Part shown: positions 1 through 64,000 of the stretch, piece by piece
Layout of the letters: each line of letters starts with the position of its first letter
How positions within the stretch are numbered: the first letter of the stretch is position 1
DNA from: Streptomyces sp. NBC_01707
GTDB taxonomy: Bacteria > Actinomycetota > Actinomycetes > Streptomycetales > Streptomycetaceae
Assembly (NCBI RefSeq): GCF_041438805.1
Contig: NZ_CP109190.1
Coordinates: 8,556,001 to 8,620,000 of the forward strand
DNA length: 64,000 nt
Direction: 5' to 3'
Translations under genes and position numbers: made by a program
The notes under the pieces: model-generated
What the model was told of the DNA's origin: nothing
What the model saw: only the letters and a program-made list of their open reading frames with translations
Databases searched by the model: none

Positions 1-265
1 TCAACGTCCGGCTCGACGGCGTCCGGTCCGGGCCGGACCGGACGCCGTCGAGCCGTCGTGACACCAGGTCCGTACGCTGTGCCCGCCCGGCACTCGTACC
101 GGACCTGGTCCCTTTACCGGACTACGCACCCGAGTCCGGACCCGGCACCTGCGCCGGACCCACGCACCCGAGTCCGGACCTGGCGACAGGCCCGGACTCG
201 GCACAAGGTCCGGCCCGGCACCCGCCTGGGCGCAGCTTGCGACCCGACTCAATTTCCCGTTCTGC
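1..265. other. Intergenic region with palindrome and short repeats
   Basis: No credible gene is seen. The region lies downstream of the alpha-galactosidase gene and holds a 47-bp palindrome (9-55). It also holds imperfect repeats of a CCGAGTCCGGACC-type unit: a 19-base stretch is repeated exactly at 124-142 and 162-180, and related CCGGACTCGGCAC-like words follow up to about 225. Confidence 0.7.
9..55. terminator. Long perfect inverted repeat, probable terminator
   Basis: Bases 9-31 and 33-55 are exact reverse complements (23-bp arms) around one central base. There is no T-run, as is usual for actinobacterial terminators. It sits about 210 bases past the stop codon of the leftward alpha-galactosidase gene. 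It could also be a binding site or a remnant of an element beyond the left edge. Confidence 0.5.
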
Positions 266-2311
266 TCAGCACCCCATCCGCAGGTCCGCCCAGTCCGCGT
301 GGTCGGAGTCGACGCCGTCCCCGCCGTCGGTGACCACCAGACGCACCACCTGCGCGCCGCTCACATCAGCGGTGATCGGCTGCGCGGCCATGGCATTGGT
401 CAGCACACCGGTCGACGCCACCTTCGTGCCGTCCGCCCAGATCTCGAACGCCACGGTGCCCTTGGCGCCCTTCTCGTCGTCGACGCCGACCTGCGCGGTC
501 ACGGCGCTGCACGCACCGGCCGCGTAGAACTCGACGGTGCTCGGCGCGTGCGCCCCGAGCCCCTTGGCGAAGACCGTGCCGCCGATGGTCAGCGGATTGC
601 CGTCGCCCGCGTTGCTCTCACCGTTGCTGGTGTCCGTCTCGACCGGTCCCCAGCCGTTGGAGGAGGAGAGCTGCGGCAGATCGCTGAGATAGCTGCTGCC
701 GCCCGGTGGCGCCACCACCACATGGGCCTGGAACGGGACCGAGGACCGGACACGCGTCCCGGCCGGTGAGCGGTACTGCGCCGAGAGCGTCAGATCGTAC
801 GTACCGGTGGCCGTGCCCGCGGGAGGCGTCACCTGCCAGCGCGTGGTCAGCGCCTTGCCGGTCGGCACGGTCGGGGATCCGGTCGGCGACAGCGGCTTGA
901 TCTGCCAGCCCGACGGGCCGGTGAGCGCCGCGGAGACCTTCTCGGCGGGCGTTCGACCCAGATCGGTGACGGTCGTCGTCAGCGGCGCGATGTGACCCGC
1001 TTCCACCAACGGGCTTCCGTTCAGGCCGAGTTCCACGGCGGGCGGGTGGGCGGCCCACTTGCGGTCGGCAGCGACGCGCAGCAGGACCGTGCCGTGTGCC
1101 GGGACGGTCGCCGAGATGGTGCCTGCCGTGTTGTACGTCGCGTGCTCCCACAGGTCGCGCATCGTGTACGCGGCGGCCTGCGGCAGTCCCGCCGCCTTCG
1201 CGGTCGTCGTGATGCGCTGAGCGCTGCCGGACTCGTTGAAGAGCGCCACGACCCGGCTGCCGTCCCGCATCTCCTTGGCGACGACCCACCGTCCGTCGGT
1301 GGAGGAGAGCACAGTTCCCTGTTTGCCCAGCGGGTCCTGATCGACGGCGACGACCTCGCGATTGGAGAGGATCTCGAAGGTCTCCGGCGTCGCCTTGCGC
1401 AGATCGGAGCCGATCAGCAGCGGCGCCGCCATCACGGACCACATGGAGAAGTGGGTGCGGTACTCGGTGTCCGTCATTCCGCCGTTGCCGACCTCGAGCA
1501 TGTCGGGGTCGTTCCAGTGCCCCGGTCCCGCGGCAGAGGCGAGCGGCAGGTTCTGCTTCATGATCGACAGCATGCTGCCCCAGCTGTCGCTGATGTCGCC
1601 CGTGGTGCGCCAGAGATTGCCGACGTCGGCGGCCCACTCCCAGGGCTTGTTCTCGCCCCACTCGCAGATGCTGTAGACGATGGGACGGCCGGTGGCCTCC
1701 AGTGCGTCACGCATGGTCGTGTAGCGCAGCTTCGCATCGACGCCCTGGTTGTTGCAGTTGTCGTACTTGAGATAGTCGACGCCCCAGTCCGCGAACTGCT
1801 GCGCATCGCTGTACTCGTGGCCCAGCGCGCCCGGCAGGCCGACGCTGTCGCACGTCTTGGTGCCGGCGCTGGTGTAGATGCCGAGCTTGAGCCCCTTGGA
1901 GTGGACATAGTCCGCGACGGCCTTGATGCCGTTCGGGAAGCGCACCGGGTCGGCCTCGAGCTTGCCGTCCGCATCGCGCTGCGGCTTCGCCCAGCAGTCG
2001 TCGAGGTTGACGTACTGGTAGCCGGCGTCCTTGAGGCCCTTCTCGACGAAGATGTCGGCGATGCCCTTGACCATCGACTCGTTGAACTCGGCCCGGCAGT
2101 GGGTCGAGTTCCAGTTGTTGAACCCCATCGGCGGGGTGAGCGCGAGACCGTTTCCGGACTGCGGTGCGGCGGCCGCGGTGACAGCGGCCGGGGCCGGTGA
2201 GTCCGCCACGGCGGGAGCGGCTGCCCCTGCCGTACAGAGCAGCCCGGCCGCCAGCGCTCCGATGACTCTTCTGTGGCGTGTGCGGGTTGTACGGGTTGGA
2301 AGATGACGCAT
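266..2311 (-). CDS. Secreted alpha-galactosidase, GH27, with C-terminal NPCBM domain
   Basis: The 681-residue protein should hydrolyse terminal alpha-galactosides (melibiose, galactomannan side chains) outside the cell. A basic N-terminus, hydrophobic core and AVA-DS cleavage site form a signal peptide of about 37 residues. The GH27 barrel shows PPMGFNNWN, YVNLDDCW, the nucleophile Asp in YLKYDNCN (about residue 184) and the acid/base Asp in RTTGDISDSW (about 239). A beta-sandwich and a C-terminal NPCBM carbohydrate-binding domain (from about 550, ending ...DHADWADLRMGC) follow. The start at 2311 is chosen because GGAGG lies 9 bases upstream; an in-frame ATG at 2359 lacks such a site. It is divergent from the sugar ABC importer, so both probably serve one regulon. 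Confidence 0.93.
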   Translation of the reverse strand: MRHLPTRTTRTRHRRVIGALAAGLLCTAGAAAPAVADSPAPAAVTAAAAPQSGNGLALTPPMGFNNWNSTHCRAEFNESMVKGIADIFVEKGLKDAGYQYVNLDDCWAKPQRDADGKLEADPVRFPNGIKAVADYVHSKGLKLGIYTSAGTKTCDSVGLPGALGHEYSDAQQFADWGVDYLKYDNCNNQGVDAKLRYTTMRDALEATGRPIVYSICEWGENKPWEWAADVGNLWRTTGDISDSWGSMLSIMKQNLPLASAAGPGHWNDPDMLEVGNGGMTDTEYRTHFSMWSVMAAPLLIGSDLRKATPETFEILSNREVVAVDQDPLGKQGTVLSSTDGRWVVAKEMRDGSRVVALFNESGSAQRITTTAKAAGLPQAAAYTMRDLWEHATYNTAGTISATVPAHGTVLLRVAADRKWAAHPPAVELGLNGSPLVEAGHIAPLTTTVTDLGRTPAEKVSAALTGPSGWQIKPLSPTGSPTVPTGKALTTRWQVTPPAGTATGTYDLTLSAQYRSPAGTRVRSSVPFQAHVVVAPPGGSSYLSDLPQLSSSNGWGPVETDTSNGESNAGDGNPLTIGGTVFAKGLGAHAPSTVEFYAAGACSAVTAQVGVDDEKGAKGTVAFEIWADGTKVASTGVLTNAMAAQPITADVSGAQVVRLVVTDGGDGVDSDHADWADLRMGC

Positions 2312-2444
2312 CGTTACGTTCCTCCATACTCGTGCCGGATCGGATGACGTCATGTGCACGCCAGTGACGCGCGATTACGTTAGGGCCTGTTGAAGTCTGT
2401 TGGAAGGGGAGCGGTAACGGTTGTTCGGTATCTCGTCAAAACCC

Positions 2445-2479
2445 TTGACGGCACCCTGGCTTGGAGGTGAGATCCAAGC
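2445..2479 (+). promoter_or_regulatory. Putative promoter with overlapping inverted repeat for the sugar importer
   Basis: TTGACG (2445-2450) is followed after 17 bases by TGAGAT (2468-2473), a plausible sigma-70-type promoter. An inverted repeat GCTTGGA-N7-TCCAAGC (2459-2465 and 2473-2479) overlaps the -10 box, as expected for a repressor operator. The RBS GGAGGAGGGGG and ATG at 2523 follow. The regulator is not identified in this window. Confidence 0.45.
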
Positions 2480-2522
2480 GCACGTTCGGTTGTGTTGGGT
2501 TGGCATCCCGGAGGAGGGGGTC

Positions 2523-3869
2523 ATGGCGCACTCTTCGTACGACAGTTCAGGCGTGCCGGGCAGTGTGGCAGGACATCGGATGTCCCGGCGAAGTGTGTTG
2601 CGGGGTGCGGCAGTCGGTGCGGGCGCGATCACGCTGCCTTCGCTGCTCACCGCATGCGGCAGCGGCCCCGGTGGTGACGGCAAGACGATCCACATGGGGT
2701 CGAATTCGTCCGACCCCATTCCGAAGAAGGCGTTCGCCGAGGCGTTCAAGGCGTATGAGGCGCAGTCCGGTGGCCGCAAGATCGCGGTGAACACCGTTGA
2801 CCACAACACCTTCCAGGAGAACATCAACAAGTACCTGCAGGGCAATCCGGACGATGTCTTCATGTGGTTCGCCGGCTACCGGATGCAGTTCTTCGCCAAG
2901 AAGGGTCTGCTGTACGACATCAGTGACAACTGGCAGCACTACGAGGGCTTCTCGGACGCGCTGAAGGCCCAGTCCACCGGTGAGGACGGCAAGCAGTACC
3001 TCACGCCGTACTACTACTACCCGTGGGCCGTCTTCCACCGTAAGAGCCTCTTCGCCGACCGTGGCTACCAGGCGCCCAAGACGCTCGACGAGTACGTGGC
3101 GCTGGCCAAGCAGATGAAGAAGGACAAGCTCGACCCCATCGCGTTCTGCGACAAGGACGGCTGGCCCGCGATGGGCACCTTCGACTACATCAACATGCGG
3201 ACCAACGGCTACGAGTTCCACAAGAGCCTGATGGCCGGCGAGGCGGCCTGGACGGACAAGCGGGTCAAGGAGGTCTTCGACACCTGGCGACGTCTCCTCC
3301 CGTACTGCCAGCAGGGCGCCAACGGCCGCACCTGGCAGGAGGCCGCGACCAGCCTGCAGAAGAAGGAAGCCGGCATGGCGGTCTTCGGCCTGCCGCACCC
3401 CGGTGCCCAGTTCCCGAAGGGCGAGCAGGAGGACATCGACTTCTTCCCGTTCCCGGTCATCAACCCGGAACACGGCCAGGACGCGGTCGAGGCTCCCATC
3501 GACGGCTTCCTGCTGGCGAAGAAGTCCAAGAACCTCAAGAACAAGAAGAGCGTGGAGAGTGCCAAGGACCTCCTGAAGTGGCTGGCCACCGGGAAGGCCG
3601 AGGACATCTACCTCAAGAGTGACCCCAACAACATCGCCGTCAACGACCAGGCGGACATCTCCCAGTACTCGGCGCTGCAGAAGAAGGCGGTGGAGCTCGT
3701 CTCCGGCGCGAAGCAGATCTCGCAGTTCCTGGACCGCGACACCCGGCCGGACTTCGCCTCGACCGTCATGATCCCGGCCATCCAGCAGTTCATCAGCAAC
3801 CCGAACGATGTGGACGGTCTGGTCAACGGCATCGAGCGGCAGAAGAAGACCATCTTCGCCTCCGACTGA
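2523..3869 (+). CDS. Sugar ABC transporter substrate-binding lipoprotein
   Basis: A 448-residue family-1 extracellular solute-binding protein that captures a sugar for the two permeases downstream. A twin-arginine motif SRRSVLRG (residues 21-28) precedes a hydrophobic stretch and the lipobox LTAC with Cys45, so the protein is probably Tat-exported and lipid-anchored. The mature part shows the aromatic-rich, Lys-rich pattern of actinobacterial binding proteins (for example YLTPYYYYPW and WQHYEGFSD). The start at 2523 has a very strong RBS (GGAGGAGGGGG). Met20 is a possible shorter start. The neighbouring alpha-galactosidase suggests an alpha-galactoside or galactose substrate, by inference only. 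Confidence 0.92.
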   Translation: MAHSSYDSSGVPGSVAGHRMSRRSVLRGAAVGAGAITLPSLLTACGSGPGGDGKTIHMGSNSSDPIPKKAFAEAFKAYEAQSGGRKIAVNTVDHNTFQENINKYLQGNPDDVFMWFAGYRMQFFAKKGLLYDISDNWQHYEGFSDALKAQSTGEDGKQYLTPYYYYPWAVFHRKSLFADRGYQAPKTLDEYVALAKQMKKDKLDPIAFCDKDGWPAMGTFDYINMRTNGYEFHKSLMAGEAAWTDKRVKEVFDTWRRLLPYCQQGANGRTWQEAATSLQKKEAGMAVFGLPHPGAQFPKGEQEDIDFFPFPVINPEHGQDAVEAPIDGFLLAKKSKNLKNKKSVESAKDLLKWLATGKAEDIYLKSDPNNIAVNDQADISQYSALQKKAVELVSGAKQISQFLDRDTRPDFASTVMIPAIQQFISNPNDVDGLVNGIERQKKTIFASD

Positions 3870-3885
3870 ACCTGGAGTACCGACC

Positions 3886-4800
3886 GTGTCGTTCCTCTCG
3901 GCCCGGCGAACCGAACGACGGGGCCCGCGGCGATTCTCCGGCCGCGACCTCGTCGTCATCGGTCTGCTGCTCGGTATACCGGTCCTGCTCGACATCGCCG
4001 TCGTGTGGGGCCCGACCCTCGCCTCCGTCGTGCTCTCCTTCACCAGCTGGGACGGCATCGGCGACATCAAGTGGGTCGGTACGCAGAATTACGCGAACCT
4101 CTTCACCAACTACCCGCAGTTCTGGCCCGCCGCCCGGCACAACCTGCTCTGGCTCGCCTTCCTCGGCCTCGTCGCCACGCCGTTCGGACTGCTCCTCGCC
4201 GTACTCATCGACCGGGGCGTACGGTTCAGTCGCTTCTACCAGTCGACGCTGTACATGCCGGTCGTGCTGTCGCTCGCCGTGGTCGGCTTCATCGCGCAGC
4301 TCGTCTTCTCCCGCGACCAGGGCGCCCTCAACGCGATCGTCGGGGACACCAAGTCGCCGACCGACTGGCTCGGCGACCCGGACCTCAACATCTGGATGGT
4401 CCTGCTCGCCGCGGCCTGGCGGCACACCGGCTATGTGATGATCCTCTACCTCGCCGGGCTCAAGGCCGTCGACCCCTCGTTGAAGGAAGCCGCCGCCATC
4501 GACGGGGCGAGCGAGGCCCAGACCTTCTTCCGCATCGTCTTTCCCACACTGCGGCCGGTCAACGTCATCGTCGGCGTCATCACCGTCATCGAGTCCCTGC
4601 GCGCCTTCGACATCGTGTACGCCGTCAATCACGGCCGCAACGGACTCGAACTGCTCTCGGTGCTCGTCACCGACAACATCATCGGCGAGGCCAGCCGGGT
4701 CGGCTTCGGCTCCGCCATAGCCGTCGTCCTGCTGACCGTCTCCCTCGGATTCGTCGTGACGTACCTGGTCCAGGAGCTCCGAGGGGAGAAGAACCGATGA
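3886..4800 (+). CDS. Sugar ABC transporter permease, MalF/UgpA type
   Basis: The 304-residue integral membrane protein has about six predicted helices and the cytoplasmic EAA loop (EAAAIDGASEAQTFFRI) that docks the ATPase. GTG at 3886 is the likely start: GGAG lies 8 bases upstream and 16 bases separate it from the binding-protein stop, whereas an earlier ATG would overlap that gene. It pairs with the next permease, whose start overlaps its stop (ATGA). No ATP-binding gene is present in the operon, which fits Streptomyces systems energised by a shared ATPase such as MsiK encoded elsewhere. Confidence 0.93.
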   Translation: MSFLSARRTERRGPRRFSGRDLVVIGLLLGIPVLLDIAVVWGPTLASVVLSFTSWDGIGDIKWVGTQNYANLFTNYPQFWPAARHNLLWLAFLGLVATPFGLLLAVLIDRGVRFSRFYQSTLYMPVVLSLAVVGFIAQLVFSRDQGALNAIVGDTKSPTDWLGDPDLNIWMVLLAAAWRHTGYVMILYLAGLKAVDPSLKEAAAIDGASEAQTFFRIVFPTLRPVNVIVGVITVIESLRAFDIVYAVNHGRNGLELLSVLVTDNIIGEASRVGFGSAIAVVLLTVSLGFVVTYLVQELRGEKNR

Positions 4801-5723
4801 CCGTCGACACCGCCCCCGCCCGCCCCGCCGCGCAGCCCGCGCCCGCGGCGCCCGCGGCCGGGCGCCGCAGAATCCGTCCCGGCCGGCTCGGGGTGCACGC
4901 CTTCCTGATGGCGGTCTCGATCGCGTTCCTCGCACCGTTGCTGCTCGCGGTGTACGCCTCGCTGCGACCGTACGAAGAGACCTCCGAGTACGGTTACTTC
5001 TCGCTCCCGAAGCATCTCTCGTTCGACTACTACCGGCAGGCGTTCACCGACTCGGGGATGACGAAGTACTTCGTCAACACGATGATCATCGCCGTCCCCG
5101 GGGTGCTCGTCACCCTCTTCCTCGCCTCGTTCGTGGCCTTCGCGCTGGCCCGGCTGAAGATGCGCGGCGGCATCGTCCTGCTGATGCTCTTCACGGCCGG
5201 GAACCTGCTGCCGCAGCAGGTGATCGTGACACCGCTGTACGTGGTGTTCAACCGCATCCCGCTGCCGTACTGGATGTCCGACTCGATGACGATGTACGAC
5301 TCCTACTGGGCCGTCGTCGTCGTGCAGATCGGCTTCCAGATCGGCTTCTGTGTCTTCGTCCTCGCCAACTTCATGCGCACACTGCCGCAGGAGATCCTGG
5401 AGGCCGCCATCGTCGACGGCGCGGGCGTCTGGACGCAGTACTGGCGGATCACGCTGCCGTTGTGCCGCCCGGCTCTCGCCGCGCTCGGCACACTTCAGTT
5501 CACCTGGATGTACAACGACTTCCTCTGGGCACTGGTCTTCGTCTCCGACGGCGACAAGCTCCCCATCACCTCGGCCCTCAACAACCTTCGCGGGCAGTTC
5601 TTCACCGACTACAACCTCCTGGCCGCGGGCTCGGTGATCGTCGCCCTGCCGACGCTCGTGGTCTTCCTGCTGCTCCAGCGCCACTTCATCGCGGGGCTGA
5701 CGCTGGGGTCCAGCAAGGGGTAG
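4797..5723 (+). CDS. Sugar ABC transporter permease, MalG type
   Basis: The 308-residue inner-membrane permease partners the upstream MalF-like protein. The N-terminal 30 residues are Pro/Ala-rich and cytoplasmic. About six helices and the EAA loop (EAAIVDGAGVWTQYWRI) follow, and the C-terminus LQRHFIAGLTLGSSKG is typical of the family. Translation starts inside the preceding stop codon (ATGA at 4797-4800), indicating coupling. A diverged copy of its last 55 coding bases lies 2.5 kb downstream at 8163-8217. Confidence 0.93.
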   Translation: MTVDTAPARPAAQPAPAAPAAGRRRIRPGRLGVHAFLMAVSIAFLAPLLLAVYASLRPYEETSEYGYFSLPKHLSFDYYRQAFTDSGMTKYFVNTMIIAVPGVLVTLFLASFVAFALARLKMRGGIVLLMLFTAGNLLPQQVIVTPLYVVFNRIPLPYWMSDSMTMYDSYWAVVVVQIGFQIGFCVFVLANFMRTLPQEILEAAIVDGAGVWTQYWRITLPLCRPALAALGTLQFTWMYNDFLWALVFVSDGDKLPITSALNNLRGQFFTDYNLLAAGSVIVALPTLVVFLLLQRHFIAGLTLGSSKG

Positions 5724-5829
5724 GACCTGACCTGCGCAGACAGGGTCATGCGCTCATCCCGACCAGGGGCGACGCGACGGCCGAGCCGCACTCGCGGAAC
5801 CTCGTCGTGACCCAGTTCCGACAGGAAGA

Positions 5830-5862
5830 AGCCCCGCCGACCGGGTGATCGGTGGCGGGGCT
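5830..5862. terminator. Bidirectional hairpin terminator
   Basis: AGCCCCGCC (5830-5838) and GGCGGGGCT (5854-5862) are exact reverse complements, with further pairing inside. It lies between the convergent MalG-like permease gene and the PASTA lipoprotein gene. Confidence 0.75.
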
Positions 5863-5871
5863 CAGCTGTTC

Positions 5872-6507
5872 CTACGGGCAGGTCTCCTCGTACTTCACGG
5901 CGGTGAACTCGACGGGCTGTCCCTTCAACGCCGTGCCGGGGCGCGGGGACTGCGTGCACACCTGCCAGTTGCTTTCCAGGAACACGATGCGGTCATCGGG
6001 CATGGCATCGGTCACCGTGATCGAGGTGCCGGAGTCGAGCGCACCGCGGGCGGTGTTGACGGACTTCCCCACGAAGTTCGGCATGGTGCCGATGGCCTTG
6101 GCGGGTGCCTTCTGGTCCGAGGCCGGGCACGACTCCTCGAGTTTGACCGTCCCGAAGTCCAGCTCGGTGTCGAGCGGGATGGTCTTCCCCGCTTTGTGGT
6201 TCTGGCTGCAGACCTTCCAGTTCCGGTCGAACGCCTGCAGCCGATCCCGGCCGGCACTGTCGTGGGACGTCAGGGCGTAGAACCCGGCCTTCTGAGCCGC
6301 GTCCTGCGCGGACTGGAGCCCCATACCGACGAAGTCCGGGACGGCCTTCCGCTCGGCAGGCTTGTCATCGGACGACGGTTGCTTCGACATGGCGCCGACG
6401 GTGGTCGGGGTTGTGGGCTGCCGGCTCGTGGTCGCCGGATCGCAGCCGACGAGAGCAGCAGCCGCGAGGCAGACGAGCACGGCAGCGGCGGCGGTGCGGG
6501 TGTTCAA
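5872..6507 (-). CDS. PASTA-domain lipoprotein
   Basis: The 211-residue protein has a short lipoprotein signal ending in the lipobox LVGC, a Thr/Pro linker, then two PASTA-like repeats. They begin VPDFVGMGLQSAQDAAQKAG and MPNFVGKSVNTARGAL, and each ends K-x-EE-[S/T]-CP with an internal W-x-VC; paired cysteines suggest one disulfide per repeat. PASTA domains usually bind peptidoglycan fragments or act as cell-wall spacers. The start is inferred as TTG at 6507, with GGGGG five bases upstream, giving MNTRTAAAAVLV; a longer in-frame start would place the signal sequence internally. No kinase domain is attached. Confidence 0.8.
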   Translation of the reverse strand: MNTRTAAAAVLVCLAAAALVGCDPATTSRQPTTPTTVGAMSKQPSSDDKPAERKAVPDFVGMGLQSAQDAAQKAGFYALTSHDSAGRDRLQAFDRNWKVCSQNHKAGKTIPLDTELDFGTVKLEESCPASDQKAPAKAIGTMPNFVGKSVNTARGALDSGTSITVTDAMPDDRIVFLESNWQVCTQSPRPGTALKGQPVEFTAVKYEETCP

Positions 6508-7119
6508 GATGTCCCCCAAGTGCGGTTCATGGAGGGATGACCGTAGCGATGTCGTCTGGGTGCATGGGAGCTGGATGCTCCGGTGGTGACGGAGTTGTGA
6601 CCGAATCGCGAGGGCCAAAGGGGGTGTGGACTACGACACTTCGTGAAGTGTCGAGAGTCGGCACCTCGCGCCCCCGGAGTGCCATGGCGCGGGGCCGACG
6701 GACAGCAGGATCAGGCTGCACGACCCGTCGACGGAGCTGTGGCAGGCCCTCGCCTCCACCTACCGGACCGGCCACGACATCAGCGTGAAGCTCGGCTGCT
6801 ACGAACTGTCGGCCGTCGCCATCGACCGCATGGACCGGGCGGCACAGCCGGCATCCGATCCGTGCCTGGGTGAGATCCGCCAGTACATGCGGGCCGGGCC
6901 TCGGTCCCTTTCCGGGCGGGGAGTACCGAAAGGAGCAGCGGCTCGTCGCCGTCGGCTACGGCATCGTCCGCCCAGCCGGTGTGCAGCCCTGCGTATCGCT
7001 CGGGGCTGTGGTCGTACAGCTCGGCCACGCCGGCGAGGCCGCCGCTGTCTGCAAGGTGGGCTGCCGAGTGACTGCGCGTTTCGCAGGCGTTCGCCTGTGA
7101 ACACGGTCCATCCGACAAC
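6508..7119. other. Gene-poor region with possible decayed coding fragments
   Basis: No intact gene is seen. A 20-bp palindrome lies at 6634-6653. On the plus strand about 6700-6900 reads without a stop as RLHDPSTELWQALASTY, then GCYELSAVAIDRMDRAA, which looks protein-like but has no start signal and dissolves after about 6900. On the minus strand about 6930-7090 reads GLAGVAELYDHSPERYAGLH and similar. Both may be remnants of lost genes; neither is recognised. Confidence 0.4.
6634..6653. promoter_or_regulatory. Perfect 20-bp palindrome, possible operator
   Basis: CGACACTTC (6634-6642) and GAAGTGTCG (6645-6653) are exact reverse complements around GT. The size and symmetry are typical of a dimeric regulator site. 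It lies 127 bases upstream of the PASTA lipoprotein start. No adjacent regulator gene is seen. Confidence 0.35.
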
Positions 7120-7137
7120 AGCCCCGCTACCGGGGCT
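7120..7137 (-). terminator. Hairpin terminator overlapping the VOC gene stop
   Basis: AGCCCCG (7120-7126) pairs with CGGGGCT (7131-7137) around CTAC. The TAG stop codon of the leftward VOC gene lies in the loop, and a T-containing stretch follows on the transcript. Confidence 0.65.
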
Positions 7138-7849
7138 TCTGTACGGCGAACTCGTTGCCGTCGGGGTCGAGCATCAGCACCCGGCCGCCGTCGCCCTCGC
7201 CGATGTCGGTGCACGTCGCGCCGAGCGAGATCAGGCGGTCGACCTCCGCCTGCCGGTCGGCGTGGGCGGGGAGCGCCAGCTCGAAGTACAGCCTGTTCGT
7301 TCCCGTCTTCGGCGCCACCGGAGGACCACCCCACGTGATCTTCGTACCGCCGTTCGGCGACTGGATCGCGGTCTCCTGGTCCTGGTCCCAGACCAGCGGC
7401 CACCCCAGCGCCTCGCTCCAGAAGTAGCCGACCTCCTGCGTACCGTCGCAGGCCAGCGCTCCGATGAAGCCTGTGTCGGCGAGGAACTTGTTGCCCGCCT
7501 CGATGACGCAGAACTCGTTGCCGTCCGGATCGGCGAGCACCACATGTCCATCTTCAGGGAGTTGGCCCACATCGATGTGTTTCCCGCCGAACTCCAGCGC
7601 CCTGGTCACCGTCTGCTGCTGATCCTCCGGGGAGCTGCTCGTCAGGTCGAAGTGAGCCCGGTTCTGGCCGATCTTGGGCTCCTGGCTCGGCAGGAAACGG
7701 ATGCGGAACCCGGCGGCATCAGGGGGCAGGATCGCGACGTCGTCGTCCGAACCGTCGGCCAACTCCCAGCCCAGGACCCCGGACCAGAACTGCGCCAGGC
7801 CCGACGGCCGGGTCGCGTTGAAGCAGATCGCGAACAGTTGACTGGTCAT
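7127..7849 (-). CDS. Two-domain VOC (glyoxalase/bleomycin-resistance fold) protein
   Basis: The 240-residue protein has two vicinal-oxygen-chelate domains. Each has an F-W-x-x-x-L-G-W segment (FWSGVLGWEL, YFWSEALGWPL) and ends in a DPDGNEF-type strand (VLADPDGNEFCV, MLDPDGNEFAV). VOC proteins bind a metal or small ligand in a paired beta-alpha-beta fold; the substrate cannot be told from sequence. GGAG lies 11 bases before the ATG at 7849. The stop codon is inside a terminator hairpin, so it is a single-gene unit. The divergent SUMF1-like gene is 468 bases away. Confidence 0.85.
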   Translation of the reverse strand: MTSQLFAICFNATRPSGLAQFWSGVLGWELADGSDDDVAILPPDAAGFRIRFLPSQEPKIGQNRAHFDLTSSSPEDQQQTVTRALEFGGKHIDVGQLPEDGHVVLADPDGNEFCVIEAGNKFLADTGFIGALACDGTQEVGYFWSEALGWPLVWDQDQETAIQSPNGGTKITWGGPPVAPKTGTNRLYFELALPAHADRQAEVDRLISLGATCTDIGEGDGGRVLMLDPDGNEFAVQKPR

Positions 7850-7966
7850 ACCCGGTGCATCTCCGATCCACTGACGGTCGATACGGCGCCTTGCCCTCCC
7901 GGGCCAGCGCAGCCTAGGGGTGACCGTGCGGTACTCGCATCCGAGTTTCCGTCGCGGGAGAGTCCT

Positions 7967-8009
7967 GTCCCCTGCAAGGGGACGACGGTGCGGAACGGCA
8001 CCGTCGTCC
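7967..8009. promoter_or_regulatory. Two mutually exclusive hairpins
   Basis: Hairpin 1 is GTCCCCT-GCA-AGGGGAC (7967-7983). Hairpin 2 has perfect 12-bp arms (7980-7991 and 7998-8009) around GGAACG. They share bases 7980-7983, so both cannot form fully at once. They lie 118-160 bases upstream of the leftward VOC start. A terminator or a folded leader are both possible. Confidence 0.35.
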
Positions 8010-8162
8010 ACGGCACCGGCCGAGCCGGTCCGTCATGCCGGGGTGGCACCCGCCTTCGCGCCGACATCACCCGTTCAGCCCAATGTGACGATCGGTGAGG
8101 GGACACGACAGCCCGGAACCACCCCCAGCGTCACTCGCCACCTGGCCGTAGCTGAACGACAT

Positions 8163-8217
8163 GCTCGTGGTCCTCCTGCTGCTCCAGCGCCACTTCGTCG
8201 CGGGGACGACGCTGGGG
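8163..8217 (+). pseudogene. Diverged copy of the 3' end of the MalG-like permease gene
   Basis: 51 of 55 bases match 5654-5708. The conceptual peptide LVVLLLLQRHFVAGTTLG corresponds to the permease C-terminus LVVFLLLQRHFIAGLTLG. Sequence on either side does not match, so only a scrap remains, from a local duplication or from the end of another lost sugar permease gene. Confidence 0.65.
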
Positions 8218-8317
8218 GTCGAGCAACGGGCGGAGTTCCCATAACGGACTCTGATGCTTTGTCACCAACCACTGTGGGAAGTGCTGTTGGACCGCGACTC
8301 ACTATGATCACCTGCAC

Positions 8318-8998
8318 ATGGACGTGAACGCGAAGAACGAGATGATCGCCGTCCCGCCGGGGCCCGTGACGTTGTCGGACCGGCGGACGCAGCGGAGCTG
8401 GTCGGTCGAGCTCGCGCCCTACCTGCTGGCTGCGTTCCCGACCACTCAGGCGCAGTACGCACAGGTCACCGGTCGACGGCCGAGCAGTGGGCAGGGCGAA
8501 CGGTTGCCCGTCGAGGGCGTTTCGTGGTGGGACGCGGTCCGCTTCTGCAACGCCTTGTCCCGGCGTGAGGGGCTGGCCCCCGTCTATCGCCTCCATGCCG
8601 ACGACGAATGCATCGAGTGGGACACATCTGCCGACGGATACCGGCTACCGACCGAAGCCGAGTGGGAGCACGCGTGTCGTGCCGGTTCGGTCGATGCCCG
8701 GTACGGGCGGCTCGACGAGATCGCCTGGTACCGCGGTAACTCGCACGAGCGAATTCATGAGGTGGGCGGCAAGCAGCCCAACGCGTGGGGTCTGTACGAC
8801 ATGCTGGGCAACGTCTGGGAGTGGTGCTGGGACATCTACGACGCCGAGGTCTACGGCACCTATCGGGTGCTGCGTGGCGGTGGGTGGTTCGACGAGCACT
8901 GGAGCTGCCGGGCCTCGGTGCGGCGCCGAAGCCACCCGACCTTCCAGGTCGACGACGTGGGATTCCGCATCGCGCGTTCCGTCTTCTCCGAGGTTTGA
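8318..8998 (+). CDS. SUMF1 / formylglycine-generating-enzyme fold protein
   Basis: The 226-residue protein has the FGE-sulfatase (SUMF1) fold: PVEGVSWWDAVRFCNALS, GYRLPTEAEWEHACRAG, GLYDMLGNVWEWCWD, VLRGGGWF and VGFRIAR occur in the family order. True formylglycine-generating enzymes use a Cys-x4-Cys copper site in the segment after RGGxW. Here the segment has SCRASVRRRS, one Cys only, so sulfatase activation is unlikely. It could be a non-catalytic or differently active member (the fold also occurs in ergothioneine-pathway enzymes and ligand-binding domains). No sulfatase gene is nearby. A TATGAT box lies 9 bases before the ATG, so the leader may be only a few bases long. Confidence 0.82.
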   Translation: MDVNAKNEMIAVPPGPVTLSDRRTQRSWSVELAPYLLAAFPTTQAQYAQVTGRRPSSGQGERLPVEGVSWWDAVRFCNALSRREGLAPVYRLHADDECIEWDTSADGYRLPTEAEWEHACRAGSVDARYGRLDEIAWYRGNSHERIHEVGGKQPNAWGLYDMLGNVWEWCWDIYDAEVYGTYRVLRGGGWFDEHWSCRASVRRRSHPTFQVDDVGFRIARSVFSEV

Positions 8999-9109
8999 GA
9001 GCGACGTCGCCGGCGACCTGAGCTCCGGCTGCCCGCTGCGCGCGGACCGCCGGGCGGTTCCCGCGGCATCCGACCGGTCCCGCTGACCCGGCGACTCCCA
9101 CGAGCCGGA

Positions 9110-9286
9110 TCAGTGCCCCCGGTCCGCCGACTGCTGCGGTACGACCACCAGGAACGCGTCCTCCTCCAGGTCCATCACGACCTCGGCCGCCATGCCCTCG
9201 ACACGGCGTGCTGCCGCGAACTCCTCCGCAGGCCAGCTGCCCCGCGGACCGCCCGCCGGGAACCGCTCCAGTACTGTGCGTCGCAC
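9110..9286 (-). CDS. Small conserved-looking protein, 58 residues, unknown function
   Basis: The short gene starts at GTG 9286 with AAGGGG six bases upstream and encodes VRRTVLERFPAGG...GSWPAEEFAAARR, then GMAAEVVMDLEEDAFLVVVP. The amphipathic helix followed by a hydrophobic beta-strand, sensible codon bias and a good RBS support it being real. No domain is recognised. It ends 111 bases after the convergent SUMF1-like gene and is divergent from the P-loop/Nudix fusion gene. Confidence 0.6.
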   Translation of the reverse strand: MRRTVLERFPAGGPRGSWPAEEFAAARRVEGMAAEVVMDLEEDAFLVVVPQQSADRGH

Positions 9287-9484
9287 GGTGTACCCCTTTG
9301 CCCTCGACGGCTCCAACGACCTCCCGCCGTCGTCGTTACGGCCGGGCGGACGTCCGGATTCGTACAGTGGGACGCCCGTCGGCGGCTTCCGGCGGCCCCG
9401 TTCGTGCAACAGGATCGCCACGGTCGGGTTTTCGCGGCAGGGTGTTGCGGGCAAGCCACAGGGGGCTACGGAAGAGGGGGAACC

Positions 9485-10522
9485 GTGATCGTCTGGGTCA
9501 ACGGTGCGTTCAGCGCGGGCAAGACGAGCGCCGCGCGCGAACTGATCGAGCTGATCCCGAACAGTACTTTCTACGACCCCGAACTGATCGGCGGGGCGCT
9601 GAGGTACCTGCTGCCCCAGAAGAGACTCGCCGAGGTGACCGACTATCAGGATCTGCCGATCTGGCGGCGCATGGTGGTGGACACGGCAGCGGCTCTGCTC
9701 GCCGAGTTGCCGGGGGTGCTCGTGGTGCCGATGACGCTGCTGCGGCAGGAGTACCGCGACGAGATATTCGGAGGGCTCGCCTCCAGGCGCATTCCGGTGC
9801 ACCACGTGCTGCTCTCACCTGAGGAAACGATCCTGCGGCAGCGGATCGCCGGTCGAGATGAGGTACCGGACGACCCGGAAGCGAGCGAACGCGTACGGCA
9901 GTGGGCCTACGAGCACATCGAGCCCTACCGGGCGGCTCTCGACTGGATCACCGCGGACGCCCACACCATCGACACCAGCACACTGACCCCGCAGGAGACG
10001 GCCGAGCGCATCGCCGAGGCCGTACGCATCGGAGCGGTCGGCGCGTGCGAGATCGTGCAGACGCCCGAGCCCACCGCCGAGACCGTCGCAGCCGGGGTGC
10101 TGCTTTTCGACGAACACGACCGGGTCCTGCTCGTCGACCCCACGTACAAGCCGGGCTGGGAGTTCCCCGGGGGCGTGGTGGAGCCGGGCGAGGCACCGGC
10201 CCAGGCCGGGATACGGGAAGTGGCCGAGGAGCTAGGGATACGGCTCGACCGGATACCGAAGCTGCTGGTCGTCGACTGGGAGCCACCGAATCCGCCCGGG
10301 TACGGGGGACTGCGGCTGCTCTTCGACGGCGGCCTGCTGCACCGCGAGGAAGCGGAACGGCTGCGGCTGCCCGGCTCCGAACTGCGCGGCTGGCGGTTCG
10401 TCACCGAGGCGGAGGCGGCGACGATGCTGCCACCCATCCGGTACGAACGGCTTCGCTGGGCACTGCGGGCCCGCGAGCTGTCGACCGTGCTCAACCTGGA
10501 AGCCGGAGTCCCGGTCGGCTGA
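9485..10522 (+). CDS. P-loop kinase-like / Nudix hydrolase fusion protein
   Basis: The 345-residue protein has two enzyme halves. Residues 1-175 form an AAA_33-like P-loop domain with Walker A NGAFSAGKTS at the N-terminus, resembling small-molecule kinases or nucleotide-binding proteins. Residues about 195-335 form a Nudix domain whose box GGVVEPGEAPAQ...REVAEELG carries the REVxEE glutamates that bind metal. Substrates are unknown. GTG at 9485 is the start, with GAGGGGG just upstream. It converges on the M20 peptidase gene, separated by a strong terminator. The fusion could couple phosphorylation with cleavage of a nucleoside diphosphate derivative; this is inference. Confidence 0.85.
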   Translation: MIVWVNGAFSAGKTSAARELIELIPNSTFYDPELIGGALRYLLPQKRLAEVTDYQDLPIWRRMVVDTAAALLAELPGVLVVPMTLLRQEYRDEIFGGLASRRIPVHHVLLSPEETILRQRIAGRDEVPDDPEASERVRQWAYEHIEPYRAALDWITADAHTIDTSTLTPQETAERIAEAVRIGAVGACEIVQTPEPTAETVAAGVLLFDEHDRVLLVDPTYKPGWEFPGGVVEPGEAPAQAGIREVAEELGIRLDRIPKLLVVDWEPPNPPGYGGLRLLFDGGLLHREEAERLRLPGSELRGWRFVTEAEAATMLPPIRYERLRWALRARELSTVLNLEAGVPVG

Positions 10523-10544
10523 CGCCCGCAACACCGCCGCGGAG

Positions 10545-10575
10545 TGCTCCCGCCGGCGCCGGACCGGCGGGAGCA
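10545..10575. terminator. Bidirectional hairpin terminator
   Basis: TGCTCCCGCCGG (10545-10556) and CCGGCGGGAGCA (10564-10575) form perfect 12-bp arms around a 7-base loop, between the convergent P-loop/Nudix and M20 peptidase genes. Confidence 0.85.
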
Positions 10576-10583
10576 ATGCGGGA

Positions 10584-11948
10584 TCAGGCCCCCTTGGACT
10601 CCGCGTAGTTCCGCAGGAAGAGCGCCTCGGCGACCGACAGCCGCTCCAGCTCCTCGGGCGACACGCTCTCGTTCACCGCGTGGATCTGGGCCTCCGGCTC
10701 GCTCAGGCCGATCAGCAGGATCTCCGCCTCCGGGTAGAGCGTCGCGAGAGTGTTGCAGAGCGGAATCGAGCCGCCCATGCCGGACGACTGCATCTTCTCG
10801 CCGGGGTAGGCGATCTCCATGGCCTGCGCCATCGAGGCGTACGCGGGGCTGGAGATGTCCGCGCGGAACGGCTGGCCCTGGCCCACCTGCTCGACGGCCA
10901 CCCGCGCACCCCACGGGGCGTGCGCCTTCAGATGGGCGGTCAGCAGCCTTGTCGCCTCGGCGGCGTCCTGGCCCGGCGGCACCCGCAGGCTGACCTGCGC
11001 CCGCGCCGTCGCCTGCAGCGACGGCGTCGCGCCGACCACGGGCGGGCAGTCGATGCCGATGACGGTGACGGCGGGCCGGGCCCAGATGCGGTCGGCGACC
11101 GTCCCCGTGCCGATCAGCTCCACGCCGTCGAGCACCTTCGCGTCCGTACGGAACTCGGCCTCCGGGTACTGCAGTCCTTCCCAGTCGGCGTCCGTGACGA
11201 GCCCGTCGACGGTCGTGGTGCCGTCCTCGGCGCGCAGCGACGCCAGCAGGTGGATCATCGCGGCCAGCGCGTCGGGCGCGGCGCCGCCGAACTGCCCGGA
11301 GTGCAGGTTGCCTTCAAGGGTGTCGAGCGTGACGCGGAGCATCGTCATCCCGCGCAGCGTCGCGGTGACCGTCGGCAGACCGACCCGGAAGTTGCCCGTG
11401 TCGCCGATGACGATGGTGTCCGCGGCCAGCAGGTCGGGGTGCGCCTCCGCGTACCGCTCCAGACCGCCGGTGCCCTGCTCCTCCGAGCCTTCGGCGATCA
11501 CCTTGACGGAGACCGGGACGCCGCCGTCGGCCTTGAGCGCGCGCAGGGCGAGGAGGTGCATGATGAAGCCGCCCTTGCAGTCCGCCGCGCCGCGGCCGAA
11601 CCAGCGGCCGTCGCGTTCCGTCAGCTCGAACGGCGGGGAGAGCCAGGCGGACTCGTCGAGCGGCGGCTGCACGTCGTAGTGCGCGTAGAGCAGCACGGTC
11701 GGGGCGCCGGCCGGACCGGGCAGGAAGCCGTAGACCGACTGGGTGCCGTCGGGGGTGTCGAGCAGGGCGACGTCCTGGAAGTCCTCGGCGCGCAGTGCGT
11801 CGGCGACCCAGTTGGCGGCCGCCTCGCATTCGCTCTTCGGGAACTGCGCGGGATCCGCCACCGACTGGAAGGCCACCAGCTCGGCCAGCTCCGCCTTGGC
11901 GCGGGGCATCAGCGAGGCGACAGTCTCGGAAATCGGATGGGCGGTCAT
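10584..11948 (-). CDS. M20 family dipeptidase/metallopeptidase
   Basis: The 454-residue cytosolic zinc peptidase belongs to the M20 group that includes ArgE/DapE/carnosinase-type dipeptidases. Metal ligands are visible: His in LLYAHYDVQPP, bridging Asp in GRGAADCKGG, the catalytic/ligand glutamates in EGSEEQGTGG, Asp in IGDTGNF, and the final His in QIHAVNE. The dimerisation (lid) domain sits in the middle, beginning near GNLHSGQFGG. GAGGAG lies 7 bases before the ATG at 11948. It is monocistronic, with a terminator shared with the convergent neighbour. It probably clears dipeptides; the exact substrate is not predictable. Confidence 0.92.
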   Translation of the reverse strand: MTAHPISETVASLMPRAKAELAELVAFQSVADPAQFPKSECEAAANWVADALRAEDFQDVALLDTPDGTQSVYGFLPGPAGAPTVLLYAHYDVQPPLDESAWLSPPFELTERDGRWFGRGAADCKGGFIMHLLALRALKADGGVPVSVKVIAEGSEEQGTGGLERYAEAHPDLLAADTIVIGDTGNFRVGLPTVTATLRGMTMLRVTLDTLEGNLHSGQFGGAAPDALAAMIHLLASLRAEDGTTTVDGLVTDADWEGLQYPEAEFRTDAKVLDGVELIGTGTVADRIWARPAVTVIGIDCPPVVGATPSLQATARAQVSLRVPPGQDAAEATRLLTAHLKAHAPWGARVAVEQVGQGQPFRADISSPAYASMAQAMEIAYPGEKMQSSGMGGSIPLCNTLATLYPEAEILLIGLSEPEAQIHAVNESVSPEELERLSVAEALFLRNYAESKGA

Positions 11949-12132
11949 GGGCACGCTCCTCGTGGGTGCGACGTTATGTGTACGAATCCGTCTGCACGAA
12001 CGCCGTGGATGCGGCGTTGCATGTATGGCGAACGCACGGTCGATCCTCCCACAGCGGGGGACGGCCGCAACGCGCCGTAGGATGCCGTGAGCAGTGTGGG
12101 CCACTGGTCGGGATCGGGAGCAGAAGCACATC

Positions 12133-13347
12133 GTGAGCAGCGAGAACGCAGACGCCGGACGTGAGCCGGAAGAGTCGTCCGTGTGGGACGTCGTCGTAGT
12201 CGGCGCCGGGCCGGCCGGAGCCTCCGCGGCATACGCGGCGGCGGTAGCCGGCCGACGGGTATTGCTGCTGGAGAAGGCGGAACTGCCCCGGTACAAGACC
12301 TGCGGCGGCGGCATCATCGGATATTCGCGTGATGCGCTGCCACCCGGATTCGAACTGCCGTTGCAGGACCGGATCCACGCGGTGACGTTCTCGCTCAACG
12401 GCAGGCTGGCGCGGACGCGCCGTTCCAAGCGGATGCTCTTCGGGCTCATCAACCGGCCCGAGTTCGACGCCGGTCTGGTCGAGGAGGCACAGAAGGCGGG
12501 CGCCGAACTCCGGACCGGAGTGACGGTGACACGGGTCGAGCAGCACGGCGCCGCGGTCCCGGACCGGCGCACGGTCGCCGTGGTGCTGTCCGGCGGCGAG
12601 ACCGTCCTCGCCCGTGCGGTCGTCGGCGCCGACGGCAGCGCGGGACGCATAGGGGCCCATGTCGGGGTGAAGCTCGACCAGGTGGACCTCGGCCTGGAGT
12701 CGGAGATCCCGGTCCCGGCGACGGTCGCGGAGGACTGGGCGGGGCGGGTGCTGATCGACTGGGGCCCGATGCCCGGTAGTTACGGCTGGGTGTTCCCGAA
12801 GGGCGACACCCTGACCGTCGGTGTGATCTCGGCGCGCGGCGATGGCGCGGGGACCAAGCGGTATCTCGAGGACTTCATCGCCCGGCTCGGCCTCGCCGGT
12901 TTCGAGCCGAAGATTTCCTCCGGTCATCTCACGCGCTGCCGCAGCGACGATTCGCCGCTGTCGCGCGGGCGGGTGCTCGTCTGCGGCGACGCGGCCGGCC
13001 TGCTGGAGCCGTGGACCCGTGAAGGCATCTCGTTCGCGTTGCGTTCGGGGCGGCTCGCCGGTGAGTGGGCGGTCCGGATCGCGGAGTCGCACGACGCGGT
13101 GGACGCCCGCCGCCAGGCGCTCAACTACGCGTTCGCCATCAAGGCCGGACTCGGCGTCGAGATGGGTGTCGGCAGGCGCATGCTGAAGCTCTTCGAGCGC
13201 CGCCCGGGCATACTGCACGCGGTGCTGACCGGATTCCGCCCGGCCTGGAAGGCGTTCGCCGGGATCACCCGCGGGACCACTTCGCTGGCCGAGCTGGTCC
13301 GTACGCATCCGCTGGCGCAGCGCGCCCTGTCGGCGATGGACCGCTAG
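12133..13347 (+). CDS. Geranylgeranyl-reductase family FAD protein
   Basis: The 404-residue flavoprotein has the dinucleotide-binding motif VVGAGPAGASAAYAAA at its N-terminus, the YKTCGGG segment typical of geranylgeranyl/digeranylgeranyl reductases, and the second FAD motif VLVCGDAAGLLEPWTREGI. Related enzymes saturate isoprenoid chains such as menaquinone side chains or lipid precursors. GTG 12133 is favoured, with GGGAG 12 bases upstream; GTG 12094 is an alternative. A TAGGAT box at 12078-12083 is a likely -10 element. The TAG stop lies inside the first bases of a mobile-looking repeat (13344-13570), so the original C-terminus may have been altered by the insertion. Confidence 0.88.
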   Translation: MSSENADAGREPEESSVWDVVVVGAGPAGASAAYAAAVAGRRVLLLEKAELPRYKTCGGGIIGYSRDALPPGFELPLQDRIHAVTFSLNGRLARTRRSKRMLFGLINRPEFDAGLVEEAQKAGAELRTGVTVTRVEQHGAAVPDRRTVAVVLSGGETVLARAVVGADGSAGRIGAHVGVKLDQVDLGLESEIPVPATVAEDWAGRVLIDWGPMPGSYGWVFPKGDTLTVGVISARGDGAGTKRYLEDFIARLGLAGFEPKISSGHLTRCRSDDSPLSRGRVLVCGDAAGLLEPWTREGISFALRSGRLAGEWAVRIAESHDAVDARRQALNYAFAIKAGLGVEMGVGRRMLKLFERRPGILHAVLTGFRPAWKAFAGITRGTTSLAELVRTHPLAQRALSAMDR

Positions 13348-13570
13348 GGCCTCCCGTTCGGATCATGCTGGGCTCACGGGGGCCGGCACGCGGATCTGCC
13401 GCGTTGTCGTGGGTCTTCCCCGAGCTCTCGGCTTCGATCGAGCAGGGGAGACCCCCTGCGCTCCGCGTGGGCCCCTTCGTCCGCCTTGCAGCCGCACGCA
13501 CCACGGTGACATCAGCCGCTGCGCGGCGGGCCGCTCCCTGAGCCGGCCTGATCCGGACGAAGGACCCTGG
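13344..13570 (+). repeat. MITE-like repeat with terminal inverted repeats, copy A
   Basis: The element of about 227 bp begins CTAGGGCCTCCCGTTCGGAT and ends with ATCCGGACGAAGGACCCTGG. Its two ends are imperfect inverted repeats of each other (20 of 28 bases agree, by eye). An almost full-length related copy lies in the opposite orientation at 25536-25745 and one end alone at 49976-50018. It has no coding capacity of its own. The CTAG end forms the stop codon of the upstream flavoprotein gene. Confidence 0.75.
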
Positions 13571-13763
13571 ACGGACGTGGGGAAGGGTCCGCACCGACGG
13601 GCCGACGGGCCGATGGGCAGGCGGAGTCCGGAGGAGCCGGAAGGTTCGAAAAGGCGGACCGGCAGGCAAGCGGCGGCCGGGACGAGCTGGAAGGCCCTCA
13701 GCGGCAGGGGTGACGTAGGGCGTGACCGGCCCGGTCCGGGCCGGATGCGGGTACTCCGGTCCG
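13348..13763. other. Intergenic region: repeat copy A and a terminator palindrome
   Basis: There is no gene. The first 220 bases are the dispersed repeat. The remainder carries the palindrome at 13726-13744 and otherwise nothing recognisable. Confidence 0.7.
13726..13744 (-). terminator. Palindromic terminator of the nitroreductase-family gene
   Basis: CCGGCCCGG (13726-13734) and CCGGGCCGG (13736-13744) are exact reverse complements around one base, 20 bases past the stop of the leftward gene ending at 13764. Confidence 0.5.
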
Positions 13764-14213
13764 TCAGGCCTCGATCGTGACCCGGAAGATCGGGTGGTCG
13801 GGGGCGATGCGGCGCAGCTCCTCGACGGACGAGTCCGGGCCGACGCCGCCGAAGAAGACGCCGACCTCCGCCTTCCACCGCTTGAGGTACGCCCGCAGCA
13901 GCTCGGGCTTCTCGTCGTCTGGAACCTCGGTGGCGGTGAAGACGTCGACCTTCTTGCCCAGGTGGAGCTCGCCGCCGCCGGCCGCGCGCATGTTGTGCGT
14001 CCACTGGACGTGGCCACGGGGCGCCACGAGGTACCGCCGGCCTTCCACGGTCAGGAGGTTGACCGGGGTACGGCGCCACTCGCCGCTCTTGCGGCCGCGG
14101 ACGGCCAGGACCCGCGAGCCCCAGACGCTGATGCCGCGCCGGGTGATCCAGGCGATGGTGCGGTTGAGGACGTTGACGGTGAACCAACCGGGCTTCTGAA
14201 CGTGCACGGACAT
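13764..14213 (-). CDS. Deazaflavin-dependent nitroreductase-family oxidoreductase
   Basis: The 149-residue protein is of the Ddn/F420-dependent split-barrel family common in actinobacteria: VLAVRGRKSGEWRRTPVNLL, YLVAPRGHVQWTHNMRA and the C-terminal DHPIFRVTIEA are typical. Such enzymes use F420H2 to reduce quinones or nitro-compounds at the membrane; the natural substrate is unknown. AAGGGG precedes the ATG at 14213. It is divergent from a TetR regulator gene with two copies of a palindromic motif in the shared 130-bp region, so it is probably that regulator's target. Confidence 0.88.
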   Translation of the reverse strand: MSVHVQKPGWFTVNVLNRTIAWITRRGISVWGSRVLAVRGRKSGEWRRTPVNLLTVEGRRYLVAPRGHVQWTHNMRAAGGGELHLGKKVDVFTATEVPDDEKPELLRAYLKRWKAEVGVFFGGVGPDSSVEELRRIAPDHPIFRVTIEA

Positions 14214-14236
14214 CGAGATTCCCCTTCGGAAAGTGT

Positions 14237-14250
14237 GAGCACTGCTCTCG
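14237..14250. promoter_or_regulatory. Putative TetR operator, copy 1
   Basis: GAGCACTGCTCTCG contains the near-palindrome GAGCACTGCTC and is repeated exactly at 14290-14303. It lies 24 bases upstream of the nitroreductase-family start in the shared divergent promoter region. Confidence 0.55.
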
Positions 14251-14289
14251 CTTGAGATCAGTGTGCACGTGCTTGGTGCTCAAAAGCAA

Positions 14290-14303
14290 GAGCACTGCTC
14301 TCG
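14290..14303. promoter_or_regulatory. Putative TetR operator, copy 2
   Basis: The second exact copy of GAGCACTGCTCTCG, 53 bases from the first (about five helical turns) and 41 bases upstream of the TetR start codon. With its flanks (AGAGCA-CTGCTCT) the dyad is slightly better than in copy 1. Confidence 0.55.
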
Positions 14304-14343
14304 TTATTGGTCGGTGCTCCGGGTTCATGGCAGACTGATCGCC

Positions 14344-15081
14344 ATGAGCACCATCCGAGGAGCCAGGGAACGGGCCCGTATCGAAGTCACCGCCGCCATC
14401 AAGGACGAGGCGAGGAAGCAACTCGCGGCCGACGGCGCCGCAAGACTTTCCCTGCGCGCCGTCGCCCGTGAACTGGGCATGGTCTCGTCCGCGCTCTACC
14501 GCTACTTCCCCAGCCGCGACGAACTGCTCACGGCCTTGATCGTGGATGCGTACGACGCCGTGGGCGAGGCCGCCGAAGCCGCCGACCGGGCATCCTGCGC
14601 AGGACCTTCCGCCTCCGCCCGCCCCCTCGCCAGGTGGATCGCGGTCGCCTGCGCGGTACGCGACTGGGCCCTCGCCCACCCCCATGAGTACGGTCTGATC
14701 TACGGTTCGCCGGTGCCCGGTTACACCGCGCCCCAGGCGACCGTCGGCCCCGCCTCCCGCGTCGGCTTCGTCCTCATCGCGATCGTCGGCGACGCCCATC
14801 GCACGGACGGCCTCGCGCTGCCGCCGCTCGCCGCCGAGCTGCGTGGCGAGGCCGCACGGATGGCCGCCGACTTCGCCCCCGACCTCCCACCGGCGGTGGT
14901 CCCCCCGCTCGTGGCCGCGTGGTCGCAGCTCTTCGGACTGATCTCCTTCGAGATCTTCGGGCAGTTCAACCGGCTCGTCGAGGAGCGGGAGGCCTTTTTC
15001 CGGCAGGCCGTGGGCGAACTGGCGCGTCACGTCGGACTGCTCGGTGAGCGGGGCGGTCGCAAGACGGGCACCGGCGCCTGA
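14344..15081 (+). CDS. TetR family transcriptional regulator
   Basis: A 245-residue repressor-type protein. The N-terminal helix-turn-helix reads LSLRAVARELGMVSSALYRYF followed by PSRDELLTALI. The C-terminal ligand domain is of the type common in actinobacterial regulators and ends near VGELARHVGLLG. The ATG at 14344 starts at the usual distance before the HTH; an upstream in-frame ATG at 14263 would run through the operator region and is rejected. It probably controls itself and the divergent nitroreductase-family gene through the paired motifs at 14237 and 14290. The ligand is unknown. Confidence 0.9.
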   Translation: MSTIRGARERARIEVTAAIKDEARKQLAADGAARLSLRAVARELGMVSSALYRYFPSRDELLTALIVDAYDAVGEAAEAADRASCAGPSASARPLARWIAVACAVRDWALAHPHEYGLIYGSPVPGYTAPQATVGPASRVGFVLIAIVGDAHRTDGLALPPLAAELRGEAARMAADFAPDLPPAVVPPLVAAWSQLFGLISFEIFGQFNRLVEEREAFFRQAVGELARHVGLLGERGGRKTGTGA

Positions 15082-15194
15082 GCCGGCCGCGGCCCCTTGC
15101 CCCGCCCTGCTCGCAAACCGTGCCGACCGTGTACTCCGCTGGGAGTACGCGTGATCGCCACGCCCGGCTGACGCCGCTGGCGTGGCCCGCCGTC

Positions 15195-15200
15195 TAGCGT
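15195..15200 (+). promoter_or_regulatory. -10 box of a probable leaderless promoter (histidine kinase)
   Basis: TAGCGT fits TANNNT and ends 7 bases before the ATG at 15208. No Shine-Dalgarno sequence is present. Confidence 0.5.
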
Positions 15201-15207
15201 TGCCGGT

Positions 15208-16629
15208 ATGGAAGAGCAGCACTCACACGGAAGCGGCGGTCCCCCTCGGGTGCAGGGCGGACCGCCGCGGCGGCGGTCCTGGACGCACGCGGGCCCCGGC
15301 GGACCGTGGGAGCACGACGGGCCGCCGCGCTGGCTGACAGCGAGGAGCGCGAGGTCCGCCGCCCGTCTGCCGTGGCCGTCCACCCTCCTGCTCGGTGCGA
15401 TCGTCATGATCGGCTCGTCCGTCGCGGCCCGGGGCCAGCTCGGCGAGCGCGCCCCCTTGGACCTCTTCGCCCGGGCGTTGCTCTTCGTCGCCGTCGCCGT
15501 ACTGCTGCTTCGCCGCCGCCACCCCGTCCTCGCGGTGTTCGTCTCCGCGGCGGCGGCCATGATCTATCTCGGGGCCGGCTATCCGTACGGTCCGGTCTTC
15601 CTGGCCGTCGCCGTCGGATGCTTCAGCGCCGTTGTCGCGGGGCACCGTCGGGCTGCCTGGTCAGCAGTGGGGATGGTGTGGCTGGGGCATCTGCTGGTGG
15701 CTCACTGGCTCTACCGCTGGCTGCCGCCGAGCGGCGACTCGGCCGCGCCATGGGGGCAGGAACTGGGCATCGCCGCCTGGGTGGTGGCGATCGTGGCGGC
15801 AGCGGAATTCGTGCGTGTACGCCGTGAGCAGTGGGCAGCGCAGCGGGCCGAACGGGATGCCGCGGAGAAACGGCGGGCCGACGAGGAGCGTCTGCGCATG
15901 GCCAGGGAGCTCCATGACGTGCTCGCCCACAGCATCTCCGTCATCAATGTCCAGGCGGGCGTCGGACTCGCGCTGCTCGACTCCGACCCCGAGCAGGCGC
16001 GCACGGCGCTCACCACGATCAAGGCAGCCAGCAAGGAAGCGCTCGGCGAGGTCCGTCAGGTCCTCGACACGCTCCGCACCCCCGGCGACGCGCCCAGGGC
16101 CCCGGCCCCCGGCCTCGAACGGCTGCCCGAGCTGGTCGATCAGGCGGCGAGTGCCGGACTGACCGTCACGGTGAAGACCGACGGCGTACGGAACGCCGTC
16201 CCGCCCGGTGCGGATCTTGCGGCCTTCCGGATCGTGCAGGAGGCGCTGACGAACGTGGTACGGCATTCGGGCTCGCGCAGCTCGCGGGTCCGGGTCGGTT
16301 ACGGGGCCGACCGCATCCGGCTCCGCATCGACGACGACGGACCCGCCACCGGCAGCGACGCCGGGGGCAGCGGCAACGGGCTGGCCGGTATGCGGGAGCG
16401 GGCCGCCGCGCTGGGCGGCACGATCGAAGCGGGCCCCCGGCCCGACGGCGGCTTCCGGGTGCGGGCCGAACTTCCGCTGCGCCCGGCGCCACCGGAGCGC
16501 ACCTTCGTGGACGCGACGGGGGATCCCGGGCAGGACTCGACACGGAACGCGGCAGGGGATCCCGGGCAGGACTCGACACGGAACGCGACGGGGGACACTG
16601 TGCAGGACACGACGGAGGAGACACCGTGA
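15208..16629 (+). CDS. Two-component sensor histidine kinase, NarL/DesK class
   Basis: The 473-residue kinase has a Gly/Pro-rich cytoplasmic start (1-50) and about five membrane helices between residues 55 and 205. A coiled segment (205-230) leads to the HisKA_3 dimerisation domain with phospho-acceptor His236 in RELHDVLAHS, and an HATPase_c domain follows (DDDGPATG, GNGLAGMRERAAALGG). The C-terminal tail contains three tandem 12-residue repeats (ATGDPGQDSTRN-like, encoded at about 16512-16620) of no known function. GTGA overlap with the response regulator shows coupling. The start probably lies on a leaderless mRNA. The signal is unknown. Confidence 0.92.
   Translation: MEEQHSHGSGGPPRVQGGPPRRRSWTHAGPGGPWEHDGPPRWLTARSARSAARLPWPSTLLLGAIVMIGSSVAARGQLGERAPLDLFARALLFVAVAVLLLRRRHPVLAVFVSAAAAMIYLGAGYPYGPVFLAVAVGCFSAVVAGHRRAAWSAVGMVWLGHLLVAHWLYRWLPPSGDSAAPWGQELGIAAWVVAIVAAAEFVRVRREQWAAQRAERDAAEKRRADEERLRMARELHDVLAHSISVINVQAGVGLALLDSDPEQARTALTTIKAASKEALGEVRQVLDTLRTPGDAPRAPAPGLERLPELVDQAASAGLTVTVKTDGVRNAVPPGADLAAFRIVQEALTNVVRHSGSRSSRVRVGYGADRIRLRIDDDGPATGSDAGGSGNGLAGMRERAAALGGTIEAGPRPDGGFRVRAELPLRPAPPERTFVDATGDPGQDSTRNAAGDPGQDSTRNATGDTVQDTTEETP
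16512..16620 (+). repeat. Three tandem 36-bp repeats inside the histidine kinase gene
   Basis: The unit encoding ATGDPGQDSTRN is repeated nearly exactly (second AAGDPGQDSTRN, third degenerate ATGDTVQDTTEE). All units are in frame, so copy-number change would alter only the length of the C-terminal tail. Confidence 0.7.
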
Positions 16630-17291
16630 TCCGCGTACTGCTCGCCGATGACCAACTGTTGGTCCGGGCCGGTTTCCGCGCACTGCTGGACGCCCAGCCG
16701 GACATCGAGGTGGCGGGGGAGGCCGCCGACGGCGAGGAGGCCGTACGTCTGGTGCGCGAACTGCGACCGGACACCGTGCTGATGGACATCCGGATGCCGC
16801 ATCTCGACGGCCTCGCCGCCACCCGCACGATCACCGGGGATCCGGATCTCGACGACGTCAAGGTGGTCATGCTCACCACCTTCGAGCTCGACGAGTACGT
16901 CTTCGAGGCGATCCGCTCCGGCGCCTCCGGTTTCCTGGTCAAGGACACCGAACCCGAGGAACTGCTGCGGGCGGTACGGGCAGTGGTGGGCGGCGACGCG
17001 CTGCTCTCGCCCGGAGTGACCCGACGGCTGATCGCCGAGTTCGCGGCCCGCTCCAAGGAGCCTGCGGCCGCGACGGGACTGAGCGAACTCACCGAACGGG
17101 AAAGGGAAGTGATGACGCTGGTCGGCATCGGCCTCTCCAACGAGGAGATCGCCCGCCGACTCGTGGTCAGCCCGCTCACCGCAAAGACCCACGTCAGCCG
17201 CACCATGGTCAAGCTCGGTGCCCGCGACCGGGCCCAACTCGTGGTGCTCGCCTATGAGTCGGGACTCGTACGCCCCGGTTGGCTCGGCTGA
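16626..17291 (+). CDS. LuxR/NarL-type response regulator
   Basis: The 221-residue regulator has a receiver domain (acidic pocket ADDQ, phospho-acceptor Asp54 in VLMDIRMPHLDG, Thr in LTTFE, Lys in VKDTEPEEL). A linker leads to a GerE/LuxR DNA-binding domain (LTEREREVMTLVGIGLSNEE and AKTHVSRTMVKLGARDRAQL). It starts at GTG 16626, overlapping the kinase stop, so the two form a cognate pair. Targets are not evident. Its 3' end overlaps by 40 bases the end of a convergent small membrane-protein gene. Confidence 0.94.
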   Translation: MIRVLLADDQLLVRAGFRALLDAQPDIEVAGEAADGEEAVRLVRELRPDTVLMDIRMPHLDGLAATRTITGDPDLDDVKVVMLTTFELDEYVFEAIRSGASGFLVKDTEPEELLRAVRAVVGGDALLSPGVTRRLIAEFAARSKEPAAATGLSELTEREREVMTLVGIGLSNEEIARRLVVSPLTAKTHVSRTMVKLGARDRAQLVVLAYESGLVRPGWLG

Positions 17292-17566
17292 GACGGAGTC
17301 TGCGGTCGGTGCGTGACGGCCGGACCCCGCCTGCCCCGGCGGGGAAAGCCCCACAGCACATCGACGAGGCGGGCGACGAAGACGACCGCTGCGACGACGG
17401 CTCCGATCCGGACCAGCACATGTTCGGCCGTACGGGGCAGATCGAGGAACACGGTGGTCATGGTGACCGCGACGAACGCGACCGCGGCCAGAAAGACCGC
17501 GCTCACCAGGGCGAAACCGATCTCGACGGTCATGGCGTCCCGGTCTTCCTGACTTCGGCGTCCCAT
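17252..17566 (-). CDS. Small membrane protein, unknown function
   Basis: The 104-residue protein has two clear hydrophobic helices (IGFALVSAVFLAAVAFVAVT and LVRIGAVVAAVVFVARLVDV) and a basic, Pro/Ser-rich tail. No family is recognised. The start could be ATG 17566 or ATG 17533 (AGGAAG 11 bases upstream). It converges on and overlaps the last 40 bases of the response-regulator gene, so the tail may be overpredicted. Confidence is moderate because GC-rich DNA easily yields antisense reading frames, though two well-formed helices argue for a real gene. Confidence 0.5.
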   Translation of the reverse strand: MGRRSQEDRDAMTVEIGFALVSAVFLAAVAFVAVTMTTVFLDLPRTAEHVLVRIGAVVAAVVFVARLVDVLWGFPRRGRRGPAVTHRPQTPSQPSQPGRTSPDS

Positions 17567-17669
17567 GTCCGAAGTGTCACAGGGGCGGTGGGCGACGGAC
17601 AAGGATGCCTCGCCGTCCACCGCCCCGTTCCCCCTCGCCGGTCAGCCATGGGGGGGAGTGCCGGGTCGG

Positions 17670-18796
17670 TCAGTCCCGGACCGCCACCTTCTGCGCGGCC
17701 GACTGCTGGGCGTCCGCTGCCTCGGCGGCGGCCCGGTCGCCCTCGGACGACGCGACCGGCACGGAGTGCTGCACGGGCCTGCGGCGACGCAGCCCGGTCA
17801 GCGTGATCAGCAGCCCGGCGAACGCGATCGCCGTCACCACCACGAGGCCCGGCCGGTAGCTGTCGAGGACCGCCTGCGAGGAGCCGTCGCCGCTGCCGTG
17901 CGCCGTGATCACCGCTGTCACGACGGCCAGGAAGATCGCCCCGCCGACCTGGATCGAGGTGTTCAGCAGACCCGACACCATGCCCTGCTCGTCGTCGTCG
18001 ACCCCGTTGGTGGCCTGGATGTTGAGCGACGGGAAGGTCAGTGCGCAGGCCGCGCCCAGCAGCAGCATCGAGGGCAGGATGACCGCCGCGTACGACGGGG
18101 TGAGGGTGATCCGCAGGAAGAGCCCGTAGCCGACGACAAGGAAGGTGAAGCCGGCCGCGATCACACGCGGCGTCCCGAACCGGTCGACCACATCGCCGAT
18201 CTTCGTCGAGGACAGCGCGACCAGCACCCCCGCGGGCAGGAAGGCCAGCGCGGTCTGCAGGGCCGACCAGCCGAGCAGCGACTGCATGTACTGGGTGACC
18301 AGGAACTGGAAACCGACGTAGCTGCCGAAGAACGCGGCGGCGCCCAGCTGCGCCCTGACCTGGCTGCCGGAGCGCAGCACACCGAGCCGGATCAGCGGGT
18401 TCGCGGTGCGTCGCTCGATGGTGACGAAGACGGTCAGCAGTGCGATTGTGATGTTCGAGAGCCTGGCCGGTGCGGTGAACGCGGCGCTCAGCCCCTTGAT
18501 GAAGCCCCCTGGGCGATCAGCGGCGGCCCGGAGCCGACGAATGCCGAGCGCGATCAGGAAGACCTGGCGCCTGCCGAGCAGATCGGCCGCGCGGCCGCCG
18601 AGGAGCAGTAGTCCGCCGTAGCCGAGGATGTACCCGCTGACGATCCAAGGTCGTCGGCGATGGACGGCAGGGCGACGCCGACCATGGAGACGTCCAGCGC
18701 GTCGAGGAACATCGCGGCGCAGAGCACGAGCAGGGTGCCCCATAGACGCGGGCTCCAATGCGCATGGGAATCGGAGACGTTGAGCGGAGAGGTCAT
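17670..18796 (-). pseudogene. Decayed MFS drug/multidrug efflux transporter gene
   Basis: The start at 18796 (MTSPLNVSDSHAHW, then PRLWGTLLVLCAAMFLDALD) reads correctly to LPSIADDL. The frame is then lost near 18651, and the family sequence resumes in another frame as WIVSGYILGYGGLLLLGGRA. A second disruption near 18480-18535 mixes frames (FVGSGPPLIA, then GFIKGLSAAFTAPA). A large block normally following TAPAGLS is missing before ITIALLTVF. The C-terminal half from about 18460 to 17670 is intact. A working homologue of the DHA2 type would be much longer, so efflux activity is almost certainly lost. It is divergent from an intact MarR gene, its presumed repressor. Confidence 0.85.
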
Positions 18797-18810
18797 GGCC
18801 ACGAAGGTAC

Positions 18811-18837
18811 ATGCACATGCATTGAATGCAAGTGCAT
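18811..18837. promoter_or_regulatory. Putative MarR operator, 27-bp palindrome
   Basis: Arms ATGCACATGCATT (18811-18823) and AATGCAAGTGCAT (18825-18837) are reverse complements except at one position. It lies between the divergent MFS pseudogene and the MarR gene and is conspicuously AT-rich for this genome. Confidence 0.7.
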
Positions 18838-18871
18838 TTAATTCCGACGCAACAAACGGCTCCATCTCTGC

Positions 18872-18877
18872 TAACGT
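18872..18877 (+). promoter_or_regulatory. -10 box of a probable leaderless promoter (MarR)
   Basis: TAACGT fits TANNNT and ends 6 bases before the ATG at 18884. No Shine-Dalgarno sequence is present. The adjacent 27-bp palindrome would cover the -35 area. Confidence 0.55.
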
Positions 18878-18883
18878 GCGGTC

Positions 18884-19285
18884 ATGGCAGCGAACAAGCC
18901 CGAACGAGTGCTCGTCGAGGAGTGGCGGGACATGCTCGCGCTGCATGCCAGGACGTTGTGCGAGCTCGATCGTGAGCTGCACCGGCACGGCCTCGGCGCC
19001 AGCGACTTCGAGGTGCTCGACGTCCTCGCGGAGGGCGCGTCGGAGGACGGCGGCGCCGCCTATCGCGTACAGGAGCTGGCCTCCCGTGTCCATCTCAGTC
19101 AGAGTGCGCTGTCACGCCTGGTCGCACGGCTGGAGAAGGACGACCTCGTGTGTCGCGGGATGTGCAGCGAGGACCGGCGCGGAGTCCGGGTCGAGCTGAC
19201 GGCGAAGGGCCGGGCGCGTCATGCCGAGGTCAAGCCGCTGCAGCGGTCGGTGCTCGCCCGGATGCTGGACGGCGCGACCGGCTGA
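18884..19285 (+). CDS. MarR family transcriptional regulator
   Basis: The 133-residue winged-helix regulator shows the helical N-terminus, the recognition region YRVQELASRVHLSQSALSRL, the wing CSEDRRGVRVELTAKGR and a C-terminal dimerisation helix. It should bind the 27-bp palindrome just upstream and control itself and the divergent MFS pump gene. That pump is now a pseudogene, so the regulator may be orphaned or serve other targets. The start is set by the TAACGT box 6 bases before the ATG, implying a leaderless transcript. Confidence 0.92.
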   Translation: MAANKPERVLVEEWRDMLALHARTLCELDRELHRHGLGASDFEVLDVLAEGASEDGGAAYRVQELASRVHLSQSALSRLVARLEKDDLVCRGMCSEDRRGVRVELTAKGRARHAEVKPLQRSVLARMLDGATG

Positions 19286-19329
19286 GTGCGGAACCGGCCG
19301 CCGCAGGGACCCTCGTTCCCGTACGTCTG

Positions 19330-20091
19330 TCAGGACCAGGTGACTCCGGAGTTCTCGCACCACAGGCGGGCCAGTCCCCGGTCGCCCGTCACCGTGACCG
19401 CGGTGAGCGGCAGCCTGTTCCACAGCGTCAGATAGAGACCCTCGGCCGTCCCGCTCAATTCGCAGTCGACGGACCCCGCCCGGTGTGCGTCGGCATCCGA
19501 TTCGCGTACGGCCTGCGGAGGCTCCGACGAGACCCGTACGGTCCAGGCGTCGCCCGTGTCCGTGGCGCGTACCCGCAGCATGCGTGGTGTGTCGGTGCGC
19601 ACTCTGCTCTTCGGGCGGGCGTGGAACCCGAGCAGCAGCTCGTCGATCCCGTCCAGCGCCTGGCCGGCCGCCACGCCCGAGAGCGGGCCGCCGCGCGCGG
19701 ACTCGGCGTCCACCCGGTGGATCGTCGTCTCGTGGGCCTGCCGCCGTGCCCAGAAAGCCAGTGGGGAGGGCGCGGGCAGAAAGGTCCAGCACTCCAGGTC
19801 GGCCGAGGCGCTCTCCAGCGCGTTCACCAGCAGACGGTGCCCCTCGCGGAACCAGTCGAGCAACTCCCCGCTGTCGAGATCGGGTTCGCCGCCGTCGGGA
19901 TGGTACGAGGTGTGCCCCTCTGAGACGTACGCGGTCGCCCAGCGGTGCACCATGCCGGTGTGCCGGAGCAGATTGCGCACCTGCCAGCCGGGGCATGTCG
20001 GCACCGAAGCGCCGGGCCCGGCCTGCTCCGCCGCGGCGGCCAGCAAGTGTCCTGCTTCCGTGAGGGACTTGACGTGGTCCGTGGTCTCCAT
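19330..20091 (-). CDS. Mycothiol-dependent maleylpyruvate isomerase family protein
   Basis: The 253-residue protein has the DinB-like four-helix N-terminal domain of the actinobacterial MDMPI family (TCPGWQVRNLLRHTGMVHRW, with its metal-type His; FWARRQAHETTIHRVDAE) followed by a C-terminal domain ending near LARLWCENSGVTWS. Family members are thought to use mycothiol and a divalent metal for isomerisation or detoxification; most are uncharacterised. The ATG at 20091 has a CAGAAT element 7 bases upstream, a weak leaderless-type context. The neighbouring small membrane protein gene ends 22 bases upstream, so co-transcription is possible. Confidence 0.85.
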   Translation of the reverse strand: METTDHVKSLTEAGHLLAAAAEQAGPGASVPTCPGWQVRNLLRHTGMVHRWATAYVSEGHTSYHPDGGEPDLDSGELLDWFREGHRLLVNALESASADLECWTFLPAPSPLAFWARRQAHETTIHRVDAESARGGPLSGVAAGQALDGIDELLLGFHARPKSRVRTDTPRMLRVRATDTGDAWTVRVSSEPPQAVRESDADAHRAGSVDCELSGTAEGLYLTLWNRLPLTAVTVTGDRGLARLWCENSGVTWS

Positions 20092-20112
20092 GGCGGAGAT
20101 TCTGCCAGTGGC

Positions 20113-20481
20113 TCAGACGCCCTGGGGATGCGCGGTACGGGATCGTCCCCCGCCGCGCACCAGCTGTACGAACCAGCCGAGGGCGAGCGCCTGCACGAGG
20201 ACGGAGACCACGAGGGCGAGATATATGAACCAGGCCGGTCCGGCCGCGTCCGCTCCCCACAGCTCGCCGCCGACGAGGAACACGAACACCGTGGGCGCCG
20301 CGAGCAGGAACAGCCAGACGCCGGCGAACGAGGCGTCCTCGTGCGGGACGAACAGCGTGTCCACGGCGACGAACACCGCCGCCGCCAGCACCACCCCGAG
20401 GTAGATCAGCGAGGCGGCATTGCCGAAGGTCAGCCGTGCGAGCGTGCGAAGGTGCTGCTTGTTCATGACCGGCTTGTTCAT
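20113..20481 (-). CDS. Small membrane protein, SCO4225-like
   Basis: The 122-residue protein has three or four helices (AASLIYLGVVLAAAVFVAVD, VWLFLLAAPTVFVFLVGG, WFIYLALVVSVLVQALALGW) and a conserved-looking start KQHLRTLARLTFGNAASL. It resembles the actinobacterial SCO4225-type membrane protein family, recalled from memory and not checked. ATG 20481 is favoured (GGAG 6 bases upstream). It lies immediately upstream of the MDMPI-family gene. Function unknown. Confidence 0.7.
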   Translation of the reverse strand: MNKPVMNKQHLRTLARLTFGNAASLIYLGVVLAAAVFVAVDTLFVPHEDASFAGVWLFLLAAPTVFVFLVGGELWGADAAGPAWFIYLALVVSVLVQALALGWFVQLVRGGGRSRTAHPQGV

Positions 20482-20602
20482 GGCCTGCTCCCCGTGGATG
20501 GTCGATGCCTCCATCGTGCGGCCGGGGAGCCGGTCCTGCCTGAGTACGCCTACTCAATCGGGCAGATGTGCGTGCCATGGAGGCCTGCTGCCCCTGCGAC
20601 GA

Positions 20603-21820
20603 TCAGGCGCGGGCCGTCGCATGCCGTGCCGTGTACCCCAGCGCCGCCGCAGCACCGGCGAGCACCGCCACCGTCGTGAGGGCCAGCGGCAGCGAGAACC
20701 AGTCGGCCAGGAATCCGATCGCGGGCGGCCCGAGCAGCATCCCGCCGTAGCCGATCGTCGACGCGACGGCCACTCCGCTCGGGCCGGCCAGCTCGCCGGC
20801 CCGGCCGACCGCGACGGGGAAGATGTTGGCCAGGCCGAGTCCGGCGACGGCGAAGCCGAGAAGGGCGAGCCAGGTGGTCGGTGCCAGCGATCCGAGGAGC
20901 ATTCCGGCCGCGCCCGTCGCACCGCCCGCGACGAGGGTGCGGGTCTGGCCGAGCCGTTCGAGCAGGGCGGTGCCGGTGAGCCTGCCGGCGGTCATGGCCA
21001 GGGCGAACAGCGAGTATCCGGCGGCGGCGACGCCCGGACGCGCGTGCAGGTCCTGAGTCAGATGGAGTGCGCTCCAGTCGGCCAGGGCCCCTTCTCCGTA
21101 CGCGGTGCAGAGCGCGATCACACCGAACAGCAGGACCAGGTTACGGGCCCGCCCCGCCATCCGCCGTGGCGGTTCGGCAGGGTCCGCGGCGGTCGCCGGC
21201 CGGGGGGCCGGGTGCCGCAGCAGGGTCGGTCCGGCGGCGGCGGTGACCAGTAGTCCGACCCCGGTGAGGATGAAGAGATGGGTGGCGGGGGAGAGGCCAC
21301 CGGCGACCAGTCCGCCGAGCCCGGCGCCGAGCATGCCGCCGAGGCTGAACGCGGCATGGAAGCTCGGCATCACCGGGCGACGCAGGCCGGCGACCAGATC
21401 GACCGCGGCGCTGTTCATCGCGACGTTCATCGCGCCGTACGCGGCGCCGAAGACCAGCAGGACCAGACCGAGCGCGAGGACCGAATGCGTCTGCGCGGGC
21501 AGGGCGATGGCGAGCGAGAGAAGTGCTCCGCACACCACCGTCAGGGGGTGGTTGCCGAACCGCCTGCACAGCCTTCCGGCGAGCATCATGGTGATGACGG
21601 CTCCGGCGGAGACCCCGAGCAGGGCGAGGCCGAGGGCGGATGCGGAGGCGCCGGTCTGGTGCTTGATGGCCGGGATGCGGACCACCCAGCCGGCGAAGAG
21701 GAAACCGTCGAGGGCGAAGAACACGGTCAGCGCGGTACGGAGGCGGGCCGACGAGGGTGGGGCGGTGTCTCCGCCTGGTCCCCCCGGTAGGGCCGTCCGC
21801 AGTTTGTTTAGTTGCGGCAC
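20603..21820 (-). CDS. MFS transporter
   Basis: The 405-residue permease has about 12 transmembrane helices: LTVFFALDGFLFAGWVVRIP starts helix 1, the helix 2-3 loop has GRLCRRFG, and the second half begins near RNLVLLFGVIALCTAYGEGA. It is most like fucose-permease/YfcJ-type members; the substrate is unknown. GTG 21820 is taken as start because a TATGCT box ends 6 bases before it with TTGCAT 18 bases further upstream, a textbook leaderless arrangement. It is divergent from the ROK regulator, which could control it and would point to a sugar-like substrate. Confidence 0.88.
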   Translation of the reverse strand: MPQLNKLRTALPGGPGGDTAPPSSARLRTALTVFFALDGFLFAGWVVRIPAIKHQTGASASALGLALLGVSAGAVITMMLAGRLCRRFGNHPLTVVCGALLSLAIALPAQTHSVLALGLVLLVFGAAYGAMNVAMNSAAVDLVAGLRRPVMPSFHAAFSLGGMLGAGLGGLVAGGLSPATHLFILTGVGLLVTAAAGPTLLRHPAPRPATAADPAEPPRRMAGRARNLVLLFGVIALCTAYGEGALADWSALHLTQDLHARPGVAAAGYSLFALAMTAGRLTGTALLERLGQTRTLVAGGATGAAGMLLGSLAPTTWLALLGFAVAGLGLANIFPVAVGRAGELAGPSGVAVASTIGYGGMLLGPPAIGFLADWFSLPLALTTVAVLAGAAAALGYTARHATARA

Positions 21821-21826
21821 AAAAGA

Positions 21827-21856
21827 AGCATAGGGGCCCGTGGACAAGGGATGCAA
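21827..21856 (-). promoter_or_regulatory. Leaderless promoter of the MFS gene
   Basis: Read leftward, TTGCAT (21856-21851), an 18-base spacer, TATGCT (21832-21827), 6 bases, then GTG at 21820. Confidence 0.6.
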
Positions 21857-22061
21857 GACGGCGGACGGCCAGGGCCGACACGGTCGGAAGCTGCGATCAA
21901 GGTGACCGGGAGGAGGGATGACAGCGACGGTGAGGGGCGATCGCGGTGACCAGGAGGGGTGGCCGCCGCGGACCGGAACGGCGTCCGCCGTGGCGGCACA
22001 TGGGCAGGAGCGCCCGACCGGAGCGTCGGCAGTCGCTCCGGATCATGGGAGACTCGCCCCC

Positions 22062-23276
22062 ATGAACGGCAAGGCGACCACCACCCGGACGAAGTTGGAG
22101 AGGGGCCGGAGCGCGCTCGGGCCCGCCCTGGAACTGGTCCACACAGGACGCGCGCCCACCCGCGCCGTGCTCACCTCCGAGCTCGGCGTCACCCGCGCGA
22201 CCGCCGGTGCGGTGGCCGCGGAGCTGGAGGCGCTCGGTCTCATCCGCGTCGACTCCAGCCCCGGTTCCGCGGCAGGCTCGCAGGGCCGCCCGTCGCACCG
22301 GCTGGCCATCCGCGAGTCCGGGCCGGTCGCCATCGCCGCGCAGGTGCATGCCGACGGGTTCCGTGCGGCGCTGGTGGGGCTGGGCGGCCGGCTCGTCGCC
22401 ACGGATCCCGGCTGCGTCACCGTCACGTCGGACCCGGCCCAGGTCGTGGGCGAAGTCGTCGACGCATGCGCCCGCTTGCTGCGTGACAGCGGGCTGCGCT
22501 GCGTCGGTGCGGGCCTCGCCGTCCCCTCCGCCGTGGCCGAACCGGAGGGCACCGCTCTCAACCCGCTGCACATCGCCTGGCCGGCCGGTTCCCAGGTCCG
22601 TGAGATCTTCGCCACGTGTGTACGTGAAGCCGGCATCCCCGGCCCCGCGTTCACCGGAAACGATGTCAACCTCGCCGCACTCGCCGAGCACCGGCACGGC
22701 GCCGGCCGCGGAGCCCAGCATCTGCTCTGTGTGGCCACGGGCCACCGCGGCGTCGGAGGCGCCCTCGTCCTCGACGGCCGCCTGCACACCGGCAGTTCGG
22801 GGCTGGCCCTAGAGGTCGGTCATCTCACCGTGAACCCCGAGGGGCGTCCGTGCCACTGCGGCGGCCGCGGCTGCCTCGACGTCGAGACCGACCCGCTGGC
22901 CTTCCTCGTCGCCGCCCGCCGCGAACCGGGCCCCGAGGAGTCACTGCTCAAGCAGGCGAGCGACCTGCTGCGCACGGAGTACGAGGACGCGGCGGTCCGG
23001 GCCGCGTCCGACGAACTGATCGACCGGCTCGGCCTCGGACTGGCCGGACTCGTCAACATCCTCAACCCGGACCGGATCATCCTCGGCGGACTGCACCGCG
23101 CACTGCTCGACGCCGACCCGGAGCGACTGCGCGCCGTCGTCGCCGATCGCAGCCTGTGGGGGCGCAGCGGCAGTGTGCCGATCCTGCCGTGCACCCTCGA
23201 TCACAACAGCCTGGTCGGCGCGGCCGAACTGGCCTGGCAGCCGGTTCTCGACGACCCGCTGGCCGCACTGGTCTGA
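22062..23276 (+). CDS. ROK family transcriptional regulator
   Basis: The 404-residue protein has an N-terminal winged-helix region (TRAVLTSELGVTRATAGAVA, then ELEALGLIRVDSS) and a ROK (sugar-kinase-fold) domain with GNDVNLAALAEH, the zinc-binding motif CHCGGRGCLDVE and LVNILNPDRIILGG. ROK regulators of this layout sense sugars such as xylose or N-acetylglucosamine derivatives. ATG 22062 is chosen (GGGAG about 11 bases upstream); the in-frame extension to 21918 is not protein-like. It is divergent from an MFS transporter, its most likely target. Confidence 0.9.
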   Translation: MNGKATTTRTKLERGRSALGPALELVHTGRAPTRAVLTSELGVTRATAGAVAAELEALGLIRVDSSPGSAAGSQGRPSHRLAIRESGPVAIAAQVHADGFRAALVGLGGRLVATDPGCVTVTSDPAQVVGEVVDACARLLRDSGLRCVGAGLAVPSAVAEPEGTALNPLHIAWPAGSQVREIFATCVREAGIPGPAFTGNDVNLAALAEHRHGAGRGAQHLLCVATGHRGVGGALVLDGRLHTGSSGLALEVGHLTVNPEGRPCHCGGRGCLDVETDPLAFLVAARREPGPEESLLKQASDLLRTEYEDAAVRAASDELIDRLGLGLAGLVNILNPDRIILGGLHRALLDADPERLRAVVADRSLWGRSGSVPILPCTLDHNSLVGAAELAWQPVLDDPLAALV

Positions 23277-23919
23277 ACCGGCGGCCGCGGAGCGCCGGCG
23301 GGGTGATCCGCGTGCCGCTGCTCCGCGGAGCCCGCATGCCTGTGGCTCCGCCGGGCACGCCGGCGCACGAGCGGCGGGATCACGCGGTCGGGCCGAACAC
23401 GAACGCCTGCGCCGGGCTCTCGATCGGTGTCGCGTCCAACAGCTGGTTCCCCAGGGCGTGTTCGAGCCGAGGCCGCAGCCGGTGCAGCAGATCGCCATCC
23501 CCGGCGTCTCCGGCACCGTGGTGTCGTGACCCAGCAGATGCCCGCCGGATCCCGCGTCGGACGCCGCCGGCTTCTCCGGCGGACGCCGGCGCGTCGTGCG
23601 GTTCGCCCGCGAAGGACCGCCGAGAGCGAGAACGGCCCCCGCACCTCCTGCCTCACGCCGGGCGCCCTGGTCCGGGCCCTGCTGGACGATCTCGCCGAGC
23701 CGCCCGCGCAGCCGGTCGATCGTCTCGTCGACGGGTGGGTACATAGCTCCAGGATCGTGGCCGGTCCGGGGGAGAGCAGCTGCCCGAAGGCCGCGTACTC
23801 CCACGGGGGTACGCATACGGCCGCTGGCCGTACGACGACTCGGACCCCCTCCTGGAGCCAGGCTCGTCAGCGACAGAACAACAGCACAACAGAACCTCGC
23901 ACCGAGGGAGCTGACCGAG
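23277..23919. other. Degenerate region between ROK and SHOCT genes
   Basis: There is no intact gene. The minus strand carries coding-like fragments described separately (23380-23744). The last 150 bases should contain the promoter for the SHOCT/ABC operon, but no clear -35/-10 pair was identified. Confidence 0.5.
23380..23744 (-). pseudogene. Remnant of an unrecognised leftward gene
   Basis: A possible start at 23744 gives MYPPVDETIDRLRGRLGEIV. About 200 bases later a different frame reads GDLLHRLRPRLEHALGNQLL, then DATPIESPAQAFVFGPTA and stops at 23380. Both ends look like genuine protein and the middle does not, so at least one frameshift or deletion is likely. Family unknown. Confidence 0.4.
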
Positions 23920-24222
23920 ATGAACACCCTGGCGTACTCCGGTGGACCCGGACCGTGGATCCTCCTCTTTCCGCTGATCTGGGCGGCCGTCGTCGTCACC
24001 GTCGTCACCGTGCTGCGCCGTTCCGGCCGGCGCGGTGGCCGGCCTGGCCCGTGGGGCCCGCGCACCGCTCACGGCGCTCCGGGTCTCCCCGGCGAACAGT
24101 CGCCCATCACCCTGCTCGGCCGCCGTTTCGCGGCGGGCGAGATCGACGAGGACGAGTACTGGCGACGGCTTTCCGTGCTGGACGAGGAGTTCGGCCGTAC
24201 CGGTCGGGGAGGTGCCGCATGA
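23920..24222 (+). CDS. SHOCT-domain small membrane protein
   Basis: The 100-residue protein has one N-terminal membrane helix (WILLFPLIWAAVVVTVVTVL), a Gly/Arg/Pro-rich linker and a C-terminal SHOCT motif (LLGRRFAAGEIDEDEYWRRL). SHOCT domains are short helical modules found at the ends of many unrelated proteins and may mediate oligomerisation. GAGGGAG lies 9 bases before the ATG at 23920. Its stop overlaps the ATPase start (ATGA), forming an operon with the ABC genes. Confidence 0.85.
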   Translation: MNTLAYSGGPGPWILLFPLIWAAVVVTVVTVLRRSGRRGGRPGPWGPRTAHGAPGLPGEQSPITLLGRRFAAGEIDEDEYWRRLSVLDEEFGRTGRGGAA

Positions 24223-25004
24223 CCACCACGGTCAGCTCGACCGTCACCTCCTCCTCCTCCGCCGCCGCCCGCGTCGACGCCGTGAAGATCTACGGCACCG
24301 GCGACACCGAGGTCAGGGGCCTGGACGGGGTGAGCGTCGACTTCCCGGTCGGCCGCCTCACCGCGATCATGGGGCCCTCCGGCTCCGGCAAGTCCACCCT
24401 GATGCACTGCGCCGCCGGACTCGACACCCGCACCTCCGGTTCCGCCCTCATCGGCGAGACCGACCTCAGCGCGCTCGACGACCGCAGGCTCACTCTGCTG
24501 CGCCGGCAGCGCATCGGCTTCGTCTTCCAGGCCTTCAGCCTGATCCCGACCCTCACGGTCGCCGAGAACATCACCCTCCCCATGGACCTCGCCGGCGAAC
24601 GCGGTCACCGGGAGTGGATCGACGCCCTCATCGACACCGTGGGCCTGCGGGACCGGCTGCACCACCGGCCCGGCGAACTCTCCGGGGGACAGCAGCAACG
24701 CGTCGCCGTGGCCCGCGCCTTCGCGGGACGCCCCGATGTCGTGTTCGCCGACGAACCGACCGGCAATCTCGACTCCCGGTCCGGCCAGGAGGTGCTGCGG
24801 CTCCTCGGCCGCACCGTCCGGCAGACCAGCCGCACGGTCGTCATGGTCACCCACGACCCGGTTGCCGCCGCCCACGCCGACGAGGTCGTCTTCCTCGCCG
24901 ACGGACGCCTCGTCGACCGGATGCCGGATCGCACCGCGGAGCGCGTACTCGACCGCCTCAAGGCCTTCGACCTCACACCCGGTACTTCGGCGGGGACGTC
25001 ATGA
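24219..25004 (+). CDS. ABC transporter ATP-binding protein, MacB/LolD type
   Basis: The 261-residue ATPase has Walker A GPSGSGKST, Q-loop VFQAFSLIP, signature LSGGQQQRVAVARA, Walker B VVFADEPTGNLDSRSG and the His switch in VMVTHDPVAAAHA. It belongs to the class that works with FtsX-fold permeases in lipoprotein/antibiotic export or mechanotransmission. Its stop overlaps the start of the permease reading frame, but that permease is deleted to its two ends, so the ATPase has no complete partner in this operon. Confidence 0.93.
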   Translation: MTTTVSSTVTSSSSAAARVDAVKIYGTGDTEVRGLDGVSVDFPVGRLTAIMGPSGSGKSTLMHCAAGLDTRTSGSALIGETDLSALDDRRLTLLRRQRIGFVFQAFSLIPTLTVAENITLPMDLAGERGHREWIDALIDTVGLRDRLHHRPGELSGGQQQRVAVARAFAGRPDVVFADEPTGNLDSRSGQEVLRLLGRTVRQTSRTVVMVTHDPVAAAHADEVVFLADGRLVDRMPDRTAERVLDRLKAFDLTPGTSAGTS

Positions 25005-25508
25005 CGAGCACCCGCGCATCCGTGCGCCTCAGCATCTCCTCGCTCCGCTCCGGACGTACAGACCCGTGGCGAGTACGCGCGGTCCTCGGCCGGCTCCATC
25101 GACATGATGCTCACACTGGTCTACGCGCTGCCGGCGCTCGCGGTAGTGATCGCGCTGCTCGGCTTCGCCAACACCCTCACCCTCGCCATCCATGAACGCG
25201 CAGGGGAACTGGGCCTGTTGCGCGCCGTCGGACAGACCCGGAGCCAGCTGCGGGCCATGGTCCGCCGGGAGTCCGTCCTGGTCGCCGCGTTCGGCACGGC
25301 GGGCGGCCTGCTGCTCGGCGGATTCCTCGGCTGGGTGCTGGTCAAGGCGTCCGAAGGGGCGGGTGACACCCCGTTCGCCTTCGCCCTGCCGCCGACGCGG
25401 CTCCTCGTGGTCCCCCTGGTGGGAATCGCCGCCGGGGCGTCGGTCGGATGGCGACCGGCGCGGCGTGCGGCACGCCTGGACGTGCTCCGCGCCATCGCCG
25501 CCGACTGA
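25001..25508 (+). pseudogene. FtsX-type ABC permease gene with large internal deletion
   Basis: The gene begins ATGACGAGCACC (overlapping the ATPase stop) and encodes MTSTRASVRLSISSLRSG, the normal N-terminus. Near 25060 the frame changes and the sequence jumps to the C-terminal FtsX core: GEYARSSAGSID, MMLTLVYALPALAVVIALLG, NTLTLAIHERAGELGLLRAV, ending RAARLDVLRAIAAD. Homologues of this two-core permease are around 800 residues; about 170 codons remain, so roughly 2 kb is missing. The C-terminal piece could be translated from ATG 25104 as a 134-residue fragment but would not make a transporter. Confidence 0.88.
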
Positions 25509-25535
25509 CAGCCGATCCGCAACCCCTCGCGGGCG

Positions 25536-25745
25536 CACGATCAGGCTGGATCAGGGAGGGGCCCGTCCGCCGGGCGCTGATGTCACCGTGGTGCGTGCGG
25601 CCGCAAGGCGGAGGAAGGAGCCCGCGCGGAGCGCATGGGGTCTCCCCTGCTCGAGCGAGACCGCGAGCTCGGGGAAGACCGACGACGCGGTGGATGTGCG
25701 TGCCGGACCCCGCGGGCCCAGCATGATCCGAACGAGAGGCCCTGG
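25536..25745 (-). repeat. MITE-like repeat, copy B (inverted relative to copy A)
   Basis: The reverse complement matches 13344-13560 at roughly four of five bases, including GTTCGGATCATGCTGGG at one end, the central AGCAGGGGAGACCCC and the block GCACGCACCACGGTGACATC. The left end (around 25536) is truncated just after CCTGATC, where copy A continues to its terminal repeat. Confidence 0.75.
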
Positions 25746-25762
25746 ACGACCGCGGGACGCAC

Positions 25763-25797
25763 GAGGAGCGGAGCGCCACCGGGGCGCCCCGCTCCTC
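25763..25797 (-). terminator. Strong hairpin, terminator of the anti-sigma-like gene
   Basis: 15-base arms (25763-25777 and 25783-25797) pair with one mismatch around a 5-base loop, 62 bases beyond the stop of the leftward gene ending at 25859. Confidence 0.65.
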
Positions 25798-25858
25798 GCG
25801 GCATCTCTGATCCGAGAGCGAGGCCCTGAGGCGCCCGCCAGGGCTTGTGGGAGAGCCC

Positions 25859-26380
25859 TCAGCCCACCGCGGCGGACCGGGCGTCGGTGTGGGCCACCTT
25901 CTCCAGGGACGGGGTGTCGACATCGCCGAACGGACCGTCGGTCGTCGCCCCGTACACCGAGTGCGGCCGCACCGCGGCGAACAGGGAGGGGGCCGGAAGG
26001 GTGAACCACACGACCTTCCCGGCCCGGCCCCGCGGCCGGACCCCCCAGCTCTCGCTGACCGCGGCGATCAGGGCCAGCCCGCGCCCCGATGTGCTGGACG
26101 CGTCGGCCTCGCGCACCGTCGGCAGCCGCGGGTCGTGGTCGTGGACGGAGACAGTCAGTCGTTCGAGCAGGAACTCGATCTCTACGGTGCACGTTTTGTC
26201 CGGCTGTGCATGCCGGTGGACGTTGGTCAGCAGTTCGGTGACGCCCAGCGCTGCCTGGTCGATCAGAGGGTCCAGATGCCAGTAGCGCAATTGCGCCGAG
26301 ATGATTCTGCGGACCTGACCGATCCGCGACGGCAGGGCCTGGAGCTCCACCGTGCAGTGCCTGCTTGGCTCGCTGATCAC
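25859..26380 (-). CDS. ATP-binding regulatory protein, RsbW/anti-sigma-factor-like
   Basis: The 173-residue protein has an HATPase_c_2 domain of the serine-kinase anti-sigma type. The N-box is VTELLTNVHRHA, and G-box elements are HDHDPRLP and SGRGLALIAAVSESWGV; the C-terminal strand KVVWFTLPAP completes the fold. Streptomyces have dozens of these; they bind ATP and may phosphorylate an anti-anti-sigma factor or hold a sigma factor. GTG 26380 with GGGGAG 8 bases upstream is the start. No sigma factor or STAS partner lies beside it. Confidence 0.88.
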   Translation of the reverse strand: MISEPSRHCTVELQALPSRIGQVRRIISAQLRYWHLDPLIDQAALGVTELLTNVHRHAQPDKTCTVEIEFLLERLTVSVHDHDPRLPTVREADASSTSGRGLALIAAVSESWGVRPRGRAGKVVWFTLPAPSLFAAVRPHSVYGATTDGPFGDVDTPSLEKVAHTDARSAAVG

Positions 26381-26622
26381 GGCTGCGACTCCCCGAAATA
26401 GGTCCGGAAGAAGACGGCGGAACGGAGTCGGCGGAGAACCGGCTGCCGTTCCCGGGCCGGCGGACTGGATCGCAGTGTCACCGCCGGTGAACCATGAGTG
26501 ACGTGTGTCCAATGTCGCTCAGGGGTAACGGCTCCGCAACTTACGGTGTCCGAACAGCTTCCCTGTGTCAGCACCGCTGTGCAGCCCCTGCGACATCGGC
26601 TGCGTGAGGCCGGCCCGTGATG

Positions 26623-26940
26623 TCAGTCGAGTCGGGCGCCCGCACTGCGCAGTGCCTCGAGGAACCGGTGCGACGGGCCCGCTCGGTCCCGTCCGTGATC
26701 GCGCTGTCCCATCGTCAGCCGGTAGCGCGTCCCGTTGAATCGCGCCACCGTCGAGTCCGTACCGGCGAACCAAGGCCTGCCGGCGCTGACCACCCCCACC
26801 GGGGCGCTGTCGATCTCCCGGCCGTAGCTGGTCAGCAGCGCAACCCGGCCGTCCTTCACGATCACCTGCCCGGCTCTCGTGAGCGAGCGGGCCCATCGTT
26901 CGATCCGTACCCCCGTCGCGCTGAACTCCGTTTCCGTCAT
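26623..26940 (-). CDS. Hypothetical protein, 105 residues
   Basis: A small, mostly beta-predicted protein ([57 protein letters not shown]) with a helical C-terminus ([15 protein letters not shown]). No domain is recognised. The ATG at 26940 is preceded by GGGGGTG. It lies upstream of the anti-sigma-like gene in the same direction (242-base gap) and is divergent from the cysteine-synthase-fold gene. Confidence 0.7.
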
Positions 26941-27193
26941 GACTGCTTCACCCCCTTCCGCATGCTTCCGTCGGCAAGTCTGCATGCGGCTCGGCCGGTG
27001 CACCAGACCGTATCGGGAGCGGATGTCGCAATTGCGCCGGCGCGGGCGGCCGCCGTCCGGGCCGCCGAAGCCAAGGCAGGGCTATGGACCCCCAAAGTCA
27101 ATGTTTGTGCAGGTAGGGGGCATATCGTTGATGTGCAGAGTCCGGGGGTCCGGGGGGTCCGGCAGTCCGGTGACGACGAGCAGGAGCGTGCTG

Positions 27194-28327
27194 ATGGACA
27201 CCGATGGGCACAGGCTTGACGGCCAGGTCGTGGCGACTGTCGACGTCGACCGCACGGACCACGAGTACCGGGCCTGGCTGAACGACGCCGTGCGCAAGGT
27301 CCAGGCCGACGCCAACCGTTCCGCCGACACGCATCTGCTGCGCTTCCCGCTGCCCGAGGCCTGGGCGATCGATCTCTACCTCAAGGACGAGTCGACGCAC
27401 CCCACGGGCAGCCTCAAGCACCGGCTGGCCCGCTCGCTGTTCCTCTACGGGCTCTGCAACGGCTGGATCCGGCCGGGCAAGCCGGTGATCGAGGCGTCCA
27501 GCGGCTCGACGGCCGTCTCGGAGGCGTACTTCGCGAAGCTGATCGGGGTGCCGTTCATCGCGGTGATGCCGCGCACCACCAGCCCCGAGAAGTGCCGGCT
27601 GATCGAATTCCACGGCGGTCAGTGCCACTTCGTCGACGACGCCCAGAAGCTGTACGAGGAGTCGGCCAGACTCGCCGCCGAGAGCGGCGGTCACTACATG
27701 GACCAGTTCACCTACGCCGAGCGGGCCACCGACTGGCGCGGGAACAACAACATCGCCGAGTCGATCTACCAGCAGCTGAGGCTGGAGCGCTACCCGGAAC
27801 CCACCTGGATCGTGGCCACTGCCGGTACCGGCGGCACCTCGGCGACCATCGCCCGCTATGTGCACTACATGCAGTACGACACCCGGATCTGTGTGCCCGA
27901 CCCGGAGAACTCCTGCTTCTTCGACGGCTGGACCCAGCACAACGCCCTCGCCACCAGCGACTGCGGTTCACGCATCGAAGGAATCGGCCGGCCCCGGATG
28001 GAACCCAGCTTCGTGCCCGGCGCCATCGACCGGATGATGAAGGTGCCGGACGCGGCCAGTGTCGCCACCGTACGCGCTCTGGAGCAGGCCATCGGCCGTA
28101 AGGCGGGCGGCTCCACCGGCACCGGGCTGTGGAGCGCGTTCAAGCTCGTCGCCGAAATGCTGGAACGGGGCCGCACCGGCAGCGTCGTCACGCTGCTCTG
28201 CGACCCGGGCGACCGCTACCTCGACAAGTACTACTCCGACAGCTGGCTCGCCGGACAGGGTCTCGACATCGCCCCGTACGCCGCGACGATCGAGCGCTTC
28301 CTGGCCACCGGCATCTGGCCCAGCTGA
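27194..28327 (+). CDS. PLP-dependent cysteine synthase-fold enzyme (possible cysteine desulfhydrase)
   Basis: The 377-residue fold-type II PLP enzyme has the cofactor lysine in [11 protein letters not shown], the substrate loop [13 protein letters not shown], the phosphate loop [15 protein letters not shown] and a C-terminal segment [20 protein letters not shown]. It differs from ordinary cysteine synthases by its long N-terminal extension ([20 protein letters not shown]). Mycobacterial relatives, recalled as Cds1-like, degrade cysteine; that assignment is uncertain. GGAG lies 7 bases before ATG 27194. It is not related closely to the SbnA homologue at 50-51 kb. Confidence 0.85.
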
Positions 28328-28356
28328 AGCCCGTCCCTCACCCTCGACCCGATCCT

Positions 28357-28842
28357 TCAGGCGGGGGTGGCGGCGAGCCGTTCGTCGAGATTGCGCACCG
28401 CGTCCCGGAACGCCCGGCCCAGCCCGGCCCGGCCCAGCCGCAGGGTGAACCGGAAGGGCACCGGCCCGTCGGCGGCGAAGGTCCACTGCACCCTCGTGCC
28501 CGCCCCGGTCGCGGCCGGGGCGAGCCGCCACTCCTCCAACAGGGCTCGGATTGCGGGCGCGTTGGTCTCGTCGACCCGGTAGGCGTACCGCTCACCCGGC
28601 TCCTTCGCGAGAACCGTCTCCCGGAACACGGTGCCGCCCTTGAGCCGGACCTCGCGGCCCGCGCCGGCCGCGGTGGGACGCGCAGCCGTCACCGCGGTGA
28701 ACCAGGAGGGCCAGCCCTCGACGTCCTCGGCGAGCGCCCGGTACACCGCCTCGGGGGGTGCGGACACCTCGGCGGCGAACACCAGTCGCAGCGGGGCGAC
28801 CGGGACGAAGTCGAGGTCCACGGAGCGGAGTCGACGTGCCAT
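28357..28842 (-). CDS. SRPBCC-fold (polyketide cyclase/START-like) protein
   Basis: The 161-residue protein has the SRPBCC helix-grip fold: LVFAAEVSAPPEAVYRALAE, then WPSWFTAVTAARP, a central sheet (GGTVFRETVLAKEPGERYAY, RVQWTFAADG) and a long C-terminal helix (LGRAFRDAVRNLDERLA). Such proteins bind hydrophobic ligands in a deep cavity; the ligand is unknown. GGAGG lies 8 bases before ATG 28842. It converges on the PLP enzyme gene with a 29-base gap. Confidence 0.83.
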   Translation of the reverse strand: MARRLRSVDLDFVPVAPLRLVFAAEVSAPPEAVYRALAEDVEGWPSWFTAVTAARPTAAGAGREVRLKGGTVFRETVLAKEPGERYAYRVDETNAPAIRALLEEWRLAPAATGAGTRVQWTFAADGPVPFRFTLRLGRAGLGRAFRDAVRNLDERLAATPA

Positions 28843-28943
28843 GGAACGCACCTCCCGTGCGATCGGCCGCGGACGCCGCCGTCCGCGAGGAGCGACACCA
28901 TATCTGTCGTACCGTCAGATGTCCGCACCGGCAGGTGTCGCAG

Positions 28944-29390
28944 CTACGGCCGCACCGGGTCGTCCAGGAGGCCGTCCAGCACCCGGCGGAAGATCCGGCG
29001 GCCCGCACCGGAGAGCAGAGCGTCTCCCCAGTGCGGCAGCAGCCGGACGCGCAGCTCCTCCACCCACACCACATGCGAGCCGCACTCCGCCGGATACACG
29101 TCGATCGAGGCCCGGCCCAGCACCAGGGAGCCGCGCTTCTCCAGCCGGCAGAGCCCGGCCCGGCCGGCCGCGGGCGGTGCCCAGCGCACCACTTCCATCG
29201 GGTCGTCGAACCCCAGCGGGCCCACGCCCGTGCGGGCCACGAAGACGGCCCCGATTCCGGTGGGAGGCCCTGGCGGGACACTGATCCGGGTGAGCGGGAG
29301 ATGAGCGGCGTGCCGTTCCCAGTCGGTCACCCGGCGCCACGCCTCGGCGGCGGGAAGGGGGCTGAATCGCTCGATCCGGAAGACGGCCAC
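28944..29390 (-). CDS. SRPBCC-fold protein
   Basis: The 148-residue protein has a second helix-grip fold (MAVFRIERFSPLPAAEAWRR, WERHAAHLPLTRISV, VVWVEELRVRLLPHW, RRIFRRVLDGLLDD). It is upstream of and in the same direction as the first SRPBCC gene with a 101-base gap, but sequence similarity between them is low. GTG 29390 is preceded 6 bases upstream by TAGAAT, pointing to a leaderless transcript. Confidence 0.8.
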   Translation of the reverse strand: MAVFRIERFSPLPAAEAWRRVTDWERHAAHLPLTRISVPPGPPTGIGAVFVARTGVGPLGFDDPMEVVRWAPPAAGRAGLCRLEKRGSLVLGRASIDVYPAECGSHVVWVEELRVRLLPHWGDALLSGAGRRIFRRVLDGLLDDPVRP

Positions 29391-29396
29391 GGCACG

Positions 29397-29402
29397 ATTC
29401 TA
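29397..29402 (-). promoter_or_regulatory. -10 box of a probable leaderless promoter (SRPBCC)
   Basis: Read leftward, TAGAAT ends 6 bases before the GTG at 29390. No Shine-Dalgarno sequence is present. Confidence 0.5.
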
Positions 29403-29478
29403 GGACGTGACGGGCACGATGTGCGCAGAGCGGAACGTGTCGCCCGACTCTGTGCCGCCGGGGATTACGGGACAGCCC

Positions 29479-30324
29479 TCAGCTGTCGGACGGTTCGTCC
29501 CCGGCGGTCTCGCCCGCCACCACCAGGCCCGGCAGGTGCTCCCCGATCTCCTCGCGGGCCTGCGCCGACAGACCGGAGTCGGTGACGAGGGTGTCCACCT
29601 GCTCCAGCGTCGCGAACGAACTCAGGCCCACCGTGCCCCACTTGGTGTGGTCGGCGACGACCACCACCCGCCGCGCCGAGTGCACGAAGCGCCGGTTGGT
29701 CTCGGCCTCCGCCAGATTCGGCGTCGACAGCCCGGCCTCGACCGAGATCCCGTGCACCCCGAGGAACAGCACATCGAAGTGGAGCGAACCGATCGCCTGA
29801 TCGGCGACCGGGCCGACCAGGGAGTCCGACGGAGTCCGTACCCCACCGGTGAGCACCACCGTGGCGGCCCCGGCACGCGGTCCGCCCGTCGCCGCCGAAC
29901 GCTGCGCGGTGTGGAACACATCGGCGACCCGCACCGAGTTCGTCACCACCGTCAACTCGGGTACGTCCAGCAGATGCTGGGCGAGCGCATACGTGGTCGT
30001 ACCACCGGAGAGCGCGATCGCGCTGCCGGGCACGGCCATGGCCGCGGCCACCCGCGCGATGTCCTCCTTGGCGGTCAGCTCCAGCGTCGACTTCACCTCG
30101 AAGCCGGGCTCGTGCGTGCTCGCCTCGACGACCGGCACCGCGCCGCCGTGCACCTTCTCGATGACCCCCTGACGGGCCAGCGCGTCCAGATCCCGGCGGA
30201 CGGTCATGTCGGAGACGCTGAGCTTGCGGGTCAGCTCATTGACCCTGACCCCGCCGCGCCTGCGCACCTCGTCGAGGATCAGGGCACGCCGCTGCTCCGC
30301 GAGGAGGTTCTGATTCTCGCTCAA
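29479..30324 (-). CDS. DeoR family transcriptional regulator
   Basis: The 281-residue regulator has the N-terminal DeoR helix-turn-helix (RVNELTRKLSVSDMTVRRDL, then IEKVHGGAVP) and a sugar-phosphate-sensing isomerase-like domain (IALSGGTTTYALAQHL, VTNSVRVADVF, LFLGVHGIS, VVVADHTKWG). DeoR repressors usually control sugar or nucleoside catabolism. The start appears to be TTG 30324, with AAGGA about 12 bases upstream; no Met occurs before the HTH. No obvious sugar operon adjoins it, so the target is unknown. Confidence 0.9.
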   Translation of the reverse strand: MSENQNLLAEQRRALILDEVRRRGGVRVNELTRKLSVSDMTVRRDLDALARQGVIEKVHGGAVPVVEASTHEPGFEVKSTLELTAKEDIARVAAAMAVPGSAIALSGGTTTYALAQHLLDVPELTVVTNSVRVADVFHTAQRSAATGGPRAGAATVVLTGGVRTPSDSLVGPVADQAIGSLHFDVLFLGVHGISVEAGLSTPNLAEAETNRRFVHSARRVVVVADHTKWGTVGLSSFATLEQVDTLVTDSGLSAQAREEIGEHLPGLVVAGETAGDEPSDS

Positions 30325-30527
30325 CGCCGGGTCCGGTCCTTCCCTCTCGCCTGTAGCAGGCTGGCCGTCTGTCGGACGGGGTCATCCTGCCACGCAGCTC
30401 CGTCCGGCGCCGCACTGGGGAGATTCGGTGAGACAGGTGCCACCGTGGCGGCTGTTCCGCGATTCTGGTGACTGCGCATCAGCACACCGCCCGGAACGTC
30501 GCGAGAGCGAGAGAGCGAGTCACCCAC

Positions 30528-32966
30528 GTGCCCCCTGTCACCGAGGCCCCGCAGAGCACGGGGGCCGCGCTGGAACTGCTCGTCCACGGCGTCGGCGGAG
30601 CCACTCCCCAGGACATGCTCGACGATCCGCGTATCGCCCGGGTCACCGGTGACGCGACGGCGGCCATCTACCGTCGCACCGGGGACATCGACGCCGAGCA
30701 GCACCCCGAGCGGTACCGGGACGGGCCCATCGAGGAGGCCTACTGCTGGTCCAACCTGACATCCGGCAACGGTTCCCGCGCGCTGTGGCTCCTGTTGCTC
30801 CCGTTCATGGTCGTCAACCTGGCTCACTGGATGCGGCCCACCGCCAAGGGCCGCACCCGCGCGGTGCGGCTGTACGGAGTGTTCGTCCGGCTCGTCGCGC
30901 TCAGCCTCACCGTGCTGTTCACCGCGGCAGCCTGCGAGGTCGCCCTCGACCTGGTGGCCTGGCAGTGCGCGGGCGTACCCGACTGCTCGAACCGGCGGTC
31001 CTGGCTCGGCTTCCTGTCGACGGCGCAGGGCGGCTGGTGGTCGCAGCCGGGCCGCCGGCTCGCTCTCGCGGCCCTGGTGCCCACCGCGCTGGTGGGACTG
31101 CTCTGGTTCCTGTCCAACCGGACGTGGAGCGCGTACGAGTCGCAGCGGCCGCTCACCGGCGCCGAACCGGACGACATCGCTCCTGACGAAGACGGGCCCG
31201 AGGACGTTCCCGCCGACCGTCCCATCGGTCGGTCCGGCGACCTTTCCGTCGGCGGGACCGACGCCACTTCCTCCCCCGTCGTGCGTCCCGCCCTCGGCCG
31301 CCCCGGCTTCTGGTACGGCCGGCGGCTCGTCGCCCGGCTGCGGGCCGCGCACACCGCCGCCGGGTTCCTGACCGTGGCGGCCTCCGTAGCGGGCGCCGCC
31401 GCCCGGCACGACCGCGCCGTCAGCGGGCCCGTGCCCGACCTCCTCGGCCGGCTGATCGAGGCAATGCTCGTGCTGGGCGGCCTCGTTGTGCTCTGGGTGG
31501 TCAGCCGTCGTGGCCGCAGCGAGCGGCGGATCGACAACCGGCTCGACCGTGCCGTCATCAGCTGCCTGCCGGGCGCCGCCCTCGCCCTGCTCGTCGTCGC
31601 CGTCGTGTACGCCGCCTGGTCCCGCCCCGGCTGGGTCTCCGCGGGCTCGCTCCCCGGAGACGTCACGTTCCGTGTCCTCACCGTCGGCCAGGGCGCTCTC
31701 GTGGTCGCCCTCGCAGTGGTGGCGCTCGGCCTGTACCGCCGCACGCCCGAGCCGCGGACGGTCATGCACGGACTCGGTGGCCCCGCGGTCGCGATGCTCG
31801 CCTGTGCCCTCGGCGGTGTCATGTCCGGCGGGGTCGCCCAGCGCGTCGCCGACTGGCTCGACGGCTCAGGCACCCCCGGCATGGGGCGGGAATCCTTCAT
31901 CGACGGGCCGCCGGTGCTGCTCAGCTGGCAGGCCTCCGTCATCCCCGTACTCCTGGTGCTGTTGCTCGTCCCCGCCGCCGTGCTGGGTGTACGCACCTGG
32001 CTCGCCGCCCGTGCCCTGGAACCGGAGGTCGACCAGGAGTACGGGCAGAAGGTGCCGGACCCGGCCCGCACCCGGCAGATCGCCAGGACCCGGGCCACGG
32101 CCGCGCTGACCGACTCCGCGCCCTGGCTGCTCGGCCTGGTCTCCGGCGCCACCCTGCTGCTCGGCGCGGGGGCCGTCGCCGGCGCGTGGGCAAGCGGAGA
32201 GGTGCCGGGACTGGCGCTGGACGGTGCCGGCCCGTTCATCGAGGCGGTGGCGGAAGCGGCCCAGTCGACCGGATCGTGGATGGTCGGTTTCGGCTTCATA
32301 CTCTTCGTCACCTGGGGGCGGCGCGCCTACCGCGATGCCTCCGCCCGGCGCACCATCGGCATCCTCTGGGACGTCGGTACGTTCTGGCCGCGCGCCGCTC
32401 ACCCCTTCGCGCCACCGTGCTACGCCGAGCGTGCCGTCCCCGACCTGGCGTCCAGGATGTCCGGCTGGACCGGCCGCACCCGCGGCAGGCTCGTCATCTC
32501 CGGCCATTCCCAGGGCAGCGTCCTCGCGGCGTCCGCGGTCTGGCAGCTGCCCGCCGAGACCCGGAAGCGGGTCGCCCTGCTGACCTACGGCTCGCCGATC
32601 GAGCGCCTCTACGGGCGCTGGTTCCCGGCCTACTTCGGGCCCGGACCGCTGCACGGACTGCACCGCTCCGTGCACTGCTGGCGCAATCTGTGGCGGGTCA
32701 CCGACCCGATCGGCGGCCGGGTCCGGCTCGACGGCGGGACCGAGCCCGAGGTTGACCGGGGGCCCCTGCGGGACCCGCTGTTCTACGGGCGTACGCCGGA
32801 ACATCCGCTGCCCGAACCGGTGTTGGGGCACTCGGACTACCAGGCGGACCCGGTCTTCGCCGAGGAGAGGGCCGCACTGCTCGTCCGGCTCGGCCCGCTC
32901 CTGCCCCGCCAGGCCGAACGGGGCTCCGGCGAGGCTCAGGGGAGTTCCGGCAGGTCCTCCGGGTAG
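30528..32966 (+). CDS. Large integral membrane protein with C-terminal lipase-like domain
   Basis: The 812-residue protein starts with a soluble segment carrying LELLVHGVGGATPQDML, which resembles the oxyanion strand of alpha/beta hydrolases. About eight membrane helices lie between residues 85 and 620 with an acidic loop. The C-terminal soluble region contains the nucleophile elbow RGRLVISGHSQGSVLAASAV and TYGSPIERLYGRWF, as in class-3-type lipases. The fold thus seems split by the membrane insert. Substrate unknown; a membrane-associated esterase is plausible. The start is uncertain: GTG 30528 with only a weak purine-rich tract upstream. Its 3' end overlaps by 31 bases the end of the convergent AAA gene. 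Confidence 0.75.
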   Translation: MPPVTEAPQSTGAALELLVHGVGGATPQDMLDDPRIARVTGDATAAIYRRTGDIDAEQHPERYRDGPIEEAYCWSNLTSGNGSRALWLLLLPFMVVNLAHWMRPTAKGRTRAVRLYGVFVRLVALSLTVLFTAAACEVALDLVAWQCAGVPDCSNRRSWLGFLSTAQGGWWSQPGRRLALAALVPTALVGLLWFLSNRTWSAYESQRPLTGAEPDDIAPDEDGPEDVPADRPIGRSGDLSVGGTDATSSPVVRPALGRPGFWYGRRLVARLRAAHTAAGFLTVAASVAGAAARHDRAVSGPVPDLLGRLIEAMLVLGGLVVLWVVSRRGRSERRIDNRLDRAVISCLPGAALALLVVAVVYAAWSRPGWVSAGSLPGDVTFRVLTVGQGALVVALAVVALGLYRRTPEPRTVMHGLGGPAVAMLACALGGVMSGGVAQRVADWLDGSGTPGMGRESFIDGPPVLLSWQASVIPVLLVLLLVPAAVLGVRTWLAARALEPEVDQEYGQKVPDPARTRQIARTRATAALTDSAPWLLGLVSGATLLLGAGAVAGAWASGEVPGLALDGAGPFIEAVAEAAQSTGSWMVGFGFILFVTWGRRAYRDASARRTIGILWDVGTFWPRAAHPFAPPCYAERAVPDLASRMSGWTGRTRGRLVISGHSQGSVLAASAVWQLPAETRKRVALLTYGSPIERLYGRWFPAYFGPGPLHGLHRSVHCWRNLWRVTDPIGGRVRLDGGTEPEVDRGPLRDPLFYGRTPEHPLPEPVLGHSDYQADPVFAEERAALLVRLGPLLPRQAERGSGEAQGSSGRSSG

Positions 32967-35368
32967 AGCAGGGTGAGGTCGTCCGTGCTCGGCTCGGCGA
33001 GCTGGGCGACCCGGCCCGCATGCCGCTCGACCATCGACTCGAATGTCTGGCGGGCGGTGCGGCCGTTGCCGAACGCGGGGCCCTTGGGCAGCTCGGTGAA
33101 GTACTTCAGCAGTGCGTCCCCGGCGCCCTCGGCCAGGCTGTACTCGTGCTCCTCGGCCTGCTGCTCGACGATCCGCAGCAGTTCGGCGGGATCGTAGTCG
33201 CTGAAGGTGATGGTCCGTGAGAAACGGGATGCCACACCGGGGTTGACGGTGAGAAACCGCTCCATCTCGTGGGTGTAGCCGGCGACGATGACGACCACCG
33301 CGTCCCGGTGGTCCTCCATCAGCTTCACCAGCGTGTCGATCGCCTCGCGGCCGAAGTCCCGGCCCGAGTCCTCGGGTGACAGGGCGTACGCCTCGTCGAC
33401 GAACAGCACGCCACCGCGCGCCCGGTCGAAGGCCTCCTGGGTACGGATGGCGGTCGAGCCGATGTGCTCGCCGACCAGATCGACCCGGGACACCTCGACG
33501 AGATGCCCGCGCTCCAGCACGCCCAGCGAGGCGAGGATCTCGCCGTACAGCCGGGCCACGGTGGTCTTGCCGGTGCCGGGGGAGCCCGTGAAGACGAGAT
33601 GGCGCCGCACCGAAGCGGCTTTGAGCCCGGCCTCCAGACGGCGGCGGCCCACCTCGATCATGTCCGTGAGGGCCCGCACCTCGCGCTTGACGCTGTCCAG
33701 GCCCACCAGCGCGTCCAGTTCGCCGAGAACGGCGCCCGACGTACGCACCGGCTCGGCGGGCACGTCGAGGACGGAGGGCACGACCGCACGCTGCGTGGGC
33801 ACCGCACCGAGCACCCCGGGGACCGCCTCGGTCGCCGTCAGCACCGTGGGGGGCGGGGGAGGCGGAGTGCGCAGCCCGCTCTCGTCGCTGGTGCAGTCCT
33901 CCACGACCGGGCCCGACCCCTGGCCGTCGGCGTGCGAGCCGCCTTCGGCGAACTCGTAGCCTCCGCGGGCACACCGCTCCGTGCGGCAACGGGTCAGCGT
34001 CGTACGGCAGCCGTCCATCACATGGAAGCCGTATCCGTCGCTTCCGGTGACCCGGCAGCTGTGGAACGTGCCGCGGCCCTCGGCCGAGACGTAGAAACCG
34101 GCCTCGGCGGGCGAGGTGACCGTGCAGCGCTCGATCGTCGGATCGGCGCCCTTGGTGACGATGACGCCGGTCTGCGCCGCGTCGATGGTGCAGTTGTTCA
34201 GCGTGCCGCCGCTGCCGTGGTCACGGAACCAGGCACCGGTCGACGCCTCCCTGATCCGGCAGTCGTCGAGCTGCGCGGTCGCCCCGTCGCTCACCGACAC
34301 CGCCGTGTTGCGGACCTGGGTGAGATCGCTGTCGACGACGTCGGCGCGCGAACCCCGGTCGAGGACGAAGATCGCGTCCGGCACGTCGTGGACCCGGCAG
34401 GAGTCCAGTATCACGGTCGCCCCGTCGCTCACCCAGACCGCCGGGTAGTCCCCCGTACTGTCGTGGATCTCGCACTGGTTGGCGTCGACCCGGGTGCCCG
34501 GGTCCCACACGGACAGGCCGTTGCGGCCGAAGCGGCGCACCGTGGACCGGGTCAGCGTGAGGACCGAACGGGAACGCAGATCCACCGCGTTCTCCGGGAT
34601 GTCATGGATGTCGCAGTCGGCGAGCGTCAGCACCGCATCCGTGTCGAGAGTGACCCCGTCCGACGAAGTGCGGTGCACCGTGCAGTCGGTGAGGTGGGCG
34701 GCCGCGCGGGCCGTCACCTGTACTCCGCTGCCCTTGATCTCGTACACCTCGCAGCCGACCCCCTCCAGAGCGCTGCCCTCACCGGTGACACTCAGCCCAG
34801 CGCCGGAGGTGTGGTGGATGCGGCAGCGCTCGAGCCGTGGATGCGCGCCGTTGCGCACCGAGACCCCGGCCTGTCCGGCCGCGACGATCTCGCACTCCTC
34901 GAACACCCCGCCGGCACCGTCGAGTACGGCGATGCCGACCCCGGCGGGGTTGTCGACCGTGCAGCGGCGCACGGTGGGGCGTGCCGCACCGCGCACCTCG
35001 ATCCCGGCGGCGGACCGCGTCACGATCCGCAGATCCGTCAGTTCCGGAGCACCGTCCTCGACGAGGAGCGCGGGGGCCGCCGAGTCCTGGCCCTCCACAT
35101 GCAGATCCTGGACGACGGCGGAGGCGCGGAGCGTCAGCGGTACGCCGTCGACCGGCGCGATCCGTACGGAGCCGACGGAGCCCTCCGGGCCGCGCAGCGT
35201 GACCGCGCGGTGCAGGACGAGATTCTCCCGGTAGGTGCCCGGCGCGACGGTGAGGACATCACCGTCCGCCGCGGCCTCCAGGGCCGCGGTGAGGGAGGCG
35301 TATTCGCCAGTGCGGCGCCGCCACCGCGACGTGCCGGTGTGCGTCACCTGGACCGTGCCCTGTGCCAT
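32936..35368 (-). CDS. Right-handed beta-helix / AAA+ ATPase fusion (CbxX/EccA-like)
   Basis: The 810-residue protein has two parts. Residues about 20-500 form a long parallel beta-helix made of pectate-lyase-type repeats with recurring C-R/E-I and V-x-V-x-x-G-A patterns (VRNGAHPRLERCRIHHT). After a Pro-rich linker, residues 540-800 form an AAA+ domain of the CbxX/CfqX group, with Walker A FTGSPGTGKTTVARLYGEIL, Walker B GGVLFVDEAYALSPED and arginine-finger region GVASRFSRTITF. This ATPase type occurs in EccA of type VII secretion and in Rubisco activases. The substrate is not known; the beta-helix may recognise a repetitive polymer or partner protein. The start has no striking RBS. Confidence 0.88.
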   Translation of the reverse strand: MAQGTVQVTHTGTSRWRRRTGEYASLTAALEAAADGDVLTVAPGTYRENLVLHRAVTLRGPEGSVGSVRIAPVDGVPLTLRASAVVQDLHVEGQDSAAPALLVEDGAPELTDLRIVTRSAAGIEVRGAARPTVRRCTVDNPAGVGIAVLDGAGGVFEECEIVAAGQAGVSVRNGAHPRLERCRIHHTSGAGLSVTGEGSALEGVGCEVYEIKGSGVQVTARAAAHLTDCTVHRTSSDGVTLDTDAVLTLADCDIHDIPENAVDLRSRSVLTLTRSTVRRFGRNGLSVWDPGTRVDANQCEIHDSTGDYPAVWVSDGATVILDSCRVHDVPDAIFVLDRGSRADVVDSDLTQVRNTAVSVSDGATAQLDDCRIREASTGAWFRDHGSGGTLNNCTIDAAQTGVIVTKGADPTIERCTVTSPAEAGFYVSAEGRGTFHSCRVTGSDGYGFHVMDGCRTTLTRCRTERCARGGYEFAEGGSHADGQGSGPVVEDCTSDESGLRTPPPPPPTVLTATEAVPGVLGAVPTQRAVVPSVLDVPAEPVRTSGAVLGELDALVGLDSVKREVRALTDMIEVGRRRLEAGLKAASVRRHLVFTGSPGTGKTTVARLYGEILASLGVLERGHLVEVSRVDLVGEHIGSTAIRTQEAFDRARGGVLFVDEAYALSPEDSGRDFGREAIDTLVKLMEDHRDAVVVIVAGYTHEMERFLTVNPGVASRFSRTITFSDYDPAELLRIVEQQAEEHEYSLAEGAGDALLKYFTELPKGPAFGNGRTARQTFESMVERHAGRVAQLAEPSTDDLTLLYPEDLPELP

Positions 35369-35442
35369 GGCGCTGCTGTGCCCCCACCTCGTGCGTGTGC
35401 GATGCCCTGACCACCGGTCTCTCGGCAGCGGTCATTCCGGGT

Positions 35443-35465
35443 CCGCCCGCCGAAGAGGCGGGCGG
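35443..35465 (-). terminator. Hairpin terminator of the Rv1733c-like gene
   Basis: CCGCCCGCC (35443-35451) and GGCGGGCGG (35457-35465) are exact reverse complements around GAAGA, between the leftward Rv1733c-like gene and the AAA gene. Confidence 0.7.
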
Positions 35466-35519
35466 GCCGGTCCACCGTAGCGCGCGTGGAGGGCGGGAGT
35501 TGACGCGATCAGCAGCTCG

Positions 35520-36128
35520 TCAGCTGCCGGTGCCCGTCCTGCCCCAGTCCGGACCGGCCTCCGCCCATGCCCGGTCGAGCTCTGCGTACCGCCGTTGCAC
35601 CATGCGCCATACGACCAGACGCCGCCCGGCCTCGATCAGACCGACACAGATCAGCGTCACCCCGAACCCGGCCAGCGCCGCATGCGTGCGGGCCGTCGCC
35701 GCGTCCATGGGGCGCGGTGCCGGGCGACCCTGCGGATCCGTCCAGATCGACACCCGGGCGCCGGGGTCCGTGACCCGGGAGGAGGTCACCACCTTGCCCC
35801 TGAGGGGTGTGCCGTCCGGGGCCTTCCAGCGCGCCAGCACCGCTGTCTGTGTCGCACGCTCCGAGGGCACCTCGGGATCGGTGACCAAGTGCCGCGCCCC
35901 CGGTGCCCGGCGCACCACGACCGCCGTCGTGGCATGGCGCTGCGTCTGCTGGAACCGCACCGACTGCTGCAGTGCGTCGTCGGTGACCGCCCCGCACAGC
36001 CAGCCGAGCGCCGGCGCCGCCAGCACCATCAACAGCAGTGCCACCAGAGCCACCCATGCCTCGCGCCGGTCGGTGGCGCGGCGCAGGGGATTGTGTTTCC
36101 AACGCCAGACTCCCGATACCGCTCGCAC
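35520..36128 (-). CDS. Rv1733c-like two-helix membrane protein
   Basis: The 202-residue protein starts GVWRWKHNPLRRATDRREAW, followed by helix 1 (VALVALLLMVLAAPALGWLC). An extracellular beta-rich domain of about 100 residues (VLARWKAPDGTPLRGKVVTS, ARVSIWTDPQGR) precedes helix 2 (LAGFGVTLICVGLIEAGRRL). The layout and the N-terminal RWxxNPLRR segment match the actinobacterial Rv1733c family, recalled from mycobacteria; function unknown. GTG 36128 is the start, with GGGGG about 9 bases upstream. Confidence 0.8.
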   Translation of the reverse strand: MRAVSGVWRWKHNPLRRATDRREAWVALVALLLMVLAAPALGWLCGAVTDDALQQSVRFQQTQRHATTAVVVRRAPGARHLVTDPEVPSERATQTAVLARWKAPDGTPLRGKVVTSSRVTDPGARVSIWTDPQGRPAPRPMDAATARTHAALAGFGVTLICVGLIEAGRRLVVWRMVQRRYAELDRAWAEAGPDWGRTGTGS

Positions 36129-36518
36129 AGTTCTGCACCCCCTTCCGCATCCGTCATAACCTGATACGGCACAGATCGCGCGCTGGAGCAGCGAAGAGAG
36201 AGCTACTTCACCCCGTCCAACGCACGGGCGACCCCGGTGAGTTCCCCCTCGACCGGGCCGTGGTGATCAGGTGGTGACGAGACGGCCGGGCCGGCGCCGT
36301 GCGCGGCTGCTGACGTGGTGTGACGGCCCGGTCCGTGGCGTCGGAAGGCATCCGGTGGCGGTCGCCGTCGAGTCCCCATGGCTCGACGGCGCGCTCACTG
36401 GATGCATGGGCACAGCACTCAGTGCGGAAGGGCGTCCGGCCGCATCCTGCCCGTCCCCGGACAGGCCCGTGTGCGGCGGGTCGCTCCGGCTCGGTACGCC
36501 GTGTTCCGTCCCTCCGGC
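36129..36518. other. Intergenic region with one hairpin
   Basis: No supportable gene is seen. A hairpin at 36363-36391 (arms CGCCGTCGAG and CTCGACGGCG, 9-base loop) may terminate the leftward DUF6643 gene. The part next to 36128 should hold the promoter of the Rv1733c-like gene. Confidence 0.5.
36363..36391 (-). terminator. Hairpin, possible terminator of the DUF6643 gene
   Basis: Perfect 10-bp arms around a 9-base loop, 128 bases beyond the stop codon of the leftward gene ending at 36519. Confidence 0.45.
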
Positions 36519-36995
36519 TCAGTACCCCCGGCCCTGGTACGGGCGGTTGTACGGGTCCTCGTACGGAGAAGGCGTGGGCGCGGGCCGCGGCGACGCGGGA
36601 CGCATCGACTCGTACCCGGTACCCGGCGCGGGGCGCTGCTGCTGCTGGGGCGCCTGATAGCCGCCACGCATCCCGGTCGGCTGCTGCGGGATGTACGGCG
36701 CCGGGGCGTGCTGCAGATGGGCCGGCTGCATCGGCGCGTAACCCTGCTGCTGCGCGGCCATCGGCTGCGGGTAGCCGTACGACGGGTTGGGCTGGGACGG
36801 CGCCGCGGGAAGAGCCGGGAGCGCCGACGGGAGCGCCGGCAGGTAGCTGTTGCCGCTGTCGTACGCGGCAGGCACTCGGATCGGGGCGATCTGAGGGGTA
36901 CCCCGCTCCGCGACCAGGGAGTCGTAGATCGGAGTGTCGGGGAACGACGATGCGGCGTAGTAGCCGCCGCCGTAGGTGGAGCGGGGGGAGGTCAT
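36519..36995 (-). CDS. DUF6643-like proline/glutamine-rich protein
   Basis: The 158-residue protein has a conserved N-terminal segment (MTSPRSTYGGGYYAASSFPD, TPIYDSLVAERGTPQIAPIR) followed by a low-complexity Pro/Gln/Tyr/Ala-rich tail ending YEDPYNRPYQGRGY. The head matches a Streptomyces family I recall as DUF6643; no function is known. The tail should be disordered. No RBS is visible; TAACTT lies 7 bases before the ATG, so it may be leaderless. It is divergent from the TerD-domain gene. Confidence 0.78.
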   Translation of the reverse strand: MTSPRSTYGGGYYAASSFPDTPIYDSLVAERGTPQIAPIRVPAAYDSGNSYLPALPSALPALPAAPSQPNPSYGYPQPMAAQQQGYAPMQPAHLQHAPAPYIPQQPTGMRGGYQAPQQQQRPAPGTGYESMRPASPRPAPTPSPYEDPYNRPYQGRGY

Positions 36996-37264
36996 GGAAC
37001 ATAAGTTAAGCCCACGATGTGCTGGTTGGGGAGCCCGATAAGAGGGTTGGTTTACGAGATGTGAGTGAACCAGGATCCCCAATGCGAGCGAACTTGGGAA
37101 AAAAGGGCGTCCGAGCGCGTTGGAATCGTGTAAAGGGCGAGTTCACGGGGGGTTACCGGCAGATCGCCGCACGGGGTCGGTCATCGCTGTGGGCTCCGCG
37201 AGGGAGGGCGGATTAGGTTGGCCCGGGAAAGACTTCGGCAGCCGTACTCGCGATGGGGGCGAGC

Positions 37265-38590
37265 ATGACCATGCTTAAAGGAACCAATGTTCCGGTGGCG
37301 GCTCAGGCCGTGCGGGTCGAATTGGGGTGGCGTGCCACGCCGGGCGCACCGGACGTGGACGGTTCGGCGCTCCTTCTCGTGTCGGGAAAGGTACGCAGCG
37401 ACGCGGACTTCGTCTTTTACAACCAGCCGGTGCACGCCTCCGGCGCGGTACGTCACGAGGGCAGACGGAGCGTGGCCGACGGCGTCACGGACAGCCTCGC
37501 GGTGGACCTGGGACGGGTGGAGCCGGCCATCGATCGCGTCGTCCTGGCCGCCTCGGCGGACGGTGGCACCTTCGGGCAGGTGACGGGGCTCCACGTACGG
37601 ATCATGGACGCGTCGGACGGCACCGAGATCGCGCGCTTCGACAGTGCCGACGCGACGGTGGAGACCGCGTTCATTCTCGGTGAGCTGTACCGGCGCCAGG
37701 GGGCCTGGAAATTCCGGGCGGTGGGCCAGGGGTACAGCAGCGGTCTCGAAGGTCTCGCGACGGACTTCGGTATCTCCGTCGACGAACCGCAACATCCCCA
37801 GCAACCGCAGCAGCCCCAAACGGCGACGCGAGTCGACCTGCCGCCACCGCCGCAGGTGCCCCCCGGGCAGCGCCCCCAGTCCCCGACTGTCGCCCCGATG
37901 GCACCACCAGCACCTCCGTCGCCCCCTGCCGCTCCGCCGGTCGCGCAGCCCGTCCGGCTGACCAAGGTGACGCTCACCAAGGAAGCGCCCTCGGTCTCCC
38001 TCGCCAAGCAGGGCGGCACTTCGGGAGCCATGCGCGTCAATCTCAACTGGCAAGTGCGCAAACAGTTCACGGGCTGGGGCAGCAAACTCGGCAGAGCCAT
38101 CGCCAACCACGCGGACCTCGATCTTGATCTCTGCGCCCTCTACGAACTGACCGACGGCAGGAAGGGAGTTGTCCAGGCCCTCGGAAACGCCTTCGGCGCT
38201 CTCGGGCAGCCCCCCTATATCCATCTCGACGGAGACGATCGCACCGGCGCCGTCTCCACCGGCGAGAACCTGACCATCAACCTCGATCACAAGGACCGGC
38301 TCCGCCGCGTCCTGATCTTCGTCACCATCTATGAAGGCGCCCGGAGTTTCGCCGATCTGCACGCGACGGTCACCCTGCAGCCGCAGCACGGGGCCGCGAT
38401 CGACTTCTCGCTCGACGAATGCACCGTCCCCTCCACGGTCTGCGCGCTCGCACTCATCACCAACAACGGGGGAGACCTCACCGTGCAACGCGAAGCCCGT
38501 TATCTCGTACCCGAGCGCGGGGTGAGCCCGCAGCGCACCATCGACTACGCCTACGGGTGGGGGATGAACTGGACACCCGGCCGTAAATGA
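37265..38590 (+). CDS. Double TerD-domain protein
   Basis: The 441-residue protein has two TerD (tellurium/stress-resistance) domains. Domain 1 (about 1-185) includes [20 protein letters not shown] and [21 protein letters not shown] Pro/Gln-rich linker of about 60 residues follows. Domain 2 (about 250-440) has [30 protein letters not shown] and [18 protein letters not shown]. TerD domains bind calcium through acidic DxDxxx loops such as LDLDLC and are linked to envelope stress and phage/tellurite resistance, with unclear mechanism. Domain 1 lacks the strongest acidic loop. ATG 37265 has GGGGGCG close upstream. Confidence 0.88.
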
Positions 38591-38602
38591 CCCCCGGGCC
38601 GT

Positions 38603-38629
38603 CCGGTCCCGCCACCGTCGGCGGACCGG
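38603..38629. terminator. Hairpin between TerD and glycosyltransferase genes
   Basis: CCGGTCCCGCC (38603-38613) pairs with GGCGGACCGG (38620-38629) with one bulge, between two convergent genes; probably bidirectional. Confidence 0.5.
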
Positions 38630-38642
38630 TACCGCCATCCGC

Positions 38643-39821
38643 TCATCGGTCCGGCGCGGCCTCGGGACGGGCGTAGGTACGCCCCTTCCAGGCCGCGCCA
38701 CGGCCCCGGTAGTGCTGCAACGCCGAATCGACCGTCATCAGCAGATAGAGCAGGGCGGTGAAGGGCAGCAGCGGGGCCAGCCACAGCGACTGCCGGTAGA
38801 AGCCCAGCATCGGCATGTACGTCCCGGCCATCACCGCCCAGGCCGCGCCGCCCGCCCACGCCGCCGGCGCATCCCCGCCCAGCAGCCCCGCCGCGAGCGT
38901 GAGCGGTGGTGCGAGATAGACGAGCGCGAGGCCCAGGACCGTACCGACGAGCAGCAGCGGATTGTGCCGCAACTGGGCGTACGCGCTCCGCGAGACCATC
39001 CGCCAGAGATCCACCAGCCGGGGATACGGCCGCACACTGTCCACCCGCTCCGCGAGCCCCAGCCAGATCCGGCCGCCGCTGCGCCGGACCGCCCGCGCCA
39101 GCGAAACGTCGTCGATCACCGCCTGCCGGATCGACTCCGGCACCCGCGCCCGCTCCGCGGCACCGGTCCGCAGCAGCACGCACCCGCCCGCCGCGGCCGC
39201 GGTCCGCGCCGTCGCCCGGTTCACCCACCGGAACGGATAGAGCTGCGCGAAGAAGTACACGAAGGCGGGCACGACGAGGCGCTCCCATGCACTCGCCACC
39301 CTCAGTCGCGCCATCTGCGAGACCAGGTCGAATCCACCCGAGCGGGCGGCGGCGACCAGCTCCCGCAGACTGTCCGGCTCATGCGCGATGTCCGCATCCG
39401 TCAGGAGCAGGTACTCCGGCGCCGGCTCCCTGGCCCGTGCCAAGGAGATCCCGTGCCGCACGGCCCACAGCTTGCCCGTCCACCCCGGCTCCGGCTCCCC
39501 GGGCGACACCACCGTGACCGGCAGCCCGCCGTACCGCACGGACAGCGCACGGGCAAGATCCCCCGTGCCGTCCTTGCTGCAGTCGTCGACCAGGATGACC
39601 TCCGCGGCTCCCGGATAGTCCTGCGCAAGCAGCGACGGCAGACTCACCGGCAGCATGTCCGCCTCGTCACGGGCGGGCACCACGATCGCGACCGATGGCC
39701 AGCCGTCCGGCGCCGTACGCCGCGGCAACCGCTGGTCGGTCCGCCAGAAGAACCCTTGTCCCAGCAGCAGCCACACCCATGCGGCCAGCGAACCCACGGC
39801 GATCCAGGCAACGGCACTCAT
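38643..39821 (-). CDS. GT2 glycosyltransferase, HpnB-like
   Basis: The 392-residue membrane glycosyltransferase has an N-terminal anchor (AWIAVGSLAAWVWLLLGQGF). The GT-A domain has VAIVVPARDEADMLPVSLPS, VDDCSKDGT, the DxD-type LLLTDADIAHEPDSL and PGWTGKLWAVRHG. Three or four C-terminal helices follow. Length, WTGKLWAV and YPFRWVNRATARTAAAAGGC match the hopene-associated HpnB group, but no hopanoid genes are visible here, so substrate assignment is tentative. CAGACT lies 7 bases before the ATG. It is divergent from the racemase gene with only about 58 bases between. Confidence 0.83.
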   Translation of the reverse strand: MSAVAWIAVGSLAAWVWLLLGQGFFWRTDQRLPRRTAPDGWPSVAIVVPARDEADMLPVSLPSLLAQDYPGAAEVILVDDCSKDGTGDLARALSVRYGGLPVTVVSPGEPEPGWTGKLWAVRHGISLARAREPAPEYLLLTDADIAHEPDSLRELVAAARSGGFDLVSQMARLRVASAWERLVVPAFVYFFAQLYPFRWVNRATARTAAAAGGCVLLRTGAAERARVPESIRQAVIDDVSLARAVRRSGGRIWLGLAERVDSVRPYPRLVDLWRMVSRSAYAQLRHNPLLLVGTVLGLALVYLAPPLTLAAGLLGGDAPAAWAGGAAWAVMAGTYMPMLGFYRQSLWLAPLLPFTALLYLLMTVDSALQHYRGRGAAWKGRTYARPEAAPDR

Positions 39822-39867
39822 TCGCCGCAGTCTGCCCCACTGTGACGAGACCGCAAGGGCGGTCGAC

Positions 39868-39873
39868 TATGGT
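39868..39873 (+). promoter_or_regulatory. -10 box of a probable leaderless promoter (racemase)
   Basis: TATGGT ends 6 bases before GTG 39880; no Shine-Dalgarno sequence is present. Confidence 0.55.
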
Positions 39874-39879
39874 GACCGG

Positions 39880-40665
39880 GTGAAGATCGCGCTCATGGAC
39901 TCCGGAATCGGCCTGCTCGCGGCGGCCGCCGCGGTACGCCGGCTGCGGCCCGACGCCGATCTGGTGCTCTCCTCCGACCCCGACGGCATGCCGTGGGGTC
40001 CTCGTACGCCGCAGGACGTGACCGCACGCGCGCTCGCCGTGGCCCGCGCGGCCGCCGCCCACCGGCCCGACGCACTGATCGTCGCCTGCAACACCGCATC
40101 CGTACACGCCCTGCCGACGCTGCGCGCCGAGCTGGAACCCACGCTGCCGGTCGTCGGCACCGTCCCCGCGATCAAGCCGGCCGCGGCCGGTGGCGGTCCG
40201 GTCGCGATCTGGGCCACCCCGGCCACCACGGGCAGCCCGTACCAGCGCGGACTCATCGGGGACTTCGCCCGCTCGGTCGCCGTCACCGAAGTCCCGTGCC
40301 CCGGTCTCGCCGACGCCGTGCAGAACGCGGACGAAGCCGCGATCGACCGCACCGTCGCCGCGGCGGCCGCTCTCACTCCACCGGACGTAAGGGCAGTGGT
40401 TCTGGGCTGCACCCACTACGAACTGGTCGCCGAGCGGATCCGGGCCGCCGTACAGCAGCCCGGCCTGCCGCCCGTCACACTGCACGGCTCCGCCGGAGCC
40501 GTCGCCGCCCAGGCGCTGCGCCGGATCGGTGCCGCACCCGCTCCTTCGGCCGAACCGGCCACCTCGCTCACCGTGCTCCTCAGCGGCCGCGCCGCCGAAC
40601 TGCCGGACGCCGCCCTGGCCTACGCCGAGGGCCTGTTGCTGGGGGCCGCCAGCCCTGCCCGCTGA
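39880..40665 (+). CDS. Aspartate/glutamate racemase family protein (MurI-like)
   Basis: The 261-residue cofactor-independent racemase fold has the start KIALMDSGIGLLAAAAAVRR, first catalytic Cys in VACNTASVHALPTL, and second catalytic Cys in VVLGCTHYELVAE. MurI supplies D-glutamate for peptidoglycan. This protein is close to MurI in layout, but the usual GxDSGxGG start is changed (DSGIGLLA), so it may be a secondary racemase. GTG 39880 is set by the leaderless-type TATGGT box; longer starts would run into the divergent glycosyltransferase. Confidence 0.85.
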   Translation: MKIALMDSGIGLLAAAAAVRRLRPDADLVLSSDPDGMPWGPRTPQDVTARALAVARAAAAHRPDALIVACNTASVHALPTLRAELEPTLPVVGTVPAIKPAAAGGGPVAIWATPATTGSPYQRGLIGDFARSVAVTEVPCPGLADAVQNADEAAIDRTVAAAAALTPPDVRAVVLGCTHYELVAERIRAAVQQPGLPPVTLHGSAGAVAAQALRRIGAAPAPSAEPATSLTVLLSGRAAELPDAALAYAEGLLLGAASPAR

Positions 40666-40721
40666 GCCTGCGGCGGCCTGCTGGCAGTCGTCGGACCCGT
40701 CGCGGCTGCCCGGATTCTGAG

Positions 40722-40727
40722 TACGCT
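40722..40727 (+). promoter_or_regulatory. -10 box of a probable leaderless promoter
   Basis: TACGCT ends 6 bases before ATG 40734; no Shine-Dalgarno sequence is present. Confidence 0.5.
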
Positions 40728-40733
40728 GCTGGC

Positions 40734-41297
40734 ATGAGGGACCACCCCCGAAAACCGACGCATGCCGGAGCCGAGACGCCTCCCGCCGTCTGGACCGGCC
40801 GGGCCACCAACAAGGCCCAGTGGGTGCTCGCCGCCGCCGGTGCGGCCTGCACGGCCTTGGGTATTCAGCTCGCCGTGAGCTCCAACTGGACCTCCGGCGT
40901 CATCCCGCTGCTGATGTCGGTGATCGGCTGCGTGGCGGCCGGACTCCTCATGCTGTTCGGCACGCTCGCCTTTGTGAACGTGGCCGTCCGGGTCGACGGG
41001 CACGCCCTCGAAGTGCGCTGCGGCCACATGGGCCTGCCGCGCCGCCGGATCCTTCTCACCCACGTGGTGGGCGCGGATTTCGTACCCCGGGTCACCCCCC
41101 GGCAATGGGGCGGCTGGGGCTACCGCTGGCGCCCCGAGCAGGGCACGGCCGTGGTGGTACGCAAGGGAGAGGGCCTGGTGCTCACGCTCGGCGACGGCCG
41201 GACCTTCACGGTCACGGTGGATGACGCTGAGGCGGGCGTACGGTTCATCCGTGAGCAGCTCCACCTGTCGGCGGCCGGCGCGGCGGCCGGTGCCTGA
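40734..41297 (+). CDS. Two-helix membrane protein, unknown function
   Basis: The 187-residue protein has two adjacent helices (WVLAAAGAACTALGIQLAVS and GVIPLLMSVIGCVAAGLLML), then a C-terminal cytosolic beta-rich domain with basic and aromatic residues (RRRILLTHVVGADFVP, GWGYRWRPEQGTAVVVRKGE, VTVDDAEAGVRFIREQL). It resembles PH-like lipid-associated domains of other actinobacterial membrane proteins, but no family is firmly recognised. The start follows a leaderless-type TACGCT box. Confidence 0.75.
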   Translation: MRDHPRKPTHAGAETPPAVWTGRATNKAQWVLAAAGAACTALGIQLAVSSNWTSGVIPLLMSVIGCVAAGLLMLFGTLAFVNVAVRVDGHALEVRCGHMGLPRRRILLTHVVGADFVPRVTPRQWGGWGYRWRPEQGTAVVVRKGEGLVLTLGDGRTFTVTVDDAEAGVRFIREQLHLSAAGAAAGA

Positions 41298-41335
41298 ACG
41301 GGTGGAAACCTGAGTGGTTCGACCTCCCCGGTCGG

Positions 41336-42493
41336 TCAGAGCGGGGTGTGATCCGCCCGCCGGCCGCGTTCGGCCTCGGTCCGGCTCCGGTGCGCGGCAC
41401 GTCCCGTGTCCTCGTCACCCTCCCTACGGGTGCCGTCGGCCGCTCCCGCAGTGTCCGAAGCGGCGCGGCCGTCCCCGATCGGCAACCGGGCCGATGCCAG
41501 CCCCGCGAGCAGTCCTGCGCCCGCCGTCACGGGCGTGAAGCTCAGTGCGTTCCCGACGCTCGCCAGGGCCGCAAGCGCGGTGAGCGCGGCGCCCGCCGTC
41601 AGGACGACTGCCGTGGAGCGGGGGGAGCGCCAGAGCACGTACAGCAGCCAGCCGAAGGCCGCACCCAGCAGCGCCAACCCCACCACGCCCTGCTCGGCGG
41701 CCTGCTGCAGCGGCGCCGAGTGGGGCTTTCCGTCGGACCGCAGGGTCTGCTGGGTGGTCGGACTCATCTCGGCGAACCGGTCGGGTCCGACGCCCAGCAC
41801 CGGATGCTCCTTGGCGAGCGTCACCGCGTCCTCCCACAGAAGCACGCGGTTCCCGGTGAGCTGGCCCTCCAGGGAGATCATCAGGCCGTCGGGCAGCGCT
41901 TCCTCCGCCACCGCCCATGACGCACCGACGACCAGCGCCGCGACCAGTGCGAACCCGGCGAGCCCGAGCAGCCTGCGGCGCATTCTCGCCGCGGCCAGCG
42001 AACAGAGCAGTACCCCGAGTGCCGCGACGAAACCGGCCCCCGACCGCATGGTCAGCGCTGCGCAGGCGGTTCCGAACGCGAGCAGCCGCAGTGCGAGGCG
42101 TAACGGAGCGCGCCGGGCCGCGGCTGCCGCGCAGCAGGCGGAGCCCGCGGCCAGGACCAGCAGCGCGGCCGCCGCCCCGGTGTGACCGGGCGCGATGTCG
42201 ACGGCGGCGGTGGCACCCGGCATGCCACTGCGGCGTGAGAGGAGGGCCATGACGAGGGCGGCGACGGCGGCGGCCGTGGCGGTGACCACCGGCAGCAGCG
42301 TGCCGCAGATCCGACCGCAGGCGAAGCCCGCGGCGACGGCCAGCAGTGCCAGCAGGACGCCCTCCGGCCTGGTCTCCCGCCCGGCCGCGCTGACCAGCGA
42401 CCAGATCGCGCAGGCGGCGAGAATCACCGCTCCGGCTCCGTCGGACGCGTTGCCGCGTTCCCGAGCCACGTAAGCGCCTGCCGGTGCAGTCAT
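41336..42493 (-). CDS. O-antigen ligase (Wzy_C) family membrane protein
   Basis: The 385-residue protein has about ten hydrophobic helices and the family hallmark in the large external loop: LTGNRVLLWEDAVTLAKEHP, then VLGVGPDRFAEM and APLQQAAEQGVVGLALLGAA. Members ligate or polymerise glycans on the outside of the membrane; in Gram-positives they act in exopolysaccharide or teichoic-acid-like polymer assembly. ATG 42493 has GGGGGG 8 bases upstream. The C-terminal 45 residues are hydrophilic and charged. It is divergent from lnt. Confidence 0.83.
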   Translation of the reverse strand: MTAPAGAYVARERGNASDGAGAVILAACAIWSLVSAAGRETRPEGVLLALLAVAAGFACGRICGTLLPVVTATAAAVAALVMALLSRRSGMPGATAAVDIAPGHTGAAAALLVLAAGSACCAAAAARRAPLRLALRLLAFGTACAALTMRSGAGFVAALGVLLCSLAAARMRRRLLGLAGFALVAALVVGASWAVAEEALPDGLMISLEGQLTGNRVLLWEDAVTLAKEHPVLGVGPDRFAEMSPTTQQTLRSDGKPHSAPLQQAAEQGVVGLALLGAAFGWLLYVLWRSPRSTAVVLTAGAALTALAALASVGNALSFTPVTAGAGLLAGLASARLPIGDGRAASDTAGAADGTRREGDEDTGRAAHRSRTEAERGRRADHTPL

Positions 42494-42673
42494 CCGTCCG
42501 ACCCCCCGAACTGTGACCGTCCCGTCCGCGACGGCCGGATGCGGCCGGTCGGCGGGGGACTGGCGCACACGGTATCGGCAGTGGTGCGACTTTGTGGAGG
42601 AAAAGCACAGGAACGATCCAGCAAGGAGGATTCCGGCAAGGGCACGGGACTGCCCGCACACAGCCGACCACCG

Positions 42674-42679
42674 TAGACT
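42674..42679 (+). promoter_or_regulatory. -10 box of a probable leaderless promoter (lnt)
   Basis: TAGACT ends 7 bases before GTG 42687; no Shine-Dalgarno sequence is present. Confidence 0.5.
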
Positions 42680-42686
42680 CCGCCTG

Positions 42687-44279
42687 GTGAGCGCCACCAT
42701 CACCCCAGTCGACGACCCGCAGTCCGCCCCTCCGGCCGGGGGCAGACGGCTTCTGCCGGGGCTCGTAAGGCCTGCCGCGGCCGTGCTCTCGGGGGTGATG
42801 CTGTATCTGAGCTTCCCGCCCCGGCCCTTGTGGTGGCTGGTTCTGCCCGGCTTCGCACTGCTCGGCTGGACCCTGCACGGCCGTCGGCTGCGCGCCGGAT
42901 TCGGCCTCGGCCTGCTGGCCGGCCTCGGCTTCATGCTGCCGCTGCTGCACTGGACGGGCGAGGAGGTCGGCCCCGTCCCATGGCTGGCGCTCGCCGTCGC
43001 CGAAGCGCTGTTCGTCGCGGTGGGCTGCATCGGGATCGCCGCGGTGTCCCGGCTCGCCTGGTGGCCGGTCTGGGCCGCCGCCGTCTGGACGCTCGACGAG
43101 GCGGTCCGGGCCAGGGTGCCCTTCGGCGGCTTCCCCTGGGGCAAGATCGCGTTCGGACAGGCGGACAGTGTGTTCCTGCCGCTCGCGGCCGTCGGTGGCA
43201 CACCGCTGCTCTCGTTCGCGGTGGTGCTGTGCGGCTTCGGCCTCTTCGAAGCGGTGCGTTCCTTCCGTATGTACCGCAGCACCGGTCAGGTCCCCCGAGC
43301 CGCGGTCGCCGCCGCGGCCGTGACGGTCCTCGTACCCCTTGCCGGGGCGCTGGCCGCGCTGCCGCTCGTCGACGACTCGGCGGAGGACGGCACCGCGACC
43401 GTCGCGGCGATCCAGGGCAATGTGCCCCGCCTCGGGCTCGACTTCAACTCCCAGCGCCGGGCCGTCCTCGACAACCATGCACGCCGTACCGAACAGCTCG
43501 CCCGCGATGTGCAGGCGGGCAAGGTGCCGCAGCCCGACTTCGTCCTGTGGCCGGAGAACTCCTCCGACCTCGACCCCTACCGCAACGCGGACGCACGGAT
43601 CGTCATCGACGAGGCCGTGAAGGCGATCAACGCCCCCACCGTGGTCGGCGCGGTCGTCGAGCCCGACACCGGCAAACTGCGCAACACCCTGATCCAGTGG
43701 GACCCGAACGGCGGCCCCGTCGCCACGTACGACAAGCGCCACATCCAGCCCTTCGGCGAGTACATGCCGATGCGGTCCGTCGCACGCGTCTTCAGCTCGG
43801 ACGTCGACCGGGTGCAGCGCGACTTCGGACCGGGCAAGAAGGTCGGCGTCTTCGATCTGGCGGGCACCCAGGTGGGACTCGTCACCTGCTACGAAGCCGC
43901 CTTCGACGACGCCGTACGGGACACCGTCGAACACGGCAGCCAACTGATCGCAGTCCCCAGCAACAACGCCACCTTCGGCCGGAGCGAGATGACGTACCAG
44001 CAGCTGGCCATGAGCCGGGTGCGGGCCGTCGAGCACAGCCGGTCCGTCGTCGTCCCGGTCACCAGCGGGGTCAGCGCGGTCATCCGTCCGGACGGGACGA
44101 TCGTCCAGCAGACGAAGATGTTCACCGCGGACGCGCTGGTGGACAAGGTGCCGCTGCGCTCGTCCCTGACCCCCGCGACCCGGCTGGGCACGCTCCCTGA
44201 AGGGCTGCTCGCGCTGATCGCCGTGACGGGACTGGGCCGGGTGGCTGTCCGGTCGGTACGGGTCCGCCGCGGGCGGTGA
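42687..44279 (+). CDS. lnt: Apolipoprotein N-acyltransferase
   Basis: The 530-residue enzyme adds the third acyl chain to lipoproteins in the membrane. About seven N-terminal helices (AAVLSGVMLYLSFPPRPLWW onward; PFGGFPWGKIAFGQ is typical) are followed by a nitrilase domain. It carries the catalytic triad: Glu in LWPENSSDLD, Lys in YDKRHIQPFGEYMP and Cys in GLVTCYEAAFDD. The loop SNNATFGRSEMTYQQLAMSR matches active Lnt proteins. GTG 42687 is chosen by a TAGACT box 7 bases upstream. Streptomyces often have two lnt genes. Confidence 0.93.
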   Translation: MSATITPVDDPQSAPPAGGRRLLPGLVRPAAAVLSGVMLYLSFPPRPLWWLVLPGFALLGWTLHGRRLRAGFGLGLLAGLGFMLPLLHWTGEEVGPVPWLALAVAEALFVAVGCIGIAAVSRLAWWPVWAAAVWTLDEAVRARVPFGGFPWGKIAFGQADSVFLPLAAVGGTPLLSFAVVLCGFGLFEAVRSFRMYRSTGQVPRAAVAAAAVTVLVPLAGALAALPLVDDSAEDGTATVAAIQGNVPRLGLDFNSQRRAVLDNHARRTEQLARDVQAGKVPQPDFVLWPENSSDLDPYRNADARIVIDEAVKAINAPTVVGAVVEPDTGKLRNTLIQWDPNGGPVATYDKRHIQPFGEYMPMRSVARVFSSDVDRVQRDFGPGKKVGVFDLAGTQVGLVTCYEAAFDDAVRDTVEHGSQLIAVPSNNATFGRSEMTYQQLAMSRVRAVEHSRSVVVPVTSGVSAVIRPDGTIVQQTKMFTADALVDKVPLRSSLTPATRLGTLPEGLLALIAVTGLGRVAVRSVRVRRGR

Positions 44280-44299
44280 GCCGCACCGGGCGGGCCACG

Positions 44300-44305
44300 T
44301 AGGGT
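44300..44305 (+). promoter_or_regulatory. -10 box of a probable leaderless promoter (Nudix)
   Basis: TAGGGT ends 7 bases before ATG 44313; no Shine-Dalgarno sequence is present. Confidence 0.5.
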
Positions 44306-44312
44306 CGTCCTC

Positions 44313-44792
44313 ATGGCCACTCCTGACTTCATCCGCGAACTCCGTGCCACTGCCGGTACACAGTTGCTCCTGCTGCCGGGCGTCACTGCCGTGGTCTTCG
44401 ACGACGAGGGCCGGGTGCTGCTCGGGAGACGCTCCGACACCGGCAAATGGTCGGTCATCGGTGGCATCTGCGAACCGGGTGAGCAGCCTGCCGTATCGGC
44501 TGTCCGTGAGGTGTACGAGGAGACCGCCGTGCACTGCGTGGCGGAGCGGGTCGTGCTCACGCAGATGCTCGATCCCGTGCAGTACGCGAACGGCGACCGG
44601 TGCCAGTTCCTGGACGTCACCTTCCGCTGCCGGGCCACCGGGGGCGAGGCGCGTGTCAATGACGACGAGTCGCTGGAGGTGGGCTGGTTCCCGGTCGACG
44701 CCCTGCCGCCGTTGAACGAGTTCGGGCTCCTGCGGATCAAGCGGTCGCTCACGGACGAACCCACCTGGTTCGAGCCCGCCGGGCAGCATTGA
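44313..44792 (+). CDS. Nudix hydrolase
   Basis: The 159-residue single-domain enzyme has the Nudix box GGICEPGEQPAVSAVREVYE followed by ETAVHC, the metal-binding helix. The strand VTAVVFDDEGRVLLGRRSDT and the C-terminal WFPVDALPPLNEFG are typical of MutT/ADP-ribose-pyrophosphatase relatives. It hydrolyses a nucleoside diphosphate linked to an unknown group. Gly-rich GGIC and the REVxEE glutamates are intact, so it should be active. Just downstream of lnt; it has its own leaderless-type promoter. Confidence 0.9.
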   Translation: MATPDFIRELRATAGTQLLLLPGVTAVVFDDEGRVLLGRRSDTGKWSVIGGICEPGEQPAVSAVREVYEETAVHCVAERVVLTQMLDPVQYANGDRCQFLDVTFRCRATGGEARVNDDESLEVGWFPVDALPPLNEFGLLRIKRSLTDEPTWFEPAGQH

Positions 44793-44819
44793 CGTATGGG
44801 CGGCAGCCGCTCATGCGGA

Positions 44820-44854
44820 CGCCGGACGGGCTCGACCACTCAGCCCGTCCGGCG
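44820..44854. terminator. Strong bidirectional hairpin terminator
   Basis: CGCCGGACGGGCT (44820-44832) and AGCCCGTCCGGCG (44842-44854) form perfect 13-bp arms around a 9-base loop between the convergent Nudix and MHS transporter genes. Confidence 0.85.
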
Positions 44855-44880
44855 ATTCCATGGCTCGCACAGTCAGATGC

Positions 44881-46263
44881 TCATGCGGTACGGGCGTCGG
44901 CGGCCACAGCCGCCGCCGTGTCCGGCGCCGGTGCCGCCTCGATGTTCTCGAGGTCGCGCAGCCGGGTCTCCTTCGCACAGACGACAGCCAGCACGGTGAC
45001 GAGCGCCGCGGCGATCACGTACAGCGAGATCATTGTCGAGCTGTGGTAGTTCTCGAGCAGCGCGGTGGCGATGAGCGGCGCCGGGGCACCGGCTGCGACC
45101 GACGAGAACTGAGCGCCGATCGACGCACCCGAGTACCGCATCCGGGTCGCGAACATCTCCGAGAAGAAGGCCGCCTGAGGCGCGTACATGGCCCCGTGGA
45201 AGATGAGTCCGACCGTGACGGCGAGCAGCAGGCTCCCGAAGCTGCGGCTGTCGATCAGCGCGAAGAACGGGAACATCCACAGCCCCACACCGACCGCCCC
45301 GATCAGATAGATGGGCTTGCGGCCGAACCGGTCCGACAGCGCGCCCCACACCGGGATGACCGCGAAGTGGATGGCGGAGGCGATGAGCACGGCGTTCAGT
45401 GCCGTCTGCTTGCTCAGCTCAGCGGCAGTCGTCGCATACACGAGGATGAACGCGGTGATCACGTAGTAGCTGATGTTCTCCGCCATCCGGGCGCCCATGG
45501 CGATGAGCACATCCCGCCAGTGGTGGCGCAGCACGGCGACGAGCGGCATCTTCTCGGCCGCGGCGGCGGCCCCCTTGCGTGCCTCGGCCTGCGCCAGCGC
45601 GGCCTTGAACACCGGTGATTCATCGACAGAGAGACGAATCCACAAGCCGACGATCACGAGCACGCCGGACAGCAGGAACGGGATGCGCCAGCCCCACGTC
45701 CCGAAAGCGGAATCCGACAGCAGCGCCGTGAGCGCGGAGAGCACCCCGGTCGCGAGCAGCTGCCCGGCCGGCGCTCCGGTCTGCGGCCAGGAGGCCCAGA
45801 ACCCACGCCGCTTCGCGTCCCCGTGCTCCGATACGAGGAGCACGGCCCCGCCCCATTCGCCGCCGAGGGCGAAGCCCTGTACCAGTCGCAGGACCGTGAG
45901 CAGTACCGGAGCGGCGGCACCGACGGTGGCGTGCGTCGGCAGCAGCCCGATGGCGAAGGTCGCCCCACCCATCAGCAGCAGACTCAGCACCAGCAGCTTC
46001 TTGCGGCCGAGCCGGTCGCCGTAGTGCCCGAACACCAGGGCGCCGAGCGGCCTGGCTGCGAAGCCGACCGCGTAGGTGAGGAAGGAGAGGAGCGTTCCGA
46101 CGAGCGGGTCGGACTCGGGGAAGAACAGCTTGGGGAAGACGAGAGCGGCTGCTGACCCGTAGAGAAAGAAGTCGTACCACTCGATGGTGGTCCCGATGAG
46201 GCTTGCGGCGACGATGCGCTTGAGCGAGCGGGCGGTCGGTGGAGCGGATGCCGAGGCGGCCAT
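44881..46263 (-). CDS. MHS-family MFS transporter (metabolite:proton symporter)
   Basis: The 460-residue 12-helix symporter starts with the MHS signature ASLIGTTIEWYDFFLYGSAA and has the loop FGHYGDRLGRKKLLVLSLLL, LRLVQGFALGGEWGGAVLLV and RMRYSGASIGAQFSSVAAGA. The family moves alpha-ketoglutarate, citrate, proline/betaine, shikimate or aromatic acids; the substrate cannot be fixed. ATG 46263 has GGAAG upstream. A TATGGT box (read leftward, 46353-46348) may be its -10. It is monocistronic. Confidence 0.9.
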   Translation of the reverse strand: MAASASAPPTARSLKRIVAASLIGTTIEWYDFFLYGSAAALVFPKLFFPESDPLVGTLLSFLTYAVGFAARPLGALVFGHYGDRLGRKKLLVLSLLLMGGATFAIGLLPTHATVGAAAPVLLTVLRLVQGFALGGEWGGAVLLVSEHGDAKRRGFWASWPQTGAPAGQLLATGVLSALTALLSDSAFGTWGWRIPFLLSGVLVIVGLWIRLSVDESPVFKAALAQAEARKGAAAAAEKMPLVAVLRHHWRDVLIAMGARMAENISYYVITAFILVYATTAAELSKQTALNAVLIASAIHFAVIPVWGALSDRFGRKPIYLIGAVGVGLWMFPFFALIDSRSFGSLLLAVTVGLIFHGAMYAPQAAFFSEMFATRMRYSGASIGAQFSSVAAGAPAPLIATALLENYHSSTMISLYVIAAALVTVLAVVCAKETRLRDLENIEAAPAPDTAAAVAADARTA

Positions 46264-46500
46264 GGGTACCACTTCCGGACGGTTGCGGGGACGTTTCGTG
46301 TCGCCACACCGTAGGAAGGGGCAGGTCAGGGGCGTATGTGGTGGGGGACCATAGTTCTCGGGCCGGGTGTGCGCGGGGCCACCATGACAGGCGCCTCGAG
46401 ACTGCTTCGAGGACCGTACCGAAGCCGGCGGACGCCTGTCCGAGATGCGTTGTCCGGCACGGTTCGGCGCCCTGGTGCCGGCTCCCGCGCCGGTTTCCGG

Positions 46501-47961
46501 TCAGCGGCGGTGAGGCAGACTCCAGCGGTACGGAGCGATGAGCCGGTCGACCGACTTGGGGCCCCAGGAGCCCGGGGCGTACGGCTCGACCGGCAGCGGG
46601 TTCGCCAGCAGCGGGGCTGATGTCTCCCACAGACGCTCGATCCCGTCGGAGCGGGTGAACAGGGACTGGTCTCCCAGCATCGCGTCCAGGATGAGGCGTT
46701 CGTATCCTTCGAGCGCGTACATCGAGTTGAAGGAGCCGCCGTAGTCGAAGACCATCCCGGCCTCCTCCAGGCGCATGGCAGGGCCGGGCTCCTTCACCAG
46801 GAAGCTGGTCGCGATGCGGCCGGGATCGTCGAAATCGATCACCAGCTCGTTGGTCCGGGCTGCTTCCGAGCCGCCCTGCGCGGGCTGGGGGAACATCCGC
46901 AGGGCCGGTTCCCGGAAGCCGAGCGTCACGACGTGCCTTCCTTCTCCGAGCGACTTGCCCGAACGCAGGAAGAACGGCACACCTGCCCACCGCCAGTTGT
47001 CGAGTTCGACGCGCAGCGCGATGAACGTCTCGGTGTCCGACCGGGGATCGACGCCCGGCTCGTCGCGATACCCCTCGTACTGGCCACGTACGACCTGTGC
47101 CGGGTCCAGGTGCCGCATGGACTGGAAGACCTTTTCCTTCTCGTCCCGCAGCGACTTCGCGACGAGTGCGGTCGGGGGCTCCATCGCGATGAATCCCATG
47201 AGCTGGAACAGGTGAGTGACGATCATGTCCCGGAAGGTGCCGGTGCCTTCGAAGAACTGTGCCCGGCCCTCGATTCCGATCTTCTCCGGCACATCGATCT
47301 GCACATGGCTGATGTGGTCGCGGTTCCAGATGGGCTCGAAGAGACCGTTGGCGAACCGGAGGGCGAGGATGTTGTCCACGGACTCCTTGCCGAGGAAGTG
47401 GTCGATGCGGAAGATCCGGGACTCGTCGAACACGGAGTGGATCGTCGCGTTGAGGGCCTGGGCCGAGGGGAGGTCCGTGCCGAAGGGCTTCTCCACGATG
47501 ACGCGGGCGTTCTCGGCGAGGCCGGTCGCGCCCAGCATCTCGATCACGGAGGCGAAGGCATTCGGCGGCACCGCGAGGTGGAAGAGCCGGCAGGGCTCAC
47601 CTCCGACGGCCTGCTCGGCCTTCCGTACGGCCGAAAGGAGCGGCTCGGGGTCGTCCGGGTCGGCCGCGCCGAATGTCAGCGCTTCCTCGAACTCCTGCCA
47701 CTCCGGGCCTTCCGGCTTCGACCTGCCGAATTCGGCGGCCGCCTCCCGGGCCCTCTCGCGGAAGGCGTCGTCGCTGAGGGCGGCCTGGGACGGTGCGGAG
47801 CCGACGATCCGGTAGCGGGCCGGCAGCAGCCCGGCCTTGGCGAGATGGAAGAGCCCTGGCAGGAGTTTGCGCCGGGCGAGGTCACCGGTCGCACCGAACA
47901 GCACGATGACATGGTCGTCGGGGACCGGACCACTGCTTTCGGACCCGGGGCCGCTGGCCAT
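46501..47961 (-). CDS. zwf: Glucose-6-phosphate dehydrogenase
   Basis: The 486-residue enzyme oxidises glucose-6-phosphate to 6-phosphogluconolactone with NADP+, opening the pentose phosphate pathway. The N-terminal Rossmann motif is VLFGATGDLARRKLLPGLFH, the active-site motif RIDHFLGKESVDNILALRFA carries the catalytic His and substrate Lys, and IVEKPFGTDLPSA is conserved. It starts 3 bases after the stop of the upstream 6-phosphogluconate dehydrogenase gene, so the two are translated together. No opcA, tal or tkt genes accompany it, so it is probably a second copy outside the main pathway operon. Confidence 0.95.
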   Translation of the reverse strand: MASGPGSESSGPVPDDHVIVLFGATGDLARRKLLPGLFHLAKAGLLPARYRIVGSAPSQAALSDDAFRERAREAAAEFGRSKPEGPEWQEFEEALTFGAADPDDPEPLLSAVRKAEQAVGGEPCRLFHLAVPPNAFASVIEMLGATGLAENARVIVEKPFGTDLPSAQALNATIHSVFDESRIFRIDHFLGKESVDNILALRFANGLFEPIWNRDHISHVQIDVPEKIGIEGRAQFFEGTGTFRDMIVTHLFQLMGFIAMEPPTALVAKSLRDEKEKVFQSMRHLDPAQVVRGQYEGYRDEPGVDPRSDTETFIALRVELDNWRWAGVPFFLRSGKSLGEGRHVVTLGFREPALRMFPQPAQGGSEAARTNELVIDFDDPGRIATSFLVKEPGPAMRLEEAGMVFDYGGSFNSMYALEGYERLILDAMLGDQSLFTRSDGIERLWETSAPLLANPLPVEPYAPGSWGPKSVDRLIAPYRWSLPHRR

Positions 47962-47964
47962 GGT

Positions 47965-48996
47965 TCACCGCGCCTTCTCGGCGTGACCGCCGAATTCGCC
48001 GCGCATCGCGGACAGCACCTTGTCCCTGAACTCGCCGAGCGCGCGTGATTCGTACCGCTCGGTGAGCGCGGCGCTGATGACGGGCGCGGGCACGCTCTCC
48101 TCCACGGCCGCGATCACCGTCCACCGGCCCTCTCCGGAGTCGGAGACCCGGCCGGCGAAATCGTCGAGCTCGGGCGAGCGGGACAGCGCGTCGGCCACGA
48201 GGTCGACCAGCCAGGACCCGACGACGGAGCCGCGGCGCCACACCTCGGCGACCTCGGCCACGTCGATCTCGTACCGGTAGGCCTCGGGTTCGCGCAGCGG
48301 GGCGGTCTCGGCGTCGACGGAGCGCGAGCGCAGGCCCGCGTCCGCGTGCTTGATGATGCCGAGCCCCTCGGCGATGGCGGCCATCATCCCGTACTCGACC
48401 CCGTTGTGGACCATCTTCACGAAGTGGCCCGCGCCGTTCGGGCCGCAGTGCAGATAGCCATGGGACGCGGTCCCGTCGGTCCGGGTCCTGCCAGGGGTGG
48501 GCTCGGCGTTTCCGGTGCCCGGGGCGATGGCGCGGAAGACGGGGTCGAGCCGGCCTACCGCCTCTTCCTCGCCACCGATCATCAGACAGTAGCCCCGCTC
48601 CAGACCCCAGACGCCGCCCGAGGTCCCGCAGTCGACGTAGTGGACCCCGCGCGGAGCGAGCTGTTTCGCCCGGGTGATGTCGTCCCGGTAGTACGAGTTG
48701 CCGCCGTCGATGACGGTGTCACCGGGGTCGAGCAGGGCGGCCAACTGGTCCAGCGTCGACTGCACCACACCGGCGGGGAGCATCAGCCAGGCGTTTCTCG
48801 GCTTCTCCAGCTTGTCGACCAGGTCGTGGAGGGAGGAGGCCGCGGTCGCCCCCTCCTTCTCCAGCTTCTGTACGGCCTCCCTGTCCAGGTCGTAGACGAC
48901 ACAGCGATGGCCGTCCCGCATCAGTCGGCGCACGAGATTGGCGCCCATCCGGCCGAGCCCGATCATGCCGAGCTGCATGGGTGTGTCAGTGGTCAT
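47965..48996 (-). CDS. gnd: 6-phosphogluconate dehydrogenase, decarboxylating (short form)
   Basis: The 343-residue enzyme has the nucleotide motif GMIGLGRMGANLVRRLMRDG, substrate motif DGGNSYYRDD, CGTSGGVWGLERGYCLMIGG and the catalytic helix GAGHFVKMVHNGVEYGMMAA. It is the short form typical of actinobacteria, about 130 residues shorter than the E. coli type. It makes ribulose-5-phosphate, CO2 and a reduced nicotinamide. ATG 48996 has GGGAAG 6 bases upstream. It is the first gene of a two-gene operon with zwf. Confidence 0.94.
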   Translation of the reverse strand: MTTDTPMQLGMIGLGRMGANLVRRLMRDGHRCVVYDLDREAVQKLEKEGATAASSLHDLVDKLEKPRNAWLMLPAGVVQSTLDQLAALLDPGDTVIDGGNSYYRDDITRAKQLAPRGVHYVDCGTSGGVWGLERGYCLMIGGEEEAVGRLDPVFRAIAPGTGNAEPTPGRTRTDGTASHGYLHCGPNGAGHFVKMVHNGVEYGMMAAIAEGLGIIKHADAGLRSRSVDAETAPLREPEAYRYEIDVAEVAEVWRRGSVVGSWLVDLVADALSRSPELDDFAGRVSDSGEGRWTVIAAVEESVPAPVISAALTERYESRALGEFRDKVLSAMRGEFGGHAEKAR

Positions 48997-50014
48997 GGCC
49001 GACTTCCCGTTCTTCAGAGCGCGGTGGTGACGGATCAATGCGTTGGCGGACGAGCCGTGGCGGGCTCCGGCTCCTGGGCGATGCCGTCATGTCCTCGCCC
49101 ACCGCCGCGACTGCACCAGCTCCCGTGCGACCTCGGCCACCCGCTACGGGGCGAATCCGAGCTCCGTGAGCACGAGGGGCACCCCGGCGAGCACCGACCT
49201 GTTCAGCCGTCCGGAGCCCTTCCGGCTTCCTGAATCACATCCGGAACTTCAGCAGTCAGGTCCGGGTTCCGGACCTACTTCATGAGTGCGTTCATCGACT
49301 TCGGGATGACGCTCAGCGGTGTCCTGTTCTCGGTCCGCGAGGGTCAATATCTTGCGGAGTTCGCCGTCCGAAGGAGATCTGCACGCGCCGCTCATCGCAA
49401 CCACTCCCGACCATGGTTGCGCTGAGGCGGGCTCACCTTCGGTGGCCTGTTGGGTGTGTCCGGCCTTGCGAGCGGCCTCGGTCGGCGGCCCGTTGCTCGT
49501 GATCGAGCCCCTAATGTAAGGGCTGTCCCGTAATCCCTGGTGGATCGGCGCGCGGCGTCGGATGTGGCAGATCGTCGAAGTGCGCCGCGCGCCGGAAGGC
49601 GAGGCCGCCCATCTCGCGGCCACCCGCGCCACACCGTCCGACCTCGCCCGGATGCGTCAGGCCCTGGCCGCGATCGACGCGGCGGTCGCGGTGGGCGGTG
49701 ACGGTGCGGAGGAGGATCTCGCCTTCCACCGGTCCATCGCGGAGTCGACCGGGAACACGGTGATGGGCTCGACGGTGCGGTACCTCGGCGAGGTGCTGCG
49801 CAGCGGTATGCGCGTCACGCGCGCGAACGAGGCGCGACGGGGCGACTTCGTCGAAGCCGTCCGGCAGGAGCACCATGCCGTCCTGGCCGCCGTCGAGGCC
49901 GGCGCCGCCGAGGAGGCGCGCGCCGCCGCTTGAGGCACGCCGCCTCACGGCTGCAGGACGCGGTCGACGGATTCCGGGCCGCTCCCTGATCCAGCCTGAT
50001 ACGAACGAAAGACC
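48997..50014. other. Degenerate region with regulator remnant and repeat end
   Basis: There is no intact gene. The plus strand carries a broken GntR-type regulator (49550-49970). Near 49100-49230 the minus strand reads SVLAGVPLVLTELGFAP, an in-frame stop, then RVAEVARELVQSRRW, another apparent remnant. The right end is the repeat fragment at 49976-50018. Confidence 0.55.
49550..49970 (+). pseudogene. GntR/FadR regulator remnant (FCD domain only)
   Basis: From about 49562 the sequence encodes WQIVEVRRAPEGEAAHLAAT, LARMRQALAAIDAAV, EEDLAFHRSIAESTGN and RQEHHAVLAAVEAGAAEEAR, the effector (FCD) domain of GntR regulators with its metal-ligand His residues. The N-terminal DNA-binding domain is absent. 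At the end a frameshift near 49932 introduces a stop (…ARAAA), while the expected continuation LRHAASRLQDAVD lies in another frame. Confidence 0.7.
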
Positions 50015-50018
50015 CTAG
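49976..50018 (+). repeat. MITE-like repeat, solo end (copy C)
   Basis: GGGCCGCTCCCTGATCCAGC...GAACGAAAGACCCTAG matches the right end of copy A (13528-13570) and ends in the same CCCTAG-type border. Only this end of about 43 bp is present. Its CTAG supplies, on the opposite strand, the TAG stop of the sbnA-like gene. Confidence 0.65.
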
Positions 50019-51094
50019 GTCTTACGATCCTGGAGCTGATGGTGCTGGTCGCCGTTGAGGTCGCCGGTCTGCAGGTCCAGCCGCCGGCGCCACCGTGCCA
50101 CCGGCGCGTCCGAGTCCCAGGAACCGGCATTCACCTCACGGGAGTTGAGCACGTCCTCGCCGTAGATGTCCTCCAGCCAGTTGGTGTGGTAGATGGTGTC
50201 GAGGTAGCGCTCACCGAGGTCCGGGCCGATCGCCACCGCGGTGAGTTCGCGCGCGTCATGCCGGGCCAACCAGTCCGACGCGCCGCTGACCACCGTGCCG
50301 GTCGAGCCGCCCAACAGGAATCCGCGCCTGGCCAGACGATGACAGGTACGAATGGTGTCCGCCTCCTCGACACGTATCACCTCGTCCACATAGGACTCGT
50401 CGAGCAACGGCGGTCGCATGCTCATCCCCAGGCCGGGAATCATCCGGCGGCCCGGCGGGCCGCCGAAGGACACACTGCCGACGCTGTCCACCGCGACGAT
50501 CCGCACCGGCCGGTGCCATTCCCGGAAGTAGCGCGCGCAGCCCATCAGGGTTCCGGTGGTCCCGGCCCCGACGAACAGCACGTCCAGCCGCGGGAACTGG
50601 CGGGCGATCTCCGGCGCTGTCGTGCGGTAGTGCGCCTTCCAGTTGCTCGGATTGGTGTACTGGCTGAGCCAGACGTACCGGTCGTCGGAGGCGCACAGCG
50701 CGCGGATGTACTCGATTCGCGCACCGAGGAAGCCGCCGTTGGCCTCCTGGTCGGCGATCACGTGCACCTGGCTGCCCAACGCCTCCATCATCAGCCTGGT
50801 CGACAGGTTGCCGCGGGCGTCCGTCACGCACAGGAACCGGTAGCCCTTGCTCGCCGCGATCATGCTCAGTGCCACGCCGAGGTTTCCGGACGAGGACTCG
50901 ACCAGGATCGATTTCGGCGTCAGGACTCCATCTCGCTCAGCCGTCTCCACCATCTCGGTCGCGGCCTTCAACTTGATCGAGCCGGCGAAGTTGAAGCCCT
51001 CACACTTCAGGTAGAGCGAGTGCCCGAAGATCGACCGAAGGTCGACATAGAGCTCTTCTTCATTGAAGGCGTAGGGAACGGATATGACGGGCAC
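50015..51094 (-). CDS. sbnA: SbnA-like 2,3-diaminopropionate biosynthesis protein
   Basis: The 359-residue PLP enzyme resembles staphyloferrin-B SbnA, which joins O-phospho-L-serine and L-glutamate to give N-(1-amino-1-carboxy-2-ethyl)-glutamate. PLP lysine is in FNFAGSIKLKAATEM, the substrate loop is ESSSGNLGVALSM, the phosphate loop VGAGTTGTLMGCARY, and GFLLGGSTGTVVSG lies near the end. GTG 51094 is chosen because GGAGGAG lies 6 bases upstream; the nearby ATG 51109 contains that RBS. It is the last gene of the operon, 209 bases after sbnB. The stop codon and end ...LQDRKT fall at the border of a repeat, so the natural C-terminus may have been changed. Confidence 0.9.
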   Translation of the reverse strand: MPVISVPYAFNEEELYVDLRSIFGHSLYLKCEGFNFAGSIKLKAATEMVETAERDGVLTPKSILVESSSGNLGVALSMIAASKGYRFLCVTDARGNLSTRLMMEALGSQVHVIADQEANGGFLGARIEYIRALCASDDRYVWLSQYTNPSNWKAHYRTTAPEIARQFPRLDVLFVGAGTTGTLMGCARYFREWHRPVRIVAVDSVGSVSFGGPPGRRMIPGLGMSMRPPLLDESYVDEVIRVEEADTIRTCHRLARRGFLLGGSTGTVVSGASDWLARHDARELTAVAIGPDLGERYLDTIYHTNWLEDIYGEDVLNSREVNAGSWDSDAPVARWRRRLDLQTGDLNGDQHHQLQDRKT

Positions 51095-51303
51095 CGTGGT
51101 CTCCTCCATCTGGCGCAGAGCAGTTTCGGAACGTCCATCCGACCGTGGGTGGGCTTCTCGCGTCCTGTCGCCGGGAGCCCGTGTCCGACCGAGCCGGGCG
51201 GCCCTGCGTCAGCGGCCGCTGTTCCGTCTGTCCTGACCTGCGACGTGACCGGGGATCTCTCCTGGGACCGGCCCTGCACAAGCCTCCTGGGATCTCGGCC
51301 GGC

Positions 51304-52374
51304 TCATCCGTACCGGCTCAGTTCGTGGAAGAAGTCGTCGACGACGTGCAACTCTCCGCTGCGGACCACTTCGTCGTAGACGTCCTTGCCCACCGCGAGG
51401 TCGAGCACCCCGAGGCCGAAGGGCGAGAACACCACCGGTCGGTCCGTCGGCACCGTCACGCGTGCGGCCATCACGTCGTCCAACGTGCCGTGCAGGAAGT
51501 CCCGGTTGCCCGTGAGCTGCTCGGCCAGGTGCGGCGAGGTGTCGGCCTTCAGACAGTGCTCGACGTCATCGACGATGTTGGTCGAGGCGAGCAGGATCTC
51601 CGGTGCGAGGTCGCGCAGCGACACGTGCAGCACCAGTGGATTGTGGGCGAACCATGACACGTCGCTGACATGCGGCTGGCCGGCGACGGTTGCGAAGACG
51701 ACAAGGTCGCTGTGTCGGATCAGCTGCTGGGCGCTCTCGTGCACGGTGATCCGGCCGGTGGCGCCCGTCTGTTCCAGGTAACAGCGGAAGCCTGCCGCAC
51801 TGTCGGCGGACAGGTCGTGCACGCCGATCTCGTCGAACGACCAGCCGGTGCCGGCCAGGAAGGTGTGGATGTAGCGGGCGATCAAGCCCGCCCCGAAGAA
51901 CCCGACACGCGTCGGGCGTGGCCGGTCGCGGCTCAGCCAGTCGGCGGCCGACGCCGCCGACGCCGCCGTCCTGGTGGCGCTGATGATCGAGCTCTCCAGG
52001 CAGGCGAACGGGTAGCCGGTGTCGGGGTCGTTGAGGATCAGAACGGCTGAGGCCCTCGGGATGCCCGCCGTCACGTTGTCCGGGAAGCTGGAGATCCACT
52101 TCAGGCCGTCCACCCGTACCTCCCCGCCGATCGAGGCGGGCAGCGCGATGATCCGGGAGGACGGACGGTCGGGGAAACGCAGGAAGTACGACGGCGGGTT
52201 CACCGAATCACCGGCGCCGTGCACCCGGTAGGTGGCCTCGACCAGCTCGACGATTCGTTTCTCACGTCCGTGCAGCGCGCGCCGGACCTGGGCACCGGAG
52301 ATCACCGCGAACGGTGGCACGGTGATCGGCGCGGACAGGGCGGACTCCGGTGCGGTGGAAGCGACGGCGGTCAT
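51304..52374 (-). CDS. sbnB: SbnB-like 2,3-diaminopropionate biosynthesis protein
   Basis: The 356-residue ornithine-cyclodeaminase/mu-crystallin-fold enzyme should oxidatively cleave the SbnA product with NAD+ to give L-2,3-diaminopropionate, 2-oxoglutarate and NADH. The Rossmann motif is RVGFFGAGLIARYIHTFL; the substrate site includes RVDGLKWISSFPDN and ESSIISATRTAA. Length and the SSFPDN and ISATRTAA segments fit SbnB. It starts within the stop of the oxygenase gene (ATGA). The 2-oxoglutarate released is the cosubstrate of that oxygenase, a neat metabolic link. Confidence 0.92.
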   Translation of the reverse strand: MTAVASTAPESALSAPITVPPFAVISGAQVRRALHGREKRIVELVEATYRVHGAGDSVNPPSYFLRFPDRPSSRIIALPASIGGEVRVDGLKWISSFPDNVTAGIPRASAVLILNDPDTGYPFACLESSIISATRTAASAASAADWLSRDRPRPTRVGFFGAGLIARYIHTFLAGTGWSFDEIGVHDLSADSAAGFRCYLEQTGATGRITVHESAQQLIRHSDLVVFATVAGQPHVSDVSWFAHNPLVLHVSLRDLAPEILLASTNIVDDVEHCLKADTSPHLAEQLTGNRDFLHGTLDDVMAARVTVPTDRPVVFSPFGLGVLDLAVGKDVYDEVVRSGELHVVDDFFHELSRYG

Positions 52375-53375
52375 CCTGTGGTCACCTCGACGGTCGGCGA
52401 GCAGTCGGCCAGATGCACCGGGTCGGCCATGGCGACGAGCACTTCACGCGGTCCCTCGAAGGGCTCCCTGCTGTGCGCGGTGCGGATGTTGTCGACGAGC
52501 ATCAGGTCGCCGGCCTGCCAGGGCTCGCGTGCGGTATTGGCCTCGTAGACGCTGTTGAGCAGCTGCACGACGTCCTCCCCGATCGGGTCCCCGTTGCCGA
52601 AGCGGGTATTGAACGGCAGTCCGTCGGCGCCGTAGAGGTCCACCAGGTACTCGCGCACCTCGGGGGCCATCGTCCACTCGTTGAGGAACGCGATCTGGTT
52701 GAACCAGCAGCGCCGGCCGCTGACCGGGTGACGCACCACGGCGCTGCGGCGCTGTCCGGTGCGCAGTCCACCGTCGGGCTGCCACTCGAAGGTGATCGCG
52801 TTGGCGCGGCAGTAGCTCTCGACGGCGCCACGGTCATCGGTGCCGAACGCCTCGGCGACGGTCGCCCCGATCTCGTCGTTGTAGCTGCGGGTGAGCAGCC
52901 AGCCCTCCCGCTCGAACCGCTCGGTCAACTCGGCGGGCAGCGCGTCGAGCACGGTCGGTGAGTCGGCCAGCGCGGTCGCCCCGCCGTCAGTGGGCGCGCT
53001 GAGACAGGCGAACATCATCATGCCGGGGAACTCAAGCGTGTAGCTCAGTTCGTGGTGCATGCACATCGGCTGGTTCGGCGGCCACTTCGATGAGGAGTAC
53101 ACGCCGTCGGAGTAGGTCCTGCGGGGCGCGAAGACCTCCTTCTCGGTCATCAGACCCGCGGCCAGGCTCGAGAAGACGGCGCCCGTTCCGGCTGCGTCGC
53201 TCAGCCCGAGGCCGCGGACCAGGACCGAACCGTGCTCGGCGACGACCGCGCGCAGCGCGTCCCGGTGATCGGCAGCCCAGCTCAGCGCGTCGCCGGTGGC
53301 CTCGGCCCGCAGCAGCGGGGGCTTGCCGGGTTCACGTTCCACGTCGACCAGCGACGCCGTGGATAGTGACGACAT
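52371..53375 (-). CDS. TauD/SyrP-like Fe(II)/2-oxoglutarate oxygenase
   Basis: The 334-residue oxygenase has the iron motif His-x-Glu in MCMHHELSYT, the distal His in LVDNIRTAHSREPF and the 2-oxoglutarate-binding Arg in EGPREVLVA. FACLSAPTDGGATALADS and FNQIAFLNEW are typical of the SyrP/clavaminate-synthase-like group, whose members beta-hydroxylate amino acids, often on an NRPS carrier protein. Position between NRPS and sbnB (ATGA overlap) suggests hydroxylation or desaturation of Dap or of a carrier-bound residue. AAGGA precedes ATG 53375. Confidence 0.88.
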   Translation of the reverse strand: MSSLSTASLVDVEREPGKPPLLRAEATGDALSWAADHRDALRAVVAEHGSVLVRGLGLSDAAGTGAVFSSLAAGLMTEKEVFAPRRTYSDGVYSSSKWPPNQPMCMHHELSYTLEFPGMMMFACLSAPTDGGATALADSPTVLDALPAELTERFEREGWLLTRSYNDEIGATVAEAFGTDDRGAVESYCRANAITFEWQPDGGLRTGQRRSAVVRHPVSGRRCWFNQIAFLNEWTMAPEVREYLVDLYGADGLPFNTRFGNGDPIGEDVVQLLNSVYEANTAREPWQAGDLMLVDNIRTAHSREPFEGPREVLVAMADPVHLADCSPTVEVTTG

Positions 53376-53398
53376 CTCGGTGTCCTTTCAGTTGCCAC

Positions 53399-56300
53399 TC
53401 AGGAAGAAGCGAACAGATTGGCGGCGCGCAGCACGGCTTGCGCCGCCTCGGTCGGACGGGTGCGCAGGAAGTAGTGGCCTCCGTCGGCGAGCTCGTGCAG
53501 GTCGACCTGCTCGGCCAGGAGCTGCCAGTCGCGGTACCGGCGTGGGTACTCCGCCGCGCTCGGGTCGTCGGCTGCAACGACCACGGTGACCGGCGCGGAC
53601 AGCTTGAGCACCGGCGGGCTGTCCAGCGCGTCGGCGAAATAGTGGTGTGCGGACACGCAGTCGTGCCGGTAGGCGGCACCGATGTGCTCGGCGTGCCGCG
53701 CATCCAGCTCACCGAGCTCGGTGTACGCGCCGTCCGCGCTCAGCCTCGCGGCGATCTCGGCGTCGCTTCGCCCCGTCAGCTCTGTGACGGTGGCGCGCCG
53801 GTCGTCGGCGCTGCCGAGCAGCTGCGCCCCGAGGAACACCCGCTGGACGTCCACCCCGCGCTCCTGCAGCCTTCCGGCTGTCTCCACGGCCAACGCGGTG
53901 CCCGAGGAATGGCCCCACAGCAGGACCTTGGTCAAGCCACGCCCGATGATCTCGACCACGACCTGCTCGACCACCTGGGCCATCGGAGCGAACGGCTCGC
54001 TCCCGGCAGCCACGTCGTGACCGGGCAGCTCGACGGCGAGGACCGCCGGGCCGCCGGCCGACAGTGCCCTGGCCATCGGCAGGAAGTTCACCGCATTGCC
54101 GCCGGCGTAGGGGAAGCACACCAGGGCGGCGGGCTGCGTACCGTCCGATTCCGACAGCGACTGAAGCAGCCCGGAGCGCCGCTCGGAGTGCCGCTCGGAC
54201 CTCCCGTCGACCACCCCGGCCAGATCGGCGAGCACCGGGTGTCGGGTGACGTCCTTGAGGGACACCGCACGGTCCAGGGTGATCGCCAGCTTCACCGCCG
54301 ACAGCGATGTGCCGCCCCGGTCGAAGAAGTGGTCCCCCAGTCCGATCTGGTTCTCCGGAATGCCGAGCACCTTGGCCCATGCGGCCGCCAGTTGCCGTTC
54401 GGTCGGTGTGACGGGCGCGCGGTACTCGTCCTGGACGGCACCGAGCTCTCCGGCGAGCGCCCGCAGCGTCTTCCTGTCGATCTTGCTGTTGGCCGTCAGC
54501 GGCAGACTTTCCCGCCAGTGGAAGGCCGACGGCACCATGTAGTCGGGAAGCGACTCACCGAGCCGGTCCAGCAGGATGCCGACCTCGAGTTGCCGCCGAC
54601 CGGAGTAGAACGCCACCAGGTGCTTACTCCTGTCGGCCCGCTCGGTGACCACCACCGCACCGTCGCGAACACCGGGCACCCGCAACAGGGTGTTCTCGAT
54701 CTCGCCGATCTCGATCCGGAAGCCGCGGATCTTCACCTGGTTGTCCCGGCGGCCGAGGAACTCCAGCTTGCCCCCGGGCTGCCAGCGGCCGTAGTCACCG
54801 CCCCGGTAGAGCCGGGCACCCTTACGGTGCGGATCGGCCAGATATGCCTGCCGGGTTCGCTCGGGGTCGTTGACGTAGCCGCGGCCGACGCAGACGCCGG
54901 AGAAGACGATCAGACCGGGGGCGCCGAGCGGCACCGGGGTCAGGTGCTCGTCGACGACGTACACGTGCACGTTGTTGACCGCGGGACCCAGCAGGATCCG
55001 GTCCCCGTCGGGCACGCGGTCCATGACCTCGTGGTTGGTGTCGTCCGAGGTCTCGGTCAGCCCGTACGCGTTGACCAGCTTGATCCCGGGCTGGGCGGCG
55101 AACCAGCGCTGGGCGAGCTCCTTCTTCAGCGCCTCGCCGGTGACCGACACGCATCGCAGGTCCGGCAGCTCGCGGGGGTGCCGCTTCAGACTGGACACGA
55201 CGACGTCCAGGTAGGAGGGAACGACCTGGAGGACGGCGACCCGGCCGTCGACGATCTTGTCGACGAACCGCTGGACGTCCAGGATCACCTCCTGCTCCAC
55301 CAGCAGGGTCCGCCCGCCGACCAGCAGTCCGGACACCAGCTGCCACAGCGAGATGTCGAAGCACTGGGGTGCGGTCTGGGCGACCACCTGTCCCTCGCGG
55401 ATCTCCAGGTCGTCGATCTTGGCGTAGAGGTGGTTCAGCATGCCCGCGTGCTCGCACATCGCCCCCTTGGGCTCGCCCGTGGAGCCGGAGGTGAAATAGA
55501 TGTAGGCGAGCTGGTCCGGTGCGACGGGGAGGCCCAGATCGTCGTCGGCATGGTCCTCCTCGTAGGCCGCGGCGACGAAGAGCCTCTGGATCCCGGACAG
55601 AGAGCCGAGTGCCTGGTCGAGCGTGGAGGTGCTGCCGGGTTCGGTCAGCACAAGTCCGCATGTGGCACGGGAGAGCATGGCCGCGACGCGATCGGCCGGG
55701 TAGTGCGGCTCGATGGGCAGGTACACACCGCCGGCCTTGAAGACAGCGAGCACGGCGGCCATCCAGTCCAGGTTGCGCTCGGTCACCACCGCGACGACAC
55801 CCTCGGGGCGCAGCCCCCGCGCCAGCAGGGCCCGCCCCACCCGGTTGGCGCGCGCGTTGAGTTCCCGATACGTCAGCTGCTGCTCTTTGTGCACGGCGGC
55901 TACGGCATCCGGGTGAGCCGCCACCCGCTGCTCGAAGAGCTCGTGGAACCGGTGGTCCGGCAGCTCCCGGCGTGGACCGGCGAGTTCTTCGAGCTGGAAG
56001 CGGAGTTCCTCGGCGGAGAGCAGGCTCTGCCGCTCGTGTTCGACGTCCGGATCGGCGGTGACGAGCGCGAGGGCGGTGAGATGATAGCCGGCGATCCTGG
56101 CCGCGCAGTCCGCGTCGAGCGCATCGGTCCGGTACCGCAGCCGCAGCACGAGATGGCCGCCGCTTTGTGAAAATCCCACCCACAGCACGGTGTTGCCGGG
56201 GATGTCGCCGCCCGAGCCATGGGGATCGAACACGGTCTCGATCGGCGGTTCGGCCAGTCCCAGCTCGCGCCTGAGCTCATCGACCGGAAAGTCCTTGTGC

Positions 56301-56665
56301 AACAGCAGATCCGACGCGGCTCGATGGGCGTCCATCAGCAGCGTCCGCCACGAGCCGGGGTCGGTCGTCAGCCGGCAGGGCAGCGGTCGGCCGCCCTCCG
56401 CAGTGACGTAACCGGTCGCGACCTCGTGCTCGCCGGACAGCGAGGCGAGCACCTTGGCGTGCGCGGCCAGCAGCACGGATTCGAGCGGCACCGCCAGGTC
56501 CTTGGCCAACCGGCCCGACGCTGCCACGACGTCGTCCGGGATCGTCGCCTCGTGTTCGCCGACGCCCGCCACCGGATCGAGGGTCCACCGCGGTATTGCG
56601 GTGAATCCACCGGCTAGGAGCACAGTGCGCCAGAACTCCCGGTCGGCCTGCACTTGCTTTCCCAT
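53399..56665 (-). CDS. NRPS: half-condensation, adenylation, carrier, thioesterase
   Basis: The 1088-residue protein has four parts. Residues 1-230 match only the C-terminal half of a condensation domain and lack HHxxxDG. The adenylation domain (about 240-745) has A3 YFTSGSTGEPKGAM (near 390), A4 CFDISLWQL (433), A5 NAYGLTETSDDTNHE (532), A8 GGDYGRWQPGGKLEFLG and A10 LPLTANSKIDRKTL. The carrier shows DHFFDRGGTSLSAV (Ser about 784). The type-I thioesterase has GHSSGTALAVE (about 920) and a late His in DGGHYFL. The by-eye specificity code is D-I-W-Q-S-T-A-D-D-K; two acidic residues suit a basic side chain such as Dap. Start 56665 has GAGAGGGA upstream. Confidence 0.92.
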   Translation of the reverse strand: MGKQVQADREFWRTVLLAGGFTAIPRWTLDPVAGVGEHEATIPDDVVAASGRLAKDLAVPLESVLLAAHAKVLASLSGEHEVATGYVTAEGGRPLPCRLTTDPGSWRTLLMDAHRAASDLLLHKDFPVDELRRELGLAEPPIETVFDPHGSGGDIPGNTVLWVGFSQSGGHLVLRLRYRTDALDADCAARIAGYHLTALALVTADPDVEHERQSLLSAEELRFQLEELAGPRRELPDHRFHELFEQRVAAHPDAVAAVHKEQQLTYRELNARANRVGRALLARGLRPEGVVAVVTERNLDWMAAVLAVFKAGGVYLPIEPHYPADRVAAMLSRATCGLVLTEPGSTSTLDQALGSLSGIQRLFVAAAYEEDHADDDLGLPVAPDQLAYIYFTSGSTGEPKGAMCEHAGMLNHLYAKIDDLEIREGQVVAQTAPQCFDISLWQLVSGLLVGGRTLLVEQEVILDVQRFVDKIVDGRVAVLQVVPSYLDVVVSSLKRHPRELPDLRCVSVTGEALKKELAQRWFAAQPGIKLVNAYGLTETSDDTNHEVMDRVPDGDRILLGPAVNNVHVYVVDEHLTPVPLGAPGLIVFSGVCVGRGYVNDPERTRQAYLADPHRKGARLYRGGDYGRWQPGGKLEFLGRRDNQVKIRGFRIEIGEIENTLLRVPGVRDGAVVVTERADRSKHLVAFYSGRRQLEVGILLDRLGESLPDYMVPSAFHWRESLPLTANSKIDRKTLRALAGELGAVQDEYRAPVTPTERQLAAAWAKVLGIPENQIGLGDHFFDRGGTSLSAVKLAITLDRAVSLKDVTRHPVLADLAGVVDGRSERHSERRSGLLQSLSESDGTQPAALVCFPYAGGNAVNFLPMARALSAGGPAVLAVELPGHDVAAGSEPFAPMAQVVEQVVVEIIGRGLTKVLLWGHSSGTALAVETAGRLQERGVDVQRVFLGAQLLGSADDRRATVTELTGRSDAEIAARLSADGAYTELGELDARHAEHIGAAYRHDCVSAHHYFADALDSPPVLKLSAPVTVVVAADDPSAAEYPRRYRDWQLLAEQVDLHELADGGHYFLRTRPTEAAQAVLRAANLFASS

Positions 56666-56727
56666 CTGGTCGTCCCTCTCCGTTCGCCGTCGCCACCGAG
56701 CCGTTCGCCCCGACTAGGGCGGCGCTG

Positions 56728-59262
56728 CTATCCCTTCCTCGTCAGTGCCTCGGGCCGATAAGGGGCATCGCGCATCTCCGTGGCGGGGTTTCCCCCCCAG
56801 CGTGCGTGCTGGGGGACTTCCTCGCCTTTCATGAGGAAGGAGTCGGGGGCGAGTACTGCGCCGTCGCCCATCGTCACGCCGTAGTGGACGTGGGCTCCCA
56901 CACCGAGGGTGCAGCCCGGGGCGATGGTGCTGCGATCGGACTTGAAGGTGCCGTCCTCCTGGGAGTGGCACTGGATCTTGGTTCCGGCGTTCAGCGTGCA
57001 GTCGCTCCCGATGGTGGTGAGCGTCCGCTCCGTCAGATAGCAGCCGTCATCGAAGACCCTGCTGCCGATCCGAACACCCAGCATCCGCCAGATCACGTTC
57101 TTGAAAGGGGTGCCGTTGAAGACGTTGAGGTACGTGTCGGGCACCTTCCAGAGGCGCTCGTGCCACCAGAAGTACGGGTCGTAGATGGAACACAACTGTG
57201 GTCGCAGCGCCCGGAATGCCGCGATACCGCGTTCCACCAGTACGAAGTAGACAGCGGTGAACCCAAGGCTGAACACCAGGAACACAGCGATCAGCACATG
57301 CCCGTAGGAGTCGTACAGTTCGGCGTTCGCCAAACCGAGAATCGTGAGCACGAAGAAGTGCAGCCACCGCACCAGCAGGAAGAAGACCATCGAGCGGATG
57401 TTGTAGCGGTTCTTCGCGGCGAGGCTGCGGCGCAACTCGTCGCCCGTCCGCAGATGGTCGAACCGGGAGTCGCGCTCGACCGACCGGGGGATCTCGAAGC
57501 ACGGCGAGCCGAGCAGGCCCACCCCCTCGCGCACCTCGCCGTCGAGCGGAACCATCACCTTCGTCGCCAGGAGACAGTTCTCACCCGTTCTGGCCCCTGA
57601 GGGATAGGCGATGTTGTTCCCGAGAAAGTTGTACGGGCCGATCGAGGCCCGGGACACCCGGAAGGACGTGCTCGAGAACTCGGCATTAACGATGGAGAGC
57701 CCGTCGGCGACCATCGTCCCGGTGCCGACAGAGCACAGATACGGGGTCTCGTGCTGCACTTCCGTGCCGAAGTTCGACCCGGTCTGCTCGACCCGGGACA
57801 AGTCGTATCCGAGGCCGCGCAGGTAATGGACGATGTAGGAGCTGTCACCGAACAGCCATTTGAAGAACTTGATGTTGGTCATACGCCCGATCGCCCGGTG
57901 CGCCGAGTAGTGAAAGCCGTACAGCGGATAGACCTTGTCCGGCTTGACGACCAGGTTCAGCAGGCGCGGAACGGTGAACAGCACGGCCAGACCCACGACG
58001 ACGAAGCCGAAGAACAACACCAGGGAAAGGAGCAGCGCGTCGATGTAGAGATCCGTCGACGTGAACCCCATCGTGTCCGGGCCCAACCGGTTGTTCAGCG
58101 CCGGAACCAGGGTCACCAGCATGTACGCGCCCCCGACAGTCAGCGGTACGTAGAGGAAGAGCATCTGAAGCACGGTGACGAGGCCGAAGCCCGCCCGGCG
58201 CAGCGTGCTGCACCTGGCCGGCCCGATCCTCAGGTAGTCGTGCTGCGCGAGCTGCGCCGGGGATCCGTGCCAGCGCTGACCGCCCGGGACGGCCTGGCCG
58301 CTGTACAGCGTGGACGTGTGGCCGAGCTGCGCCCCGTCGCCCATCGATGTGTCGATGTCGAGGACGGTCTTCTCGCCGATGAACACGTCCCGGCCGAGGG
58401 TGACGCGGCCGGTCTGGATGCGGCCGGCGTGCGCCCGGTAGCAGAGGAAGAACGAGTCCTTACGGATCACCGTGCCGGGGCCGATCGTGAGCAGGTCGGG
58501 GCAGACCGGAACGTTGCGGGAGAGGATCGTGACCCCCTTGCCGATCCGTGCGCCCAGGGCCCGCAGGTACAGCACGTACAGGGGATTGCCGACGAAGAAG
58601 ATCATCGGGTTGGCGTGGATCAACACCTTGACGGTCCAGAAACGTAGATACGTCAGGCCCCAGACCGGGAACTCGCGCGATTTCTGCCGGCCGACGAGGA
58701 GCCATTTGGCCGCGATCGGGAAGGTGCAGAGACCGACGAATCCGGTGCCGCCGAAGACGAACGATCGCAGGTAGATGTCGATCACATCCGAGCCGGCGGA
58801 GACCCATGCATAGCCCAGGTCGGCAACAAGTCCGGCGAGGAACGAATATCCCAGGAAGAGCAGGAACTGCAGCGTTCCGCAGAGGGCGTACCGCACCGTG
58901 CCGACCGGGGTCACCACCTCGGTCGACACCGGGGCCGACGATTCGACAGGGGCGGGCGCGGTGTCCGCGAGCCCCGTCGCCAGGCTTCGGATGGTCGGGT
59001 TCCGGTAGATGTCCTTCATCGACGCCGACGGGAGGTCCGTCCGCTTCCTGACCCGTGCGCAGAAGTGGGCCATCACCAACGAGTTGGCGCCCAGGTCGTC
59101 GAAGAAGTGGCTGTCGACCGACACCCGTTCGACGCACATGACGTCAGCGAGCACCTCGGCGAGATCTCTCTCGATGCCGGGCTCCGGGTCGGTGTACCCG
59201 CACTTGTCGATCGCGGATTCATCGGGCCCGGGCGTCAGGACTTCGAGGGATTTCTCCTCCAT
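56728..59262 (-). CDS. Carrier domain plus Pls/PosA-type membrane terminal domain
   Basis: The 844-residue protein starts with a peptidyl-carrier domain (DSHFFDDLGANSLVMAHFCA, phosphopantetheine Ser about 61). After a linker come six or more membrane helices (TLQFLLFLGYSFLAGLVADL; LVTVLQMLFLYVPLTVGGAY; others) interspersed with left-handed beta-helix hexapeptide regions (GARIGKGVTILSRNVPVCPD, IGPGTVIRKDSF; C-terminal IGSDCTLNAGTKIQCHS). This layout is the terminal region of poly-epsilon-lysine-synthetase-like proteins (Pls/PosA group; TIGR02353-type domain), where it catalyses chain elongation. Here it is separated from the adenylation domain. First gene of the operon; AAGGAG precedes ATG 59262. 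Confidence 0.88.
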   Translation of the reverse strand: MEEKSLEVLTPGPDESAIDKCGYTDPEPGIERDLAEVLADVMCVERVSVDSHFFDDLGANSLVMAHFCARVRKRTDLPSASMKDIYRNPTIRSLATGLADTAPAPVESSAPVSTEVVTPVGTVRYALCGTLQFLLFLGYSFLAGLVADLGYAWVSAGSDVIDIYLRSFVFGGTGFVGLCTFPIAAKWLLVGRQKSREFPVWGLTYLRFWTVKVLIHANPMIFFVGNPLYVLYLRALGARIGKGVTILSRNVPVCPDLLTIGPGTVIRKDSFFLCYRAHAGRIQTGRVTLGRDVFIGEKTVLDIDTSMGDGAQLGHTSTLYSGQAVPGGQRWHGSPAQLAQHDYLRIGPARCSTLRRAGFGLVTVLQMLFLYVPLTVGGAYMLVTLVPALNNRLGPDTMGFTSTDLYIDALLLSLVLFFGFVVVGLAVLFTVPRLLNLVVKPDKVYPLYGFHYSAHRAIGRMTNIKFFKWLFGDSSYIVHYLRGLGYDLSRVEQTGSNFGTEVQHETPYLCSVGTGTMVADGLSIVNAEFSSTSFRVSRASIGPYNFLGNNIAYPSGARTGENCLLATKVMVPLDGEVREGVGLLGSPCFEIPRSVERDSRFDHLRTGDELRRSLAAKNRYNIRSMVFFLLVRWLHFFVLTILGLANAELYDSYGHVLIAVFLVFSLGFTAVYFVLVERGIAAFRALRPQLCSIYDPYFWWHERLWKVPDTYLNVFNGTPFKNVIWRMLGVRIGSRVFDDGCYLTERTLTTIGSDCTLNAGTKIQCHSQEDGTFKSDRSTIAPGCTLGVGAHVHYGVTMGDGAVLAPDSFLMKGEEVPQHARWGGNPATEMRDAPYRPEALTRKG

Positions 59263-59810
59263 GCGAGCTCCTTGAGGAACTTTCGAGAGCCGTCGGCCAT
59301 GACGGTCGGCGCCCTTTGCGCGCGCTTTTCGATGGCCGGATCGAAAGGTCCGGAAGTCATGAGGCCGGGTATTTTGTCCGGTTCGAACACCGTTGCCTCA
59401 GTCTCGGCTGGCCTCCGTCGGGCTGCCACTCGAACTGCCCGGTTCGTTCCTGGTCCACGGTTCCGACGGGAGGGACGGCGATGAGCCGCGTAAGGGTCAT
59501 GGCCCACTGCGTGCGAGTGGCGTGTGGCCGACTCGGCAGGGAGCTGCGCCGGGTCGTGTGACGGCCAATTGGGAGAGCGCCGCGGGGTGATGACGGCTCC
59601 CGGGACGCCGCGGCTTCGATACGGCAGGGCGACGCCCACACGCTGTTCGGCGGTCGCACGGTGGTGCACACGGCCGGAACCGTCCCAAGTGCGTCGATCC
59701 AGTGAGGTACCGCCATCCGGGGGTCACGGCCCCGCGACCGCGGCCCTCGCCGGGACGTCCACCGTGCCCCGCCCACCGCCACGCCGCGGTCGCCGAAAGC
59801 AGTGCTCGGC
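59263..59810. other. Intergenic region upstream of the NRPS operon
   Basis: No convincing gene is seen on either strand. It separates two leftward operons and should contain the NRPS operon promoter and the thiolase operon terminator. No clear hairpin, operator or -10/-35 pair was recognised by eye. Confidence 0.55.
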
Positions 59811-61001
59811 TCAGCGCTCCAGGACCAGGGCCAGGCCCTGCCCGACACCGATGCACAGCGCCGCCAGTCCCGTGCCCGAGCCCGCTTCGGCGAGTTGGTG
59901 GGCGACTGCTCCGGCGATGCGGGCGCCGGAGGCGCCGAGGGGATGTCCGAGGGCGATGGCTCCGCCCCTCGTGTTGAGGAGGCCGGAGTCGAGGTCGGGC
60001 AGGGCCGCGAGGCAGCCCAAGGCCTGGGCCGCGTAGGCCTCGTTGAGCTCGACGGTGCGCAGGTCGCCGAAGTCGCGGCCGGCCTTCGTCAGGGCTTTGC
60101 GGATGGCTTCGACCGGGCCGAGACCGAAGTACTGCGGTTCGATGCCGGTCACGGCGCCGGCCCGGATCCTGGCCAGCGGCTCACGCCCGATCTCGGCCAG
60201 CCCTGCCTCGTCGGCCAGCAGCAGGGCTGCCGCGCCGTCGTTGAGAGGCGAGGCGTTCCCGGCCGTGACCGTACCGCCCTCACGGAAGACGGGCTTGAGG
60301 CGGGCGAGCGCATCGAGAGACGTGTCGTCCCGGATTCCCTCGTCGCGGGGCAGATCGACACCGTCGACGGGGACCACCTCGGCGTCGTAGGCACCGTCCT
60401 GCCACGCCTGCGAGGCCTTCCGGTGACTGGCGAGCGCGAAGACGTCCTGGGCCTCGCGGGTGATTCCGTACTTGTCGGCTATCAGCTCGGCGCTCTCGCC
60501 GAGCGGGATGGTCCACTCCTCGGGCATGCGCGGGTTGATCATCCTCCAGCCCAGGGTGGTGGAGTACAGCTGCTGGTTGCCTGCCGGGAACGCCCGTTCC
60601 GGTTTGGGCAACACCCACGGGGCGCGGCTCATGGACTCCACACCACCTGCCACCGCGATGGAGGCATCGCCGAGCGCCACTGCACGGGCGGCCTGGATGA
60701 CGGCCTCCATCCCCGAGCCGCACAGCCGGTTGACGGTGGCTCCGGGGACCGTTACGGGCAGTCCGGCCAGCAGTACCGCCATACGGGCGACATCGCGGTT
60801 CTCCTCCCCGGCGCCGTTGGAGTTTCCGAAGAGCACGTCGCCGATGAGGCCCGGATCCAGGGCGGGGCTACGGTCGAGCAGGCCACGCAGTACGCCGGCG
60901 GCGAGGTCGTCGGGGCGCACCGAGGACAGCGCCCCGCCGTAGCGGCCGATCGGGGTACGGACGGCGTCGACGACGTAGACGTCCCGCAGGTACTCGTTCA
61001 T
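59811..61001 (-). CDS. pcaF: Thiolase, beta-ketoadipyl-CoA thiolase-like
   Basis: The 396-residue type-I thiolase has nucleophilic Cys in NRLCGSGMEAV, the second motif ELNEAYAAQALGC, GGAIALGHPLGASG with catalytic His, and the final Cys in ALCIGVGQG. In beta-ketoadipate pathways it cleaves beta-ketoadipyl-CoA to succinyl-CoA and acetyl-CoA. The preceding CoA-transferase genes support that role, though other short ketoacyl-CoA substrates are possible. AGAAGGAG lies 7 bases before ATG 61001. It is the last gene of the aromatic catabolic operon. Confidence 0.9.
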   Translation of the reverse strand: MNEYLRDVYVVDAVRTPIGRYGGALSSVRPDDLAAGVLRGLLDRSPALDPGLIGDVLFGNSNGAGEENRDVARMAVLLAGLPVTVPGATVNRLCGSGMEAVIQAARAVALGDASIAVAGGVESMSRAPWVLPKPERAFPAGNQQLYSTTLGWRMINPRMPEEWTIPLGESAELIADKYGITREAQDVFALASHRKASQAWQDGAYDAEVVPVDGVDLPRDEGIRDDTSLDALARLKPVFREGGTVTAGNASPLNDGAAALLLADEAGLAEIGREPLARIRAGAVTGIEPQYFGLGPVEAIRKALTKAGRDFGDLRTVELNEAYAAQALGCLAALPDLDSGLLNTRGGAIALGHPLGASGARIAGAVAHQLAEAGSGTGLAALCIGVGQGLALVLER

Positions 61002-61117
61002 CGGGACTCCTTCTGTGGTGGAGAGAGAAGCGGGGGTGGGTGGTGCCGGCCCGCCGGTCCGGGGCGCTGTCCGGGAGCCTCGGCCGACGGGCGGTCAGGG
61101 GGATGGGCGGACCGCGG

Positions 61118-61762
61118 TCAGCCCATGGTGTCGGGCACGCGTACGCGCGCAGCGGTACGGCTGACGACGTCGTCCGCGCTGACGCCGGGAGCCGTTTCGA
61201 CGAGGACGAGACCGTCCTCGGTGACGTCCAGGACGCCGAGGTCGGTGATGATGCGGTCGACGCATGACCTGCCGGTCAGGGGCAGGGTGCAGGCCTCGAC
61301 GACCTTCGGGCTGCCGTCCTTGGCGCAGTGGTCCATGACGACGATCACCCGCCGGGCGCCGTGGACGAGATCCATCGCACCGCCCATGCCCTTCACCATC
61401 TTGCCCGGGATCATCCAGTTGGCGAGGTCCCCGGCGGCGGAGACCTGCATGGCCCCCAGAATCGCGGCGTCGATGTGACCGCCCCGGATCATCCCGAAGG
61501 ACAGTGACGAGTCGAAGAAGCTCGCGCCCGGCAGCACCGTCACCGTCTCCTTGCCCGCGTTGATGAGGTCCGGGTCCACATCCGCGTCGGCCGGGTACGG
61601 GCCGACGCCGAGGATGCCGTTCTCCGACTGCAGCACCACGTGCACCCCTTCGGCGATGTGCTCGGGCACCAGCGTGGGCAGTCCGATGCCGAGGTTCACG
61701 TAGTCGCCGTCCCGGATTTCGGCCGCCGCGCGTGCAGCCATCTCGTCCCTGGTCCAGGCCAT
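61118..61762 (-). CDS. pcaJ: 3-oxoacid CoA-transferase subunit B
   Basis: The 214-residue beta subunit has the start [20 protein letters not shown], the catalytic Glu in [14 protein letters not shown], then [19 protein letters not shown] and [16 protein letters not shown]. With subunit A it transfers CoA from succinyl-CoA to a 3-oxoacid (beta-ketoadipate in the pca pathway). Its ATG overlaps the stop of subunit A by one base (TGATG), so the subunits are made in equal amounts. Confidence 0.92.
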
Positions 61763-62544
61763 CAGCGCCGCACCGTCCCTCGTACCTGAGGCGCGGAGAC
61801 AGTGCGCCGTTCGATCTGCTTGTCCTCGGCCTGCTCCGGGGTCAGTTGGACCACCCGCTGGACGAAGACACCCGGGAGATGGATCTCGTCGGGGTCCAGC
61901 TCGCCGGGCTCGACCAGCTGCTCCACTTCGGCGACGGTGACGCGGCCGGCCATGGCGGCGAGCGGGTTGAAGTTGCGGGCCGAGCGGTGGAAGACGAGAT
62001 TGCCGTGGCGGTCGCCCCTGGCGGCGCGGACGAGTGCGAAGTCGGTGGTGATGCCGTGCTCGAGCACGTGCCGCCGGCCGTCGAACTCGCGTATTTCCTT
62101 GGGCGGTGAGGCGACTGCCACGGTGCCGTCGGGCGCGTAGCGCCAGGGCAGGCCACCGTCGGCGACCTGGGTGCCGACCCCGGCGGGGGTGAAGAACGCG
62201 GGGATGCCGCAGCCGCCGGCTCGCAGACGCTCGGCGAGCGTGCCCTGCGGCGTCAGCTCGACCAGCAGTTCCCCCGAGAGGTACTGGCGGGCGAACTCCT
62301 TGTTGTCGCCGACGTACGAGCCGGTGACACGGGCGATGCGGCGCGCGGCGAGGAGGATGCCGAGGCCGCCGCCGTCCACGCCGCAGTTGTTCGACACCAC
62401 GCTGAGCCCGCTCGCGCCGGTCGCGTACAGAGCCTGGATCAGCACGTCGGGAACACCGCTGAGACCGAAGCCGCCCACGGCCAACGACGCTCCGTCCATG
62501 ACACCGGCCAGCGCCTCCTCGGCGGTGGCGACCACCTTGTCCAT
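61762..62544 (-). CDS. pcaI: 3-oxoacid CoA-transferase subunit A
   Basis: The 260-residue alpha subunit has the start [20 protein letters not shown], the glycine-rich [60 protein letters not shown] and FFTPAGVGT. It partners the downstream B subunit. ACGGAG lies about 10 bases before ATG 62544. Located 95 bases after the monooxygenase gene in the same direction. Confidence 0.92.
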
Positions 62545-62639
62545 GTGTACTGCGCTCCGTTCGGGTCCGGGTCCGGCAGATCGCCGGACCGGCGTCAGCC
62601 TCGATTCGTGTGGTCCCTTGTGGGGCCTGTGCAGTGCCG

Positions 62640-64000
62640 TCAGCACTGGAGCACGGCTCTCAGTGCGCCGAGCAGCTCGGCGTAGGCCGAGGAGCCCGCC
62701 TGTGGTGCCTGGGTCGACCGCCAGGCGATGTGTCCGTCCGGGCGGACGAGCAGGCAACCCTCCTCGGCCGTCCCCGATGCCCGGCGCCACTCGCCGTAGG
62801 CGTCGCGGCTGTTCTCGGAGCCGATGCGCACGCACTTCAGCGGAATTCCCAGGGTGTCCCCGCATTCGGCCGCCGCGGCTTCCCACACGCCACCGGAAAG
62901 CCCGGTGAGCACGGTGAAGGTGCCCTTGCCGACGATGTCGAGAGTGGACAACCGGTTGCCGTCGCCGTCGACGAGCCAGGCGTGCGGCAGTTTCGCGCCG
63001 GGCCGGGTCGAGGGCTGGTGGAACAACTCCGGATCCCGTGCCCACACCTCGCCGGCGTCGCCGTCCGGGACGACCGCGGAGGAGACGTAACGCTGGTTCA
63101 TCTCGACGCCGTGGGCGTTGAACTCGTAGTTCTTCAGCTGGATGGCATCTTCCAGCGCCTGCCGTCGCTCGAGGCCGTCGGCCGTCTCGCTGCGGCATGC
63201 GGCGAGGCCGCCCGCGATGTCGTCCTCCTCGCTGTACTCGTCGAGCCCGAGCGCCTGGAAGATCGGGCCGAACTGGTCACGGCTGAGGTTGGCGCGGTCG
63301 ACGATCTGCTTGCCGACCGGCGCCCGCTCGGCGGTGTACGAGTCCAGCAGCCCGGGCCCGGCCTGACCACGGATGACCATGGCGAGCTTCCAGGCGAGGT
63401 TGTACGAGTCCTGGATCGAGGTGTTGGAACCGAGGCCGTTGGACGGCGGATGCCGGTGCACCGCGTCCCCGGCGCAGAAGACGCGCCCCGCCGAGTAGGT
63501 CGTGGCGTAGCTGTGGTTGACCGTCCACAGCGAGCTCGACGTGATCTCGACGGGGATCTCCCGGTCGCCGATCAGGTCGTGGACGATGTCCCGGGCGGTC
63601 GCCTCGTCCATCTCGGGCGGGGGCTGATCGATGTCGTAACCCCACACCAGCAGCCATTCGTTCCACGGCCGCACCATGCGCACCAGGCCCATGCCGATGC
63701 CGCCCATATGGGCGCCGGGACGCATCACCCAGTACAGAACGCTCGGGCGGTGGGCCACATGCCGGGAGAGATCGGCCTTGAAGGTGATGTTCATGCTGCC
63801 GGCCTTGCCGCTCTGCCCGGCGATCGGCAGCCCGATCTGCTCGGCCACACCGCTGCGGCTGCCGTCCGCACCGATCAGATAGCGGGCGCGCACGGTGAAC
63901 TCGTCTCCGCGCAGCCGGTCCCGGAGCCGGGCGGTGACTCCGTCGGCGTCCTGTTCCAGGCTGAGGAACTCGGTGTCGAAACGGACCTTGGCGCCCCGCT
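62640..64000 (-). CDS. FAD-dependent aromatic monooxygenase (phenol/chlorophenol hydroxylase type), 5' end missing
   Basis: 453 codons are present; the N-terminal FAD-binding start lies beyond the right edge, and reading is open to 64000. The visible part has [20 protein letters not shown], the second FAD motif [20 protein letters not shown] with [28 protein letters not shown], and the thioredoxin-like C-terminal domain ([17 protein letters not shown]). This is the PHBH-fold phenol 2-monooxygenase/TfdB-like class, which ortho-hydroxylates phenolic compounds. With the CoA-transferase and thiolase genes it points to degradation of an aromatic compound via a beta-ketoadipate-type route. Confidence 0.88.

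What the first reader, a model, noticed from the sequence alone, without database searches (positions are those of the whole stretch)
50015..59262. Five-gene operon for an L-diaminopropionate-based non-ribosomal product
SEEN: SbnA and SbnB homologues, an Fe/2-oxoglutarate oxygenase, one A-T-TE NRPS and a carrier/Pls-type membrane protein lie in one leftward run with ATGA overlap or short gaps. KNOWN: SbnA/SbnB make L-Dap from phosphoserine and glutamate; Pls-type terminal domains polymerise amino acids iteratively. A poly-Dap polymer is reported from Streptomyces albulus, so relatedness to that locus must be tested before claiming novelty. INFERRED: this operon makes a Dap polymer or capped Dap amide, perhaps hydroxylated.
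Basis: partly seen in the sequence, partly recalled or inferred. Interest (0 to 1): 0.85.

Follow-up and report, generated by a model that had tools for sequence, protein, structure and literature searches.

The report
Split, oxygenase-linked diaminopropionate polymerase operon
A compact five-gene unit, shared by many Streptomyces, looks built to make the small amino acid diaminopropionate, oxidise it on a carrier and string it together at the membrane; its product is unknown, and its layout differs from the one studied poly-diaminopropionate pathway.

Summary
The five genes are real, at the stated coordinates, on the - strand. SbnA and SbnB pass their NCBIfam cut-offs. The NRPS is half-C/A/T/TE, the oxygenase has a TauD fold with an intact H-x-E...H iron site, and the fifth protein is a carrier plus Pls/PosA terminal domain with no adenylation domain of its own. 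The set is conserved: 76 of 80 loci chosen by the Pls gene and 18 of 20 chosen by the oxygenase carry all five; the oxygenase occurs in 133 of 384 genomes of the genus. The A-domain code DIWQSTADD is identical in 79 of 79 sequences. As published, the S. albulus PDAP pathway differs: a one-chain A-T-Pls synthetase, unlinked L-Dap genes, no oxygenase or TE described. The Pls part groups with Dap/Dab-type synthetases, apart from the polylysine type. Best reading: a split Pls system in which L-Dap is loaded in trans, oxidised on a carrier, then condensed at the membrane. Dap activation, the oxidation product, and polymer versus short amide remain unproven; free beta-hydroxy-Dap would be an unstable hemiaminal.

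The parts
56728..59262 (-). First gene: carrier (T) domain plus Pls/PosA terminal domain, 844 aa; no adenylation domain. T about 58963-59190 (Ser61 codon 59080-59082), TIGR02353 part about 56782-58884
   Evidence: Ser61 in 81 of 81 aligned sequences
53399..56665 (-). Second gene: NRPS, 1088 aa: half-C (about 56066-56665), A (about 54446-55948), T (about 54200-54397, Ser787), TE (about 53411-54133, Ser920, His1064)
   Evidence: A code DIWQSTADD in 79 of 79
52371..53375 (-). Third gene: Fe(II)/2-oxoglutarate oxygenase of TauD fold, 334 aa; likely iron ligands H107, E109, H301
   Evidence: H107 and E109 in 77 of 77, H301 in 76 of 77, the exception being frame-broken L077
51304..52374 (-). Fourth gene: SbnB equivalog (L-Dap synthesis), 356 aa; ATGA overlap with the third gene
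50015..51109 (-). Fifth gene: SbnA equivalog (L-Dap synthesis), 364 aa; begins 194 nt after SbnB ends

Best explanation
A self-contained operon for an oxidised L-2,3-diaminopropionate (Dap) isopeptide. SbnA and SbnB make L-Dap, as in staphyloferrin B from O-phosphoserine and glutamate (family knowledge; S. albulus NjxA/NjxB were reported to need L-Ser and L-Orn). The A domain of the NRPS activates Dap and loads its own T domain; the SyrP/DdaC-like Fe/2OG oxygenase oxidises the carrier-bound Dap (beta-hydroxylation or desaturation); the unit is passed to the T domain of the Pls protein, whose membrane domain, which has no A domain of its own, joins units through side-chain amines and exports the chain. 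The TE is optional, a release or proof-reading activity. Shown here: gene content, catalytic motifs, conservation, absence of the in-chain A domain. Inferred: substrate, oxidation, hand-over, polymerisation, export.
For: Five-gene set conserved in 76 of 80 and 18 of 20 loci in different surroundings. A code identical in 79 of 79 sequences and in 19 of 19 NRPS-bearing TauD-chosen loci; its two Asp suit a short cationic side chain (inference). A published code of beta-OH Dab, DVWQMIGDDK (section 16 of PMC12283262), shares six of ten positions, taking K728 (78 of 79, one cut row) as the tenth. Pls part groups with one-chain synthetases of DF-type code, one next to ectB, i.e. Dab supply, apart from the polylysine type (100/100). 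Its T domain is 55% identical to that of the ectB-linked synthetase, 34% to the operon's own NRPS T. In Pseudonocardia plasmids (2 of 4 records opened) the oxygenase lies beside a Pls whose in-chain A domain looks decayed: L119 has no SGSTGxPK match and, by eye, no C-terminal A subdomain. 0 of 15 loci of the other Pls clade had a TauD, SbnA or SbnB match (E 1e-15) in their 19-20 kb.
Against: No product is known. Hydroxylating free Dap at either carbon gives a hemiaminal (recalled chemistry). The oxygenase/A-T/SbnA/SbnB cassette also occurs with no Pls match in the 20 kb fetched (L125, L157, L161, L162), so it is not a dedicated polymer module. TE is kept in 65 of 76 Pls-chosen operons, which a pure polymerase would not need. 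The A code is unassayed; where it or a near code sits beside SbnA-like genes of another type (L123, L118) those score below the SbnA cut-off, 209 and 238 bits against 349.95, so their product may not be Dap. Whether Pseudonocardia cells hold a trans A-T protein was not tested. The tree leaves the order of branching among the T-Pls and one-chain relatives open. The best fold match of the oxygenase, At3g21360, has no stated function.
Confidence: 0.5

Rival explanations
1. The product is a plain or comb-like poly-Dap (Dap side chains on a poly-Dap backbone) and the oxygenase has a side role. The separate A-T-TE would add the second Dap.
For: A comb-like Dap polymer from a polylysine-producing Streptomyces is reported (Takehara 2021, not held; seen only as cited in passages of PMC10522769 and PMC9606270); a dipeptide repeat would suit two carriers. 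The Pls part is of the Dap/Dab lineage.
Against: The oxygenase is in all 76 complete Pls-chosen operons, with its iron ligands in 75 of them (exception: frame-broken L077), and sits beside Pls in Pseudonocardia where the A domain looks decayed. TE is absent in 14 of 18 TauD-chosen operons.
Confidence: 0.17
2. No polymer: the NRPS and oxygenase make a free oxidised Dap amino acid (released by TE) or a short capped amide; the Pls protein condenses once or only exports.
For: TE retained in 65 of 76; two of the four Pls-less cassettes keep TE (L157, L162); A-T/oxygenase/TE trios are a known way to make free modified amino acids (recalled).
Against: TE is missing in 11 of 76 and 14 of 18 operons that keep Pls, and two of the four Pls-less cassettes lack it (L125, L161). 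Pls proteins down to 56% identity share many invariant columns.
Confidence: 0.2
3. A dapdiamide/APV-like epoxy-amide antibiotic.
For: The Pantoea vagans cluster also has SbnA, SbnB, TauD and an A-T NRPS in one run; identities to the window 45, 43, 34 and 30%.
Against: No DdaG/DdaF amide ligase in the operon; the genome's best DdaF match is 203.5 bits against a cut-off of 840, about 2.1 Mb away (DdaG was not searched genome-wide); A code differs, DSEDIGVIN.
Confidence: 0.03
4. A siderophore or metallophore.
For: SbnA/SbnB make the L-Dap of staphyloferrin B (start of abstract of PMC3179956 in the listing).
Against: An iron-box-like pattern (recalled) was not above chance in the window (3 found, 4.36 expected); a Zur-like pattern (recalled) gave 2 against 0.76 expected, neither upstream of the operon; the five genes include no uptake system.
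Confidence: 0.05

Closest known systems
Poly(L-diaminopropionic acid) pathway of Streptomyces albulus PD-1
   Same: L-Dap from an SbnA/SbnB-type pair; Pls-type membrane terminal domain with one carrier
   Different: One A-T-Pls chain; njxA/njxB not near the synthetase; L-Ser and L-Orn reported as substrates; no oxygenase or TE described (PMC4668381 parts 1-3 of 5)
Pls/PosA synthetases (epsilon-polylysine, delta-polyornithine, poly-Dab)
   Same: TIGR02353 domain far above cut-off, Pls-type carrier
   Different: The window protein lacks the in-chain A domain; the other, polylysine-type clade is 25-31% identical by aligned segment
Dapdiamide/APV (herbicolin I) cluster, Pantoea
   Same: SbnA, SbnB, TauD-family oxygenase and A-T NRPS adjacent. 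DdaC is stated to catalyse the epoxidation, and a cited title says DdaD tethers the substrate (passages of PMC3535389)
   Different: Amide ligases, not Pls; separate TE-like gene; different A code; gene order reversed
SyrP-type carrier-dependent beta-hydroxylases
   Same: TauD fold, H-x-E...H; the S. avermitilis orthologue is named 'putative SyrP-like protein' by its source
   Different: Partner A domain has DIWQSTADD, not an Asp-type code; SyrP itself was not compared (its substrate is recalled)

Membership tests
Pls/PosA poly-amino-acid synthetase | TIGR02353 terminal domain | tested here: met
   877.7 bits, cut-off 423.1
Pls/PosA poly-amino-acid synthetase | Adenylation domain in the same chain | tested here: not met
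   Only PP-binding and Hexapep in Pfam; 844 aa against 1296 aa or more in 21 of 27 Pls-family frames listed
Pls/PosA poly-amino-acid synthetase | Iterative isopeptide formation | not testable with these tools
   Needs an enzyme assay
S. albulus PDAP-type pathway | Single-chain A-T-Pls synthetase | tested here: not met
   A and Pls are separate genes; compared with the published description, not with its DNA
SbnA / SbnB L-Dap synthases | Score over the curated equivalog cut-offs | tested here: met
   386.5 over 349.95; 419.7 over 326.9
Carrier-dependent Fe/2OG oxygenase (SyrP/DdaC-like) | TauD fold with H-x-E...H and an adjacent A-T protein | tested here: met
Carrier-dependent Fe/2OG oxygenase (SyrP/DdaC-like) | Activity on a carrier-bound substrate | not testable with these tools
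   Needs an enzyme assay
Dapdiamide cluster | Amide ligases with the core genes | tested here: not met
   None among the five genes; no DdaF over cut-off in the genome; DdaG not searched
Dap-activating A domain | Specificity code | tested here: inconclusive
   DIWQSTADD invariant but unassayed; no paper held contains the string

The most novel reading that the evidence does not exclude
The operon makes an oxidised homopoly(amino acid): a poly-Dap whose units are beta-hydroxylated or desaturated on a separate NRPS carrier before a Pls enzyme stripped of its A domain condenses them. The in-chain A domain was lost, or decayed, because it would have loaded unmodified monomer. None of the eight bacterial homopoly(amino acid)s listed in the passages seen of PMC9606270 is an oxidised one.
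Probability: 0.3. Interest if true: 0.8.

Novelty: new variant of a known kind. Interest (0 to 1): 0.58.

Why it matters
About a third of the sampled genomes of the genus (133 of 384) carry the oxygenase, and 18 of 20 sampled oxygenase loci have the full operon, yet the searches made found no product or description (open-licence papers only). A split Pls system with a modifying enzyme would show that polycationic isopeptides can be tailored before polymerisation, and it offers a concrete five-gene target for expression in laboratory Streptomyces.

Tried and rejected
Siderophore regulation: iron-box-like pattern not above chance; Zur-like pattern weak and not upstream. Flanking genes as part of the cluster: rejected, widest family in 17 of 101 loci. 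Dapdiamide membership: rejected. Halogenase: unlikely, the acidic iron ligand is present in 77 of 77. S. avermitilis locus numbers sav7161-7165 and 'nrps7' are recalled; the search gave 22 papers, and none of the 20 listed holds a sav term. A structure of the Pls protein was never predicted, nor was the Foldseek 'pdb' search run. The solved relative 9yut was not identified further and is not among the 50 entries shown.

Counting choices. The 20 TauD-chosen loci were picked by me from the listed places, spread down the ranking and favouring long contigs; two come from one genome (G040). In one search, L061 (no NRPS) and L077 (broken frame) fell out, leaving 78 loci plus the window. Presence means over 45% of a segment covered; L077 passes although its frames are broken. 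One search scored at most two candidates a genome. Of the 15 loci of the other Pls clade, 8 had their A code read and 11 are in the tree. One search held one meaningless short row and was redone.
Full report
OBSERVATION. The window lies in a 9.9 Mb genome, GC 70%; its nearest named relatives are Streptomyces. The five genes lie at the given coordinates on the - strand, in the order Pls, NRPS, TauD, SbnB, SbnA. Two features were missed: the NRPS begins with the C-terminal half of a condensation domain (a below-cut-off Pfam match, and residues 9-820 aligned to McyA), and the Pls protein carries a T domain but no A domain. The SbnB-SbnA gap is 194 nt.

CONSERVATION. Of 188 encoded relatives of the Pls protein in genome contigs the best 80 were kept, 79 from Streptomyces and one from Kutzneria. 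Of these, 76 have all five genes, three run into a contig end (L018, L049, L065), and L061 has the Pls gene alone; order and strand are the same in 76 of 76. One of the 76, L077, has broken frames. Chosen instead by the oxygenase, 18 of 20 sampled loci have all five, 17 of them in the same order; L157 lacks Pls and L154 keeps SbnB and TauD only. The oxygenase at E <= 1e-130 occurs in 133 of 384 genomes of the genus and at E <= 1e-75 in 7 of 396 genomes across the phylum. No flanking family is wider than 17 of 101 loci. The genome itself has one Pls-family protein and one SbnA over cut-off.

OPTIONAL PARTS. TE is missing in 11 of 76 and 14 of 18 complete operons, the half-C domain in 4 of 76 and 2 of 18. 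The core is therefore SbnA, SbnB, A-T, oxygenase and T-Pls.

SUBSTRATE. The nine code positions read DIWQSTADD in 79 of 79 aligned sequences, while 96 of 299 A-core residues are invariant. The same code occurs in Pls-less relatives L125, L157, L161, L162, in L127 and in L123; L118 and L126 have DIWQATCDD. L125, L157, L161 and L162 keep SbnA and SbnB. L123 and L118 instead carry SbnA-like, ATP-grasp, argH-like and kinase genes; their SbnA-like proteins score 209 and 238 bits, below the cut-off of 349.95, so their product may differ from Dap. I read the code as Dap, without an assay. A published code that goes with beta-OH Dab, DVWQMIGDDK, is similar (PMC12283262: passages and section 16 seen; its tables are not held). 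No held paper has our code.

POLYMERASE LINEAGE. In a tree of 31 Pls domains the window groups with 19 near relatives, one-chain synthetases from plasmids among them, apart from 11 of the polylysine-type clade (100/100); branching inside the near group is partly open, so the number of A-domain losses is not settled. The near one-chain enzymes with intact codes that were aligned read DFECLSVVT or DFEALGTVT; one lies next to ectB, i.e. 2,4-diaminobutyrate supply. PMC10522769 (passages and sections 10 and 13 seen) says that Dap/Dab synthetases have Phe at the second code position. The other clade read DAESIGTVV in 8 of 8 loci whose code was aligned; a further remote enzyme, L163, reads DFEYNGTVT. 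0 of 15 loci of that clade had TauD, SbnA or SbnB matches in their 19-20 kb. Among 27 Pls matches in 396 genomes, with at most two candidates scored per genome, 21 sit in frames of 1296 aa or more and 6 in short ones; 5 of the 6 short ones lie beside the oxygenase (coordinates compared by eye). In Pseudonocardia plasmids, two of four records opened, the oxygenase is next to a Pls with decayed A motifs. So absence of a working in-chain A domain goes with the oxygenase; my inference is that it prevents loading of unmodified monomer. Exceptions exist: solo T-Pls genes without the operon (L061, L124, L181).

COMPARISON. The S. albulus PDAP pathway (parts 1-3 of 5 of PMC4668381 read) is a one-chain synthetase with unlinked L-Dap genes; the window is not that arrangement, but the S. 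albulus DNA was not seen. The dapdiamide-type cluster shares four gene kinds but not the ligases or the A code. Searches for hydroxylated Dap, NAPAA with Dap, and SyrP/Pls/Dap combinations showed no description of this operon in their listings, within an open-licence library.

CHEMISTRY. Both carbons that bear hydrogen in Dap also bear nitrogen, so hydroxylation of the free amino acid would give a hemiaminal likely to lose ammonia; desaturation, or hydroxylation next to an acylated nitrogen, would be more stable. This is recalled chemistry and the main weakness of a 'hydroxylated poly-Dap'.

VERDICT. A real, widespread, apparently uncharacterised split Pls system: a new variant of a known kind; product unknown.

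Noticed in passing
window about 59390-59436 (-) and upstream of Pls in relatives: A relic of oxygenase coding sequence (EFEWQPDGG-like) lies just upstream of the Pls start; 10 of 70 stretches examined give a tblastn match, the window's own only by eye in the alignment. It suggests a former tandem operon copy.
   Followed up: partly
   Followed up: no
L124, L181, L183: Pls-family genes without the operon on plasmids; metal or anion transport genes lie near those of L124 and L183.
   Followed up: no
L128-L134: Oxygenase relatives (45-48%) beside an A domain of DAQD-type code in larger NRPS clusters of seven genomes.
   Followed up: no
L118, L123: SbnA-like, ATP-grasp, argH-like lyase and kinase genes next to the same kind of A domain: perhaps another route to Dap or a relative.
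   Followed up: partly
L125: Dap cassette near a 3-phosphoglycerate dehydrogenase-like gene, a DsbA-like gene and, by eye, SDR-like and ketosynthase-like genes; perhaps an acyl-Dap pathway.
   Followed up: no
L157:637-4272 and 12448-13446: A-KR-T protein and a second, weaker TauD protein next to a Pls-less Dap cassette.
   Followed up: no
window 49562-49933 (+): A 123-aa FCD-domain ORF next to the operon, possibly a regulator remnant.
   Followed up: no
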